The notes below the pieces were generated by a model that saw only the letters and a program-made list of their open reading frames with translations, did not search any database and was not told where the DNA came from. From Apiotrichum sp. Y4204 (taxonomy: Eukaryota > Basidiomycota > Tremellomycetes > Trichosporonales > Trichosporonaceae), in assembly GCA_025531455.1 (NCBI GenBank), contig JAMYHL010000071.1:149535-213534 (forward strand): 64,000 nucleotides of DNA, in the 5' to 3' direction. Of the stretch, positions 1 to 64,000 are shown one piece after another. A program made the position numbers and the translations under genes. Position 1 is the stretch's first letter. Each line of letters starts with the position of its first letter.

Positions 1-341
1 ATTGTTATGACGGAGAGGACGACAGTCTGGTGGATGCGGTGACTAACAACAACAACAACTTTTGTCGTAGCCGCTGTCGACGTCGTCGTCGTTGCTGTGA
101 TGACCGACAAGCGTTGGGGCGTGGAAGACCGATTTCGGCCCCGTCCGACGGTGCGGAGTTTAGTGGTTCCGCCCCATCTTATGTCTTTCTTGTCCGTTTG
201 CCATCGCATTCCCATTCCCATCCACCTCTCGATTCACTTTGCGTTAGAGCGCGCACTTGCATCCATCTCAGTCTGCTCTTTTATTCTCATTTCACACCTC
301 TTTATCTCTCTTACCCACCCCTTCTCGTGCATCTCCTTCAA
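1..341 (+). promoter_or_regulatory. 5' flank of the zinc-cluster factor gene
   Basis: No coding sequence could be supported here. The stretch ends in a pyrimidine-rich leader (about 185-340) directly before the ATG at 342, which fits a promoter plus 5' UTR. A CAA run near 48-60 and a GTC/GTT-rich run near 63-95 are low-complexity. Confidence 0.4.
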
Positions 342-2279
342 ATGGCGACATCCTCGGGACCTGCAAAGGCTGGCGGGACGGCGAGCCAGCGCGCCTGCCT
401 GCGCTGCATTGCCAAAAAGCGACGGGTGAGTGTCCACGCGCCATAATAACACAGACGTTCTCGAACAGAGCACGTAGAATGGCATCCGGGATATCACCCA
501 AGTGAAGACTTCATGCTTACTCCAGTGCGACCACGAGCGGCCAGTGTGCGGATCGTGCAACAAGCTGAAGGTGTCGTGCGAGTATCCTCCGCCACAGAGC
601 AGACGGTGAGTAGCGCGCGGCACGTGCTGAGCCTCAACGTGGATGGGCTGGAGGATAGAGTCTACCGGCTGAAGGTCGGCAACTCTTGTATGCAGTGTGA
701 GCGGCGCTATGGACAAATCGATTGTCGCCGCAGCATCCTCGGAGTATCAATCCACTCGCCAGCTTTGCTCATAGTACCCCGGAGCGGGATCCGGCCCTGT
801 CTATCAATACCCCGACGATAATGTCTCTCCTGTCATCTCTTCTCAGAGCTAACCCCCAGCGGCCCCGTCCCCGGTCTCTCGAAGCGCGCCGAGTGGCGTG
901 TCCAGCAGTGCGAGAACGCGCTCTGGTACCTCATCAACCTCCCAGGCGTCGCGGGGGCAGTTCAGCGCGCGGTCGCCGCCGGCGCCACCGGGCCCCTGAA
1001 TGGCGTGTCCAGCGGCAGCAATACCCACCAGAACGGGACGGGTGCATCGACGCGCGCCGGAAGCGCAGAAGATGGCGAGGTTGTGAGTCCACCATCTGTC
1101 ACATGGATGTCGTCCACGTCTTGGGTGGCGGGGACATCCCGGCTAGGGAGAGCATAACAGCGATGGGTATGCTGCGGCTCCACCGACATTCCCTATCCCC
1201 ATGCTCAGCACCGCATCTCGCAGCCCAACATTCATCGCAAGAGAAGCATGACAAGCTAACCGCCAGACCTTTGCCACCGCGCCAACGTCCACGCTCGACC
1301 GCGAATCGCGGGCCGAATGGTGGAGCTCCCACCGTCTCGATGCGCCTGCCGACATCCTCGAGTTCCAGCGTGCATGCCGTACGCTCTCTGGTGATGATGG
1401 ACCTGATAATGGTAGGTCCCGTTGGCGCGGTGTCAAGGTTGCTGCCGGCGGCACTGACACACAGTCCACGATCGGCCGCTTGCCTCCCTTCCCCTCCCCA
1501 CTGAGGCACCCGAGCCTCGCTCTGCTATGTCTACCGCTGCGGCGGCCCCTGGTGCCGGCGTCACGTCTGTTCCGCCCCCCACGTCCAGCAGTGCGCCGAC
1601 CGGCCCCACGTCCATCCCACCTGGCGTTCCCCCAGCACAGATCTACACGCCCGCATCGGGCTCCCTCCGCAACTCGATGGGTCCCTCGCTCTGGCAGCTG
1701 GTGACGGCCGCCATCCCGGACGCTGACAACGCGGGATTCACGCGCGAGCTACTGGAGCTGCGTGCACGACGCGAGCGCGCGGTGGCGATGGCAGGCGAAA
1801 GCGACCTCGGGCCGCGCGACGATATCGAACGGGAGCACGAGCGCGAGCTCCAGCATCTGAGGCAAATGGAGCGCGACCGGGTGCGCAATACACCGAGACG
1901 GGACGAGCGCGACGGCGGCCGAGAGGATGAACTGCGGGAGGAGGCACGCGCAGAACTGGCGGTGTTTGAGCGAGAGATGGCGCGCGAGGCTGCCGAGGAG
2001 CGAGAGTATGAAGAGCGCCGCGCCCGGGAACGGGAGCAGCGTCGCGCGCGCGATGCCTCCATGTCTGAGAGTCGGCCATCCTCGGCAGCACCGGCTGAGA
2101 AGCGCCCCTCTGACACTGAGGAGGATCGCGAGCGCTTCCCCGAACTGCGACTGCCGCTTGGCGGCGTGCTCCCGAATGAGCACCTCCCGTGGACATATGG
2201 CGCTGGCGGCCACGGCGGCATGAGTGGTGTCGGCGGTGCGGGCGGAAAGCGCCGCCGGCTTGAGGATATGTTCTGGTGA
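342..2279 (+). CDS. Zn2Cys6 (Gal4-type) transcription factor
   Basis: Predicted nuclear DNA-binding regulator of about 526 residues. Splicing exon 1 (342-425) to exon 2 (526-605) creates a perfect binuclear cluster, CLRCIAKKRR followed by CDHERPVCGSC, with C-x2-C-x6-C-x6-C-x2-C-x6-C spacing at residues 19-46. My model has eight exons: 342-425, 526-605, 632-674, 734-822, 860-1108, 1161-1236, 1267-1411 and 1465-2279, totalling 1581 nt. A short LEDRVYRL-type linker follows the cluster, as in many fungal factors. The middle region contains EWRVQQCENALWYLINLPG. The last exon is Pro/Ser/Thr-rich and then strongly charged and Arg/Glu-rich (probable coiled coil). The cluster and the last two exons are secure. 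The 26-nt (606-631) and GC-AG 30-nt (1237-1266) introns are unusual and less certain. Target genes cannot be inferred. Confidence 0.85.
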
Positions 2280-2561
2280 GGGGATGGGAGGATTGTAGCA
2301 CACACGCGAGCACGCCTCTGTAGATGATACCTACTGCATGTTACCCAATGGACTGATGGTGACCGCTGTGATGGACAAAGCGAGGATCTCATAAGCTGCG
2401 GAGTTGTTCCAGGACTCCCTTTAGTTTCTTCACTGTCTAGTTGACAGTTCCCGTCGATTGGCCCACAGCTGCTCATCCGCCGTGACCTGCAAACATACAT
2501 CTGATATCTGATCCTATGCCACTACAACACCCCGCCCCAAAGCGATCCTCTTCCCTTTCCT

Positions 2562-4219
2562 CTACAGGAGACAGTCGGGCTCCTTCATGGTGATCAGCTC
2601 GCGCTCGCCCTTGAAGCTGAAGTAGACGGCGGTGGGGTTCTGGACAGTGGCGGCAGTGAAGCGCGCGTCGTCGTCGTCAATCACCGTCTTCTTGATGCCG
2701 TTCGCCTCGGCGGCCTCCTGCATGAGCTGGATCTGGCACTGCTTGTCGAGCGCGGCAAACGAGTACACGACCTCGTCGACCGTGTCGCCGACCGTAAGGA
2801 GGCCGTGGTTTTGGAGGATCGCACAGCGGTTCTTAGGTCCCATAGCGGCAGCGATCCGCCCGCCCTCCTCGGCAGCAAGCACAATGCCCCCAAACGACTT
2901 GTACACCGCCTGGTTGTCCCAGAACATGCACGAGTCCTGGTTTGTAATCTCGACGGGGCGGCCAAACGCACTCCACGCCTTGCCCGCCACGCTGTGGCAG
3001 TGCCCGATCGCCTCAATCTCCGGACGCGCCTTGTGGATCGACGAGTGGATGTAAAAGCCCGCAGCCTGATGTCAGGATCTGTATAGTTGGGAGCGACTCA
3101 CGTTGATGGGCAGCTGCGCGCCAATTGTCGGGTGCACGTAGCCCTCGGGCGTGACGAGGACGAGCCTGGGGTCAGCTGAGTCACAGATGAGTGTTGAGAG
3201 GGGGAACAAGAGTATCAACCGCGAGTCCATTGTCTTGCACGATATCTCGCTGCTTTGCATGCCTCGACTTTGCAGAAGTGCACACCAAACGGGTTTGGAC
3301 GAGTGTGGCAGTCAAACCGAGGCAACCACCAAATGTGGCACCTCACTCCTGGCACCACCTCTGATACCTGTCCAGCTTTCATCCTCCTTAATACACAACA
3401 CCAGGCTCCTTTGCTGATGAATCGCGACCCGCATGCTAGTTGAACAACGGGAAACGAGATGCAGCATGCCGGACGCATCCAGCACCGCCAGGGAAGCCGT
3501 ATGGTGGCGTTAAAATAGGGTGGGTGTGGCTCACGAGCAAGTGTGGCACTTTCCAACCCACCCATCTTCACTTCTCGTTTTCTCGCTTCCCATGCCCCCA
3601 GTGGCTCCCAAAGTTCTCCCAGCGCTTCCTGATAGTCCCAAAAGTATACTGGACCCATCAGAAGCGCGGGAAAAGCCGATCTGAGCAATTGGGATGGGTA
3701 AATGTGGCACTTATTTTTGACCCCCTCATCTGCGCTCTTTTCTTCCCAAAATCGTCTCCGTTCCTTCCCAGATCAACTCACTTGCTCACTGTGATTGCGC
3801 TAAAGTGGCAACCAAAGGGATTCATCCAATAATGGTCGCGCTAGCGTCAACAGAGCTCAACTTAGATGTCAAAACGTACCAGAATGGGGTCCCGGACGGT
3901 GATGTGGCCGGCAACGCCCTCGTTGAATCCCAGCTTTCCCCAGTAGCGAAATCCGATGGCGAGAGACTCCTGCGCAGTGTTAGCGGCTTCCCCGAATGCT
4001 CATTGTTAGGGTAGGACGCACCTTGATGTACTGGCGCTTCTTGAGCAGGCTCTCCTCGTCTGTCTTGGTCCAAAAGTCCGGGAAGATCTCAAGCTTGATT
4101 GTGCCCTCCTTGTTTCCGCGGAACACACGCGCGATCGCCTCCTTCGGCAGGCCGGTGAGCGACTGCTTTCCCTGCTCGCTCTCAGCGGCCGGCGGGTTCT
4201 GTGTCGCAACGGGAGCCAT
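2562..4219 (-). CDS. class II aldolase/adducin-domain protein
   Basis: Soluble 304-residue protein of the class II aldolase/adducin family (fuculose-phosphate aldolase-like fold). It probably acts on sugar or sugar-phosphate substrates, but the substrate is not predictable. Exons on the minus strand are 4022-4219, 3880-3969, 3782-3840, 3102-3165 and 2562-3065 (915 nt). Visible family features are a VRDP loop, the HYWMNPFGCHF segment, GHCHS with the metal-ligand pair H159/H161, and QNHGLL with the third histidine H224. The length fits fungal members. Introns are 52, 39, 616 and 36 nt. The 616-nt one (3166-3781) is far outside the size range of its neighbours. The start at 4219 gives an uninterrupted first exon and follows a long non-coding leader. 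Family assignment is firm; function as an enzyme rather than an adducin-like protein is inferred from the retained histidines. Confidence 0.9.
3166..3781 (-). other. 616-nt intron of the aldolase gene with an exon-like segment
   Basis: Donor GTGAGT at 3781 and acceptor CTGACCCCAG ending at 3166 join the reading frame perfectly (ITVSK to LVLVTPEG). Inside, on the minus strand near 3275-3298, a stretch reads NPFGVHF, resembling the NPFGCHF of the upstream exon at 3782-3840. A GTGCCACA(T/C)TT-like word recurs near 3703, 3545 and 3334. No transposon ends were found. Confidence 0.5.
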
Positions 4220-5051
4220 GGTGTGAATGTGTGGATGAGAAGTTGGAGGGAGTTCGAGGGCCGGGAAACTTCAGTGGGGAGTGAGTGCCTGTAAGAGAGC
4301 GGGCAGTTCTCAGCTGCGTTCTTATTATGTATACCGCACACCTTGATCTTTGTCAGTCACATGCGGGTCGCGCTGTACCCGGCTCGGACAACCCCGACAC
4401 GCGCCACTGACATTCGGTTGGGGCAGCAACAGCGAGTGGGCTCCACCGCCGACGCGACAGCCGTACATCCGCCGGATAACGCGGCAACGGGGCACTAAAA
4501 CCCCACCCGGATAAACCACCGAACGCCGAGGCTGTCAAGCAGAATCACTACTGCGGACTCGGCCCACTCGGACGGGCCAGCGCGCGCTGCGCACTGCGTC
4601 TGGAAATGCGCTGCGTCTGGAGTGAGTTCACGAGTGGCTCCGCCGAGGAATGTGGCAGCCTAGCGGTCGCGACTAGTATCGCGCGGCGCATGAGGTGCGG
4701 CGTTCAAGACGGAGACGAACGATCATCGCGCCGTCGCCATTGCGGAATGCGTACATGCGTCGCGCGACGTGCGGCGTACCACTCGTGTTCAACAGTTCAT
4801 CATGCCGCAACTGACTGCTCAAGCGTCGCCAAGTGGCTGGACCGGTCTAACAAACATTCCGAGCATTTTAAATCGGTATAATCTGCACCGAATTACAAGC
4901 TGCCGATATGACAGCCAACAACTCAATTTCTCCATTCTCGACGGCGCGATCTGGTTGCAACAGCTATTCATTGTGTCCAGTCATGTATTGAGGACGATGT
5001 GCTAGTAGGTTACAAGGACAGAATACAGACGCGACAACCACGCGAGGCAGC
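4220..5051. other. intergenic: aldolase promoter and ABC remnant 3' flank
   Basis: The 832 bases hold the minus-strand promoter and leader of the aldolase gene and the 3' side of the transporter remnant. Small open frames lie on both strands, but none has a recognisable domain or plausible splice continuation. The segment around 4860-4885 is AT-rich. Confidence 0.4.
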
Positions 5052-5582
5052 CTACGACGCGGTCTTGGTCTTCTTGGAGCGCAGCCTGAGGATGAGGAAT
5101 ACCAGCGCGTACGACGAGACGACAAACAGTAGGGTGACCAAGATACCCTTCCAGCCGTCCATTTTGCTGTGGATCTCCACTGAGCGGAGATACTCGTATC
5201 CTTTCTTGTACCCGCAGTACTGACAGCCAGCGGTGGCCCGGCGATTGTTAAGGTAACCGGTAGCGTACTTCATGAAGCCCTCGAGGTACTCGCCGCATGT
5301 CATGCCCGCCGGCGGATCGAAGAGGCCGTACTCGTGCGGCTTGCATTCGGCACCGGCGTTCCATATTGGGAACGTGATCGGCCCCTGCATGAGGTATGTG
5401 AACAGGTCGAGGTAGTAAAGCCAGTAGCGCCAGAACGCGGTGAGCGCCTGGTTGGGGATGAGGATTCCGGCAAACGTCGTCAGGACCATGATGAGCAGCG
5501 GAAGAACCGTGGCGGCAAAGACGGGGTTGGGAGCGTAGCGAACCTCGGCGACGATCCAGCCAAAGCAGAAGACGGGCCACGA
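5052..5582 (-). pseudogene. C-terminal fragment of a PDR-type (ABCG) transporter
   Basis: The minus-strand frame encodes the extreme C terminus of a full-size fungal PDR/ABCG multidrug transporter. It has a hydrophobic segment (VLPLLIMVLTTFAGILIP), then FWRYWLYYLDLFTYL, then the family's external cysteine loop (MTCGEYLEGFMKYATGYL, CQYCGYKKGYEYL), a final membrane helix and a basic tail ending at a stop at 5052. Complete proteins have about 1400-1500 residues. Here only about 175 match, and the two nucleotide-binding domains are absent from the next kilobases upstream. A helix-like piece (WPVFCFGWIVAEV) seems fused directly to a later helix, so 50-70 residues of the second membrane domain also look deleted. 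No start codon in a sensible context precedes the homologous part. I therefore call it a decayed remnant. Confidence 0.75.
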
Positions 5583-6974
5583 GTAGGATCCTCTTCCACA
5601 TCGATAGGAACGGGTACGAAGGATGACAAGTACGATGTGCGCAGAAGGGGTGCACAAATAGCGCACAGAAAGAGGTGTGTGCGGCTCTCGGCGGTTCCAG
5701 GCGTGCTGGTCGAGAAGGTGCTTCGTCACCACTGCATGGATGTTTAGGTCGGGTTGGATGTCGGTGTCCGTCTCCTGCCTCGTCCACAGTCACCCCACGT
5801 CTTCTTGTCTACCACAGCGACGGTACATGTTATCGGGATATACAGCTCCCGCATCTTTAGGCCGGCAGAGGTCAAAACTCGCAGAGCTGGCCTTGGCGCA
5901 CCCATATACGGCTCTTCCATGTACTCGGCTGTTGATGAAACAGCACTGTGAGGTCAGGACGGTTGGCACTGTGAGGTCAAGGGGTCCCTCGCACGCACAG
6001 CCCTTACCGTACGACGACGGTGGACGACGCCATCCTTGACGCGCCGAGCAGTAGTACCATTTGGACGCTGGCTGGAAATGGCGTTTGGACTGGTGCGATG
6101 CGCTCTCTCGGCAGCGCGGAGATCTCTCAAGTGTCCCTGTGGCGAGCTGGCCATAGGCTATAGGTTCAAGTCAGCAGTGGGTGACAGACTGTGTAGTACA
6201 GATGCACAGAATGTGTCGCACACCAAACCAGACACGCGCGACGCGACGCGCAACGCTCAAACTCTGATAGGATGATAGGACGCGCAGAGAACTAATCACC
6301 GTCCAGATCGCACGGGTTCCTGGTCTGTGGGCCCTGGCCTGTGGCCTGTGGTCCGCTCCTGGATCGTGCGGGCCTGGTTCCGGGAACCCGGCAATGGGTC
6401 TGGTGTCGTATCCAGCAACGTTCTCGGTGACATTGATCGCATCAAATCGGATGGAGTCGCGCTGGCGGTGGCGGTGCTTTATCGTCATTCGGTATGCTTA
6501 TATGTATGTCTGCTGTATGCCAGATGCGTAGGTGATGAGAGCCAACCTGTGCGTGGACCGTGTCTCGGCGCGTGTCGGATCTCTGGCTCTCCGGCTCTCA
6601 GATCTCACATCTCACGTGCGCTCCCTTGCTCGATAGTGATGGTCCAAACATTGTCCAAGTGGTAAGTGACGGACGGACTATAGGACTCGGCGATGGACGA
6701 CCCCACGACTGCCAGGAGTCAGTTGGCGTTTGGGATGGTGCCGCCATCCCACCAGCGACACAGATGTCCCACACTGAAAAGCTCCCATTATCTGCACGTT
6801 CATTGGAATGACATTCATAACATGGTATCTAACCTAAGACTAACGTTCTAATACACAAGCCGCCGCCACACTGCACCTGTACGTGCGCTCGCTATCGTCC
6901 CCTGCTCTCGTCGTCCCCACTGTCGTCATGTACATTTCTCGTCGTCCACGTTCAGTGTCCCCCTAATCGTCCGC
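5583..6974. other. intergenic region between ABC remnant and bZIP gene
   Basis: About 1.4 kb with no supportable gene. I looked for missing ABC transporter parts (Walker A, signature and Walker B motifs) on the minus strand and saw none. The open frames are short, Arg-rich and lack motifs. The right end is the 3' flank of the bZIP gene. Confidence 0.4.
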
Positions 6975-8194
6975 TCACGTGGCGCTGTTCGTCGGTGCAG
7001 CGCCGACGCCGGCAGCGGCAGCGGCAGCCGCGAGTTGCGGGCCCATGAGCGCATATATCTGGTTGTTCTGCGCACGCGCGACAGCAAGGTCCCTCTCGAG
7101 CTGGGCAATCCGGGCGTCGCGTTCCGCCAGCTGGCGTGAGAGCGTCTCGAGCTCCTCCTTCCGCCGCAAGCGGTGCTTCTGCGCAGAGCGGCGGTTGATC
7201 GAGCGACGGTCTGAGAGTTAGTGTTGTTGCTCTAAGCCAACTCACGTTCGAGACGGTCCTGACGGCGTTGCTCATCATCTCCCGCAGGTGCCGTGGCCGT
7301 GCGTGCCCGTTTCGTAGTCGACATGCGGCGGCCGCCGAGCCCCTCGTCGTCGGGCGAGATTGTAGCGACAGGGGCGGGAGATGCGGTGGCCCACGACGGA
7401 CCAGTCGCAGCAGCAGGCGAGGCAGTATTCAGATTCAGGCCTCCAATCTCAGCGACAGGGTTTGGACCAGGGGAAGGGCCGACGCTGCTCTCCTGGTCGT
7501 CGGTCTCCAAGTCTGTAGTGTAGAACCCAGAGTCCGTGTCGACATCGGTGGTGCTCAGCGAGTGGTGTGAGTGTGTTGAGCGGTGCGAGTGGGAGGACGA
7601 CGGACGGAATAGCTCGCCCTCGTTGGTGTTGTTCTCCGTCGCAGGCTGCGGGAAGGTGAACGCCGGCCGAGAGTTGGAGCTAGACGGGTCGAGGCATAGA
7701 CCATCGAAGAAGGTGCCGCCCGTGCCGCCGGTCGGGTCGTTGAGGAACGCTAGCGAGTTGAACTCGGAGGGCATGCGGCCAAGAGGCGCCGAGTTGCTGC
7801 TCCCAGCAGCGGCATTGTTGCCGTTGCTGAACTGCTCGGGGCGGTAGCTCTGCAGCTGCGGTCAGCTCGGTATCACTCGTTGCAAATCCACATAGCTGTC
7901 CATCATGGGGCTGCCTGTGCTCTGCAACAGGCCGACGTTGCCTTGCCGAATAGAGTTGAAGTCCCGGCCGACGCTCTCTGCGGGGCCGAGCCCACCGCCG
8001 GCGGGCGGGAGCCGCGCGCGCTGGTTGTCATCGGGGCGGATGGTTGCCGATGACGAGTTGAAGCTGGCGTCAGTGGATGCGGGTTATGTGAGTGAGAACC
8101 GGTCACGACGAATACGGGCTGATGGCGTTCTGACAGCACGTCGGCGTGTGATAGCAGATACTCACGAGTCGGCGGGGCCGAGAGGGGGCGCCAT
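6975..8194 (-). CDS. bZIP transcription factor
   Basis: Nuclear basic-leucine-zipper factor of 348 residues. Exons on the minus strand are 8166-8194, 7892-8063, 7246-7855 and 6975-7210 (1047 nt), with introns of 102, 36 and 35 nt. The tiny first exon gives MAPPLGPAD and is the only ATG that joins the downstream frame. The N-terminal 270 residues are Ser/Thr/Pro/Asn-rich with a His/Ser-rich patch and an acidic TDVDTDSGFYTTDLETDD stretch, which fits an activation domain. The basic region is RRSINRRSAQKHRLRRK (about 272-288). It matches the N-x3-A-x3-R bZIP signature but has Ser-Ala and His where Yap/Atf proteins usually have Ala-Ala and Cys/Ser. Heptads run through EELETLSRQLAERDARIAQLERDL to about residue 325, then an Ala-rich tail. 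Subfamily and targets are unknown. Confidence 0.9.
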
Positions 8195-9452
8195 GGTGAT
8201 GTCGACACTAGAGGCGCTGCACAATCAAGGAAGGTGGTGGCAAGAGAGAAAAAGTCGAGCACGAGTGTTGGTGTGTGGTTGAAAGTCTAGTTCCAAAGTG
8301 TGGACCGACTTTTATAAAAGAGTCAGTCACCATCAGAAGTGCAGAAGCAGCATGTCATTGTTGTTGTCAGGTGGCGAGAGAAGCGGTGAATGATCGGAGG
8401 ACAAAGAGGGGTGGTGGTGAGGTTGACTGGACTGGCTCGACTCACACGGCAAGGGCGGTAACGTTGCAACAAGCTCTGTGCTCTGAGCTTAATCTGCGCG
8501 ATGCCGAGAGTGGGAATGGAAGAGGAGGGAGGAAGGGTGAAAGACGAGAGAGGATGGACGGAGAGGGGAATGACGATGATGACGATGATGGCGAAGAACA
8601 AGGCGGTGATGGCGAGCGGGATAATGTAGACGGGAGGGAAGGGAAAGGGAGGAACAACTAAGATTTGGGTGCAGGGCACTGACGAGGAACAAAATACACA
8701 CAGCCCAGTGCATCCATTAATATCATTTTAAACTTTTATTAGAAACGTCACTCTCCCTGGATTACCACGCATTGATGCGTTTCACCACTACTTATTAGGT
8801 GAGTCAACTCTCCCACGGTACTCTTGACCTGTCGAACCAAACAAAAGTGGCAAACCGCCTTTTGCTTCCCCGTCTCTGTGCGCTCTCCAGTCTCTCCTCT
8901 CCTCTTTTTCTCTCTCTGGCTCCTCCTCTCTCTCGCGCCTCTCCCTGTGCTCAACCCTTCCATTTTTGTCCACCCGCTCCAGATCCCGGGCCACGACACG
9001 AGGCACAAGAGCAATGGGGGGCGCGCAACATGAAGCACGCCGACTCGATCGGAATGCACTAGAACGGCGCTAGACACGAGAAACAGAAAGGCGAGGAACG
9101 CGCCGAGCCCATCGCGACGCGCGCAGAGGAAGAGAAGCGAGGAAAGCGCTCACTGCAAGACTAGAGAATATAGTTTAGCAGACTCCATGGCCCCGTCGCG
9201 CGGGAGCCATCGGTGGCTTGGGGAAATGAACCATGCCATCTGAGGAACTGACCGAACTGAAAGGTGACCTCTAAGCTCCCACATCTAGGATGCAAGACGC
9301 TGCCCCCACGTCACAGTGGTCACTTGCCGCCCATGATCTGAAGTGATTGTAATACAGCATCCGGCTTTTGTACCGAGCTTCAGAGCACTCTACCATGGAG
9401 GGGCAACCAGCGGGCGCGCCGTCTGAGTTTCTTCATTTGTGTCCATCATTCG
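8195..9452. other. intergenic: bZIP promoter and FAD gene 3' flank
   Basis: Apart from the TATA-like element there is no supportable gene. The right half contains a pyrimidine-rich tract (about 8880-8980). Short frames on both strands are low-complexity, being His/Ser/Pro-rich or Arg/Glu-rich readings of that tract. Confidence 0.4.
8311..8320 (-). promoter_or_regulatory. TATA-like element of the bZIP gene
   Basis: The near-palindromic TTTATAAAAG lies about 120 nt upstream of the bZIP start codon at 8194, a suitable place for a core promoter element. The call rests on sequence and position only. Confidence 0.4.
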
Positions 9453-11173
9453 CTAGGCGGCACACATTGTCCCCTCGTCTACCCCCCTTCGCAGCCGCTC
9501 CATCCGCTCAGAAGACGTGCGGAAGCACGAGGGCATCGCCGCGTCCCACTCGCCCGTGAGGATGTGACGCGCCAGGGCGGGGGCCGTGAGGAGGATGCGC
9601 GCCATGCCTGCCATAGGGCAAGGGGACGAGCGAGCGGGACGCGAAGCGCGGAGGTGTGAGGAAGTTTCGCAGCGAAAAGACCGGTCGCGACGTGTAGTTT
9701 TCGGTGTTGCCGGAGATGAGGGGCGCGAGACGGTCGAGCAAGAGTTTTAGAAAGGAGGTGAGCCGCGTCAGCACCGACAATCCCAACAGTCCCCACGCAC
9801 CATGTCCATGATACCCCACCGCAACGAATTGCCCCTCAAATCCGACGCGCGGGCCAATGAGCGGGACGAGGTCGGGGGTACACCCGATGACGCCGGACCA
9901 GGCGTACTCGAGCCCCGAGGATGTCCACGCGACATCCTCCTCACGGAGCGCCACTTCCTTTGGGTCCTGGACGCGCGACTGGAGCTCCTCCAGCTCAAAC
10001 AGCGATGGCACAGCGTAGCCCGGTACGCACCCCGCCCATGCCGCCATGGCAGCATGCACGAGGTCCGCCCTAAATCCCGAGTCGTCCGTGACTCCCCGTG
10101 TCTCGCTGGCCGGTACGTGCCCGCGCGAAACGCCGAGCACAATGCTCCCGTCTGGTCGCGGCGCGCTGCCGTCAGTGTTTGTCAGGACCACCGGCCCGGG
10201 GCACATACACCGAATAGAAGCGCGAGAGCGAATGGCGGAGCGAGCAGCTGCGCTGGAGGAGAGCGGAGCTTGTGCGCCTGTGCTGAAGTGTCAATAACCG
10301 CTCCTCTTTCTCTCTCACCTCGGACAGGAACCACAATCCCCTCGAACTCGGGGCACGTCTCGGCAACATACGCGTTATTCGTCCATACCACTTTCCCCGC
10401 CACAATCGTCCCGCGGTCCGTGGTAACTTTCCATCCTCCCCCGGTCCGCTCAGTCCCCAACACACGCGTGTGCGCAAACACGCTACACCGCCCGCTCTCC
10501 ACACACAGCTGATGGACCCCAAGTGTCAGCTGCGCGGGGTTCACAGTCGCCGCGTCCCACGTCCACGCCGTGCTGCACTTCATGCCCGTCGCGGCCGCCG
10601 CGGCCTCCCCGTCGCTCCGCACCGTCCCCGGATCCCCACCTGCGGAACGCAGCCCACGCTCCGCAGCAACGGAATACTCAGTAAACTCCTCGGAAAGAGA
10701 CACATCGTGCGTCCTGCGGAGCGTCCACTCGCAATCAATCCTGTGATGCTTAACGAATTCGTCCATCCTGGAATTAGCCCATGCCTCCTTGCGACCCACA
10801 ATTTGAGCACCAGGCCCTCGCTCTCAAGAATCTTCCGTGCTTCTTCGGGACCATGTATCCTCTCGAATGCTGTGAACCCACGACTTGGATCCGGACGGCA
10901 ATGTCCCGCGTTCCGCCCGCTCGCCCCAGACGCGAGCTCGCGCGCCTCGAGGAGCACCACCTCCTCCCCGGCGGAGACGAGGGCGTGCGCGAGCACCGCG
11001 CCGCACAGTCCCCCGCCTACGACTAGGACGGTTGTGGATTCCGGAAGGGGTCCGGACGGCGAGAGGAGCGGGTGGGCGCGCACGCTGCGCTGCCACACCG
11101 AGAGGTTGCCGAGGGAGGGGAGCATTGGGAATGGGTGGTGAACGATGTTGATGTTGACTCGGTTGGTGTCCAC
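9453..11173 (-). CDS. FAD-dependent oxidoreductase (DAO family)
   Basis: Flavoenzyme of the D-amino-acid oxidase-like superfamily, which oxidises amines or amino acids, with 484 residues in the best model. Exons on the minus strand are 10800-11173, 10319-10767, 9801-10277 and 9453-9607 (1455 nt). The dinucleotide-binding motif VVGGGLCGAVLAHAL lies near residues 51-65, followed by VVLLEARELASGASGRNAGHC, the FAD-proximal loop of this family. The C-terminal FAD-closing segment GYHGHG-MARILL is restored only by splicing the 193-nt intron 9608-9800. Conserved VVPVRG ends exon 2. The segment just after it (about 10180-10277) is weakly conserved, and an alternative splice there is possible. An in-frame ATG at 11125 would remove 16 residues and may be the true start. 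There is no signal peptide, so it is probably cytosolic or peroxisomal. The substrate is unknown. Confidence 0.88.
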
Positions 11174-12367
11174 ATTACCGGATTGCCGGATGTACTGGCA
11201 CCATGGTACCGGCCGGCTGTAACGGATTCACGATGTGTCTTTCGCCGATCTTCTCCGATCTCCGAGGTTCGATCCCCTGACACTCCCGTTTCGGAGTCAT
11301 TTGCCGAGAGACGAGCCGGACCCCGGACCCCGAGGCCCCGAGCCGTAGTGGCGCCAGAGCCGAGTCGAGCGACATGCAAAATGTGCGTTCACGCATTCAA
11401 ATTCACGGCCCCGCGTCCCCCGACACTCTGTGGCAGCACGGAGCAATGGTCGTATTCTTAGACGTCTCATCATGATGGCATGATGGCAACGAGCAAAGCG
11501 ATGTCAAGCTGCGACCATGCACATCCTGGTCAGCCGGCTAGGCCGGAATATGTCCACTGTCGAACTGTCGGACCTCTAGAAGAACAAGGCTACCACCTGT
11601 GCCAGCAGCACAACCGCAGGTGCATTCCTTTGATCTCCGACATTCTTACCTTCCCGCTCTTATCAGTATATCAGTACCAAGCTAATACGTTACGCATATC
11701 GCCTTTACGTTCCCCCATCCTCGTGTACCAAAAGCAGCATATCGCATCTCCCCATCCGGAGACATGACCCGAAGACCCACTCATTCCCTATCGGGCGTTC
11801 CCCTCGAGTCTCAGTCACGCCCCGCAACGCGAGTATTTGTGCTGTTCCTCGCGCGCCACGATCCAGAGCGCGCATGCTGTCATCGGCGCCACCGGGACGA
11901 GGGCCACTGGGAGTGATAACCAGTATCAATATCAGGTCCTGCTACGGGCACCAATCACCTCTGCTCCAACTCCGATACACACATTGCTCGCTCGCTGCGC
12001 ACGGTCGCTCTAGGCATTTCTCCATCGATACAAGTACAGATGAGGCTCTGGGCCGGACCATCGGGCATGGCAAGAAGGGGAAGCAGCTGAAGGAGAAGGT
12101 AATGAAGGGAGTCTGGTGATGAATTTGATGAATCAAAAAGAAAGAAGGGAAAAGGAGAGAAAAGAGTCCAGAGCGGGTACGGCGCGGCCGGTTCGTTTCG
12201 TCGCGGGTCGTCGAGGGGTGGACATGGTCAGATGGCGTAGGCATGTTGCATGTTGCGTGTTGGGTTGTGCGTTTGGTTGCGTTTCCGGGTCTTGCAGGCG
12301 TAGAGTCGTGGGCAAGAAGATATACACACTCTAACTACTACACAGTGTAGGGGGGCTGTCGCGGACA
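11174..12367. other. intergenic: FAD gene promoter and RRM gene 3' flank
   Basis: No gene could be supported in these 1.2 kb. A GGTTCGATCCC word near 11261-11275 resembles a tRNA B box, but no cloverleaf folds around it. A purine-rich tract lies at about 12095-12175. Confidence 0.4.
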
Positions 12368-14195
12368 TTATAGATCCAGCGCCTCGCGCGTGCGTGCCCC
12401 CTCGTGCTCGTCTTCCTCGCTCAACCGGCGGCCGAGCGCCAACGCGCCGGGCACACCGCGGAGCGAGCTGGATCCGGCGCGGAGGATGCCAAAGCCTCGC
12501 GACTCGCCGACCGGCCCGCGCGGGTTGCGCAGCGGCTGCGAGCCCTCGGCCCCGTCCCCGCTCAGCGAGTGCGGGAGCGGGGGCATTGGCGGCGCGCCCA
12601 CAGGCGCACCAAAGAAGCTGTTAAACGTGCCAGAGCCGATGCCGTGGCCGTTCAGGCGCCGGCCGTGCGCAGCTCCCATCGAAGCGTAATCGCGCCCGGC
12701 GATCACGCCGTCGGCGGCCTCGGCACGAAGGTTGCCGGAAGAACGCTGCGGGGTCAGGCTGCGGGCCGGGTCGCGCGCAACCACGGGTCCGCCGAAACCG
12801 CGCAAGTCCGGCATTGACTTTTTGCTCCGCAGGCTTGGGGCCGGGAGGTCAACGGGATACGGGGAGAGGTACGATGTCGACTGCGGTGTGTGCGCAGAAC
12901 GCGGGGGAGCGTCCTTGGTCACGACAACATGCTTGTTGTCGCCATCGCCTTGGGTCACACTCGTGAGGTCGAGCTTTTGTGCCACAAGATGGACAATGCG
13001 ACGCTCGGTCGCAGATAGGTTACGGGAGAGGACAAGCTCATCTCGCATGCGGTCCTCCTTGAACATGTACACCATGTTGTAGATGCGCAGCGAGTTGGGG
13101 TCGTTAAGATCAAGTGTGTTCGGCAAGCCGTCAGAATTGCCGGATCCTGCCGAATGCGGAGGGCTGCGGTCGTCGGCCGTGTCAAACGAGAACGACGGGT
13201 GGTGGCCGTTGGGGCCAGCGGAAGTCACAGACCGCGCAGACGGGAGCACAATCGGCGACTGGCCAGGCATCTCAATCGGAGTCTTGACAGCAGCGTCAAT
13301 CTGCATGCTCTTCATGCGCTTGATGGCCTTTTCACGCTCAATGCGGTCCTTTTCTCCGGGCTGGAGCACCTTCTTGTACTCGACACGCAGCTTGCGGCCC
13401 TGCACATCGTACCCATTCAGCGCAGCCACGACGGATGCTGCCTCTTCCGGTGCGCGGAAGTTTGCAAACGCCAGACCGCGGAACACGCCGTTGTCGTGGT
13501 GGTAGTTGAAGGCATACGGCAGAGGGGCACCCAGCGACTCGATGATCGCCAGAAGCGTCTCGCGCGAAACCGCAAACGGGATGTTCTTGATCACAATCGC
13601 AGTTGGGATAACATCGTCATCGGGCGTAGGAATCGAAGGCGGGGCGACCCCGCGCCAAGGCTGGGCCGGACGCTGGGGAATCGACGAAAGCGAACCTGCG
13701 CTGAACGGCGACAGCGCCGAATTATAGCCTGGCGCGGCGGCGACGCCCGTAGCGAGCGGGTAAGGCACCTGCGGCGGGGGCGAAGGGGCGAGGCCCATGG
13801 ACGGAAAAGCGTCGAATGCAAACCCAGGATAATAGCCCTGCGCGGGGGTCACGGATGCCGCCGAGGAAGGGGGGGACAACGCCGCCGGCGACGAACCGTC
13901 ACGCCGAAAGGCCTCCTGCGACAGGGACGACCCCTCGCGCGAGTGCGGCTCGATCCACGCCTGGTGTTACAGCTGTGTTCGCGTGCTTCCTTTTACTCAC
14001 CTGCGGGATCCCGGAACGCGAGCCGCGCTTCGGGCTGCTGGTCCATCCGCGCGCGGGCTGGGCAGCCGTGGGTGTTGGCACCGGTGGGCCAAACACGCCG
14101 TTATAGGGGTAGTCAGAGTGTACGCCGTACGGGCTCGGCGAGATGGAAAGGGTGTGGAGGTTGGGAAGGGGCGGGGACGAGTGATGGTGGCTCAT
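12368..14195 (-). CDS. RRM and R3H domain RNA-binding protein (Pin4/Cip-like)
   Basis: Predicted 595-residue cytoplasmic RNA-binding protein. Two exons, 14001-14195 and 12368-13960, flank a 40-nt intron. The start MSHHHSSPPLPNL is the first ATG and opens a Pro/Ser-rich, probably phosphorylated region. The RRM (about residues 184-262) has RNP2-like IVIKNI and RNP1-like RGLAFANF and is followed by a basic helix (EKDRIEREKAIKRMKSM). An R3H-like domain (about 360-414) follows, with ATERRIVHLVAQKLDL containing the R-x3-H core. RRM plus R3H in this kind of protein is the arrangement of S. cerevisiae Pin4/Mdt1 and S. pombe Cip1/Cip2, which act in mRNA turnover and cell-cycle or stress responses. The order of domains and the Ser-rich tail support that group. 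The exact orthologue is inferred. The remaining C terminus is disordered, Gly/Pro/Arg-rich. Confidence 0.88.
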
Positions 14196-17100
14196 CTTTA
14201 ATGTATGCGTTACGAGTATGTGGCTGTGTGTGGGTGGGTGGGTGTGATGTGGTGCTGTCTAATGCGGGTATGATGGCACTGATGCGGTTCTCGAGTGTGA
14301 GTGAAGAGTGAGAGTGAGTGACTCGATGCTACCGCTGCGGTGTTCGTTGTCGTCGCAGAATTACGTTGGGGTCGTCACGGGAGCAATGGACTAGGAACAC
14401 GAGGGCATCGGGCCTTGGGGTAAGGCGCTGTGGTGGAAACCGTGAAGACAAAAAGACACGGAGTGCAGGTCGGGATGAGCCAGCGTCGGTGACGGCTGCA
14501 GTGATGTTGTTGATGGTGATAACACTGAGAATGGGAATGGGAATGGCAGAAGCAAAAAGGCAAAGGCGGCGCCAGCGACTGAAAATTCGTTAAGAGGGGG
14601 ACTTGGGCGTTGATGTGTGTTGGGTGCGAAGCTGCACAGGGTAAAAAAGGAAATGGTGGAAATGGAAAAAAAAAAGAAAAGAGAGAAGAGCCCTGTGATG
14701 CTGTATGAGGGAGTGAATGAGAGAGTGGGGAATGCGATGATGATACGTTGCGACGTGCCAGGGCTGGATGGTGGTGGTGGGATGAGGGGGAGGCGTGTAC
14801 AGGCCCGGAGGGGGAGGAGGCGTTGTTGTTTGAGGAAGGAGAGAGACAAAGAGAGAGAGAGTGATGGTGGTGGAGAGGGTTGTGATGGAATGGGACAATC
14901 AAGGTAGGAGATGCGGACCCCTCCCGTGTAACAGCGTACAGTGTATGCAGTGTGTGGTATGGTGTGGTGCTGTACGGTGGTGGTTGTAAAAGCGTGTGGG
15001 CGGGGTGGGGCGGGGCTAGAGGGCGTGGGGGTGGAAAGTGTCCTGGGTGTGAGGGGGGGAAGGTGCAGGGTGGGGGGAAGGAGGGCACGAGGAGAGAGCA
15101 AACGCGAGAGGGGTCCAGCCAGGGGGCGCAGAGGACGGGAAGCGCTTCTCTTCTTCCACCTGGGGCTGGGCTGGGCTGGCGGAGGCGTACGTCCTTGTGC
15201 GTCGCGCAGCTTGTATCCAATGCACCTCTACCACACCTGTACTGTATGTCTCCGTCGTGTAGTCGTCAATCACGCCCCAGGCCCCAGGTCGTGTGCACAC
15301 AGTGTTCCGTCGGGCGTTGGGTGTGTTCCTTCTAGGCGTTCGGGCGTTCGGGCGTCCAATGTTCCTCGGTGATGATGATGATGGTTGATGATGATGGTGG
15401 TGACGATGATGCACAGCGGATGGGGGTTATGGGTGCGCCTAGGGGAAAGATGGTATTTCAAAAATGGAATACAAAGGATGGGTGGTATTGTATTGGCTGT
15501 TGGCCGTGGCTAGTGGCTGTGGTGGGTGACAGCGCTGGCGGCGGTGGTTGCCAAGGAGCACAGTGGACGGGACAGCGAGAGCAGAGATTGATTGTCCGGC
15601 GGCAGTGGGACCCAAGAAAAGACACTTTCTGTATGCTCCTCTGCTGCTTGCTGCTTGATGCTGATGATGCTGAATGATGATGATGATGCGTGTCTTGAAC
15701 ACAAAAGTGGGTGGTAACTGTGCCTTTGAGCAAAAAGCAAGCAAAAACCCAAGAACAAGAGGTCAGTATAGGAATCAGGGGGAGCAAGGAGAGAGAGAAT
15801 AGGGAGTACAGGGGATGGCAGGGACAAGGATAGCGTGTCGTAACGCGGGGCAAAAGGAACAAAGTGTACCAAAGGACGAGACCCACAAAGGTGACAGACA
15901 GAGTGAGAGAGAAGGATGAGAAAGAGATATACAGGAGAAGAGTATGCGCTACAATGGAGTGCAGCTGCTTGATGCTGCTTTTGTTGTCGCTGTAACAATG
16001 ATGTTGTTGCTGGTGTTGGTGATGGCGACAAGACGACTGATCGCGATCAGATAAAAGAAAAAAGAAATAATACAGTAGACCGTAGAGAAAAAGGTCTTCA
16101 AGACGGCTACAACAAAAGGCAGCAGAGGAGAGGACAGTCCAGAGGGGATGGCTTCAATGCGATGCCTGAAAAAGGGACGGGAAACCGGACAGGGTCTGCA
16201 GGGCTCGCAGGGTCTTCTATCCATCTCACCATCTCTTCTCCTTGACGCCCACCACTCACCCCTCACTGGCCACTGGCCTTCGGACCCTGCTTGGGCCCTG
16301 CGCGACCTAGCCGAGAACCCAGGGAGGAACACGCACGCACACCCATACACCGCCGCGAGAGATCAAGAAAAGCTAGGCCAGGCTGCAGGCGGGCGACTGC
16401 TACTGCATCCGGTTGCAGTCGGCCCTTCCCCGTTACTACTCTTCCGGTTCCGGAGAACGTCAACAAACAAACGAGTAAACGAGTAAACAAACTACCATTC
16501 TTCATCTGAATACGCCCATCTGATGATTCTGAGCTCTGAGACACACAAAATATGTACACAATTATACAATGGAGGGGCCGGAGAGGGCCAGGCCTGCAAA
16601 GAAGACAACAGTAAAATTACACTAAGCTCTAGTCAACTTTTCGAGTAGCATGTTGGTGTCCGCATGTAGCAGTGAGAGGATCAGCAGATCAGCAGGATCG
16701 ACGGACCCCTACCACGAGGCAAAAGGGGGGATCAGCGCACGGCGTGCCTTGCGGCAGTGACAAACCCGATGAACCCTGTGCTCTCTCGCCCGAGAGTAAG
16801 AAAAAGATATACAAATCGACATGAGTAATTGAAACCGCTAATGCACATAGTCCAAACTAGTAATGCGCTAATCTTGGATCTACTCTGTTCCCCTGTTTTC
16901 GTGAACCGCGCGATCTGCACGCGATAATCACGTTTAATGCGTCATCCCCTGGATCCGCCTTGGCGCACGGACCGCTGTCGTCATTGCTCATCTCCAATCG
17001 CAACAGCGAAATGGGCACAACAAGGATGCAGCAGAGCAGAGGAGAGCGGAGAGAGGGCACAGCACCCAAGCACTGCACTGGAGGAGAGAATGGACGCTGT

Positions 17101-17255
17101 CCTGGTCAATGTTCTCTTTCCCCCGTCCCCACGCTTTCCGTCGTCATCATCATCATTCCATCCCATCCCATTCTATTCCTCTCTCCATCGCCATCTCATC
17201 TTCATCCCATCTCCTCTCCCCATCTCACACACATCCACATCCACATCCACACACA
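14196..17255. other. 3-kb divergent intergenic region
   Basis: The region separates the starts of the RRM/R3H gene (minus) and the vWA gene (plus), so it should contain both promoters and probably long leaders. It is strand-asymmetric. About 14.4-16.1 kb is purine-rich on the plus strand, with GATGAT runs (around 15370-15410 and 15655-15685), AGAGAG tracts and a poly-A patch near 14668. The segment immediately before 17256 is pyrimidine-rich. Several fairly long open frames exist, but they translate to low-complexity His/Ser/Pro sequence and have no domains. Confidence 0.5.
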
Positions 17256-19585
17256 ATGGGTCTCGCATCAAAGCTCGCAGCTACGCAAGGCGCTGCCCCA
17301 CCCGGCGGCGCTGCTCCCGGCGCTCCCGGCGGTGCTCCGCCTGGCGCGCCTGGCGGATATGGCCAGCAGCCCCAGCCCAGCCAGCCAGGCCAGTACGGCG
17401 CACCCCCCGTTCCCGGCTCTCGGTGAGTGTTCACTTTCATCCCCCTTCCATCCACCCTTGCATTCGTACGGCTCGGTATCCTCTCGGTTTCTGTTCCTTC
17501 GAATGCAGTGTACGATGCGCAGTGTCGCCGCCGCACCGCCCCGCTCGCCCGCCGGGTGTGCAGGCACGAGCCAACATGAAGGCTATCGGCTCATGACGCG
17601 CTTGACTCGACTCCTGACCAGTGCGAGTTCGATCGCATCGACCTCACTCTTGTCACTGTCCACTCCTCCATTCACTGCATCGCCACCCAAGTGCTTTACC
17701 ACGACATTCGCACAGATATCCATCCGCGTTAGAGTCGACCACACAGCCCATCGCTCGCACCATGAACCAAGGCTTCTACAAACCACCCCCCGGCGCACGA
17801 CCGCCCCAGCCCGCTTATCCGCCCCCCAACCCATATGCTCCCCCCAATTCCTATCCTTCGCAGCCCCCATTCAACACTCCATATGGGAACCCCGCTAACC
17901 CCCCTTTCAGGCCCGGCCAGCCCGGCGTACCCGGACAGCCCGGACAGCAGCAGTTCGGCCAGCAGCCAGGACAGTATGGCCAGCAGCCCGGGCAGCAGCA
18001 GCCCGGACAGTACGGTCAGCCGTCGCAGGGCCAGTACGGCCAGCCGCCGCAGGGACAGTTCGGACAGCAGCAGCCTGGACAGTACGGCCAGCAGCAGGGG
18101 CAGTACGGCCAGCAGCCGGGACAGTACGGACAGCAGCCTGGCCAGTTTGGCCAGCCTGGTCAACCTGGTCAGCCTGGTCAGCCGGGACAGCCCGGCCAGC
18201 ACGGCCAGCCTGGTCAGTATGGCCAGCCGCCGCAGGGCCAGTATGGACAGCAGCCTGGTCAGTATGGCCAGCCGCCGCAGGGCCAGTATGGCCAGCAGCA
18301 GCCTGGTCAGTACGGCGCGCCCCCTGGTGCCCCCGGTGCACCTGGCCAGTACGGTGCCCCTGCTCCCGGTGGCTATGGCGCAGGCGCCGGTGGTGCCGCC
18401 CCTCCCCCGGGCGCGCCCATCAACCCCCAGGTCCTCCTCACCGTCCTCCAGCAGTGTGTCCAGGACGTGAGTGCGAAATCCAGGACTCTAGAGCTTACCC
18501 CAGCAACACATTCAGGCGTTTTACCCCCAGGGTTCGCTCGAGGCCATTGCGCAGAGGGTCTCGTCCACCGGTGTTCTCCAGAAGATTGCGACCGAGTGGC
18601 GCCTGCCGATGGAGCTTGCGATGGACCTTGTCAAGATGGCGCTTTTCGACTTTGTGCTGTATGTTGACGACTCGGGCAGCATGGCGTTTGAGGAGAACGG
18701 CGAGCGCATCGACGACCTCAAGCTCATCCTCTCGCGCGTTGCGTTTGCCACCTCGCTCTTCGACTCGGACGGCATCCAGGTGCGCTTCATGAACTCGAAC
18801 GTGCAGGGCGACAACATTTCAACCGAGGCGCAGGCGATGCAGCTCGTTCAGAGCGTGAAGTTCTCGGGTCTTACCCCTCTCGGCACGAGTCTCTGGAACA
18901 AGGTTATCCAGCCGCTCGTCCTCAACCCCGCGCGCCAGGGCCGCCTCCAGAAGCCTGTCGTCGTCGTTGCTATCACGGACGGCACCCCTGCCGGCGAGAA
19001 CAAGGACGAGGTCTTCAACGTTATCCAGCGCACCGACCGCGAGCTCGCCGCCTCCCGGTATGGCCGCGACGCAATCTCTTACCGTGAGTGGAGCACGCAA
19101 GCGAGCGAAGCGAGTGGGAGTTGCTGTAGGAGTGGGGAGAGTCGGGAAATCCGGCGCACAAGGGCGAGATGTCCGGGAAGTGCAAGGAGTCGTTCCTACC
19201 GAAGCATTCCAGTTGCGGCTCGAGCGCAGTAGTCGTGGAGCGCTCTCACTTACCCCGTTCACTAACACCGCAGAGTTTGCGCAGGTCGGCACGGACCAGA
19301 AGGCGCAGGCGTTCCTCGGCGTGCTCGACAACCACCCCGTCGTCGGCAACCTCGTCGACTGCACATCTAACTTTGAGGCTGAGCAGGCCGAGATGGCGGC
19401 CAAGGGTGTTGACCGTGAGTGATAATAACAAACGGCGTGTGTATTGTGCTGACGCTGACGTAGTTACCCCTGACCTCTGGATGCTCAAGGTGAGTCTAGC
19501 TGCACCCGATCCCCGCCTCGAGCCACACTAACCCCAGCTCCTGATGGGCCCGATTGATTCGTCGTACGACTCGAAGGACGAGTAA
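17256..19585 (+). CDS. von Willebrand factor A protein with Pro/Gly/Gln-rich N terminus
   Basis: Predicted 501-residue protein. Exons are 17256-17422, 17911-18466, 18516-19083, 19274-19414, 19464-19489 and 19538-19585 (1506 nt). The N terminus MGLASKL is followed by about 200 residues of Gly/Pro/Gln/Tyr-rich repeats ([14 protein letters not shown]), a low-complexity, prion-like domain. The C-terminal half is a vWA fold. It has [14 protein letters not shown] with the DxSxS metal-ion site, then [10 protein letters not shown] with the MIDAS threonine region, and [14 protein letters not shown] with the third acidic ligand. No signal peptide or membrane segment is seen, so an intracellular adaptor is likely. 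Similar vWA proteins with such tails are known in basidiomycetes, but their function is poorly defined. A second, equally convincing start at 17762 reads straight into exon 2 (see the separate entry). Confidence 0.9.
17762..17910 (+). other. alternative first coding exon of the vWA gene
   Basis: An ATG at 17762 opens [19 protein letters not shown] and stays in frame through Pro/Asn/Tyr-rich sequence directly into the second exon at 17911. The same boundary carries a strong 3' splice site (CTAAC, pyrimidine run, CAG), so this segment is intronic when the upstream exon 17256-17422 is used. Both readings give composition like the rest of the protein. Confidence 0.55.
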
Positions 19586-20082
19586 CGCTCCTATCCTCAT
19601 CGTAATGGTAATGGAATGGACAGGCAGGCGATTACCTCGTCCCCCTCCATCTAGCTCTTATTATGTGCGCGCCCACGGCGCATAGTATGGACCGGCTGAA
19701 CCTAGTATGTTTATGTGAACTATGAAGTACAGATTATGAAGCAAGAGGACGGACGAGGGAACGGATGCCGGAGTGTCGTGTTGTGCGTTCTCAATGAGCG
19801 AAGTGAAGGACAGCCGCCAGCCCTTTTTGCTCTAGAGAATGGCATAAATGTAGATGGTGTACAGTATGTACACAAAGACTGATCAACTGATACATGGGGC
19901 GAAAGGGATGCGTCCCACTGCTCTGTCGGGATAAGTATAGTCGTGCCCGCTGCTTCTACTCGACGTCACCAGACTCGCGCTCGTATTAAACTGCTGCATG
20001 CCCATATCCACTCGCTCGGCACCATCTATCCACATTGGTGTGTGGACACCACTCATCTGGCGACAGTCCTTCACCCCGCCCA
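19586..20082. other. convergent intergenic: vWA and gamma-tubulin 3' ends
   Basis: About 500 bases lie between two convergent stop codons, with no gene. They should contain both 3' UTRs. Short AT-rich stretches (around 19700-19745) could serve as polyadenylation signals, but no individual site is certain. Confidence 0.4.
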
Positions 20083-21752
20083 TCACGAATGCGCTTCGAT
20101 GTCGATGTACCCGTCGCTCTCGCACGCGCGGTACTCGTCAGCAAGCTCGGCAACCACTCGTCTGGGAATTAGCCAAGTGACGTGAACTAATCCAAACAGC
20201 ACTCACCGCGAATCATCAAACTCCTCAAGACCATTCGCAAACATGTCCTCCTTCTTGTACTGTTCCAGGAAGGCGTTGCGCTTGCGCAACCGGTCGTACT
20301 GGTCGATCATGCGTTTGAATAGCTGAGTGTCAGTGTTTGTTTGGGCGCAAGCTGTCTCCCATGCCTCGATCACTTACAGACGCCATGCTCGTGTGGTTGG
20401 CCAGCATCAGGCCCGACACACGGTTCTGCGTCGTCTTGCGCTTCGTGAGCGCGACCTGGATGGACGCCGGCCCCCACGGGATAAAGTTGGCCAGCTGGCG
20501 TTCGCGAATGCGTAGCAGCGACTTGTGCACGTCCGTCGGGTCGACGTCACCGGAGATAATGTTTAGACATGAGATGTAGCACGACGTCCGTGTTGATGTT
20601 GTCGAAACGAGGCGGTTCTTGGGCTGCAGCAGACGGCGCATCACGTCCAGTGTTGTTGTTTTGCGGACCGACTTGGCCTGAAGAGTCAGCCGCTAACGTG
20701 CGAAGAGCAGCTGATGCGCTTTGTACAGGCATTCGCTTTATAAACCCACCTTGTCAATCTCGTCGCCGGTGAATGGTGTGTAGCTGGTCATGAGGAAGTG
20801 ACAGCGGGGGGTGGGAATGAGGGATGCAATAATGCCGACGAGGTCGTTGTTCATGTAGCTCGGGTAGCGGAGGGTGGTCGTACTGGCGGCCATGACGGTG
20901 GACACGAGCTGGTTGGTCTGCACGAACGACGGGTCCTGCACATGGAGGCGGTCGGCAGCTATGCGCGTTAGAGCCGCGTTGTCGAGAACAACGACACTAT
21001 CCGCATTGTTCACCAGACGCTTCATCGCCAGCAGCGAGTTGTACGGCTGCACCACAACGTCTGACGACTCGGGGAACACCGAGTAGGTCTGGATGAGCTT
21101 TTTCGGGAACCGGTCGTTGAGCCGCTCGAGGAGGAAGGATCCCAGACCAGAGCCTGTCCCGCCTGCAATCGAATGCAGCAGCATAAAGCCCTGGAGTTAG
21201 TAAATAACAAGACACTACCACCCACCTCCAAGCTATCACTTCCATCTGCCTCGCGGTCAATCATCTCCATGAGGTCGTCGTACACCTTCTCTCCCGCGCT
21301 GTACCCCTGGGCCCAGTTATTTCCTGCGCCGCCGCCGTGCTTGGACAAAAAGATGTTCTCGGGGTTGTACAGCCCCTTGTACTGGGACGTGAGAATGTTG
21401 TTGATAACGCGCGGCTCGAGATCAATGAGGATCGCGCGCGGGATGTAGTGCTCGTCGTCGGCCTGGTAGAAGAACACGTCTTTCCGGTCACCCTGGTTCT
21501 CTGCCCAGTCCTCAAGCATGCCTGTTGCCGAGATGCCGTGCTCTGTGCAGAGCTTTTGCCAGAACTGGAGTGAGTAGAGCTCTCAACGATGGTGACACCG
21601 GAAAGGTACAGGCTGATGTAGACGAGGTTCCAGCCTGTCCACAGTACTCACCTGCTGCCCAACTGTACGTCAGCAAAAACCACATAAACAGCAAGAAGCT
21701 TACTTTGATTACCGGCCTGGCCGGCCTGAAGCGAGATGATCTCGCGTCCCAT
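20083..21752 (-). CDS. gamma-tubulin
   Basis: Gamma-tubulin, the microtubule-nucleating tubulin of the spindle pole body gamma-TuRC; 444 residues, normal for the family. Seven exons on the minus strand are 21704-21752, 21652-21662, 21226-21564, 20750-21190, 20378-20677, 20207-20322 and 20083-20161 (1335 nt). The N terminus [16 protein letters not shown], then the nucleotide-binding loop [18 protein letters not shown], are tubulin hallmarks. [25 protein letters not shown] and [10 protein letters not shown] are gamma-type rather than alpha- or beta-type readings. The second exon has only 11 nt and supplies part of the Ile codon plus Gly-Gln-Gln. Skipping it would shift the frame. The C terminus ends [13 protein letters not shown] without the acidic tail of alpha/beta-tubulin. 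The divergent neighbour is the SR-cyclophilin gene. Confidence 0.97.
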
Positions 21753-22399
21753 GGTTGCGGTTGGGAGGCGAGGGGAACGGGCAGGACAGGGGGGTCGAGG
21801 TAGGGAAGATGGGCGTGGAGGTGACCGTCAGGAGGTAGAATCTGGGAGCGGTCAGGCAAGTGTCGATGTAGAGCCTGTAAACCGATGGAGAATGGTTAAT
21901 GTGTACAGTTGCCGAGCGGAGCGTGGTGGGTTGGATGGTGTTGATGATGATGTTGATGATGGTGAGCTCGATGTCCGTCACTGGTCGTGTTGTGTACCAG
22001 AAACGCGCTCCAGGACTAGGACGCGTCCTGTGCCTAGCTCCACGCTGAAAGCACGTGGTGAACAGTGTCCTCGCGATATCGGGAACGACTGTACGCTTTC
22101 CAGCCATTTTAGCCGTCAAGTACTGGGAGGATAGAGAGATGCATGTAAGCCAGCTCCCCGCATACCTCTGTTGTCGCCACCACAAGCCCCGTGCTCGCCA
22201 TCAGGTGGTGTGTGGCTGCTGTTGGGATGGTGGACGGAACCAAAAATTCCCATACATCGGGGATGTTTTCCTTGTCCACCCTTCCCCAGGCTGAATGACT
22301 GTTTTTGTTTTTCCTTTTCGTTTGGCCTTCCAGGTCTCCACATCACGGTCTCCTCCTTCTTCTTTTTATCCTCTCCACCATCGCCATCCACAGCTCGCG
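21753..22399. other. divergent promoter region, gamma-tubulin / SR-cyclophilin
   Basis: About 650 bases between two opposed start codons. A pyrimidine-rich run (about 22290-22390) leads into the cyclophilin ATG. No separate gene is supportable. Confidence 0.45.
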
Positions 22400-24010
22400 A
22401 TGCCCCTCCCGCGTGTCTTCTTCGAGCTCACCGTCGGTGACCGTCCGTTGGGTCGCGTTGTCGTGAGTTGGTATCTTTACAATGACAGCTGACGCCCCAG
22501 TTTGAGCTCTTCTCCGATGTGTACGTTCCTCCCCAGTCCGCAAGCTGACAACAGTGTGCCCAAGACCGCAGAGAAGTGAGTCCCATATCTATCGTACACC
22601 ACGGGTGGAATCTAACTCCAGCTTCCGCGCGCTGTGTACAGGCGAGAAGGCTACGGCCAGCAAGCCGCTCGCGTACGCCGGATCGCCGATTCACCGCGTC
22701 ATTGACGGTTTTATGATCCAGGGCGGCGACTTTACGAAGCGCAATGGCTCGGGTGGCGAAAGTATCTACGGCGGCACGTTCCGCGACGAGCGGCTCAGCG
22801 GAGAAGGCACCGAGGTCGACCGTAAAGGGTATGTCGGGAGTACGGAAAGGCTCATCTCCGCATGCCTCTCACTGACGCCAGTCTCCTCGTCATGGCCAAC
22901 CGCGGACCAGACACGAACGGCTCCCAGTTCTTCGTGACGCTGGCGCCGAGCCCCCACCTGACGGGGAAGCATGTCGTATTCGGGCGTGTGGTGCACGGGC
23001 TGGAGCACATCGAGGCGATTGGAAAGCTGGCGACCGATGAGCGCGACCGACCACTGTCGCCCGTGGTCGTCTCGCGCGCGGGAGAGCTGGAGCTTCGCGC
23101 CGCCGCACCGCGCCCGCCGAGCCCAGAGAGCGAGAGTGAGGACGAGGAGGAGCGTCGCCGCCGCCGCCGCGAGCGGAAAGAGCGGAAAGAGAAGGAGCGG
23201 GAGGAGCGCCGCGCCGAACGCAAGCGTCGCAAGGAGCGCCGTGGGGACGACAGTCGGTCGAGATCGCGCTCGCGCTCTCCACGCCGCAGCCGTCGGGATC
23301 GCAGTCCGTCCGAGACGCTGTCCGAGCTTGACGCCCGCCTTGAGCGCGAGGAGAAGGAACGCATCGAGGCCGAGCGTGTCGAGGAGCTCCGCCTTATGAA
23401 GGAAGCAATCGCGTCCGATCGGCAGGCGATCAAGGACGCGGGAGGTGTCGTCTACAAAGGTCGCGGCACGATGCGTTACCGCGACCCCGAGTCCTCTGGC
23501 GCCATGCCTCGGAACTACGACTCTCGGGGGCAAGACACGCGCGCTCGCCGACGCCGCGGGGACGACGGAGGGCGATGGGAGCGTGGCGCGGAGGTACGTC
23601 CTTCGTTCGCCAAGGGGCGCGATGTGGACCGCTGGGACCATGGCGGGTGGAGCAGCCGCGACCCCGACGCCCGCGGTGGTCGGGACGACCGCGACCGTGG
23701 CGACCGTCGAGGTGGGCGTGACGACCGTGATGTCGGCAGACGGGAGGAGGGCAGAGACGCGCCCCGGCCGCTTTCTGAGAGGTTTGCGCCGCGCACCGAG
23801 CTGGAGTTGGACTATCGCGATGAGTCCGAGCGCACCGACGAGCGCACTGACCGAGGGCCGCGTATGGACGCTGGACGGGCAGCAAGGGCGGACGCGTGGC
23901 GCTCGGCGCGGCGCAGTCCCAGCCCTCCTCCGCGTGCGGTCCGCAGCCCGAGCCGCGAACGCGGAGCCACGCCGCGAAGCCAGGGGAGCGACATGGTTAT
24001 GGACGACTAG
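22400..24010 (+). CDS. SR-rich nuclear cyclophilin (peptidyl-prolyl isomerase)
   Basis: Peptidyl-prolyl cis-trans isomerase joined to an Arg/Ser-rich tail, 479 residues. Exons are 22400-22462, 22501-22520, 22555-22575, 22622-22828 and 22882-24010 (1440 nt), with introns of 38, 34, 46 and 53 nt. Two consecutive exons have only 20 and 21 nt. The cyclophilin domain (about 1-190) shows [19 protein letters not shown], the active-site segment [26 protein letters not shown] and [10 protein letters not shown]. The position of the cyclosporin-contact Trp is His (SPHL). The tail begins with acidic Glu/Asp, continues with Arg/Lys/Glu runs and an [12 protein letters not shown] block, and ends in further Arg/Asp/Gly-rich sequence. 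Such SR-cyclophilins associate with spliceosomes and pre-mRNA, so a nuclear speckle or splicing role is inferred. The whole tail lies in the last exon. Confidence 0.95.
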
Positions 24011-24084
24011 AGTGGGCATGCATGTTTCGTAGCATTTGCTTACTTGGTCCGTTGTGCAACTGACCTGCCTACTGACCTGTCTAC

Positions 24085-24780
24085 ATGAGTCGTCTTCGAC
24101 TCCAGATCCTACACCAGAGAGCGAGGTACATGTCTAGTGTCCACGCTGGACGTGGCAAACCGACCCCGGGGGACCATGCAGACAGCAGCGACAACAAGAC
24201 CGTGCTGCCTAACGACATTTGCTGTATTGTCGAGTCGAAGAGGGTCGATACAGTCGTCTTCGTGGGCGAGACAGCAATCCCCTACAGCGACTCACTTGTC
24301 CAGGCTTTCTTCCGGGCACTCGAGCGCATTGATAGGTGCCGCGTAGGGGTTTACAGGCACCACAAGGGCACCATCTTCGCCTCCGCGGAGCACTTCTCGC
24401 AGAGCTTACGGGCATGCGGATCGTATCTGCGGGGTTCGTCGTTAGTGGACTGGGACAAAGAAACCGTGCCCCAAACCCAAAAACTTGTGACAGACGCGCG
24501 GCTGTGCGTGCGACAGGTTGAAGGACGTCACGAGATTAGCAAGATCACGTTGGCTCATATCTGTGAATGGCTCTACCGAGTCGACATTTGCATCGCCGGG
24601 ACGTTTCGCCCGCATCCGGACACTGGTACTGCGTATGGAGGCGCATCCCGCCGACTTCCCCCGCGCGGTCGCCCAGAGGAGGCGGAGGTCAAGGCTGTGG
24701 TGAAGGCACCGGCGAAGCGGCGTCGGGTTTCGGTTGACCTGTATCTGATGGGGGAAAGAACATGGACCTGGCGCGACTAA
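24085..24780 (+). CDS. hypothetical protein
   Basis: An uninterrupted frame of 231 codons starting MSRLRLQILHQRARYMS. I recognise no family. It contains a VVFVGETAIPYSDSLVQAFF segment that could form a small alpha/beta core, scattered cysteines and a basic PAKRRRVSV patch near the C terminus that could be a nuclear localisation signal. It starts only 74 bp after the cyclophilin stop, on the same strand, and its end overlaps the start of the next frame by 19 bp. Either this is one of two overlapping genes, or an intron near 24735-24780 joins the two into a single zinc-finger protein. Codon use and composition look coding, but nothing confirms expression. Confidence 0.45.
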   Translation: MSRLRLQILHQRARYMSSVHAGRGKPTPGDHADSSDNKTVLPNDICCIVESKRVDTVVFVGETAIPYSDSLVQAFFRALERIDRCRVGVYRHHKGTIFASAEHFSQSLRACGSYLRGSSLVDWDKETVPQTQKLVTDARLCVRQVEGRHEISKITLAHICEWLYRVDICIAGTFRPHPDTGTAYGGASRRLPPRGRPEEAEVKAVVKAPAKRRRVSVDLYLMGERTWTWRD

Positions 24781-25016
24781 GAGTCGCGCACGAACTGGTC
24801 TCGAGTCACCCGACCTGGTCGCGACGTTTGCAAGCGACCTGTCCGCGGGACGGATGCAGTTTTAATGGCAAGCCTTTCTCCCTCCTTGATCACATGCAAG
24901 GCGTTCACCACCAACGCGTCTGCGTCGGTGTCGTACCCCAGAGTGTCGATTCTGCGACCTTGGACGAGATGCGGGACTCGTTGCTCTCGCTGCACATGCT
25001 CAACCCGCGACATTAG
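24762..25016 (+). CDS. small protein with a C2H2-like zinc finger
   Basis: An 84-codon frame beginning MDLARLRVAHELV. Its centre reads CPRDGCSFNGKPFSLLDHM followed by QGVHH. The spacing C-x4-C-x12-H-x4-H is that of a classical zinc finger with a slightly long knuckle. It overlaps the preceding frame (24085-24780), which carries a basic, NLS-like C terminus. The two may be exons of one nuclear protein, but I found no splice pair that joins the phases cleanly. Confidence 0.4.
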   Translation: MDLARLRVAHELVSSHPTWSRRLQATCPRDGCSFNGKPFSLLDHMQGVHHQRVCVGVVPQSVDSATLDEMRDSLLSLHMLNPRH

Positions 25017-25308
25017 CATGTCGGACCGGCGGATGACTGATATGCTGAACCTTATCGATCACAGCTTCGGACACCGAACAATCCACGTCCACTGAACACA
25101 CCAGTAGTGTGACTCATCGCCCGTCTCTGATTCACTCTATGTCCTGGTAAAGAGTATATTAACAACTGCAATCCCACGTTCATCACATCCTCAACAGTGG
25201 AGCATCATCTAGTCTGCCATATGTACATGTGTGTAATGCATTGTGGTATCAGAAAGTGTCGACCGTTGTCGTGTAATCGTACATTCTCAACTCTAGGTCT
25301 CTTCGCAC

Positions 25309-26370
25309 TCAGTCCTCCTCCTCGCGTACGGCAAACTCCCAGGAGCGCGCCTTGCCGATGCGCCCAACAATCTCCTCGTTGTGCGCCGCACTCTTCCCCT
25401 CACGCCACCCAATCGTCCGCCGGTGCGCATACCCGGGATACACGTCGGGCACAAACTCGAAGCTGCGGAGCAGGCGGTAGCGCGGCTGTGCGAGCTTGGT
25501 GCCGGGACAATGCGGTGGGGGGCGTGTTGCGAGCGCTTTGAGGTCCCAGAGTGTGTATGGCGACTGGTCGAGCAGAGTGATGAGTAGAGACCCCTCGCGT
25601 TGCGGGGGCGTGAATGATGCAGGGATCGGGGTGGCGGTAGCAAACTCGTCGTCGTCCAGCTCCTCGGCGTCACCATCCGAATCCGGCGTCGGCGCCCGCT
25701 TGGGCTTTCCCGGCTTCGGCATCTTCTTCTTGCCCTTGCCCTTCTTGTTGACAATGATCGGAAACGCGCTCGGACCGGAGGTAAGCAGCGGCGCGACGGC
25801 GCGCATCGTGCGCAGTAGCATCTCCTGGTTTGCGCGAATGTTGCGGTCCTGATCGGTGATGCCCTTTCCGACGTGCGGAAAGTTGAACACGACGCGGGAC
25901 CACGGCCCGCGCGCCTCTTTCCGTTTATCCACCGCGCCGCCATCAACGCTGAAGAGCACGCGCGCGCCGGCCGCGCGTAGTGCCGCCATGTTCTCCGCCG
26001 CGTCGGGATACTTGTCCACGCATTCGTCCTCGCTGTCGTACGCCGTCGCGCAGAGGAGGTGGCCCGGGTGTCCGAGGGCAAGCAGCGCGGCCGAAAAGCT
26101 AAAGTTGCCCTCGCCGAGGAGGAGGACTGTGTCGTCGTGTGCGATTGGGCGCGTCGCTCGTGCTGCAGCGCTGGAATCCGTGCCGTCCGTGGCCTCAGCC
26201 GCTGATGCCGCAGCCTGGCGCTGGCGCTTGAGAGCCCGTTTCTCGCCGACGCTCCGGTGCTTTTCCTTGGCTTTGGCGGCCTCGCGCGCGTCCCGTGCTT
26301 TGGCGGCTGCAGTGCGGGCCGCTGCCGCCTGGTGTGCGCCGAGCGCGGACTTGAGCTTGCTCTTGCCCAT
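25309..26370 (-). CDS. BMT5: BMT5-like 25S rRNA (uridine-N3)-methyltransferase
   Basis: Single-exon gene for a 353-residue nucleolar methyltransferase of the BMT5 family (DUF2431), which in yeast makes m3U2634 in 25S rRNA. The SAM-binding region is LLLGEGNFSFSAALL (residues 83-97). Family segments follow: ATAYDSEDECVDKYP, VLFSVDGGAVDK, VVFNFPHVGKGITDQDRNI and the downstream YTLWDLKALA and FVPDVYPGYAHRRTIGW. I chose the ATG at 26370 (MGKSKLKSALGAHQ) because it starts the Lys/Ala-rich basic N terminus seen in the family. The frame stays open to an ATG at 26463, but that extra sequence is hydrophobic and Pro/Phe-rich and unlike the family. An insertion with GKGKKKMPKPGKPKR and an acidic patch lies before the C-terminal third. 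Confidence 0.9.
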   Translation of the reverse strand: MGKSKLKSALGAHQAAAARTAAAKARDAREAAKAKEKHRSVGEKRALKRQRQAAASAAEATDGTDSSAAARATRPIAHDDTVLLLGEGNFSFSAALLALGHPGHLLCATAYDSEDECVDKYPDAAENMAALRAAGARVLFSVDGGAVDKRKEARGPWSRVVFNFPHVGKGITDQDRNIRANQEMLLRTMRAVAPLLTSGPSAFPIIVNKKGKGKKKMPKPGKPKRAPTPDSDGDAEELDDDEFATATPIPASFTPPQREGSLLITLLDQSPYTLWDLKALATRPPPHCPGTKLAQPRYRLLRSFEFVPDVYPGYAHRRTIGWREGKSAAHNEEIVGRIGKARSWEFAVREEED

Positions 26371-26816
26371 CGGATGGAAGGATGGAAACGGAGTTGGGAG
26401 AGTGGGGTGGGAAAACGCAACAACAAAAAAAATCGTGGGTGGAGGAAATTCTGCAACCTCCATCTTTTGGCCACTCGCTGGCTCGTCGAGTGCTTCTCAC
26501 TTCAACAAGCAATTACATCCTGAACGCCCATCATCTCCACTCGTCTCTTAATCTTACTTTCCATCCATGCCTGACATCAAACGTATCACCGTCTTATGGC
26601 AAGGGTCAGGACAAATCTGCTCTTCTAGAATCCATACTCCTCCCATTCGCCCGTCATCTCGGCAGGGTGTCTCTGCGCTCGCCGCTACTCCCCACATTAT
26701 GTGCAGGGACCTCATCCGTCCTTCCCCGTCTGCTTCACTTTCTCCATCGAATTAACACTCGACTCGGTATGGTCTGATAGCACAGGGCAACAGAAACTAT
26801 AACTGCACTTGGGCTA
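26371..26816. other. intergenic: BMT5 promoter and Kre9-like gene 3' flank
   Basis: About 450 bases without a supportable gene, containing the promoter of the BMT5-like gene and the 3' UTR of the GPI-protein gene. Confidence 0.4.
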
Positions 26817-27821
26817 TTAAACGAGGGCGACAATAGCCGCGAGACCGCCAACAAGAGCAGTGGAGATAACGACGCGCGACGCGCCAGATCCGGGGCTGGT
26901 GGTGGCAGGAGCGCTGGGCTGTGCGTCGGTCGAGTTGGGGCTCGTGCCATTGGCGTCGCTGCCGCCAGCAGGGGGGTTCGTGGTGCCGTTGTTGTTGCCG
27001 TTGCCGCCGGTGTTGACGCCCGTGAGGGGCTGGTTCGGGTTCGTGCCGGGGTTCGCGGGCGCGGTGCCGTTCTCACGGATACGGAAGCCGTCCGACTGGC
27101 CGAGCTTCTCTGCCTGTCAGCGGTGGCACTAGCATTCCAATACGCACTGTTCGCAGTCGCGTCCCACACTGCCACGACGTAGTTGTTGCCAGGCGGGTAG
27201 CTGGCGTGAGTATGGGCTCGGATAGCCTGGCTTACTTCTGAACGTCGACCTCCTGCTCGACCAGGCCGCCGGCGACTGTGTTGTCAGGCAAATGAACGGT
27301 CTGGATGCCTGTGGCACTCACCGTCCCTCGCGATCACGACCGAGTCCCAGAACAGCGACGTGTTCGAGTTGGTCAGACGGAGCTCAACGGGCTGCGCGAC
27401 GGCTCCCCAGAAGACCTTGTTCTTGGCGCCGTTGACCCCTGGGTGTTAGTGTATGGTGCTGAAATACCGACAGCAGGGTCCGCAGATGGAGCGTCCACAT
27501 GTCCGTCCACTCGACCCCAACGTCTACGCACAGTAGCCCTGGTCCCCACGGTTGGGGAACGTGCTGCTGTCAGTTATGTGCTGCATACAGTGTAATAGTG
27601 CGCAGGACATACACATAGGTAGTGTTCCACGCTGCACCATCGGTCGTGGTGGGACCAGCGGCATCAGTCGCGGTCGGGTCGGCCGTGGTCATCTCGCCTG
27701 CCGTGGAAGACACGGCGGATTCGGCACCGGTGCCCATGGTGGCCTCGGGAGCCGACGAGGGCGCTTCCTGGGCAGTGACGCCGGCGAGGAGGGCAGCGAC
27801 AACGAGGTTGAGAGCGAGCAT
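26817..27821 (-). CDS. Ser/Thr-rich GPI-anchored protein with Kre9/KNH-like domain
   Basis: Predicted cell-surface protein. The ATG at 27821 opens a signal peptide (MLALNLVVAALLAGVTA, then QEAP). A Ser/Thr/Ala-rich stretch follows in the first exon (27613-27821). Downstream exons around 27322-27440, 27240-27275 and 27146-27215 carry a Kre9/KNH-type beta-sandwich: KVFWGAVAQPVELRLTNSN, SVVIARD-VAGGLVEQEVDVQ and the diagnostic NYPPGNNYVVAVWD, then QSDGFRIREN. The last exon (about 26817-27110) has an Asn/Gly/Pro/Ser/Thr-rich stalk and ends with a hydrophobic GPI-attachment tail (SRVVISTALVGGLAAIVALV). Kre9-type domains occur in many fungal cell-wall and membrane proteins. A role in beta-1,6-glucan assembly is possible but not shown. 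The last introns are typical; the exon joins between 27440 and 27613 are uncertain. Confidence 0.8.
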
Positions 27822-29527
27822 TGTGTATGGCGGACCTGGGATGTTTGAAAGGAGAATGAGATGCATAAGTTCGGGGACGAGTAGGACGCGACTTATCAGG
27901 CATGTTGCTGCCAAGCTGCCGGTCCCCATGCTCGACCAATGCTGCCCACTCTCAATGGCCATGGAAAGGCTGGCTGTGAGTCTTGGCAGCCAAGAAACTC
28001 GGAGAAATCACACACGGCCACACGGCCGCAACTTTGTGCCGGTCTTGTTCCTTTCGTTCTTGCGTTCCTTGTGGACTCGTTCTTTGTTTGGTTTCCCATC
28101 TTGGCAGCCGTGCTGCTGAATCGTATCGTACAGACAGAAAGTTCTGTTTGGCTGTCGCGATTGACTCACATCCCTGGTCAAACTATATCACAACAGCGGG
28201 CTTGGCACCGGCGTGCACCGGCTGTTCCGCCGTTTCGCCAAGAACTGAGCGCAGCGTGTAATTTGATGGCACTGGGGGGCGTGTCTTGACATCTGTACAG
28301 TAAACAGTACATGCAGTACAGCTAGCTGTTTGGGTAGCAAGTCACGAGACAATTCATCTCGTGTCGCCAGGGTAGTCCACATGTTCGGCAGTGAACGCGG
28401 CACGAGCGATGGCTGCGGCAGACGCCAACATGACGCAAGAAGAACGGGAAGTCCACCAACCATATGGTGCTCCTCCTTGGCGCGCACTGCCAGGGCACTC
28501 TCTCAACTCGACTCCACACACAGCACACGGTATGCATATACGGTTCCGATCTCGATCCTTCGCAATCTTCCGGCGCAAGCCATCTCCATCTCACTCTCTC
28601 TGCTCTCTGTCCAATATCAATCGAACCCAGACAAAGACGCGTTGCAGTATTAGAGCTGGCAGGCACTGGACTGGTCTGGAGCGAGAAGCGAGAAGCAAGA
28701 AGCGACGAAGCAAGAGAATGGAGCCACAGCGCACAGTGGGCGAGTGTGGCTGAATTGAAACAGCCCGCGATGCGAAACAGCTGTCCGGATGTTCCTTGGT
28801 GGTGTGCGAGCGAGCCACCCTTACATCTGCTCTTTATTTTTCTCACGATGATGATTGACTCTCTCTGTGTATTCACTCAGACAGTCTCTCCACTCCCCAC
28901 GGAACAGCGGGACAGCGGTTTGCGGATTGCGGACTGGAACGAACAGTTGCGTGCCAGTGGCCGGTCGGAGACGCGAGCGGGACAAGAATGTGGACAAACA
29001 GCACGACTACACTCTAACGCGCGACGTGATGAGGCCGACCGGATAGCGAGACGAGACGCGACACGACTTGTTGTCGGGTGCGGACGATGGCACACATCCC
29101 TGCAGCTTCCCACTGAATCAATGATCCACTGATCAAGCCATCCATCAAACATCGTGTCCAGACACCAGCCATGTTATCGTAAACTTCAAGTTGAGCGGTG
29201 CTCCTTGACACATGGGCATGCTGGAACGATCTCTTACATGAATGCCAAACGACTGTAGCGCCAGGACGCTGCAACTGAACTCCCCAGTCATGAGAGTGTC
29301 TTTGCAACAAGCGGCTTTGAGGCTCCCTCACAGCTTCGGCATCACCGGCGTTCGCCCGCGGCCCCTGTCGCAAAATCACAAGCTCACAAGCTCACAATCC
29401 CATCGCTATCGTTATCATAGCTGTCAAAAGACATACACGATACACGCACGATGCATGCACGATGCATGGCGTAGAGTTGAGTGTAGCGGAGTGTGTGGCC
29501 TTCAGATCAAATGGTTATGTAAGGTGG
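27822..29527. other. divergent intergenic region
   Basis: 1.7 kb between two divergent genes. Open frames on both strands lack domains and would need unsupported starts. A 7-bp perfect hairpin (CACGAGA / TCTCGTG) lies at about 28343-28363. Nothing else stands out. Confidence 0.35.
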
Positions 29528-30740
29528 ATGTTTGGCTGGTGGCAAAACAAACAATCACCATTGTCGAAAGCACGTCGAGTCCGCTGGATCCCCTTTCTTT
29601 CAGTACTTCAACTCATTAGGCAAGATAGACAACAACGTCAACAGTCAGAAGCACATCAGCAACGCATTTCCGTAAGTTTGGCACGCGCGAATGCTTGTTC
29701 TAATCGCAGGTGTACGCGGACTACCACCGCACGGCGCGAATCGCCGCTCGGCCGTACCCTCCTATCCAGCACTTCGGCACCCATACGCTGACTGGCATCG
29801 GCCGCGTCTCAGCAATGAAGATTACACTCGCCGCCCCCGGCGAGAGGACGGCCTTCATGGCCCATCTCGAGGAGCATGGGTGGGCGTCAGCTCCGTTAGC
29901 ACGACCTGACTTTGATGCCGGTTCTGACTATAGTGTTTCGTTGTTCGGTCTTTTGCCATGTTTGAGCTGCCAAGCAACGACATCGTATGTGTCGCGCCTC
30001 TCACGTCTGAATACACGCCGCAGGACGCTTGCCATAACTGTGAGAATCTCTCTATTGCAGAGCGGCTGGCGTGCGAAGCCTCGATGCAGGTGGCCGACCT
30101 CACACGACCCACGGCGCAGACGACGGCAAGCACTGTAACATCGTCCTTGAAAAACTCGGCTTTGACAATCAACAATCAACAAGCCTGGTCAAGGCAGCGA
30201 CACGGAGCTGGGAGCTGCCATGCCCACCGCCACCCCGTTTGTTGTGACCGAGAGCGAGGCGCCGCTGTGCGACAGCTTCGGTCGCGGGTCCACCCAAGAA
30301 GACGAATGGAGGGCGGACCGGATTTCGAACACTGCTGCATGCCACTCGACGAGAATCGCGACTCGCCTACGGGCAGCCAGGTGTCACCCCTTGCCTGCAA
30401 AACAGACCTCGCGGCGATAGAGCGCCAACAGGAGGACCTGCGACGTCGATTGCGTGAACTCGAGCAAGAACGGAAGGAGCTTGAAGATCGGAGGGCCGTT
30501 CACCAAAAGCAGTTGGAACTCCTTGAGATCGAGCGCAGAGAGCGCGACGAGAAGTTCGCAAGGGCGTACGCTGTGAAGAAGAAGCAGGACGCCGCTTGGG
30601 CCTTCGCGAACGGCTGGAGCACCGACATTTCGTGGCCCGTTGATCCCCCGCCCGGCTACGAGGCTGTAACAGCAATGGTCACGCGCGTGTTGGGGACGCC
30701 ACCTGACTCCCGGCCGCCACAGAGCGAGGAAAGGAAGTAG
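29528..30740 (+). CDS. hypothetical coiled-coil protein, multi-exon
   Basis: The ATG at 29528 opens MFGWWQNKQSPLSKARR (exon 29528-29671). A clean 38-nt intron (GTAAGT to TAATCGCAG, 29672-29709) leads into an exon reading YADYHRTARIAARPYPP and GERTAFMAHLEEHGWASAP. The central part (about 29890-30310) is unresolved and probably contains two or more short introns, one likely at about 29983-30021. The final exon (about 30308-30740) is a convincing coiled coil, IERQQEDLRRRLRELEQERK then LEIERRERDEKF, ending TRVLGTPPDSRPPQSEERK. I recognise no family. The first intron and the coiled coil are the best evidence that the locus is real. The boundaries between them are tentative. Confidence 0.5.
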
Positions 30741-31002
30741 TCAGAGGACTCGGGTGGTGAATAGTAACATGTTAGGAGCTCTGTGGGTACACACGGATGA
30801 GAATACGTTCAGTCATGAACCTATGACACATGTTCAATTATCAACGACTCTCCACTTATGTCTTTTCCTCCATCTCGTCCCTCTCATCCATCCAACCATC
30901 AGTGATCACCTCCCAGCGACTCTGCTGCTTTGACCTCTCGCGTGAGCGGCAAACGATATTGGAGATTCCTGGTGCTTGTTGATGCAGACACACGTTACGC
31001 TT

Positions 31003-31669
31003 CTAACTGATATCGTCCTCCCGCGCGCTGTCGGAAACCTGCTCACCACAGACTATATCCGCCAACCATTTGTTGGGGTCGACACGGCGGCCAATTTCCT
31101 TCTCCAAGCTCCTCAAAGCAGATGTCACGCCCACGATAACGACTGTGCCGGTTCCAAGGCTGACAATAGAGTAGGCCGCCGGCTTTCGGTCGCAGAATGC
31201 TCGTAGGCCCCAGTCGTGGACTGGATTTGGACCACGACCACGCCGGTATTTGATCGCGGAATAAGCGCAGACGGCAACAGTAAGGCCTAATGGCAGTCCA
31301 CACCCTTGTACGATCTGATGCTTCAACGGTGGTTTGGAAGCGGGCATATCAGGAGAGATTGAGGGTTGAAAAGCAAATATGAGCAAAAAGAACATCTTAA
31401 CTCATTGCCGAGATGAGCCCGTAGCGTCTTGAACCGTTGGGCGAGTCGTCGTCGAGCGCACCAGACTCGGACCTCCGGTCGCTGTCCTGTGGTCCGCACA
31501 AGGGGAAGGGGTAGATGTTATGACTGAACTGTACCTCCCGAATCAAGGCACCAAATCCCCTCCTGTACGCAACTCGTAAAGGCCTTTTGAAGAGTGGGGA
31601 CGGGGGGCCCATTGACACTGACGCTGTGCTTCGGATAAGTGAACAGGAAACCCATCGATCTTTCCACAC
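31003..31669 (-). CDS. small predicted membrane protein, multi-exon
   Basis: The 3' part (31003 to about 31330) encodes GCGLPLGLTVAVCAYSAIKY and AAYSIVSLGTGTVVIVGVT, two hydrophobic helices separated by a basic loop (RRGRGPNPVHDWGLRAF). It ends in a soluble, charged tail with a stop at 31003. Upstream, an exon reading FKRPLRVAYRRGFGALIRE is followed by a good intron (GTACAG to ACCACAG, about 47 nt) and an exon with RRSESGALDDDSPNGSRRYG, so one spliced gene is likely. The start could be the ATG at 31669 or the later MGPPSPLF. The join into the membrane part is uncertain; the ATG at 31347 would give a shorter 114-residue form. It resembles a small organellar membrane protein, but the family is not recognised. 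Confidence 0.45.
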
Positions 31670-32732
31670 TCTGGTGTCAATGGGTAAGCCAATGAACTGG
31701 GTTATACTATGGGCGCTGTATCACGGGGGAGCTGCATGTAGTACTGTTTCTTCTGGACAGGGTTACCCGCACACAGGAGGACGAGGGGGATCGTCGCGGT
31801 TGTGGTGATCGCGAAGAATCTCGTCTTCTTGGGTATCGGTGAGTTGCAGAAAGGCGACCCTCATACCTTTCCGGACGGTGATTGGATGGGACTAGAGCTG
31901 TGCAGTACGTAGAGTGTGAACTGTGTATTCAACGGTCCACATCCTGCTCTTTCCATATCACTGGCAGGCTGCATGGTCGTCAGACTATCAAGGTTTGATG
32001 CCTGGTTCATAGCTGCGGCGGAACTACCAACGATCTGACGAAACCCGCCGCCACCCTAGCTGGACGAAACATTGATCATCTAATCTCGTCCTCTGTCGAG
32101 GAGGGGAGGAGGGGTGTCGAGTGGGATGTACGCATAGCAATACGCCGAGCGAGGCTGAGTGGGCAACGGCGCGCCCGAGGGTGCTGCTCTGTGGCAGGAG
32201 GATTTGGGACGGTTGTTGGTCCGGAATGGGAGCCGCTTGGAGGCAGGGAATTTGGGCCACAGCGCCGGCGTGAGTGTTCTTGTGGTCGTGGTCTAGACAG
32301 AACAACCCATTGTAAGCACATTGAAAGGATTTGCTGTCTCTGTCTATTCTCGCTGCTGCCTTATGTCTACCGAGGACTACTAGTCGTAATGCATAGAAAT
32401 CAAGCCAATGCCACACATCAAAGGCCGTTAGGATTGTTGCCTGCCCGCAATTCGGCCGGCCGGCTGGTATCGTAAGCGTTGCACTGTCGGCATAACTGGC
32501 ATTCAGTACGTGAATCCAGCACTCACACGCTGCACTGCCTGGTTTGAGTAGATAGAATGGAAGAGTCCCTTGGTAGAAATCAGAATGAGCGTGTCGACGT
32601 AATGCATAAGGCGTTGACTATATTACTACTAGTGTTCTGTGTCCAGCACAAGAGTCACATTATATGGATGGCGTCAAAGGAAAGGAATTTATACACAGGT
32701 CGAGGATTAAGTTTCTCATAGCCACGCTGAGT
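31670..32732. other. intergenic, no gene seen
   Basis: Just over 1 kb between the small membrane-protein gene and the 3' end of the beta-glucosidase gene. Short frames on both strands have no motifs. The right end (32590-32732) is relatively AT-rich, fitting a 3' UTR. Confidence 0.35.
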
Positions 32733-35673
32733 TTAGCGCTTTCCGGGGCAGAATGTGGCCTTGACACCGTCGTCGTCAAACGAGTGGCGAGCGACGATGG
32801 CCGTAAAGTCGCCATCGGGGATAACCCAACGCTGGGAGACAACATCCCAGATCGAAAGGTCGTAGTCGGAGAGACGGAACGAGACAGTCTTGGAAGCTCC
32901 CGGGTCGAGGTTGATGCGGTCAAAGTCGCGGAGGACGCGAGGCGGCTCGCCAGACGACTCGGGGAAAGAGAGGTAGAGTTGGGGCACCTCGCAGCCGTTC
33001 ACGTCGCCGGTGTTCTTGATCTCAGCAGTGACGGTCCACTTGGGTGCGTGGAGCTCGGGGGCAACGGAGCGGCCGAAGGCCTGGTCGGCCGGGGGCGGGT
33101 GGCCGGCGGGAGGAACGGGGCGCGTGTCGTTGTCCGAGTTGTCGCGGGCCTCGAGGTCCATGTTTTCGTCTTGCTCAACGTGGCCGTGGATGGGCGAGAC
33201 GTTGATGTTCGAGAACTCAAACTTAGTGTAGCTGCCGCCGTAGCCGAAGGGGAAACGAGGAGCGATGCCGCGACGGAGGAAGTGACGGTAGTCGATGTCG
33301 AGACCCTCGTCGTAGTTGACGTTGGTGTAGGGCGTGTCAATCGGGACGTAGTTGATCTCGGCGGGGTAGTGCGAACGGTTGCGGGCAATTGTGTAGGGAA
33401 GGCGACCGGAGGGGTTGTAGTCACCGTAAAGGACGTCGACGAGGGAGCGACCAGACTCCTCACCAGGAAGACCAGCCCAAAGAACACCAGTTACATTTGG
33501 GTGGTCGATCCACTGCTCGACGTTGATGGGGCCGACGGTGTGGACGACAACGATGGTGTTGTTGCATGCGGCCGCGACAGCCTTGACAAGGTTGTCGCCG
33601 TTGTGCCACGCACTGAGGTTGTTGCGGTCACCGACCTGAGATGTTAGTACAGACCATTCGTGTTTATTCGACTCACATTGCCGTCAACAGTGATGTACTC
33701 CTCGCCGCTGTCCGAGTTGATGCCAACGATGGCGACGCTAGCAGTAGAGGCAACCTTGGCAGCGGCCTCTGTGTCCCAGTCCTGGAGGAAGTAGTTCACA
33801 AGGGCGCGGTCCTTGTGGGCGCGCTCAGAGATGGCTTCGAGCGGCGTAGAGAGGAATGGGAACTGGGCGGTACCAGAGCCCCAGCCGATGGCCAGAGTGC
33901 CCTCATCACCGCCGTGGTCGGCGTATCCGTTGGGACCCTTAGAGGAAGGGCCCATGTCTGAGCCAATAATCGCAATGTTGTCCGGGTTGCGGAGCGGGAG
34001 CGCATTGTCGGTGTTCTTAAGGAGAACAGTGGACGCAGCACCAATCTGGCGGATAAGGACGTCATGGTCCTTCCTAACGTTAACGTGCGAATTGTTCACC
34101 CCACCGTTGTGCCAGCTGTCAAAGTTGACATCCGGATAGTTTTTGTCCTGCTCAAGGAGGTACCAGCTGGCGACGATGCGCTGGGCCATGTCATCGAAGC
34201 GTGCGGCGGACACAGAGCCGTTGCGTACAGCCTCGAGCAGTTCCGGGCCCCAGAAGGACGTCTTCTGGTCAAACCCAATGTCACCAGGCATCATCATGTC
34301 CAGGCCCGCGTTGGCTGACAGCGGTCCGGAGTAGTCATCCGTGCGGGCAATCGAGTCCCAGTCGCTCATGACATACTTTCAAAGTCAGCATTGATTCGGT
34401 GCACACCATGACCCTTTGTACTCACACCAGCAAAGCCGAGCTCTGTCTTCAGAATCTCGTTCATAGTCTTCGAGTTGCGGTCGCCATGCGTGCCGTTGAT
34501 CATGTTGTAGCTGGCCATGACGGCCGCAACGTCAGCCTGAACCGCGCGCAGGAATGGGTGCAGGTACACCTCGTGCAGCGGACGGTCGTCAATGTTCGAG
34601 CTGGAGAAGTGGCGGATGCGCTCCTCCTCGTTGCCGATATAGTGCTTGACACTGGGGTGAGCAATGTTCTGCCTTTTTTGTACTCACGTCGCCTGCACGC
34701 CGGACTTCTGCATGCCCTTGATGGTCTGGTATGTCGCCCAGCCGGAGAGGTAGGGGTCACCGCCGAAGCCCTCCCAGTTGCGGCCGCCAGCGGCTACACG
34801 GCCCATGTTGGTCATGGGGCCGAGCGCGACGTTAATACCCTTGCCCTTAAACTCCGAACCCATGGCCTTGCCGCGCTCGTAGAGGAGCTTCTTGTCAAAG
34901 GTAGCAGCGGCGTTGATCGCCGGGGGGAAGACGCTGACCTGGTCGGCAAAGCGTACGCCGAGAGGGCTGTCCTGGAGACAGAGACCCTTCCAGCCATGAG
35001 CCTCGATGGGGGGCGTGTTGCCGACGCAACGGCCGGTTGTCCACCCGGAACCAGTGACGAGGTTGACCTTCTCCTCGGGCGTCCAGTCCGCGAGGAAGGT
35101 GGTGGCTTGCTGGTGAGCCTTCTGCCAGCGTGCGTTAAAGAACTGGGTCACGTTCAGCGGCGCAGTGATGTTCGGGTCACGCTCGTAGCGCTCCGGAGGG
35201 CCGGGTGGGGGAAGGGGCTGGACCTTGACATCGGCGGGAGTCGCAAAGATGGGCACCTGAGTGTCGGAGGTGGGTGCCGGGGCTGCAGCCGAAGATTCCA
35301 CTGCGGCAGTCTCGGTCGCGAAACCAGCCGCGGAGTCTGTCGCAGGGGCTTCGGAGGCGGCACTGTCAGTGGCAGCGTCGGTCGCCGAAGGCTCGGGAGC
35401 GGTGCTGTCGGTGGCGGCATCCGTGGCAGCGGGGGCGGAAACCTGAGCTGCAGCCGAGTCCGAAGCGGCCGGCGCAACGGATGTAACGGCAGCCGAGTCG
35501 TCAGTAGCAGTGGCGTCGGCAGCCGAGGAAGGAAGCTCCACAACGGTAGTGGCGGTGTCGGACGCAGGGCCAGCCTGCGCAATGTCGGTGGTGTCGGAGG
35601 AAGGAACAGCGTCCTGTCCGCGCGCCAGCGTGGCCAGCACGAGGAGCACGGAGAACAGGTGCTTGTTCGTCAT
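32733..35673 (-). CDS. secreted GH3 beta-glucosidase
   Basis: Secreted glycoside hydrolase family 3 enzyme, 937 residues, expected to release glucose from beta-linked oligosaccharides such as cellobiose. Exons are 34688-35673, 34426-34651, 33677-34375 and 32733-33635 (2814 nt); introns are 36, 50 and 41 nt. After a signal peptide (MTNKHLFSVLLVLATLARG) comes an unusually long Ala/Ser/Thr/Asp/Pro-rich region to about residue 150, probably an O-glycosylated linker. The GH3 N domain shows LCLQDSPLGVRFADQ, KHYIGNEEE and, after the second intron, YVMSDWDS with the expected nucleophile Asp409. The C domain carries VLLKNTDNALPL and WAGLPGEESGRSLVDVLYG, then DEGLDIDYRHF with the likely acid/base region and FPFGYGGSYTKFEFSN. 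A fibronectin III-like domain closes the protein. A TATAAA-like element sits near 35858-35865. Confidence 0.96.
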
Positions 35674-37261
35674 GTCTGGTGTGAGCGGGGAAGGAGAAGG
35701 TGGTGGTGAGGGGTGAAGGATGCTTACTAGTTTGTTGTTTTGAGGGTCGTCGGAGTAGAGGACTTTGTTGTGGAGCGTAAGGGAGAAGGCAGATGGAAGA
35801 GAGAGAGGAGAGGGGAGAGGAGTGTGGAGAACGTCAAGAGGTGTGAGATCGTGTGTCTTTTATATCGTTAAAGGTGGTCAAGGAAGTGAGAGAATAACCG
35901 AGGTGAAGAGAGAAGAGAGAGTGAGAGAGGGAGTGAGTGGGTGAGTAAGTGAGAGTAACGCCAGAAGACCCAGAAGGCCAGAAAGGCCAGAATGGATTTC
36001 AGACTATTGCAGCATGCAGCATCGAGCTTCGAGGGTTCTGTTCCATGTCCCATCCGGCGGCATCGACACCTTCTGTCTGCCACACGCCTGTCTCCCGACC
36101 AGGCCAGCCAGCCAGCTTTCAGCCGCGCGATGCTTTAAGCTTACATTGCCCATGTGCGGTGGCTTGTCGCGCGCGTCGCGTCGTGCGGCAAAGGGAGAAG
36201 AAGAGCATGGCACGTGCTGCGCGTCTCCAACGCGTGTGTGTCCATGTGTTTCGACGCGAAGAAGGGAGGACCAGGTGCCAGAGATCAGAGAGCCTGGTGG
36301 CTTGGCTTGTTTCGGGCTTGCCTTTGCATCGGGGTTTGCGCGTACCTGGAGCTAGATGATGTGGTGGACGCGGGCTCGACGCCGAGTTGCATGATTCCGA
36401 GATCGGAGATGGCGTGCACGCGAATGGCTCACATGCAAGGCTGTTTTATTTTTAGTGTTTCGGAGGCTGGCCGCGCATGTTGCATATGTTGCATGCTGTG
36501 TATGCCGTCAAAGGTGGGAGGGAGACATTATGGCAACAATCTCGGTGCACGGTGAGGGAGATGAATGAGAGCGAGCGAGAACGAGATGATAAGATGGCTG
36601 ACGGGTGGGTGTAGGGATCCGGAGAGATGGAGGAATGTTTGGATGCCGATACAAAGGGACGACCGAGGGTGCCTAGTTCTTCTCGGTCTCTCGGTTCCTC
36701 GTTGTACCCCCCTCCTCGCGCTCGTCGGACCTCTCGCATGCTCACACACCTGTGTCGTGTGTGGTCTCTGCTCCGCACAGAGACTCCGCAGGATAGCGCA
36801 ATCTCTTGTCCGCAACGCCGCAAGGTATATGCGCACACAGTAACTGGCGGTGGATGTTAGCTTCTGTGCCTTGCACGCCTCCCTCCAAAACAACGCGACG
36901 CGACGCGACCGAGACCAAGACGCGACCAAGACCGCGCGATCCACAGGGTACAATCACATGTCATCACATGTCAGACCATGTATGCCTGCATGCATGCCTG
37001 TGGCCTGTATCAGGTATCATGAGGAGGTATACATTCCCATGAACAATGAATAGCCGAACCGCGAGATCTCGAGACTAAAATTGCTGCGACAATGAAGGCT
37101 TGAAACGTGCCGTCATGCCCCACTGCTAGCCCTGCTGTCTCCAAGATCAACCAACTGCACCTAGCCCCGCTCCCACGCGCCTGCAAACCTAAAGCAATGC
37201 AAGATGCTATGCATGCGATAGCCATCGTGAGACAAACACTACTGCAACATGGGAATACAGT
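35674..37261. other. intergenic: beta-glucosidase promoter and DUF4112 gene 3' flank
   Basis: The left part is the beta-glucosidase promoter, with a purine-rich plus strand (about 35740-35960) and a TATA-like element near 35858-35865. The remaining sequence to 37261 has only short, motif-free frames. A TGCATGCATGCC palindrome lies near 36988. Confidence 0.4.
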
Positions 37262-38681
37262 CTAGCAGTAAGCTGAAGCGGCAGCCGGCTCGGGGCCCGG
37301 GGCTTCTGCGCCCATGGGCTCCGGCATGTATCCTTTCTCGTTGGCAGTCGCCGTAGCGCGGAAGGTATACCCCGCCTCGTCGCGGCGCATGCGGCGTGTG
37401 CGTTTTACAACACCAGTCGCGTGCTCCGCATCGCGCTCCTCGCTGGCTTGGCTCGCGCCGAGACCAAACCACGCGCGCATGCGGCTGCCCTCCGTTTTGG
37501 GCTCCGGAAGCCACACGTCCGTGTCAGGCATGAGCAGAATGTGGTACTGGTCCGTGCTTGGCTCCAGCAGCCATCGCTCGAGGATCGCAAGGTTGCGCAG
37601 GTTTGACTTGAAGAGGTTGTCCAGAATGTCACCAATGATCGGGACGATGCCGACTAGGACGTCGAGGATGACATTGAAGACCTGCCGGGTTAGTATACTG
37701 GAAGAGGGGAAACAACAGAGACGCATCGCCGCGGCAACTTGATATTCCCGATGCCCCCAATCCACGAGACACCTTCACCTGATCATGCTGATCACATCGC
37801 AAACCGTCTCTTCCCGGTCCCGTTTAGGGAGAAAGCTCCAAATGTCACTTTGCCTTGCACATCGGTGGGAGGCCGAAGAGCAAGACAGGCGCGTCAAGAC
37901 TTTGGGTGACCATTGCACTTGCCTCGCTACGACCCCACCAGCACCAACAATCAATCATCCCGGACATGTACTCACCATGCTCATGCAGAGTGCATAGGGC
38001 ACACCAAAGATGAAGCAGAGCAACACCTGGTAGAGCTGAAAGATGGCGCTCACAAGGTCGCCGTACAGGGGCACGAGGGAGATGATGTCATCGAGGCCTG
38101 CGCGGAACGGGATGCCCAGGTCGGAGAGCGCAGGCGCGGCGTCCAGGTAGAAGGCGACCGTGCGGATGTGGTTGTACATTCTATTCGGGATAGTCGAATG
38201 TCGGGCATGAAAGCGAGTGTCAGCAAAAGATACAGGGATGGGCAAATTGAAGGGAAGAGGAGAGTCAGGTAAAATTTCTAGAGACTGGATTAACAGCATA
38301 GCCGGAGCTCTGCTAATACATGGTTTTGCATCACTCGAAGAGGTGGGAGGAGTGTTAGGTGGTGAGAAGTGTGGGGGTTGATGAGTGATCGCATGGAGGC
38401 TCGACGTCCTCGGCAATGCTCAACGACACCAGCTTTCCATCACCACTCTACCCAACTCCCAACGATGGAACAAGGTGACAGTCCACTCACCGCTGCGCCT
38501 CTCGATCCGTCCTTGGTCGGCGATGCCATGCGGGGGGAGCGTAGGTCGGCTTGAACGCGCCAAAGCGGCGTGCGCGGCGGTCGCGATCACGCTTGCGCGC
38601 GCTTGCGGGCTGGTATGCGCGTCCTATTGACCAGAGCGCTGAGAGGATGGACATTAGTTGAGTAGTTTGTGAATTAGACAA
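37262..38681 (-). CDS. DUF4112 domain membrane protein
   Basis: 271-residue protein of the DUF4112 family. Exons are 38491-38681, 37976-38180 and 37262-37681 (816 nt), with introns of 310 and 294 nt, both long for this genome. The start MSNSQTTQL is at 38681; an internal ATG nine codons later is an alternative. A basic region (RKRDRDRRARRFG, then PTYAPPAWHRRPR) precedes the domain. The domain reads LGIPFRAGLDDIISLVPLYG, a hydrophobic segment (FQLYQVLLCFIFGVPYALCM), then VFNVILDVLVGIVPIIGDIL and DNLFKSNLRNLAILERWL, the classic DUF4112 pattern of two Pro-Gly-Asp turns. Function is unknown. A membrane location is inferred from the hydrophobic stretches. The C-terminal tail is hydrophilic. Confidence 0.85.
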
Positions 38682-40845
38682 GATGATGGGTGGTGAAAAA
38701 GGAGGAGGAGTTGGAGCTCGCTCGCCCGTCTTCGGGAAAAGGGGGGACGGCAGTGTGTGGTTGAGAAGGGGATCGGACCGGTGACGTCATTAACAAGGAC
38801 ATGACGGAGTTTCAAAAATGCCCGCTATGACGTCATTTCACATCAGTTGCGCACAGCGCACAGCGCACAGCCCTAAGCGCCTAAGCCTTGTTGTTTATGT
38901 TGTTGGTTCCTCCCCAACCCAATGTGTTGAACAACGGCAAGTAATGGACATGGCGTAGAACGGTGACCCGGTGAAGAGCGCAAGGAGGGACTTGGAGGAC
39001 TGGATAGAGAGACCGGAGAGTGTGGCTACCTAGTGTGGTGCAGGTGGTGGATATGGAGTGAGCGAGCGAACGAGCAAACGGGTGACGGCAAGGGCAGTGA
39101 CAGTGGCCAGTGGCAATGGCGGCGGGGAACATGTGTCTCCAACTAATTCTCTTCCACCAGGACCAGCATCATACAGCTCGAACTCATTGGTAGGAGATGC
39201 ACATGCATAAGGAATAGTATGTATGCATAGTAGAGTGTCAATACTGTATATATACAGCAGCATGCATCGCACGGCGAGAACATGTGCTATCTAGCATGCG
39301 CCAGTCCGCCAGCGCATAGCACTACTCGCACGCCCTCATGAGATAAAACCAAAGAGGCTTAAACTAGGTGCGAGCTCTGCTCTGTTAATCGCTGGGATAT
39401 CTCACAGGATTGTACAGGATTGCAGGGCCCGATAACCGCGTGGCGCACGAAGGATCAGTCCGCGTGCAGCCCGAGTGGGTGTCCAAAGCTACTACCACTA
39501 GGCCACGGACAGCTGGGCCGCTGCGCAGCTGACGGGCCATATCAACTTTGGCTGCTCTTGGTCGATGTCAATATACCCAAGCTGGAGATACAAGACTTTC
39601 ACCCACACGGCGGCAAGGGCCAGTATCGTTGGCCGTGCGTTTGCAATTGGGGGCCGATGTCGGAGGGGGCAGTGAAAGCGCTGAGGGCCTAAAGGGCATA
39701 GCCTGCTCAGCTTCTTGCATAGCATGTGACATTGGCGCGGGCATCCGTCTAACCATCTACTGCCAGCGGCCTGAGTGTGACCCCCGGGAAGCTCGTCAGA
39801 GACGAGAGCACGGGGAGTTTCTCCCTTTGGGACCGGATGTGGCTGACATCAGATTCAACGTGTGCAGATCAATAACGTCTGTTAAACTGTGTGTGGGGGA
39901 CTCATAGGGCCGCAAGGCATGCTTTGTGGCGGTGCACGAGACTGCTTTTGGTGAACACCGCTTGTATCACAACCTATCTCTGGGCCTCTGCAGAAAACGT
40001 TTTCCAGTGAAGCTGGAATCCCTCTTCTGGGGCGGTACTGGTAACCCTGCTCATCTGTTCATCTACCAAACTCTGCCGCAAAGACTACACCTGTCTTTGG
40101 AGACCCCACCAGGTCCGGACGCGAATACTGGTGGAAAGGCCCTGCACAGCATATATCGCATCGCATCTCCAGCAAACGCTAGTCCAGGCCGGCAATTACG
40201 ACAAGGCAGCCACTGTGAAACATCGGACAAGAGACAAATCTGAACTGGCTCTCGGGGCCCGTCTCGATCATGTAAGCGATGTTGGATGCGATCTGAGCTC
40301 CTCCAGGGAACAGCTGGAAACGACGAGTGTTCAGGGGGAGGGGGGGGGTATGAAAGGGCTCCATCGGAGGCTGACCAAACTTGCATAGCATAGAGGATCG
40401 TTCTCGGCATCACACTTCCCAGAAAAAAGCCACACTTAAAATAAGCTTTCCACCACGTTGGGCTCGCAAGAGCGCGAGACCCCGTGCCGAGAGCTCCACA
40501 GTGAAACTCTGCCCACGAGTCACCCGTTGCACCGCCCACAGATACTGTATACAGTACGTAGCCACCCAGCTGACCAGTCTTGGCACTTTCAAAGCAACAA
40601 TGTCTGCGTCTCGCAGGCTGATCCCTGAACTGGGGCTTCCGTCTGCATCAGATCCAGGTCTTGGCGTCCCATAATACCTGTCAAGTGAGGCAGTCCCGTT
40701 GGTCCATCCCGAGGTACCTGCAAGAATGCAACTTTATCCTTTGTCCAACACGCAGTGGCGATGCAAGCTGCACAACGCACGACAAATAAGAGAGAGGAGA
40801 GATAGTCATTGGCACGTTCATTTCCCTTCCGCACACTTTCTCATC
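38682..40845. other. 2.2-kb divergent intergenic region
   Basis: The region lies between the starts of the DUF4112 gene and the membrane RING gene. No supportable gene. It contains duplicated GCGCACAGC words near 38846-38870, a TATATATACA stretch near 39246, and a CAAATAAGAGAGAGG leader close to the RING gene start. Confidence 0.35.
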
Positions 40846-42468
40846 ATGTTGACTCGCTGGCTGCTAGCGAGCTTGGTTCTCGCCAACCCGATTCTTGCTA
40901 TAAGCTTATCCTTTGACGTTGGGAGCACGTCGCCGCTGATAGCTTACAACACTCCGCCAAGGACAAACGGCAGTTCCCCGTTCGATGTCGATCCCCTGTT
41001 CAACGGCATGAGAACAGCCACGTACAAGGGATACGATGTGGCTCCGATTCCCGACGGACTTGCCAACTCGAGCTGGCTGTTCACCCGCATCAAGGGCGAA
41101 TCTTCACGACCTGGGTACTCTACGTACGCGAACACGTCGATGGCCGGCGCGAGTGCTACTTTCGACTTTGTGGGGACAGGTGTGCAGCTTTACGGCCTCG
41201 ACCCAACAAACGCCGAGGTCGACACAGTCATCGATGGTCAGCTTTACACGAATCTTTCTCGTGCGACTACCAGTTTTGGCCAAATGTTTCGGACACCCGA
41301 ACTGCCATTTGGTCGGCACACTGTGGAATACACGCTCCGGGCAGGCAGCCTCATCTTCCAACGCGCGACCATTTTGCAGAACCGAAAAGTGATTGAGTGA
41401 GGCAGGTTGGCCAGATGCGGCTATGTGCTGACAGAACAGGAAGGATTGGGACTCTGAGTACAGATTTGCGCAGTCCAAAGACCCCCGGGTGGTTCTCTCG
41501 GGTTTCCGTGAGGGAAAGCTAGAGCCCAGTGTACAAAACGGAACATGGACATCGAGTGAGGCAACCGCTGTGATGCAGAGGACCGTAATGCTGATCGACC
41601 AGACACCACGACCTACAGGCTGGAGACGAGCGAGGAGCATGCCACATTCGCGTTCAAGCCCTCAGCCAACTCGTCCTCGATTCTTATCGAGGGTTTCAAT
41701 ATTGGCACGTACCGCGTGTCATGCAAGCCGGCGCCGCTGCATGGCAACTCCGACTTTGTGACGTATGTTGGTCACATTGCCCTCGGCAATGTTGCGCTCT
41801 ACCAGGCGTTGCTGGACCCAAAAATCGAGTATGAGATCACGTTGCAGAATCTCGCCAACTCATCAACCGCAATCTCCAGAACCAAAGCCGACGTATATAC
41901 CTTTGCAAGCGAGAAGGAGGACAAGAAGATAAAGAAGGCTCTGGCAATCGGGCTCCCAGTCTCTCTTGTGCGTGCACAGCTTCCGGCCTGTTACTAACGC
42001 GCCAGGGCACGATCACTATCCTGGGAGGTCTGATTTGGTGGATCTCTCGCAGGCGGTAAGTCGCGTAACTGCATTGCATCGGTCGTGCTAACTTCAGACG
42101 CCGGCGCGCACAAACCCGTCCGTTGGTGTACCCACTTGAACCCCGAATCACGCCCCGGACCGCCGGAAGGACCACGCCACGTCCTGTCGTGCCCGAGTCC
42201 ATCGACGAGTCCGACAGCAAGTCAGTGGACGCTGCAGAGGGTCTGGTACCGGTCTTCGCAGACGACGATGATGGGACGGACGCCTCGTGCGTCGTGTGCC
42301 TCAGCGGGCAGGCCGTCCTCGCCGTCTCCGAGTGTGGCCACCTGTGCATGTGTCGGCGTGAGTGTGCTAAATTGGATCATAATGTTGATATCAGCGTGTG
42401 CGTCGCGCATCGTCGAGTCGGTGCCACCGAAGTGCCCGGTCTGCAATCAGGAGATCAAGAAGCCGTGA
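40846..42468 (+). CDS. type I membrane protein with lectin-like ectodomain and cytosolic RING finger
   Basis: Predicted 466-residue plasma- or endomembrane protein. Exons are 40846-41388, 41444-41530, 41581-41967, 42006-42055, 42098-42357 and 42395-42468 (1401 nt). A signal peptide (MLTRWLLASLVLANPILA) precedes a luminal region with two beta-sandwich-like repeats. The first contains GASATFDFVGTGVQLYGL and AEVDTVIDGQLYTN, the second HATFAFKPSANSSSILIEGF and FVTYVGHIALGNVALY. These patterns resemble surface beta-sandwich domains common in basidiomycetes. A membrane helix (ALAIGLPVSL-GTITILGGLIWW, about 328-351) ends in a basic stop-transfer cluster. The cytosolic tail finishes with a C3HC4 RING: CVVC at 420-423, CGHLCMC, and CPVCNQEIKKP at the end. 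An E3 ubiquitin ligase with an extracytosolic sensing or sorting domain is inferred. Intron 2 (41531-41580) is the least certain join. Confidence 0.8.
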
Positions 42469-42958
42469 GTTACAATTGGGTTTGCTGTCGCGCTGACGCC
42501 AAGCCTTATTCGCATCTACAGGCCTTAGTAGTAGAGCATCATCCGTATAATACATCAGAGCGCACTTGGACGCCGAGAATTACAGCCGTATTGGAAAGAC
42601 ACCGTATCATAACCGTCTTTGCTGTTCACAACTGTTTCAACAGAACTCTTGAGATAATTTCAGTAGGCCATGTCCAGCTACTCTGCCGCGGGCTGAATGG
42701 TCGTTGTGTTGCATCTCCCCAAATTACATGTTCCTTTTTACGCATTCGGTGTTGATCTTTCGAAGAGGGAAGCGGTTCAAGACACAGATGCAAGATTCGC
42801 CCCGGCTCAGCTACCATATGTGTTTCTGTGCATCCTACAGTACGGTAGCCACTATTTCAACAGTTACATGGCTTTTCTCTATCTCTCATGTGCTAAACTT
42901 CGTTTCGCCACAAGCGAAAGTTTGTGATCCATACGCTAAAACTAGCACGTATGATGCG
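42469..42958. other. convergent intergenic, no gene seen
   Basis: 490 relatively AT-rich bases between two convergent stops; they should be the 3' UTRs of both genes. Confidence 0.4.
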
Positions 42959-43543
42959 CTAGGGTTGCGCATCGGACTGTCGAGAGGGTGTTGTTGAGCT
43001 GGTCCCAGTCTTGCTGTAGGTTTCGCCTGAAGAATCGCCGTCTGAGGACCGGCCGGGCGTGTACGGCTTGGGGATTGGAACGCCGTAGGCCGCGCAGGTG
43101 ATGTCCGTGTCTGGGAGGTGCCAACCACGGGCTACACAACCCTCACACATTGCAAACACCCGGCGCACGGCACTGTTGCCCCCCTCACCGGGCTGTGGCT
43201 CTCGGCGCACAAAGTGGTGGTCAGCCCGGAAGCCCGAGTCCTTAATGTCCTTGAGGACGCTGTGCTCCCCAAAGTACTTGATGAAGAGAGCATTGAACGG
43301 AGGTGCTGCTGCTGAGACGATCTCTGAGCGGTCGGTGCGGACATCGCACCTGATGCCCTCGACGAAGATTGTGTGGGTCGGACGATGGGCCTGAGCGTTC
43401 GCCTGGTGATTTTGCCAGTCGTCGTCGGCATCATGGAGAACTATCGCCGTAGATGCTGCGGCAGGGGGGATTTGACCAACCCCTCCGTAGATAAGTCTAA
43501 TGTCGGGCGGCGGTATAATGTCGGGCGGTGGCGACGGCATCAT
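42959..43543 (-). CDS. hypothetical protein
   Basis: Uninterrupted 194-codon frame starting MMPSPPPDIIPPPDIRL. After the Pro-rich N terminus come HTIFVEGIRCDVRTDRSEI, ALFIKYFGEHSVLKDIKD and ADHHFVRREPQPGEGGNS, then a C-x2-C (MCEGC) and a Ser/Thr/Gly-rich tail. I do not recognise the family. The mixed hydrophobic/polar core looks like a folded domain rather than chance translation. There is no signal peptide. The frame is single-exon, unusual among its neighbours, so further exons upstream cannot be excluded. Confidence 0.5.
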   Translation of the reverse strand: MMPSPPPDIIPPPDIRLIYGGVGQIPPAAASTAIVLHDADDDWQNHQANAQAHRPTHTIFVEGIRCDVRTDRSEIVSAAAPPFNALFIKYFGEHSVLKDIKDSGFRADHHFVRREPQPGEGGNSAVRRVFAMCEGCVARGWHLPDTDITCAAYGVPIPKPYTPGRSSDGDSSGETYSKTGTSSTTPSRQSDAQP

Positions 43544-44702
43544 GTGCGCAGCGGGAAAGGGGGGACAGAGCAAAGATGAGTTGGATGATGTTCAGTTGCG
43601 ATTCGAAGCTGATGGGTTATAGGTGTGTGGGAAGTAAAATATACTGATTGATGACAATGTGAGCACGGAGAGATGATGAAACTTGGAAACGAGTTGAGCA
43701 GACAGCTCCAGCTGTGCTGATACGTCGCATAAGTCAACGCGTCATGATATCATGATACTCGATACAGTACGCACGCTCACGTGCAGCATGCACCACGGAT
43801 GTGTCCGGTACCTGTTTACTGCAAGGTCTTGAGATTCACCATTGTACCTCACCGTCATTCAGCTGGTCCAACTCGTAAGTTGCGGACCCACCGCACCCAC
43901 CGCTCAAAGTGGATAGCGTGGGGCCGGTCGGTCGTTCCTTGGTGCTGTTTCGAATGTCCCGCGTTGGAAAGTCGGTCACTTTTTCCAGTCATGTGGGTGT
44001 TGCGGCTTGCCAGTACCTAGGAGCTAGGAGAGTAGTACCGACGCGTACCGACGCCAGAGGCGTACTGACGAAAGGAGCGGGGACTTTTTTTGCTGTCCGG
44101 CAACGGATAGATAAAAAATCTTAATCTTATATTTAGATCGGTATCATCATCATCATCGTCAGCTTCGCGTTCTCCGCTGACGACTAACGGCCATCTCTTC
44201 ACCACTCCTCACTCCTCATGGCTACTCCCCAAGTCCGTTGCAATGACTGACCATCACACTGGCATGATTGCGCCTTTCTAACGACTTGCTGGGAGGAAAG
44301 GTCATGCATGTGCCTACGGCCAGATCTGTGGAGCGTGCCAAGCGCTGTGGAGCAGCCCCTCGAGGAACAGAAAGTCCGCTACCAGTGTCAACTACTGACT
44401 GTCCTTCACAACGAGCTAAAGGCCCTCTGGCACGACTGTGCATGGCCTGTGAGGACAGCTGTCTGGGTCGGTCCATTGTACTCATCAGGAAGGGGCCGAG
44501 GCCGTGGAGCAGACGGAAACATTGGGAGGGTTGTCGTCAAATGCAGATCCCCCCTCTTGTTGGCTGCGGTTCGAGGATGATAGCGAGTCACAGCTCTGTG
44601 GCATATAAAGACAAGGCAATCAAGTGTGAGAGTCCGTCCTCCAAGAAACAGTCTTCTTTGTTCAATCTCACGACGATCCCCCAGTGACAATTCATCAGCA
44701 CA
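43544..44702. other. divergent intergenic region
   Basis: 1.16 kb with no supportable gene. An AT-rich segment around 44085-44150 includes a short CAT-repeat. The right edge is the promoter of the secreted cysteine-rich protein, with its TATA element listed separately. Confidence 0.4.
44604..44609 (+). promoter_or_regulatory. TATA box of the secreted cysteine-rich protein gene
   Basis: TATAAA within GCATATAAAG lies 94 nt upstream of the ATG at 44703, in a normal position for a strongly expressed fungal secretory gene. Support is positional only. Confidence 0.5.
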
Positions 44703-45236
44703 ATGTTCACAACAGTCTCGGCATTGGCTCTTCTCTCAGCCGTTTGGGCGACCGCCCTTCCTGCTATTCCCCTCTCGGCGGATTGTGTCCGACAGGGCCC
44801 CGACATGATGCAGTGCGAGTTCAAGGCTTATGCGGAACACGCAATGCAGCGTACTCGACCTCTCTATCCCGAAGTTCCATCACCCCTGACTTTTGGTAAT
44901 TATGACGAGGCCGTTGCGCTCGACGAAACTCATGGAGCAAGTGCTTTGGTCATCTCGCGCAAGACCTGGGCACTTGTAGCGGACAACACGGTCTACGCGT
45001 ACGCGAGTAGCGAGTACAACAAAACGCTGCACAATCTTCTTGGCGTCGATGACTCCCCCGCGAGCGAGAAGCTCAGCAGCAAGGAGAAGCGAGACCATCC
45101 ATTCTCATGGCGTCGTCCTCCCTGCAGAGGAGGTCCATGCGACGAGCCCGTCGATTGTGCCGTCTTTAACTGCGAGTACTGTTTCCCGATGCCTGAAGGT
45201 ATTGGCAAATGTACAGGAAGCTTCCCAGCCTTTTAG
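44703..45236 (+). CDS. secreted precursor with a Kex2 site and C-terminal cysteine-rich domain
   Basis: Single-exon, 177-residue secretory protein of unknown family. The signal peptide is MFTTVSALALLSAVWATA. The middle part (about 20-125) has only two cysteines (28 and 38) and an acidic, propeptide-like composition. At residues 127-130 it has KEKR followed by DHPF, a good Kex2-type dibasic site. Cleavage would release a 47-residue C-terminal peptide rich in proline with six cysteines (141, 146, 152, 157, 160 and 170), enough for three disulfides. Effector-like small secreted proteins, antimicrobial peptides and processed signals all share this arrangement. No specific homology is visible, so none is claimed. 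A TATA box sits 94 nt upstream. Confidence 0.75.
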   Translation: MFTTVSALALLSAVWATALPAIPLSADCVRQGPDMMQCEFKAYAEHAMQRTRPLYPEVPSPLTFGNYDEAVALDETHGASALVISRKTWALVADNTVYAYASSEYNKTLHNLLGVDDSPASEKLSSKEKRDHPFSWRRPPCRGGPCDEPVDCAVFNCEYCFPMPEGIGKCTGSFPAF

Positions 45237-46192
45237 CACCGCTTCGCGACCGTAAGTTATGACCTGCTGTTGTTACCTTTCTATGGCTGATAGGCTCAGA
45301 GCACGTGAGGCTGACAAGGAGTGGGAGGAGGGCATCACCAATCTCACACAACAACTTGGGCGACAGACGACAGGGCGAACCGAAACTGATACGAGAAGTT
45401 CTCAAATGCCACCGAACAAAAGGAGAGGAGCAAAAAATGGCGCTCAACAAGTAGCTAGAACAAAATATAAAATATCTCATGATGTAGTCAGCCTCGAAAC
45501 TTCATCGGCTTGCATTGTGCTGTCCCCCGTACAACTCTAGACCCGATTCTCATCGATTGCGTCCGAGAAGGCGGAGGACCAATTGCTCAGTTGATGATTG
45601 TGCTGGAGTGAGCCTGAGGCTCCTGTGTGATCAGCCAGCCACCCGTCAACTACTGTAGCTGTTCTCAGTCAGCGATGTCCGAGACGATGGGAGTCACGGA
45701 TGTTGTCATTGTGGTTATTGAGAGTGAGGACTCCCTTCTGGGTTGCACTTTGAGAAAGGCTTCCGCCGTTCAATTTCTGGCTGAAAGAAGTGATGCGTGA
45801 ATCGCATTCAAGGGGGGTCTCACAGAACACGTTAGAAACCAGCCAGTCAACTTGTTGTGTTCGATTTGGTTTGAATGCCCGCAGGCGTCGTCCCGATAGT
45901 AGTGTGCCATGCATGGCCGGACGCCTTATGAACTGTCGCTTCGTCCCTGCGGCACTACGCTGCATTGAACTTCCTGGAAGACTCTACTTCAATGAACAGC
46001 AGCGGCACAAGAACAGGAAACGTGCCTTGCCTCCCATCACCAGCGGACTGAATAGGCGGCAGCGTCGACCAGTCCGGTCACAAACTGTCATAGGACATTA
46101 TTTCTTTTCCCTCTGTACGTATCTGAACAGCGCTCGTCCACAGAGTTCTTCAACTAACAAAGCGCAAATGTCCAATTTTATCGAGACTCATC
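45237..46192. other. convergent intergenic, no gene seen
   Basis: About 950 bases between the convergent secreted-protein genes. Open frames are short and motif-free on both strands. The parts adjacent to the stops should be 3' UTRs. Confidence 0.4.
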
Positions 46193-47303
46193 TCAGTCGT
46201 TCTCTTCTTCAGGTTTGCTGCGAGCCACGCAGGTGTCGTCAACAAGCTTGAATCCACGACGGCAGCTTGAAGCCTTGCAGGTTCCGTTCGTGCACCTGAC
46301 TGCACTGGGGTACACGCCCGGCAGAGCCGTGCAGCTGTCATCAGCAGAGCACATGATTAAGAGCTATGTGGATTGCAGCCAAGGATATGTTCACTCACTC
46401 AACACCCGATGCGTCGCTCGCATTTGCGGCGGCGCCGTGGATACATCCACCACAAGACTCTGTGGGTTCAGCCGTGTAGCAGAATTGTAATTACAGACCA
46501 GCTGTTAAAGCCAAACACTCACCGACATCCCAAGTGGGGACAATGCACTCGTAGCGGGCCTCGGCGGTAGCATTCGAAGCGATACGGCAAGCCTGGTAGC
46601 CTTCAGGACAATGGAAATTGTCCTTGAGGAAGGCCTGCTGACGTCGCTTTTTCTTAACAGCGTCCCGACGACGGAATGCACCGCTCGAGGGAACGACGTT
46701 GGGACCGTATTTATAGAGATAAACCGAATCGCCGAGGCAGACTCGCGGATCCCAGCCGTGCTCTTCCCCACAGCGACACTCCTTAGTTTGGGGTTGGTAC
46801 GCAGCAAATGGAGAGGGACCTGGAAGATCCTCACAAAGCTTGAAGCAGTCGATGTACTCTGCGACGTTTGTGAACGCCGTGGGGAAATTTGTTGAGGTGA
46901 CAAGGGGCGTACAGCTGTTGAACTTCCCATAATTGCTTCTAGTCATGGAAAATGAAAAGACCTCGGGAGGGCAGATGGGTTCTTTGCTAAGGCTTCCCAA
47001 CAATGTCATGTAAGGGTACGGCGTTTCTTCGGAGCAGGCGCACGTTTTATCGCTTTGCCGCCAGTACACATAAGTGGACTGACGACAAGCTGCCTGGCAA
47101 TATCAGCGCCTCCTCGAGAGTAGGTAGAAGGGACGTACGTCACACGCTATAGAAGTTGGAATCTCCATCAGTGGGACCCAGGAATACTTGGTGACCGTGG
47201 CACCGCCGTGGACGCAGTTGAGCCACACACTCTGACCAAGGGCCATGGGAACCAGCTCAACAACAAGGGCCGTTGCGACCCACAGGACGTTGAATCCCGC
47301 CAT
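46193..47303 (-). CDS. PriA-like cysteine-rich secreted protein with WSC-like N-terminal region
   Basis: Secreted 312-residue protein. Exons are 47139-47303, 46523-47093, 46399-46459 and 46193-46334 (939 nt); introns are 45, 63 and 64 nt. The signal peptide is MAGFNVLWVATALVVELVPMALG. The first two-thirds carry two Cys-rich units resembling WSC domains (ACRQSTYVYWRQSDKTCAC and DCFKLCEDLPGPSPFAAYQ followed by KECRCGEEHGWDPRVCLG). A basic spacer (FRRRDAVKKKRRQQ) leads to a PriA-type C terminus: HCPEGYQACRI, YECIVPTWDV-ESCGGC, DCTALPGVYPSAVRC and SCRRGFKLVDDTCV. PriA was described as a fruiting-associated secreted protein in Lentinula, and homologues are basidiomycete surface proteins. The ESCGGC motif is created by splicing, which confirms the exon model. 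Carbohydrate binding by the WSC-like part is inferred. Confidence 0.85.
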
Positions 47304-48432
47304 GGTGAACGTGTGGTTGACCTAAGGTTTGGTGTCGGGGAGAGAAAGACGCTTTGTGAGAAGCGACAGGAAGAGCGAAAGGAATTCCTGGTTATATTAG
47401 AGAGGTTGAGGAGGCTTGGGGAGGTGTGGGCCAGTTGACGAAAGAAACAGATGACCAGAGGAAAGGGGGAGAAGAAGGCCAGAAGACCAGAGGATCCTGT
47501 TAGGGAGGGCACAGGGTAGAATCGTATCACAGGTGGCCTCAAAGAGTGCTGAGTCGCTAGCCCCCATCTCACCTACAAGCGCTCGTCCCATGTGACTGTA
47601 ACCTGTATTCATACCTCTTGCCTGATCATTGTCTATATTCACGACAGCAGTCTGCCCATTGAGTAGATCAATCTTGGGCTTGTCAAAGTAACCACGCAAC
47701 AGGCGGCATGCGGCAGTTAATGGCCTTTCTTCGGCAGATTGGTGAGCTCGGTGGGAATCAACACGGCTCGGTGAACTTGCAGATGTGCGCTATGCCTAAA
47801 TGGGTTAACATTGGGCGTCGTAACGGTATTCAAAAGCTCTTCGATTGTTCCAAGTTTCTCATCGAAACACTGCATCAGAGTCTACGGAGCCCTGGCCGGG
47901 AATTGAACACGCTGAAGGGCGCACTTACACTTCAGCGGGTACGGCATTAGCTGCATCCAAAGCACGGAGCCGCAATCCGAATGCGTAGTTATTGATGAGG
48001 ACCAAGGCCGCGCGTCGTGATCTTGCGGCTTAGTCTCAAACTCCATTATACGGCTGTCAATATTCATCCTCTGGCGCACTCTCTGTCGGTTATGCGACGG
48101 CTATTATTAAAGTAGTTCCAAACGCACAACTGAGGCTGCAAGTTCAATCAGAATCCGGTACGCACTGTCATTGGGGATCTCAGTGACCGGCTCTTCATCA
48201 ACCCACCTGTGCCTGATGGTGGTTGCTTTGACTACAAACAAAACGCTCGGTGTGATCCGCAGCAGTCCCACCATAACATGGGTAGAGACCATAACTGCAC
48301 TGTCCTTGCGGTCATCGGCCTCCCTTGACAAGCTTTTCGAATGTAGGCCAATGGCCTTCGCGTTCAAACCTCTGTCACCAACCCATGCATTGAAAGTACA
48401 ACTTGTTGTGGTTTACGGTCAACTACCATGTT
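47304..48432. other. intergenic: PriA-like promoter and permease 3' flank
   Basis: 1.1 kb without a supportable gene. A hairpin with an 8-bp stem (CGCTGAAG / CTTCAGCG) at 47910-47937, next to a GTTCAATTCC word on the minus strand, looks tRNA-like. It fails to form a proper T stem and is treated as rejected. Confidence 0.4.
47391..47400 (-). promoter_or_regulatory. TATA-like element of the PriA-like gene
   Basis: The minus strand reads CTAATATAAC about 90 nt before the start codon at 47303. The position fits a core promoter. Confidence 0.4.
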
Positions 48433-49977
48433 CTATCGGGTGTAGAAGAACCAATCAACGTGGTCACCAGCGTCCTCTAGCTCCTTCTTCTCCTCCTCGG
48501 TCCAGGGCTTGCCGCGCGCCGCATTGCGAGCCTCCTTTCGTGCGTTGGCCCAACCTGCGTAGAACCACCAAAAGACCCCGGTCAGACTGAGGAGACAGCT
48601 GAAAGCGATGCAGACGGAGTGACCCTTGATAAATCGAGGCTTGTCCTCGGCAGGGAACAGGAACGAGGAGACGACACCTCCAGAATTTCCGGTACAAATG
48701 AGAAGACCAGTCGCCACTGATTTCTTGAGCGAGCCGCCAAAGTTGTTCGAACCCCAGGCGACAATGATGGGGAACACCGGGTAGATGCCACATGCACCCA
48801 GGAAGAGGGCAAAGTAGGACACACCACTCGAGATGTCCGCCAGAAGGAGGCCGTATCCGACAGCACCCACGATACCTGAACCCACAACAAAGGGGGCGCG
48901 CAGCTTGACGCGGTCACTTGCCCATCCCATGAAGACCGTGACGAGCGAAGCGGCCACGTATGGGGGGACAGACATGAGCTGGGCGTTGGCAGCTGTGTAT
49001 CCCAACTGATTAATGATGGTGGGCGAAAAGAGCGAGAAACAGTAGAGGGGGACGACAGCGGAGAAGAAGGCGAGGCCGAAGAAGTAACTCTTCCAGTCGA
49101 AGAACGCATCTTTGACAAATTTGGTCTTGTACTCGGGCGAGCAACCATCGGTGTCTAGCTTCAAGCGTTCCGTGAGCGCCGTCCTCTCGGCGTCCGTCAA
49201 AAACCTGGCAGTGTCGGGATAATCGTGCATCATCCAGAAAGACATGACGGCAACGATGACCGTTGCAATGCCTTCAAGAATGAAGATCCAGCGCTAAAAT
49301 TAGCTTTGCCAATTGTTTGAAACTCACCCATCCCTCGTAGCCGGCTGCTCCGTCCATCAGGTTGATCAGGCGGGCAAGTAGACCGCCGAACGCGCCTGCC
49401 ACCGTCGCCGCCGAGAAGAACAGAGCCACACGAAAGCTGATCTCGAAGCGTCGATACCACTGGGTTAAAAAGAAGGCCACGCCGGGGAATAAGCCAGCTT
49501 CCGTAACGCCTAGAAGGATCCGAGCGGCGAGCAGGCCGCCGAAGTTTTGCACAAAGCCCATTCCGGTCATGACCACACCCCACGCGATCATGATGATGGG
49601 GATCCACATGCTCGGGCGCCACGCCTTCATGACCATGTTCGATGGAACCTCGCAGAGGACGTAGAAGACGAAGAAACAGGCCAAACAGGCGGCGTATTGG
49701 GTGGAGCTAAGGCCGAGGTCCTTGGACAGGCCGAAGAGATTGGCATTGCCGATGTTGGAGCGATCGAGGAAGGACAGAAGGTAGAGCAGGCCAACCCACG
49801 GCACAATGCGGATGTCGCTGTGGATAAGCAATCAAGAAGAGCGTGCTCGACATGTACGTGGACTTACACTTTGCGGATAACCTTCTTCATGTCCACCCTC
49901 TGCACTTCAACATCGTCATAGTCCACATTCTTCTCTTCAAGCTGCCGCGTGTCGGGTTTGTCATCGATATAGGTCAT
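48433..49977 (-). CDS. MFS anion:cation symporter, Dal5/allantoate permease family
   Basis: 486-residue plasma-membrane transporter of the major facilitator superfamily. Exons are 49868-49977, 49328-49817 and 48433-49293 (1461 nt); introns are 50 and 34 nt. The acidic N terminus MTYIDDKPDTRQL precedes WVGLLYLLSFLDRSNIGNA, the signature first helix of the ACS family (allantoate, nicotinate and vitamin permeases). Also diagnostic are EVPSNMVMKAWRPSMWIP and ARILLGVTEAGLFPGVAFFL, and the post-helix-6 RWIFILEGIATVIVAV. Later helices (SYFFGLAFFSAVVPLYCFSL and GLLICTGNSGGVVSSFLF) complete the expected twelve. The substrate is probably a small carboxylate or ureide, but members are too diverse to name one. 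GATA and TATATATA elements upstream are compatible with nitrogen control, which is inference. Confidence 0.93.
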
Positions 49978-50036
49978 GGCGGGCAGATGGTGCGACCGAA
50001 GTGGGTGATAGTCGAGCGAGAACCAAGTAATCGCGT

Positions 50037-50044
50037 TATATATA
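50037..50044 (-). promoter_or_regulatory. TATA element of the Dal5-type permease gene
   Basis: TATATATA lies 60 nt upstream of the permease start codon at 49977, and a GATA core sits between them near 50007. Positional evidence only. Confidence 0.5.
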
Positions 50045-53000
50045 GCATGGTTTCCGGTATTGAGACGCCGAGAGCCGGACGTTGGCCCCTAGACCTTGTC
50101 CGTGGCCCCACAGGGCCGAGATGATGGCCCCACACGGAGAGTCGCACTCGGCTCAACCAAGGCCGGTTAGATATGACAAGCGAGAAATGAGGGACATTGC
50201 TGTGAGCTGTACTGGAACGTGTGGTAGACCGGGCTGAGGGTCTTGGCGTGTGATGGAAGCGAGTTCTGGTGGCGATAATGATGATGATTGGGATGATGTT
50301 ACTTGTCTTGGAGCGGAAAAGTGGAGGCTGCCAGGCGGTTTCGCGGTTTCTTGCGCCACGGGCCCCACAGAAATGGCAGGCACCGGCAATTTACCCACAT
50401 GCCTCGACAGAATACCCGTTTATGCCCGGGCCAGGGGCCAGCCTCGGGCCTCGGGCCGAGGTGCTGATGGTTGCACGTTTGCTGTGGATCGTGGAGGCGA
50501 CACGGGGCCGACACGGGGCCGAGACAATGCCGTATCTTGTATCTCGGGTTGTTGCCTTGTGTATCGTATCCTCCTCTGGCTCTCCGGTGCTCCCCCCTCC
50601 TCTCCGTGGGATGCAAGAGAGACACATAGGTACACGACAGCATCACAAGCAACAGGTACGCGCTTGGTGCCTTATTTGCAGCCAGTAGTCAATCGCCTGT
50701 CTACGCCCACCATCCGCACAGAAAAGCAACGCGCTGGGGCATGAGCCGAGCTCGCCTCGAGGCCTCGGCATTCATGTGCATGCAAAGCGTGGGAAAAGAT
50801 AAGTGGATGACGACAACGTCCGGGGCGGAGTACCTCCAACGGAGAACGGCACGATTTTGATCTGCTCGGCAAGGTCCGCGAACGGGGCACCGTCTTTGCC
50901 GCAGCCTGCCTGTCAGAAACACTCGCAGGTCCTTGTTGGCACCGATCCTGAGCGTCTTGAGTACAGGGACGAATAAGACCTGTTCATCGTGGTCAACAGT
51001 CGTCTATTTGCTATCAAACTCAACTTCCACTCGGACGCAGTTAGATGAAATCAGTTGACACACATCGATCCTGTCGGCGTCTGCGCCAACATACTTGTCG
51101 CGATCATCCTCATTGACATCCTCACCTCGCGATAGCCGTCGCCGTCGAAACGACTCCTTACGTTGTTCTCCCGCCATTGTGCAAACAAAGCTGTGGCGCA
51201 TCACCGCGAGGCTCTGGTCTGACCCTTGACCAACGTCTGGTCCCCTCCACATTGGGGATTCGCCCAAGTGGCGCCGCTCCCTCTCGGCGCGATGCACAGC
51301 GCCCGACACAGTCCGCGGGGACAAGAAGACCGGAACCTCTTCGCGATGAACCGCTTCCGCTGAACCGTTCCGCAGCATGCTCCACCATCGCGGGTTGTCG
51401 TTGCGTCCTCTGATGGAACCGGCTGACTCAATCAATCTCTACTCACATTAGACACGCAACGAATGGAACTTACTAACCACTTGTCAGGACGATTCGAATG
51501 CTTCTCGCTCACTCAAGTCACTCTCTCACAGCCCCTTGGGGTAGTGGCAGGTGGATCATGTTGAACGACGGTGATATGTACGGATGAACAAGGGTGACGA
51601 GCGAAGCAGTAAGTCAACATAGGATCAAAGAATGACCCTACAAGGTGCGACGGAGCGAACGAGCAACTCCGCGAGGGACGTCGGCCATGCGCGCATGAAT
51701 TGTGATCAACAGATCTCGGGCATGGTAACGCTAGTGTAACGATCTTGAGGCGACGCGCGTGGGAGCTCATCACTGGCTCTGCCGACCGGCCTGCCGCACA
51801 TCAGAGAGCAGCTCATTGCAGAGGTCAGGAGGGCTCCTTACGGACACCTTGGGTTGGACACCGTTTCACCCCTGACTGTCACCTTGGGGTCCCATCTCAA
51901 CAATCTCCATCCGCTGCGGGCCAACCACTCCGGCACCTCCTATTTCGGGCTACAGATGGTTGATCTGGCCGACTGATGCGCACCGCTCGCTCATTCCACT
52001 GTGCTGTGCGGTACTGCAGTGTCAGCTAACCACACAACCATTGTTCTTGAGCCTATGTGGCGCCGGTACATCTCCTGTAGGGATCTGCTTTGGCTTCCCT
52101 AGAAGTCTGTTCGTCTAGACCAGTGTCATTATGAGTGTACAGAAGGTGTTGCGCCGGTGAAAACTTTGTGTGATATAAGGCTTGGGCCCCTCTTGCGCCC
52201 GTTAAACCGCCTCTTGTTTGTAGCCTGGTCAATATTCTATGGGTGTATCCGTACATCGCACTCTCGACATAGGCATCACCTCATCCAGATTTCCGACAGG
52301 GTACTTCGCCTAGTGTAGGCGGCCGTCGCACAGACCAAGATCGCGGACTGCGTGACTGTTCTCATTGGCGCCCCTCTTTACTGCCCAGAGGCAGCTACTG
52401 CTCGCTCTCCATCCACTGTCCACGCGCCGCATTGTAATGATACGATTAGTACGAGGAGCGCCAGCCGTTAACCACAGCTCGTGCACCTGTGCGATGGTAT
52501 CTTCTTACAGGTGTGAACCATCACTGACGCCCGGCGGCATGGTGGTCGACAGATCGCGCGACAAACAAAGTGAGGCGCGTGGGGCGTGGGAGACGCTCCA
52601 GAGCAGTGGTGCCCCACCTCCACCATCCATCACCTGGTAACCGGTCAATCACCTTGAACACCTATTTGGCTCAGACCGTAGGCAGGACATGCAATCGCTC
52701 AGGAAGTGGCGCAGTCGAGCCTCCGCACAAGAACTAGTCGGCCGTGCGAACGAACGGCGAAATGAGAGTTGGCGTGTCATCATGGTCAGAGTATTGCCGG
52801 TAGAGAAGAGAGAAAGATGGAGAGAGAGTCCGTGTGAATCGTGACAGCAGGACGCCAAGACGAGTAGAGACAGCGAGCGTGTGGGGTACGTGGGGGAAAC
52901 CGCGTGTGATCGTCTTCGCGTCAGATCGGATCATCGCCCCCCCCCCCTCTCGATCGTCCACTCAATCGTCTTCCCCTAGCTCTGGCCTCTGGCCTTCTGG

Positions 53001-55180
53001 CATGCTAGCCTTTTTGGTAGGTTTAAAACACGTGTAATTTCAAAACACGACTTCTGTGACGATCACTTTTTCTCTCCACAAGTCTGATAAAGGCGTATAT
53101 ACCCCCCTTTGGCCTTTGGAGAGAGAGAGAGAGAGAGAGGGACAATGACAAAGAAATAGTCTGGCCCCAGAAGATCCAGAGACTAGCCCCATCTGGTCTC
53201 TCGGCTCCCTGGTCTAATAAAGTGCGGAATTGCGCAATTGCGGAATGATCCGCGTGCACAGGGCGGGAATTCGCCAATTGAGAGCCAAAACGTCAGGGTA
53301 AAAGTGTAACTGTAAAATTTACGTAACAGATCCACATTGACCGAGACGGAATGCCGTAGATGCCGAGATTGAGGATCATCCAGAAGACCAAAAAGAATAA
53401 AAATTGATAAAAACAGAGTTGACCAAGAACAATCCAATCGATACGTAAAAGTATAAGATTGCAGCGAGATCGAGATCGAGATCGAGATCGTTTCCTTCGC
53501 GCACTGCAATCCGTCACACACACACACACACACGCTCTCTCTCTCTCTTTCTCTCTCTCTCCTTCTCTTCTTCTTTGCCGCTGGCTTCTGCTCCCTGGCT
53601 TCTGCTCCGCCGTTGTTTTGGTCTCGAGTGACATGTTTCAATTCAATCCCACTCCCCGCCGTCTCCGGGGAATTCCATTCCCTACGGATAGCTTAGGCCA
53701 GTTTGCAAACTCGGGCCCGGACACGCTTGTTCACGCTATATGGGCTGTCAGGCACATGCGTACATACACCGCTTTCGGTCGCATGTACTCCGCGGACCTC
53801 TGGCCTCTGGATATTTGGATTCCGGCACGCCGAGCGGTAAGTTATCAGAGCACAAAAAAAGACTCGCTCAACGCGTCGGAGCACCACCCCTTCCGCAGTC
53901 TACTCTCATACTCCTTAGTTCCATTCCAGTTTCTCATTCCGATGTAATGTGGCCTCTCCCCTCCCAAAGTATCTCTTTCCTCCGAACCGTTTTCCAAACC
54001 CCACTGAGCACCCCGTTCTCGCAAGTCGGTTACACGAGGTCGACCATATGGGTTCACCTCGCCTCTCCGATTTCACCCACTGGACATGTGGATCCACTCC
54101 GTCAATTCCCTGCTCACTGCTTCTCTGGACTGCGCCGCGGCTGGTTCAGTGCATAGGAACCTTTGTTCGTATATCGGCATCAAAGAATGCCGTTGTCTGA
54201 AAGTGCCAAAAGAGTCCTGGTTCACCGGTTAGAGATAAAGATGTCTGTCTGAGTGGGCGTTCAGCTTCTAAGGCGAGCACGTTCCTAGTTCCTCCCCGAA
54301 CAGACGCCCGGGCGCCAGACGACACGGGGCCGGCATTCCTTTCTTTACACCTCTTTCGCCCATGCATCCGCCAGCGACGGACAATTGAGGTGGGTGACTA
54401 GCCCTGGACTTAGTGCCTTAGTACGCCACTTCGCGCCTCCAACCTTTTCACCCCCTGGAGTTCGGCGATGCTGCGTAGCTGCAGCCAGGCTTACCGACTA
54501 TCCCAAGAGCATTCGTGATACTCAAGCCCCCGCAATGCATGAGCAACGCCAGATCAGAAGGCCATGCAGACAGGAGCCAGGTTATGGGTCACAGACTACT
54601 ACTCCACTCCAACGTTGTGTGCTCCTGTACTGTATCCACCGTGGTGATTCCCCACGCTTAGGTGCCGTCAGCCACACGGCCACACGACTCACTGATTCCT
54701 GTACTCGGCCGCCCCGCGCTTCGGTCTTGGCTTCGTCGCTGTCATATCACTGTTGCCGCCTGTCCCGCCAAAATCCAGACCCACACCGCGAGCTCCACTG
54801 GTGAGCTGTAAGTCAGGTCCGGCGCCGCCTAAAGCCACCCCCGGACCCCCGCCCTCGACTTCCCCTGTGTGCCTGACGCGGCGCACGGTGTATCGTAAAT
54901 CACAGCGCGGTGTGCTGGCTTACAGTAACAATCCCAACGTTGATCGCGGGCCACGCAGGGAAGCAGGGCTCGACGGTTGTGGTTCGCGCAGGATCATTGT
55001 CAAAACGGCCCGCGCTCTTGTGGGGAAGTGGACGGAATCTGCGGGGGCATCACGGTCGCCGCCGCAGGTGACGAGTGCTGGATGTGGACGCAAGGACCGA
55101 AGGGGGTAAGGGCCGACATCCCAGCACTGTAGATCGTACATCATTCTACTCTGTCATATCGCCAGGTGTATCCCGTGTGC
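50045..55180. other. 5-kb gene-poor region
   Basis: The longest stretch of the window without a convincing gene. Open frames exist (for example 51004-51435 on the minus strand, with a charged, Arg-rich reading) but none has a domain, a signal peptide or a supported splice continuation. Composition changes at about 53.0-53.6 kb, where microsatellites cluster (separate entry). The right end is the promoter of the repeat-peptide gene. Non-coding RNA or lineage-specific genes cannot be excluded. Confidence 0.4.
53118..53580. repeat. microsatellite cluster: (GA)n, (GATCGA)n, (CA)n, (CT)n
   Basis: Within 460 bases there are a GA run (about 53118-53139), four GATCGA units (about 53465-53490), a CA run (about 53515-53533) and a CT-rich run (53535-53575). 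The cluster lies in the gene-poor region about 1.7 kb upstream of the peptide precursor gene. Confidence 0.85.
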
Positions 55181-55188
55181 TATATTAA
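55181..55188 (+). promoter_or_regulatory. TATA box of the repeat-peptide precursor gene
   Basis: TATATTAA lies 101 nt upstream of the ATG at 55289. It is followed by a pyrimidine-rich leader with CATCA-type transcription-start context and CACC directly before the ATG, as in strongly expressed fungal genes. Confidence 0.5.
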
Positions 55189-55288
55189 GGTCGGCCAGTC
55201 GCGTTCTTTCGTTCCAGCATCCCAAGTAATCCCCGCTGAAAACTCCTCTCCCCCTCTCATCCAGTCATACCAACATCATTCGATCACC

Positions 55289-55932
55289 ATGAAGGTCGCC
55301 GCTCTCCTCGTTGCCCTCGTTGCCGGCGCTAACGCCGTCCTCGCCGCGCCCGCCGGTAAGTTCGAAACTGCCCGCGTTCTACACCAGTATCGGTGTTTCA
55401 CTAGTGTGTGATCGCTGACTCTGCAGTTGAAAAGAGGGACGCCGCTCCCGAGCCCCAGTGGGGCGCCGGAACCTGCTCTGGAAAGGCCTGCTGGAAGCGT
55501 GAGCCAGAGGCAGCTCCCGAGGCCGCCCCCGAGCCCCAGTGGGGTGCCGGAACCTGCAGCGGAAAGGCTTGCTGGAAGCGTGAGCCAGAGGCAGCTCCCG
55601 AGGCCGCCCCCGAGCCCCAGTGGGGTGCCGGAACCTGCAGTGGAAAGGCCTGCTGGAAGCGTGAGCCCGAGGCAGCTCCCGAGGCCGCCCCCGAGCCCCA
55701 GTGGGGTGCCGGAACCTGCAGCGGAAAGGCTTGCTGGAAGCGTGAGCCCGAGGCTGCTCCCGAGGCCGCTCCCGAGCCCCAGTGGGGTGCCGGAACCTGC
55801 AGCGGAAAGGCCTGCTGGAAGCGCGACGAGTGGTACGTGTTTTGTAGTGAATGCCAGACGAGACGACTGCTGATGACCAGAGCGACGATCACCCTTCTGC
55901 TTGTCGGCGCCGACCGGCGGCTGATGCGCTGA
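55289..55932 (+). CDS. alpha-factor-like secreted peptide precursor with five Kex2-flanked repeats
   Basis: Secretory precursor. Exon 1 (55289-55355) encodes the signal peptide MKVAALLVALVAGANAVLA. A 71-nt intron (55356-55426) precedes the repeat exon. After APAVEKR come five copies of the 13-mer QWGAGTCSGKACW, each followed by KR. The spacers are DAAPEP before copy 1 and EPEAAPEAAPEP before copies 2-5. They consist only of X-Ala and X-Pro dipeptides, the substrate pattern of Ste13-type dipeptidyl aminopeptidase after Kex2/Kex1 processing. The mature peptide would carry two Cys (one disulfide), an N-terminal Gln able to become pyroglutamate, and a C-terminal Trp. This recalls W-C-x-n-C-W ascomycete alpha-pheromones and the Trp-ending Cryptococcus Qsp1. 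The reading frame runs to 55932 (190 residues). An optional intron at 55833-55880 would instead create a stop after KRDE (157 residues). Confidence 0.88.
55438..55824 (+). repeat. five in-frame repeats encoding QWGAGTCSGKACW
   Basis: One 63-bp unit (55438-55500) and four 81-bp units (55501-55581, 55582-55662, 55663-55743 and 55744-55824). The 13-mer segments begin at 55456, 55537, 55618, 55699 and 55780. The encoded 13-mer is identical in all five, while synonymous positions differ (Gly GGC/GGT, Ser TCT/AGC/AGT, Ala GCC/GCT). This indicates selection on the peptide, not merely recent duplication. Confidence 0.95.
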
Positions 55933-57972
55933 GCGCTCTCCGCATTCTGGCGCCCCCGAGATCGGCCGATCTATCCCCAAAGCATCTACGCGCTCGTCTT
56001 TCTGCTGTGCTTGCGTTGTCTTCCACCTATCTTTTTTCTCTCCTTGCAGTTACTCTTTTCATGTCATGTGTGTTTTTGTCAAACAAACGACTGCTTTTCC
56101 TGTCCTTGCCCAGGTGCGGCCAGGCGGTTCCTGTGCGTTTTTGCCCACGACCTGCGCTAGTGCGACGCTATCGCGCTATCCAGCGACAAGACATAATATC
56201 AGGGTCAGGACTGTGGGACAGGCGTCAGCACAGACGATCTGTTGAATGAGCGTACAAGAAGCCAAGGCTCTATTCCCCAACTCTAAAGCGCCAACAAATG
56301 TCAGTTGAAAGTTTAAATCTTACACTAGCACGTACTTGGCAAAAGGGACCGATTGCAGTGGAAATGCACTAAGGCGAAGGACTCCGCCCGTATCACCCAC
56401 CATGCCGCACCATGTAGGATGCAAGTTACCCAGGTACCCATCTAGGCTGCGCACCCACGCATGCCAACCGGAAGCTCGGGGAATCAGGAATCTGGATAGA
56501 GGAAGCCGGGGGCCGCAGCCTCAACGCCACTACACTGAAAGGTCATGGCCTCGGGTTGGGTGGGATATCGCAGATGTGCAGGGGCAAGGCTGATGCAACT
56601 AGCCGGTATTGCATGCGGATGCCACGCCGCCGACGTATGTGGCTTCACAACGCCTCTGTCAGAGAGGACCCGCGATGTGATGAGCCCACTCAAACTCGGT
56701 GTACTATTCCCAGGCCCACGGAGATGAGCTTTGTCTCTTGTGACATTTCAGACAGGGTGCCGGCCGCGCCGTTGTACTCGGCCCGAGAAGCCCGACCGAC
56801 AAACGTAGCGTCCCTCCGCGCTCGGCATCGCAAGGCACCCACGGGGCTTGGGGCTTCGGCGCTGCAAGGCACGAAGACAGGCACGATTCATCCCAGCACA
56901 GGCGAGGTCATCCCGCCTCATGTCTCGGTCTCCTGGGCGGAGCATTAGCGCAAAACTTCTTGCCTGCGACGAACATTGTGGTGCACGCATATCGCATGGA
57001 ACGGCCGAACGGGTTAACGGGGCACGATGGGGGCCTTGATGCTGCAGCTGCCATCGCCCCATACAACGGAACTGGTTTTTCAGAGGAGACACAGTGTGTC
57101 CATCCGCCGTATTCCGCGCTCATCACGCTTCCATTGCTTTATATCCCACCTCCCGCCTGCACCAGTGCCTGTTGCATGTGGCGCCGCGGTCCGCAAATCT
57201 ACACTTTTGAACCCTCCACGGAGGTTCACTGCCGACCACATTAACGAAGATACTTACGAGGCTGAAGACTCCTGAAACCGCTGTGAAGGCGGGAGTGCTT
57301 GTTGATTGTGATTGCAGTGCGCAGTGCTGGCGCTGTGATTCCCACCAAGGCGTTCTATGTCAACACATGCGGGGCTACACGGGGTAGCCCGAAGCCCCAG
57401 CTGTCTTCCGGGCATCCGCGCATCATCCCCTTCCGCCATCACGAAGCTTCCAACGTGCACAGTGGACGGCACCGAGTACAACGCGCAGGGCACAGCGGAG
57501 AGAGCAACACATGCGCACAGATCAGACAGGTACAGAGATCCCACAGATTGGAGATCGGGGAAACAGTCGACATGTTACATGTCGCAAGTCCACATGAGTG
57601 GACGGCGCCCCACCAGCGTCGCGGGCCCAACGGCCAAGGCCCCGCTGGAATGGGCTTGATCACGTCCTGCCCCAGTGCGCCATTGCGGTGTACCTTAATC
57701 AGCCTCCTAAAATCCTTGCGAAGGGGGCCGGCGAGACAGGAGTCAGTTGTTGGCGGGCGTCATTGTCAGAAAGTCAGGGTCAGCGGCCCGCGCGGCCTGG
57801 TTTGCTAGCATGGTCAAGGCTGCTGACTGAGATCGCGCGAGACAGCCTCAATACGCTTTCTTTAGGAGGAAAACCATTGTTCCAACAATCGTCCGACGCT
57901 ACAACGGCGGCATCACCGGCCCCATGCTCGCTTCTAAGACGCGCCCAGTTTTCCAACCGAAGTAACCAGCAA
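55933..57972. other. convergent intergenic, no gene seen
   Basis: 2 kb between the peptide precursor and the DJ-1-like gene, which converge. Open frames on both strands are short, Arg/Pro-rich and without motifs. The 55940-56110 part is T-rich and fits the 3' UTR of the peptide gene. Confidence 0.35.
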
Positions 57973-58713
57973 CTACCAGCCCACATCCTTCGCGATTTCA
58001 AGGCCTTGCACAATCGCTTCGCGGCGCATCGCCACGTTTGCCTCCGTCCGCGCGATCACGCTACCGACTACCGCTTGCGGCGCGGTTGTCGGGTCGCCGG
58101 ACGCGAACGGCGGAGCAGGCGCGTACTCGAGGTAAAGCTGTGCGGCCTCGGCGCGCTCGCGGCCCCCCAACTCGGCGGCTAGCGTGAGGGCAAAGTCGAT
58201 ACCAGCGGTCACGCCTCCGCCGGTCATAAGGGTAAAGCGACCGTGCTTGGACTCGGCCTTGGATCCTGTGTCCGACTCGGGGTCGTCGCGCACGACGCGC
58301 TCGCGTACAGGCACGGCGCCAAAGAGGTGCAGCAAGTCGTGGAAGCGCCAGTGTGTGGTCGCGCGGCGGCCTGTGAGGAGCCCTGCCACGCCGAGAAGCA
58401 GCGCGCCGGTGCACACTGAGGTAACATAGGTTGCCGACTTGGCCTGTCGGCGCACCCACCCGATGACTTCCGGATCCGTGAGCGTGTCATTAATACCGGC
58501 ACCGCCGGGCACTACGAGGATGTCGAGCGGCGGGCAAACGTCCAGGGTCGTGTCCGCGGAGAGCTGCGCGCCTGAGCTACTGCGCATGGGCTCCAAGTGT
58601 TTCCACACCAGATGTGCTTCGACATCCGGAAGGCCGGCGAGCACGTCGTGCGGGCCGAGGATGTCCAGTTGCTGCACGTTGGGAAAGAGGAGGAACCCGA
58701 TGTGCTTGGTCAT
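57973..58713 (-). CDS. DJ-1/PfpI superfamily protein (isonitrile hydratase-like)
   Basis: Single-exon, 246-residue cytosolic protein of the class I glutamine amidotransferase-like DJ-1/PfpI superfamily. The N terminus MTKHIGFLLFPNVQQLDILGP and the central LDILVVPGGAGI are characteristic. The nucleophile elbow is VTSVCTGALLLGVAGLLTGR with Cys101, followed by ATTHW as in isonitrile hydratase-type members. FTLMTGGGVTAGIDFALTLA then matches the late conserved strand and helix. Activity could be isonitrile hydratase, glyoxalase-like or chaperone; the ATTHW and SVCTGA context favours the first group, but only weakly. The C terminus (IVQGLEIAKDVGW) extends slightly beyond the core fold. Confidence 0.93.
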   Translation of the reverse strand: MTKHIGFLLFPNVQQLDILGPHDVLAGLPDVEAHLVWKHLEPMRSSSGAQLSADTTLDVCPPLDILVVPGGAGINDTLTDPEVIGWVRRQAKSATYVTSVCTGALLLGVAGLLTGRRATTHWRFHDLLHLFGAVPVRERVVRDDPESDTGSKAESKHGRFTLMTGGGVTAGIDFALTLAAELGGRERAEAAQLYLEYAPAPPFASGDPTTAPQAVVGSVIARTEANVAMRREAIVQGLEIAKDVGW

Positions 58714-59427
58714 TTGGGTAATACGCGAGCGAGGGGCCAGGTGATTAATGGCAAGCGGCTTTGGGGTGATTTGGATTTGAGCTCGGCAAGCTGCGAGGCA
58801 CCGGCAAAGGCTGAGTAGGCTGAGGAGGGAGGTGCCGGAAGGAGATAGTCCAATGAATAGGATAGCAAAAGGTTCAAACGGAAGTTGAGATGGAGATAGC
58901 TGCAGACAAATGTCGACGACAACTAATTGGTTCCCACCCGGCTCGATCGCGGCGCAACATACATTGGAGGGTGTGTGTCAGGTGTTTGAGACAGGCTGAT
59001 GCGGGCGTTGAAATGTTTGTGCGACTGATTGCCGAAATAGCCGATGTCTTTCCTGCCCTTACTTGGCATCCTCTATCTCCATCTCCACCTCTGATCGTAT
59101 ATGGTCGTATGCGGCGTGTACAAGAATGCTACAACATTGTATGGTACATGAAGGGGGATTGACAAGATGGCTGGTATCCGGTGGCGGCGCAAACTAGACA
59201 TGTACAGTATCCTTTTCTACTGGTAACAACACAGTGGCTCAACCTCCGACCGACACCCATCACAGACTGTGGCACACCTGTCAACACAGATGGTCAGGCA
59301 GCAGGGGATGGGTGTGAATGGTGACTGCCACTGTTCTTAGCAACCAATGGAGGTGGCGTAAAATTGCTGCAAAGGTCTCTCGTCCATCATTCGCGGTCAA
59401 TTTGTCGTGAGGGTACACGCCAATCTT
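58714..59427. other. intergenic: DJ-1-like promoter
   Basis: About 700 bases between the DJ-1-like start and the 3' end of the transposase remnant, with no supportable gene. Confidence 0.4.
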
Positions 59428-62149
59428 TCACGTTAACGTGCTCGATGTCCGAGCTAGGGACCGCCGCTGTTCCTGGCGATCGAGGGCGCGACTGAGGCGA
59501 TCGGAGAGCACGATGCGCTCGCGCTCCCGGGGGGCAAGGCGGCATCGCTTGTTGTGACTTATCCACTTGCCACAGTACTCGCAAAACACACGACCACGGG
59601 CACGGACGCTTCGTACCCTGCCACGGCCGTGGTCGTTTTCATTGGGCGACGACAGCCGGGCCCTACTTGTTGAGGCGGGATCCCATGAGGAAGCGGTTGC
59701 TGGGGCGGGCCCTTGACCAGCTGTGGTAGGTACGGCACCTGTTGGAGCTGGGGTGGTCATCGTTGGCAGGTCTGGCGCTGTCATCAGTGTTGAGGGCACT
59801 CGGCGTGCTCCTCTGGTGACGTGTGTGGTGAGTGGTGTAGATGTCGCCGAACTAGGTGGAGTTGATAGAAAAACTCCAACAGTTCGGTTGCCCCCTCTTA
59901 CTGGGCTTTGGCTTGGCTTTGCAGCGGGTGGGCGCTGGTACTCGTGGCCCGCGAGTTGTGTGACGGATGACGCCGGAACCGTGCCTTGCACCGATGCCGA
60001 GGACATTGAGGAGCGTCCGGTAGCGGCAGTTGAGGTAACGGAGCCGTTTTCTATTCTTGTAGCCCTGGCAGAAATCGGAGTGAGGACATTGTACGTTTAG
60101 GCCGGGGCCCTTGCCAATATTTGGCTGGATACCGCATGGGCGGGCGTGCGGGTAGAAACAGTGGCACTACTGAGAGTGCTGCTGGGGGCTATCGGTGCAG
60201 GGGTGGTCTCCACCGCCTCGTTCTTCCCAAAGTCAACGTCCCCGAACAACAAGATGTCCTCCTCGGTGTCAAGGAACCAGTGGAGATCAATGGCAGACAA
60301 CGGAAGAAAGGGGACGGTGCGACCTATCGGTGCATTGCGCGCTCTGCGTAGCTCCTCCGCGATCGTATGTTTGCATGGGAGTCCATATGTTGCCGTGAAG
60401 CTGCGCGTGCAGGGGACAAGCGGATCGGTGCTGTCCAAAGAATCGTGAGCGAGATTGTGCTGCGCTTCCAGAAGAGCCCAAGCGGGGCGGGAGACGAGGC
60501 CGAAGAGCTGTGAGTGTGAGGGACGTTTTTACCGAATGAGCTGTGGGGCCATAACTTACCTCCTTGAAGATAATTGGGCGACCCACGCCTGAGTCGGCCA
60601 TGTGGCCCGCCATGGACGCCACACAGTCAGTCCAGGACTCCACGATGAGGTCGCGGATCGGGCCCACAAGCGTCGCAATATCCCCAGTGGCTGCGCGGAG
60701 CTCGGTTTTGGCTCGCCGTTCAATGTCGGTGCGGACACGGAGAACATCTCGAACGTCCATCGTTCGCCACTGCTTCGTCACAGCATGAATGAAGCAACGT
60801 CCACTTTGGGTGATCAAGGCGCTCGCGTGCGGATACAGCCCCACAAAGCCGTCCATCTGCCGGAAGTGCGCCAGGCGCTGCACAGCGGCGGTGTACTGCA
60901 TTCCGTTGTACGCATCAGCCACAGCGTCCCAGGCGGCAAGGAACTCTTTAAACGTGTCCTGCGCCAACTGGCCACGCTTTGTACGCAGCGAGTGCTTGAG
61001 ATCTCGAATGCATAGCAAGATGCCGACGTGCTGCTGATTGAAAATTTGTCGCAGAGCGGTTCGCAGCTTCTGGTGCACTGGGGTTACAACTGCGCCGACA
61101 CCAGGTACAAACCCCTCGCCCATGGCCTCGGTCCATGCTGCGATCGCTCGCTGGTGCCAATCTGGTGTCTCCGTCGTGGCAAGGATCATGGCCGACAGGT
61201 ACACCTTGTTCGTCGGCGTGGTGCCCGTGATGGCGAGCATGGGCTGGCCGTATGCAGTACTGGTAGTAAATTCAGGATCCATCCCGAAGACGGTGGGATA
61301 TCGACGGGTGAGCGCTCTGGTCTTCTTGGTCGTGTACAGGACGGCAATGGGCGTCTGGTCTCCATCGAGCACGAGCTTGAACACGTCTCCCGGCCTAGTG
61401 ACGGTCTCCAGGAGGCGGTTTAGCTTGTCAGCTGCACGTGTTGCCTCTCGCTTGCGCCAATGGCGAATGACGTTTGAAACAATGTAGAAAGAGCATTTCT
61501 TGCCGTCTTTATCGCGCCTCGCCGCCGCGAGAATATCGCTCTGCAAAGTGCCCTCCGCAGCCATACCCTCAATGAGACCGACCAGCGAGCGCGAAGGCAT
61601 GCGGTGCTCCGGAAACGTCCCGTACGGAAGCGCGCGGTGGTTGTGCTGTGCCACGACGACATAGTACCACCACTCACGTTTCTCGCGCACCGCCTTGATG
61701 TGGAACTGGCAACCGGCCGACGACTTCTTGCAGCCCACTTCGAGGTACGCGGGCCCATCCGTGTACACGTTTCTAGACGTTCTGATCACGATGCCGAGTC
61801 CATTGTCGCCCGCCCACTCCTGCAGAAAGCAGAGCAGCTCCTGGTGGTCAGTCAACCCGGTGGGCGGCACGAAACGGGTGACGAGGTTCGGTGGAACGTA
61901 AACGCGGCGTTGCGCAAGATGATCTGGAACTGGGCGAGCAGGGGCAGCAGTAGTGAGTACGATTGCACGGGCAGGCCGTTGAGGTGCAGACGTTCCCGTC
62001 GGAGCAATAGGTCGCGGTGGCACGGCAGGCGCGGGACTCGAGGATGATCCAGCAGGAGCTTGTTGGGCAGACAATGCAGCGCGACTCGCCGTGACACTTA
62101 GGGGGTTACAAGGGGGTGCCCATCTGGGGGTTTTTTGATCTAGAGTGTG
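59428..62149 (-). pseudogene. decayed Mutator-like (MULE/FAR1-type) transposase
   Basis: Minus-strand remnant in three parts. Part A (60560 to about 62149) has a FAR1-like zinc region (LEVGCKKSSAGCQFHIK, then AQHNHRALP) and a MULE core: VFGMDPEFTTSTAYGQPMLA with the first Asp, TTETPDWHQRAI with Glu, VVTPVHQKLRTALRQIF and LLCIRDLKHSLR. A 52-nt intron (60508-60559) leads to a SWIM-like finger (CTRSFTATYGLPCKHTIAEE). The same frame then meets TAA at 60097-60099, yet stays open beyond it to 59428 and ends with a zinc-knuckle-like CEYCGKWISHNKRC. The usual second catalytic Asp (TD) is TP and the C-x2-H motif is CIRD. No ATG exists at the 5' end of the open frame. Hence a non-autonomous relic, or less likely a domesticated gene with unresolved splicing. 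No terminal inverted repeats were found. Confidence 0.75.
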
Positions 62150-62379
62150 CAACGAAACTCTTAAACATGTCCCAGATAGGCCTGAGTGTGTAGATTATGG
62201 ATCTAAGCGTGGATTTCCGGTGGCTGGTCTAGTTCACGAGCTACAGCCATTTGAAAAGTGGGGTCGGGCAGCTAAAATATGTAGGATTTACGCTCCCCTG
62301 GAGATGCGAGAGTAAATATGAGACTGTGTAAGGCCTTTTAAAAGCCATATAGATACCATACTAGTGTGCTGTCATCCTT

Positions 62380-62828
62380 TTTAGCGATTTTGTTCACCAT
62401 CACTACTGGCAGACACTCCTGCCAGTGAACTCAGCACAGGGGTATATAGTGCTTTGCTGATCTTACACAAGACAAAAGCTGGTTCTACTTACATAATGCA
62501 GTCACAACTTACCTAATGCAATCTCAATGGATTGAGCTAGTGCTGGTGCGGTGCATTACATAATGTGCTTCACATAGGTACCTTGCCAATCCCACATGGG
62601 ACCTTTGCTGGTGGCAGCACAGACTCTGGATTACATAATGTGCTCCACATGTTACCTAATGCTTTCACAATGGATTGAGCCAATGCCATTGCAATGCATT
62701 ATATAATGTGGTTGACATAGATGCTTACTAATGTTACATAAGACCAATGCTTGTGGCTACAGAGCCTCTGCATTACATAATGTGCTCTACATCTTACCTA
62801 ATGATCTCACAATGCATTGCACTAAATT
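62380..62828. repeat. tandem array, period about 142-143 bp
   Basis: The word TTACCTAATG recurs at 62509, 62652 and 62794 with similar sequence between, including CAATGGATTGAGC and paired TTACATAATG words. A partial unit precedes the first. About three diverged copies. The sequence is AT-richer than its surroundings and abuts the 161-bp array. Confidence 0.8.
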
Positions 62829-63925
62829 CTGTGGCTCCAGGAGTTTTCCCAAACTCGGCTCCCATCCAGCTGTGCTGTGTGGGGGTCTCTAAGCGCACTG
62901 CACCAGTATGGGGATGATCAAAACAGATGGGAACTGAGATTTACACCATCGACTTTGGTTGCCCCACGCGCCATACAAAGTCTTGCCATCCTGTGGCTCC
63001 AAGGGTTTTGCCAACCTCGGCTCCCATCCAGCTGTGCTGTGTTCCTCATGCCAGATGTGCTGCAGAAGACTGAGCTGCATCGAACAGATGGGGGCTGACA
63101 TCTACACCATCGAGTTTCTTCGCCCCACGTGCCATACAAAGTCTTGCCATCCTGTGGCTCCAAGAGCTTTGCCAACCTCGGCTCCCATCTAGGTGTGCAG
63201 TGTTCCTCATGCGAGACTTCTTGCAGAAGACTGAGCTGGATCAGCCTGACGAGGACCGAGATTTATGCCATCGAGTTTCCTCGCCCCACGTGCCATACGA
63301 AGTCTGGCCATCCTGTGGCTCCAAGAGTTTAGGCAAATTTGGCTCCCATCCAGCTGCGCTGTGTGGGCCCCCATGAGTGTACTGCACTGGTATCAGGACG
63401 ATCAAACAGATGGGGTCTGACATTTACGCCATCGAGTTTCTTCGCCCAACGTGGCATACAAAGTCTGGCCATCCTGTGGCTCTAAAAGTTTTGGCAAACT
63501 CGGCTCCCATCTAGGTGTGCTGTGCTCCTCATGCGAGACTTCTTGCAGAAGACTGAGCTGGATCAGCCTGACGAGGACCGAGATTTATGCCATGGAGTTT
63601 CTTCGCCCCACGTGCCATACAAAGTCTTGCCATCCTGTGGCTCCAAGAGTTTTGCCAACCTCGGCTCCCATCCAGCGGTGCTGTGCTCCTCATGCCAGAT
63701 GTGCTGCAGAAGACTGAGCTGCATCGAACACATGGGGGCTGACATCTACACCATCGAGTTTCTTCGCCCCACGTGCCATACAAAGTCTTGCCATCCTGTG
63801 GCTCTAAGAGTTTTGTCAAACTCGGCTCCCATCCACCTGTGCTGTGATCCTCATGCCAGATGTGCTGCAGAAGACTGAGCTGGATGGAACAGATGGTGAC
63901 TGACATTTACGCCATCGAGTTTCTT
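62829..63925. repeat. tandem array of a 161-bp satellite, about 6.8 copies
   Basis: The landmark CCATACAAAGTCTTGCCATC, with minor variants, occurs at 62971, 63132, 63293, 63454, 63615 and 63776, a period of exactly 161 bp. The first unit has one extra base. Units fall into subtypes by their middle part. One type has CATGCCAGATGTGCTGCAGA (units 2, 6 and 7), another CATGCGAGACTTCTTGCAGA (units 3 and 5), and a third has an unrelated GTACTGCA/GATCAAA-type middle (units 1 and 4). 161 is not a multiple of three, so the open frames through it are accidental. The array stops within a few bases of 63925. Confidence 0.93.
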
Positions 63926-64000
63926 GTCACGAGCGAGTTAGGGGCGAGTGACGATCCTTCTAACTCCACTCCGTCCGGACTTGCGGCGATCCTTCTGCAG

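Follow-up and report, generated by a model that had tools for sequence, protein, structure and literature searches.

A six-locus family of alpha-factor-style repeat precursors, with a putative non-mating peptide signal, in the doubled genome of a basidiomycete yeast

Introduction

CCG-4-type alpha-pheromones have a role in the mating of ascomycetes, with a STE2-type receptor, and Qsp1 of Cryptococcus is a single short peptide and not a repeat precursor. As a secreted short peptide signal of a tremellomycete, active in vegetative cells as well as in mating, Qsp1 is comparable to the putative signal described here, but it is imported through Opt1 (PMC7537855).

The nearest published kin are Kex2-processed repeat proteins (KEPs). 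Le Marquer et al. (2019, PMC6339444) report from Trichosporon oleaginosus a KEP with QSWGGCGGRGTPCW and a STE13 signature, liken its peptide to Sordariomycete alpha-pheromones, and record STE13-type KEPs from other basidiomycetes too. As in the gene described here, this is a STE13-signature KEP of a basidiomycete yeast, with a short core, a Trp near the N terminus, two Cys and a C-terminal CW; the core sequence is a different one, and its cysteines are spaced C-x6-C as opposed to C-x4-C. One peptide is reported from T. oleaginosus, whereas the Apiotrichum genome has six loci in two homeologous sets. Umemura (2020, PMC7329392), with the protein of Le Marquer et al. as a query, describes a KEP type common to Yarrowia and Cutaneotrichosporon, five members of which are annotated as fungal pheromones. 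Processing of basidiomycete KEPs with the STE13 motif has been demonstrated in agaricomycetes, with peptides that start with Gln or pyro-Gln and end with Trp upon expression in P. pastoris, and Trp-ended KEP peptides are also reported in Pleurotus (PMC9769878). Those precursors resemble what we predict for ours, with peptides that begin with Gln or pyro-Gln and have Trp at the C terminus, but their cores (e.g., QYKAPSW) have no cysteine pair and they belong to another class of fungi.

The kind of peptide reported here is thus already in print, and the gene that we describe is a further member of it; the original prediction of an undescribed kind of peptide is not supported in view of the T. 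oleaginosus report. A search of full-text literature did not find the exact peptide, and it did find that of T. oleaginosus. What is new is a six-locus family in a doubled genome, tests of selection and of the dipeptide register, and a profile match to CCG-4.

Results

The window is the whole stretch of 64,000 nucleotides that was analysed, positions 149535-213534 of contig C152 in an assembly of 48.9 Mb and 182 contigs. Its peptide-precursor gene lies on the + strand at 55289-55881 and begins with exon 1 (55289-55355), which encodes MKVAALLVALVAGANAVLAAPA-, a hydrophobic N terminus that looks signal-like by eye. After intron 1 (55356-55426; GTAAGT...CTGCAG, with identical splice signals in the homeolog on C20), exon 2 (55427-55832) encodes a VEKR leader site, the Kex2-type KR of which is at 55432-55437, and five units, each made of an X-Ala/X-Pro spacer, the 13-mer core QWGAGTCSGKACW and KR. 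The order is VEKR-DAAPEP-QWGAGTCSGKACW-KR and then four times EPEAAPEAAPEP-QWGAGTCSGKACW-KR, with the cores at 55456-55494, 55537-55575, 55618-55656, 55699-55737 and 55780-55818. TRF independently found the same 81-base array (55441-55823, 4.7 copies, 95% matches). Every element named in the original prediction is present in the sequence: the start, the leading EKR, the 13-mer in five identical copies with KR after each, and spacers consisting of X-A/X-P pairs only. The alpha-factor processing grammar that it had proposed is supported as well.

The 3' end depends on a predicted second intron at 55833-55880 (GT..AG), proposed from its splice signals and from the ends of two paralogous loci (C and E, below). 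Its removal would join TG at 55831-55832 to the A at 55881, the last base of a TGA stop; 55857 is an alternative acceptor, and with either one the protein would end in CWKRDE-stop. Unspliced, the frame reaches 55932 and ends in LMR-stop, so that the gene has no CaaX end in either form. We prefer the spliced form because loci C and E finish with KRDE-stop without an intron there; contig C20 stops before the position of intron 2. Of the span 55289-55932 first given for the gene, the start therefore stands, whereas the interior needs the intron at 55356-55426, and 55932 as the end probably results from reading through the second intron.

Upstream, a TATA-like box, which is a consensus match only, lies at 55181-55186 (+), 108 bases before the ATG and at an equal distance in the homeolog, and 8 of the 12 family copies have such a match no more than 200 bases from the ATG. 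In a search of the upstream regions for a pheromone-response or other common motif, no 8-mer occurred at as many as four of the six loci and two 7-mers did (shuffle mean 0.4, shuffle maximum four loci); four known motif strings were not common to the loci either. No Rfam family matched the window at gathering thresholds. Pfam gave just a PARP match far below cut-off for the window gene and for homeolog B', and cannot decide on the precursor, since P0003, a CCG-4-type precursor, matches no Pfam family either. On the opposite strand a frame at 55276-56049 (-) stays open through the entire repeat, for 257 codons; we set aside such long antisense ORFs as probably a mechanical consequence of the repeat being open.

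Elsewhere in the window, a DJ-1/PfpI family gene lies at 57973-58713 (-), about 2 kb downstream of the peptide gene. Two tandem arrays with units of 142 and 161 bases (62489-63925), possibly subtelomeric or satellite, occur near the right end of C152, which is also the window end, and beside them is a 635-residue ORF (60287-62194, -) with a MULE transposase match below the Pfam cut-off.

The repeat bears signs of selection. Across the five cores with their KR and the four full spacers, there are nine variable nucleotide positions in seven codons, all of them silent, including a Ser encoded by TCT in unit 1 and by AGC or AGT in the remaining units; seven single changes placed at random were all silent in 4 of 300,000 trials. 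Differences that are silent only could also stem from gene conversion among the units. The homeolog A' on C20 is 94% identical to the window DNA over 478 bases and has G in 4/4 units where the window gene has S in 5/5, a unit-wide difference that is what concerted evolution gives. Between the two, pS is 0.198 and pN 0.021 in the repeat part (103 codons), compared with 0.074 and 0.029 in the first 32 codons. Between homeologs, the cores of loci A, B and D seem to be under constraint on these counts, with pN of 0 at both B (pS 0.214) and D (pS 0.077), over two unit pairs each, whereas at locus F 4/13 residues of the core differ (pN 0.142, pS 0.341, 13 codons). Together, the silent-only differences among units and the low pN/pS between most copies argue that the gene is real.

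The window gene (locus A) belongs to a family of six loci in homeologous pairs, 12 copies altogether, of which two are decayed (C' and E') and one is cut by a contig end. These counts are lower bounds from two protein queries, two DNA queries (loci E and F) and the window DNA. The first protein query reached 10 of the 12 copies, to which the DNA queries added the partners of E and F, and the second reached 12/12, all its 18 rows at E up to 10 falling on them; five of the 26 rows of the first (E up to 10) were off-family, on C1 (at 1598466), C98, C117, C13 and C125, all at E of at least 0.167. A degenerate DNA pattern had 39 matches, 19 on five family copies and 20 elsewhere, its reversed control having 16. 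DNA identity within the pairs is 79-98% in the segments that align. For A', the 3' half was not found: C20 ends inside the array, and the 3' flank from the window matched itself only.

The cores are related but differ from locus to locus. Locus A, on C152 and C20, has QWGAGTC(S/G)GKACW. Locus B has SWGRGPCSGEACW on C94, with P for G in one unit of four, and on C139 two copies of SWGRGPCSGEACW with three of NSGWGQGGCGGHACW. Locus C has three copies of QWGGFGGGQRDPQW, without Cys, on C102 and, on C1, a decayed copy with one unit; locus D has QHGFGGGGCGGGHNPVCW twice on C106 and the same core without QH on C6; locus E has RWGGGCGGQPCW once on C102 and a decayed copy on C10; and locus F has QWGTGDCSRNACW on C57 and QWGSGGCGGNACW on C153, both stopping directly after the Trp. 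Cores are 12-18 residues long across the family. In undamaged copies Trp is their last residue at 6/6 loci, with KR or a stop next to it; at locus F, where the core ends W-stop with no KR, the same mature end would thus be reached without Kex2. Two Cys are present at five of the six loci (locus C has none), and W-G stands near the core start at five, with F-G at D. A single Arg (ER or SR), not KR, precedes the core or spacer in B, E and the first unit of D. Identical repeats are absent from E and F, so that strictly the other four loci count as KEPs; the published mean for Tremellomycetes is 1.00 KEP per strain (Umemura, PMC7329392). Beyond the stop codon of locus D on C106 (about bases 1780-1830 of L020) lies a degenerate extra repeat unit. 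Both copies of locus F (L024 on C57, L052 on C153) have one clear core ending at the stop and, upstream, a CRGTQCW-KR half-unit.

Spacers in the window gene consist of X-Ala/X-Pro pairs only, 3/3 in the first and 6/6 in the inner ones. Taking one representative spacer from each of the six loci, Ala or Pro occupies the second place in 39/43 dipeptides, with 0 of 100,000 shuffles as good, a test that is partly circular because the core starts were placed by hand. Without locus B the count is 36/37, again with no shuffle of 100,000 as good. Locus by locus, the shuffle p values show that D (0/20,000) and F (0.001) give most of the weight; locus A has single-spacer values of 0.03 (inner) and 0.20 (first), and C and E have 0.07 and 0.21. 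Locus B does not fit (3/6, p 0.50); five of the six loci carry the STE13 signature.

Genes of the Kex2 and Ste13 types are present. A Kex2-type P domain was found on C114 and C149, in two pieces each, and a DPPIV_N gene (Ste13-type peptidase) on C57 and C153, no other place in the genome matching; its ORF contains GWSYGG, which we take to be the serine-hydrolase motif. STE3 is on C13 and C51, one in each subgenome, and about 5.6 kb from it in both copies is an identical 29-residue ORF ending in CTIA. CaaX-like ORFs number four in 29.8 kb of C13 (102000-131800) and two in 19.8 kb of C51 (20500-40300), and those present on both are the 29-residue ORF and one other. We chose the former as the CaaX pheromone candidate because its start appears to resemble that of Cryptococcus MF-alpha; a full-text literature search with that start found no fungal paper. 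With the same 29 residues beside STE3 in each, both subgenomes seem to carry the same pheromone type, and this candidate agrees with the CaaX setting of basidiomycete mating from which the original prediction had set the peptide apart. None of the 12 family copies is on C13 or C51. Neither STE2 (PF02116, E up to 1) nor UstYa (DUF3328, PF11807) had a match in the genome, two negatives that are weak because the control genomes gave no match either. In Trichosporonales, according to Sun et al. (2019, PMC6730849), every MAT allele contains just one gene for a pheromone precursor, close to STE3, and hybrid species carry two subgenomes; two such hybrids are described in PMC6642101. The doubled genome, the STE3/CaaX arrangement and the published T. 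oleaginosus peptide together suggest that the fungus studied here is a Trichosporonales hybrid as well.

A profile of six family sequences was compared with 5.8 billion proteins, and four of the 7,995 candidates scored reached E up to 1. The top three come from Pseudoneurospora, Neurospora and Copromyces, and all have repeated QWC...CW cores, with E-values of 1.3e-6, 2.4e-6 and 3.3e-5 that are inflated by the repeated units; the third is named clock-controlled pheromone CCG-4 and the first two bear the incomplete name 'Clock-control'. In a local control with 100 shuffles each, their scores of 42-46 bits fell to means of 2.3-4.6 (maximum 18.1) when each core was shuffled internally and to 0.3-2.8 (maximum 16.4) when the shuffling was applied to all the sequence around the cores. 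Core and surroundings both matter to the match, since either shuffle abolishes the score. The likeness to ascomycete pheromones of the W-C...C-W type, first noted from size and cysteine pattern, is supported by this profile match. Like the window gene, these Neurospora-type precursors (P0002-P0004) have repeated QW...G-x-x-CW cores, KR sites and, in spacers such as DAAPEAAPEANP, the dipeptide register of the family. They differ in having long non-repeat stretches and in their core (QWCRIHGQSCW), which has Cys at position 3 and C-x6-C, whereas the core of the window gene has C-x4-C, its first Trp not being followed by Cys. Searches with single sequences gave no clear relative: at E up to 1, one returned P0001 (E 0.63) and the other P0005 and P0006 (E 0.057 and 0.16). 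P0005 is a repeat precursor with HFARRPGQGGK-type cores and X-A/X-P spacers, and scores 27 bits against the family profile. Each of the three protein searches scored 7,990-7,995 candidates, and low-complexity words from the spacers may keep relatives out of this set; the absence of named Trichosporonales matches therefore says little.

Discussion

We interpret the window gene as a KEP processed in the manner of alpha-factor, the peptide of which is most likely an extracellular, non-mating, self-made signal, a reading to which we assign a probability of about 0.6. The predicted alpha-factor-style processing is well supported by the architecture of the precursor; the signalling role is one that we infer from this architecture and from the published argument that STE13-signature KEPs are good hormone candidates, which allows for an effector role as well (Le Marquer et al., PMC6339444). 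A signal peptide would bring the precursor into the secretory pathway, where Kex2 would cleave after KR, Kex1 would take off KR to leave a C-terminal Trp, and a Ste13-type dipeptidyl aminopeptidase would remove X-Ala/X-Pro pairs until it meets Gln. Five copies of QWGAGTCSGKACW would be released in this way, probably with a disulfide and an N-terminal pyroglutamate, and the 13-mer would leave the cell as a signal, from one of six loci with related but different peptides. The question of homologous repeat genes in sister species, raised in the original prediction, is answered in part: the genome itself has paralogs and homeologs of the gene, and another species contributes one published peptide.

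The main rival, which we regard as unlikely, is that these are secreted peptides of defence or antagonism, or peptides acting on another organism, with the diverged cores at six loci as the trace of an arms race. Short peptides containing Cys and Trp would in general suit such a role, the cores do differ among the six loci, that of locus F changes fast (pN 0.142 over 13 codons) and two homeologs have decayed, but the apparent constraint on the A, B and D cores between homeologs and the hormone argument of Le Marquer et al. (PMC6339444), effectors being allowed, point the other way. That the 13-mer is a true mating pheromone, beside or instead of a CaaX pheromone, is improbable because the CaaX candidate adjoins STE3, on contigs without family loci. 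Linkage of the two in both subgenomes is what has been published for Trichosporonales (PMC6730849), 0/12 family copies share those contigs, and STE2 had no match in the genome or in the control; the profile similarity to CCG-4-type precursors speaks for such a role nonetheless.

We give still less weight to a surface or structural repeat peptide, for which Rep1 of Ustilago, a basidiomycete KEP with peptides that affect the hyphal wall, is the model; its peptides have 37 residues and no STE13 signature, whereas those described here have 12-18 and the signature is found at 5/6 loci (PMC6339444). Least probable of all, in our estimate, is a cyclised RiPP of the dikaritin or ustiloxin type made from the cores, as the dipeptide register indicates trimming by exopeptidases and UstYa had no match in the genome, the controls being equally without one. 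Dikaritins moreover use Tyr, which is missing from the core. Shared KEP architecture with ustiloxin-type precursors (PMC7329392) is the evidence on its side.

An extracellular signal outside mating thus remains the reading that we prefer, and the profile match raises the question of its ancestry. On sequence grounds, the similarity to CCG-4 is compatible both with common descent and with convergence on the same processing grammar, and does not separate them. We consider it doubtful that the family truly goes back, whether through descent or through horizontal transfer, to the alpha-pheromone gene known from ascomycetes, and that a basidiomycete lineage which uses CaaX pheromones for mating has retained it and expanded it into at least six non-mating signals acting via receptors other than STE2.

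The broader question is what function alpha-factor-type precursors have in basidiomycetes, where lipopeptides serve mating. Six loci in one genome, together with genes for the processing enzymes and a separate canonical receptor and pheromone candidate, make this question testable. They also offer a concrete case in which to ask whether alpha-pheromones predate the ascomycetes or had more than one origin.
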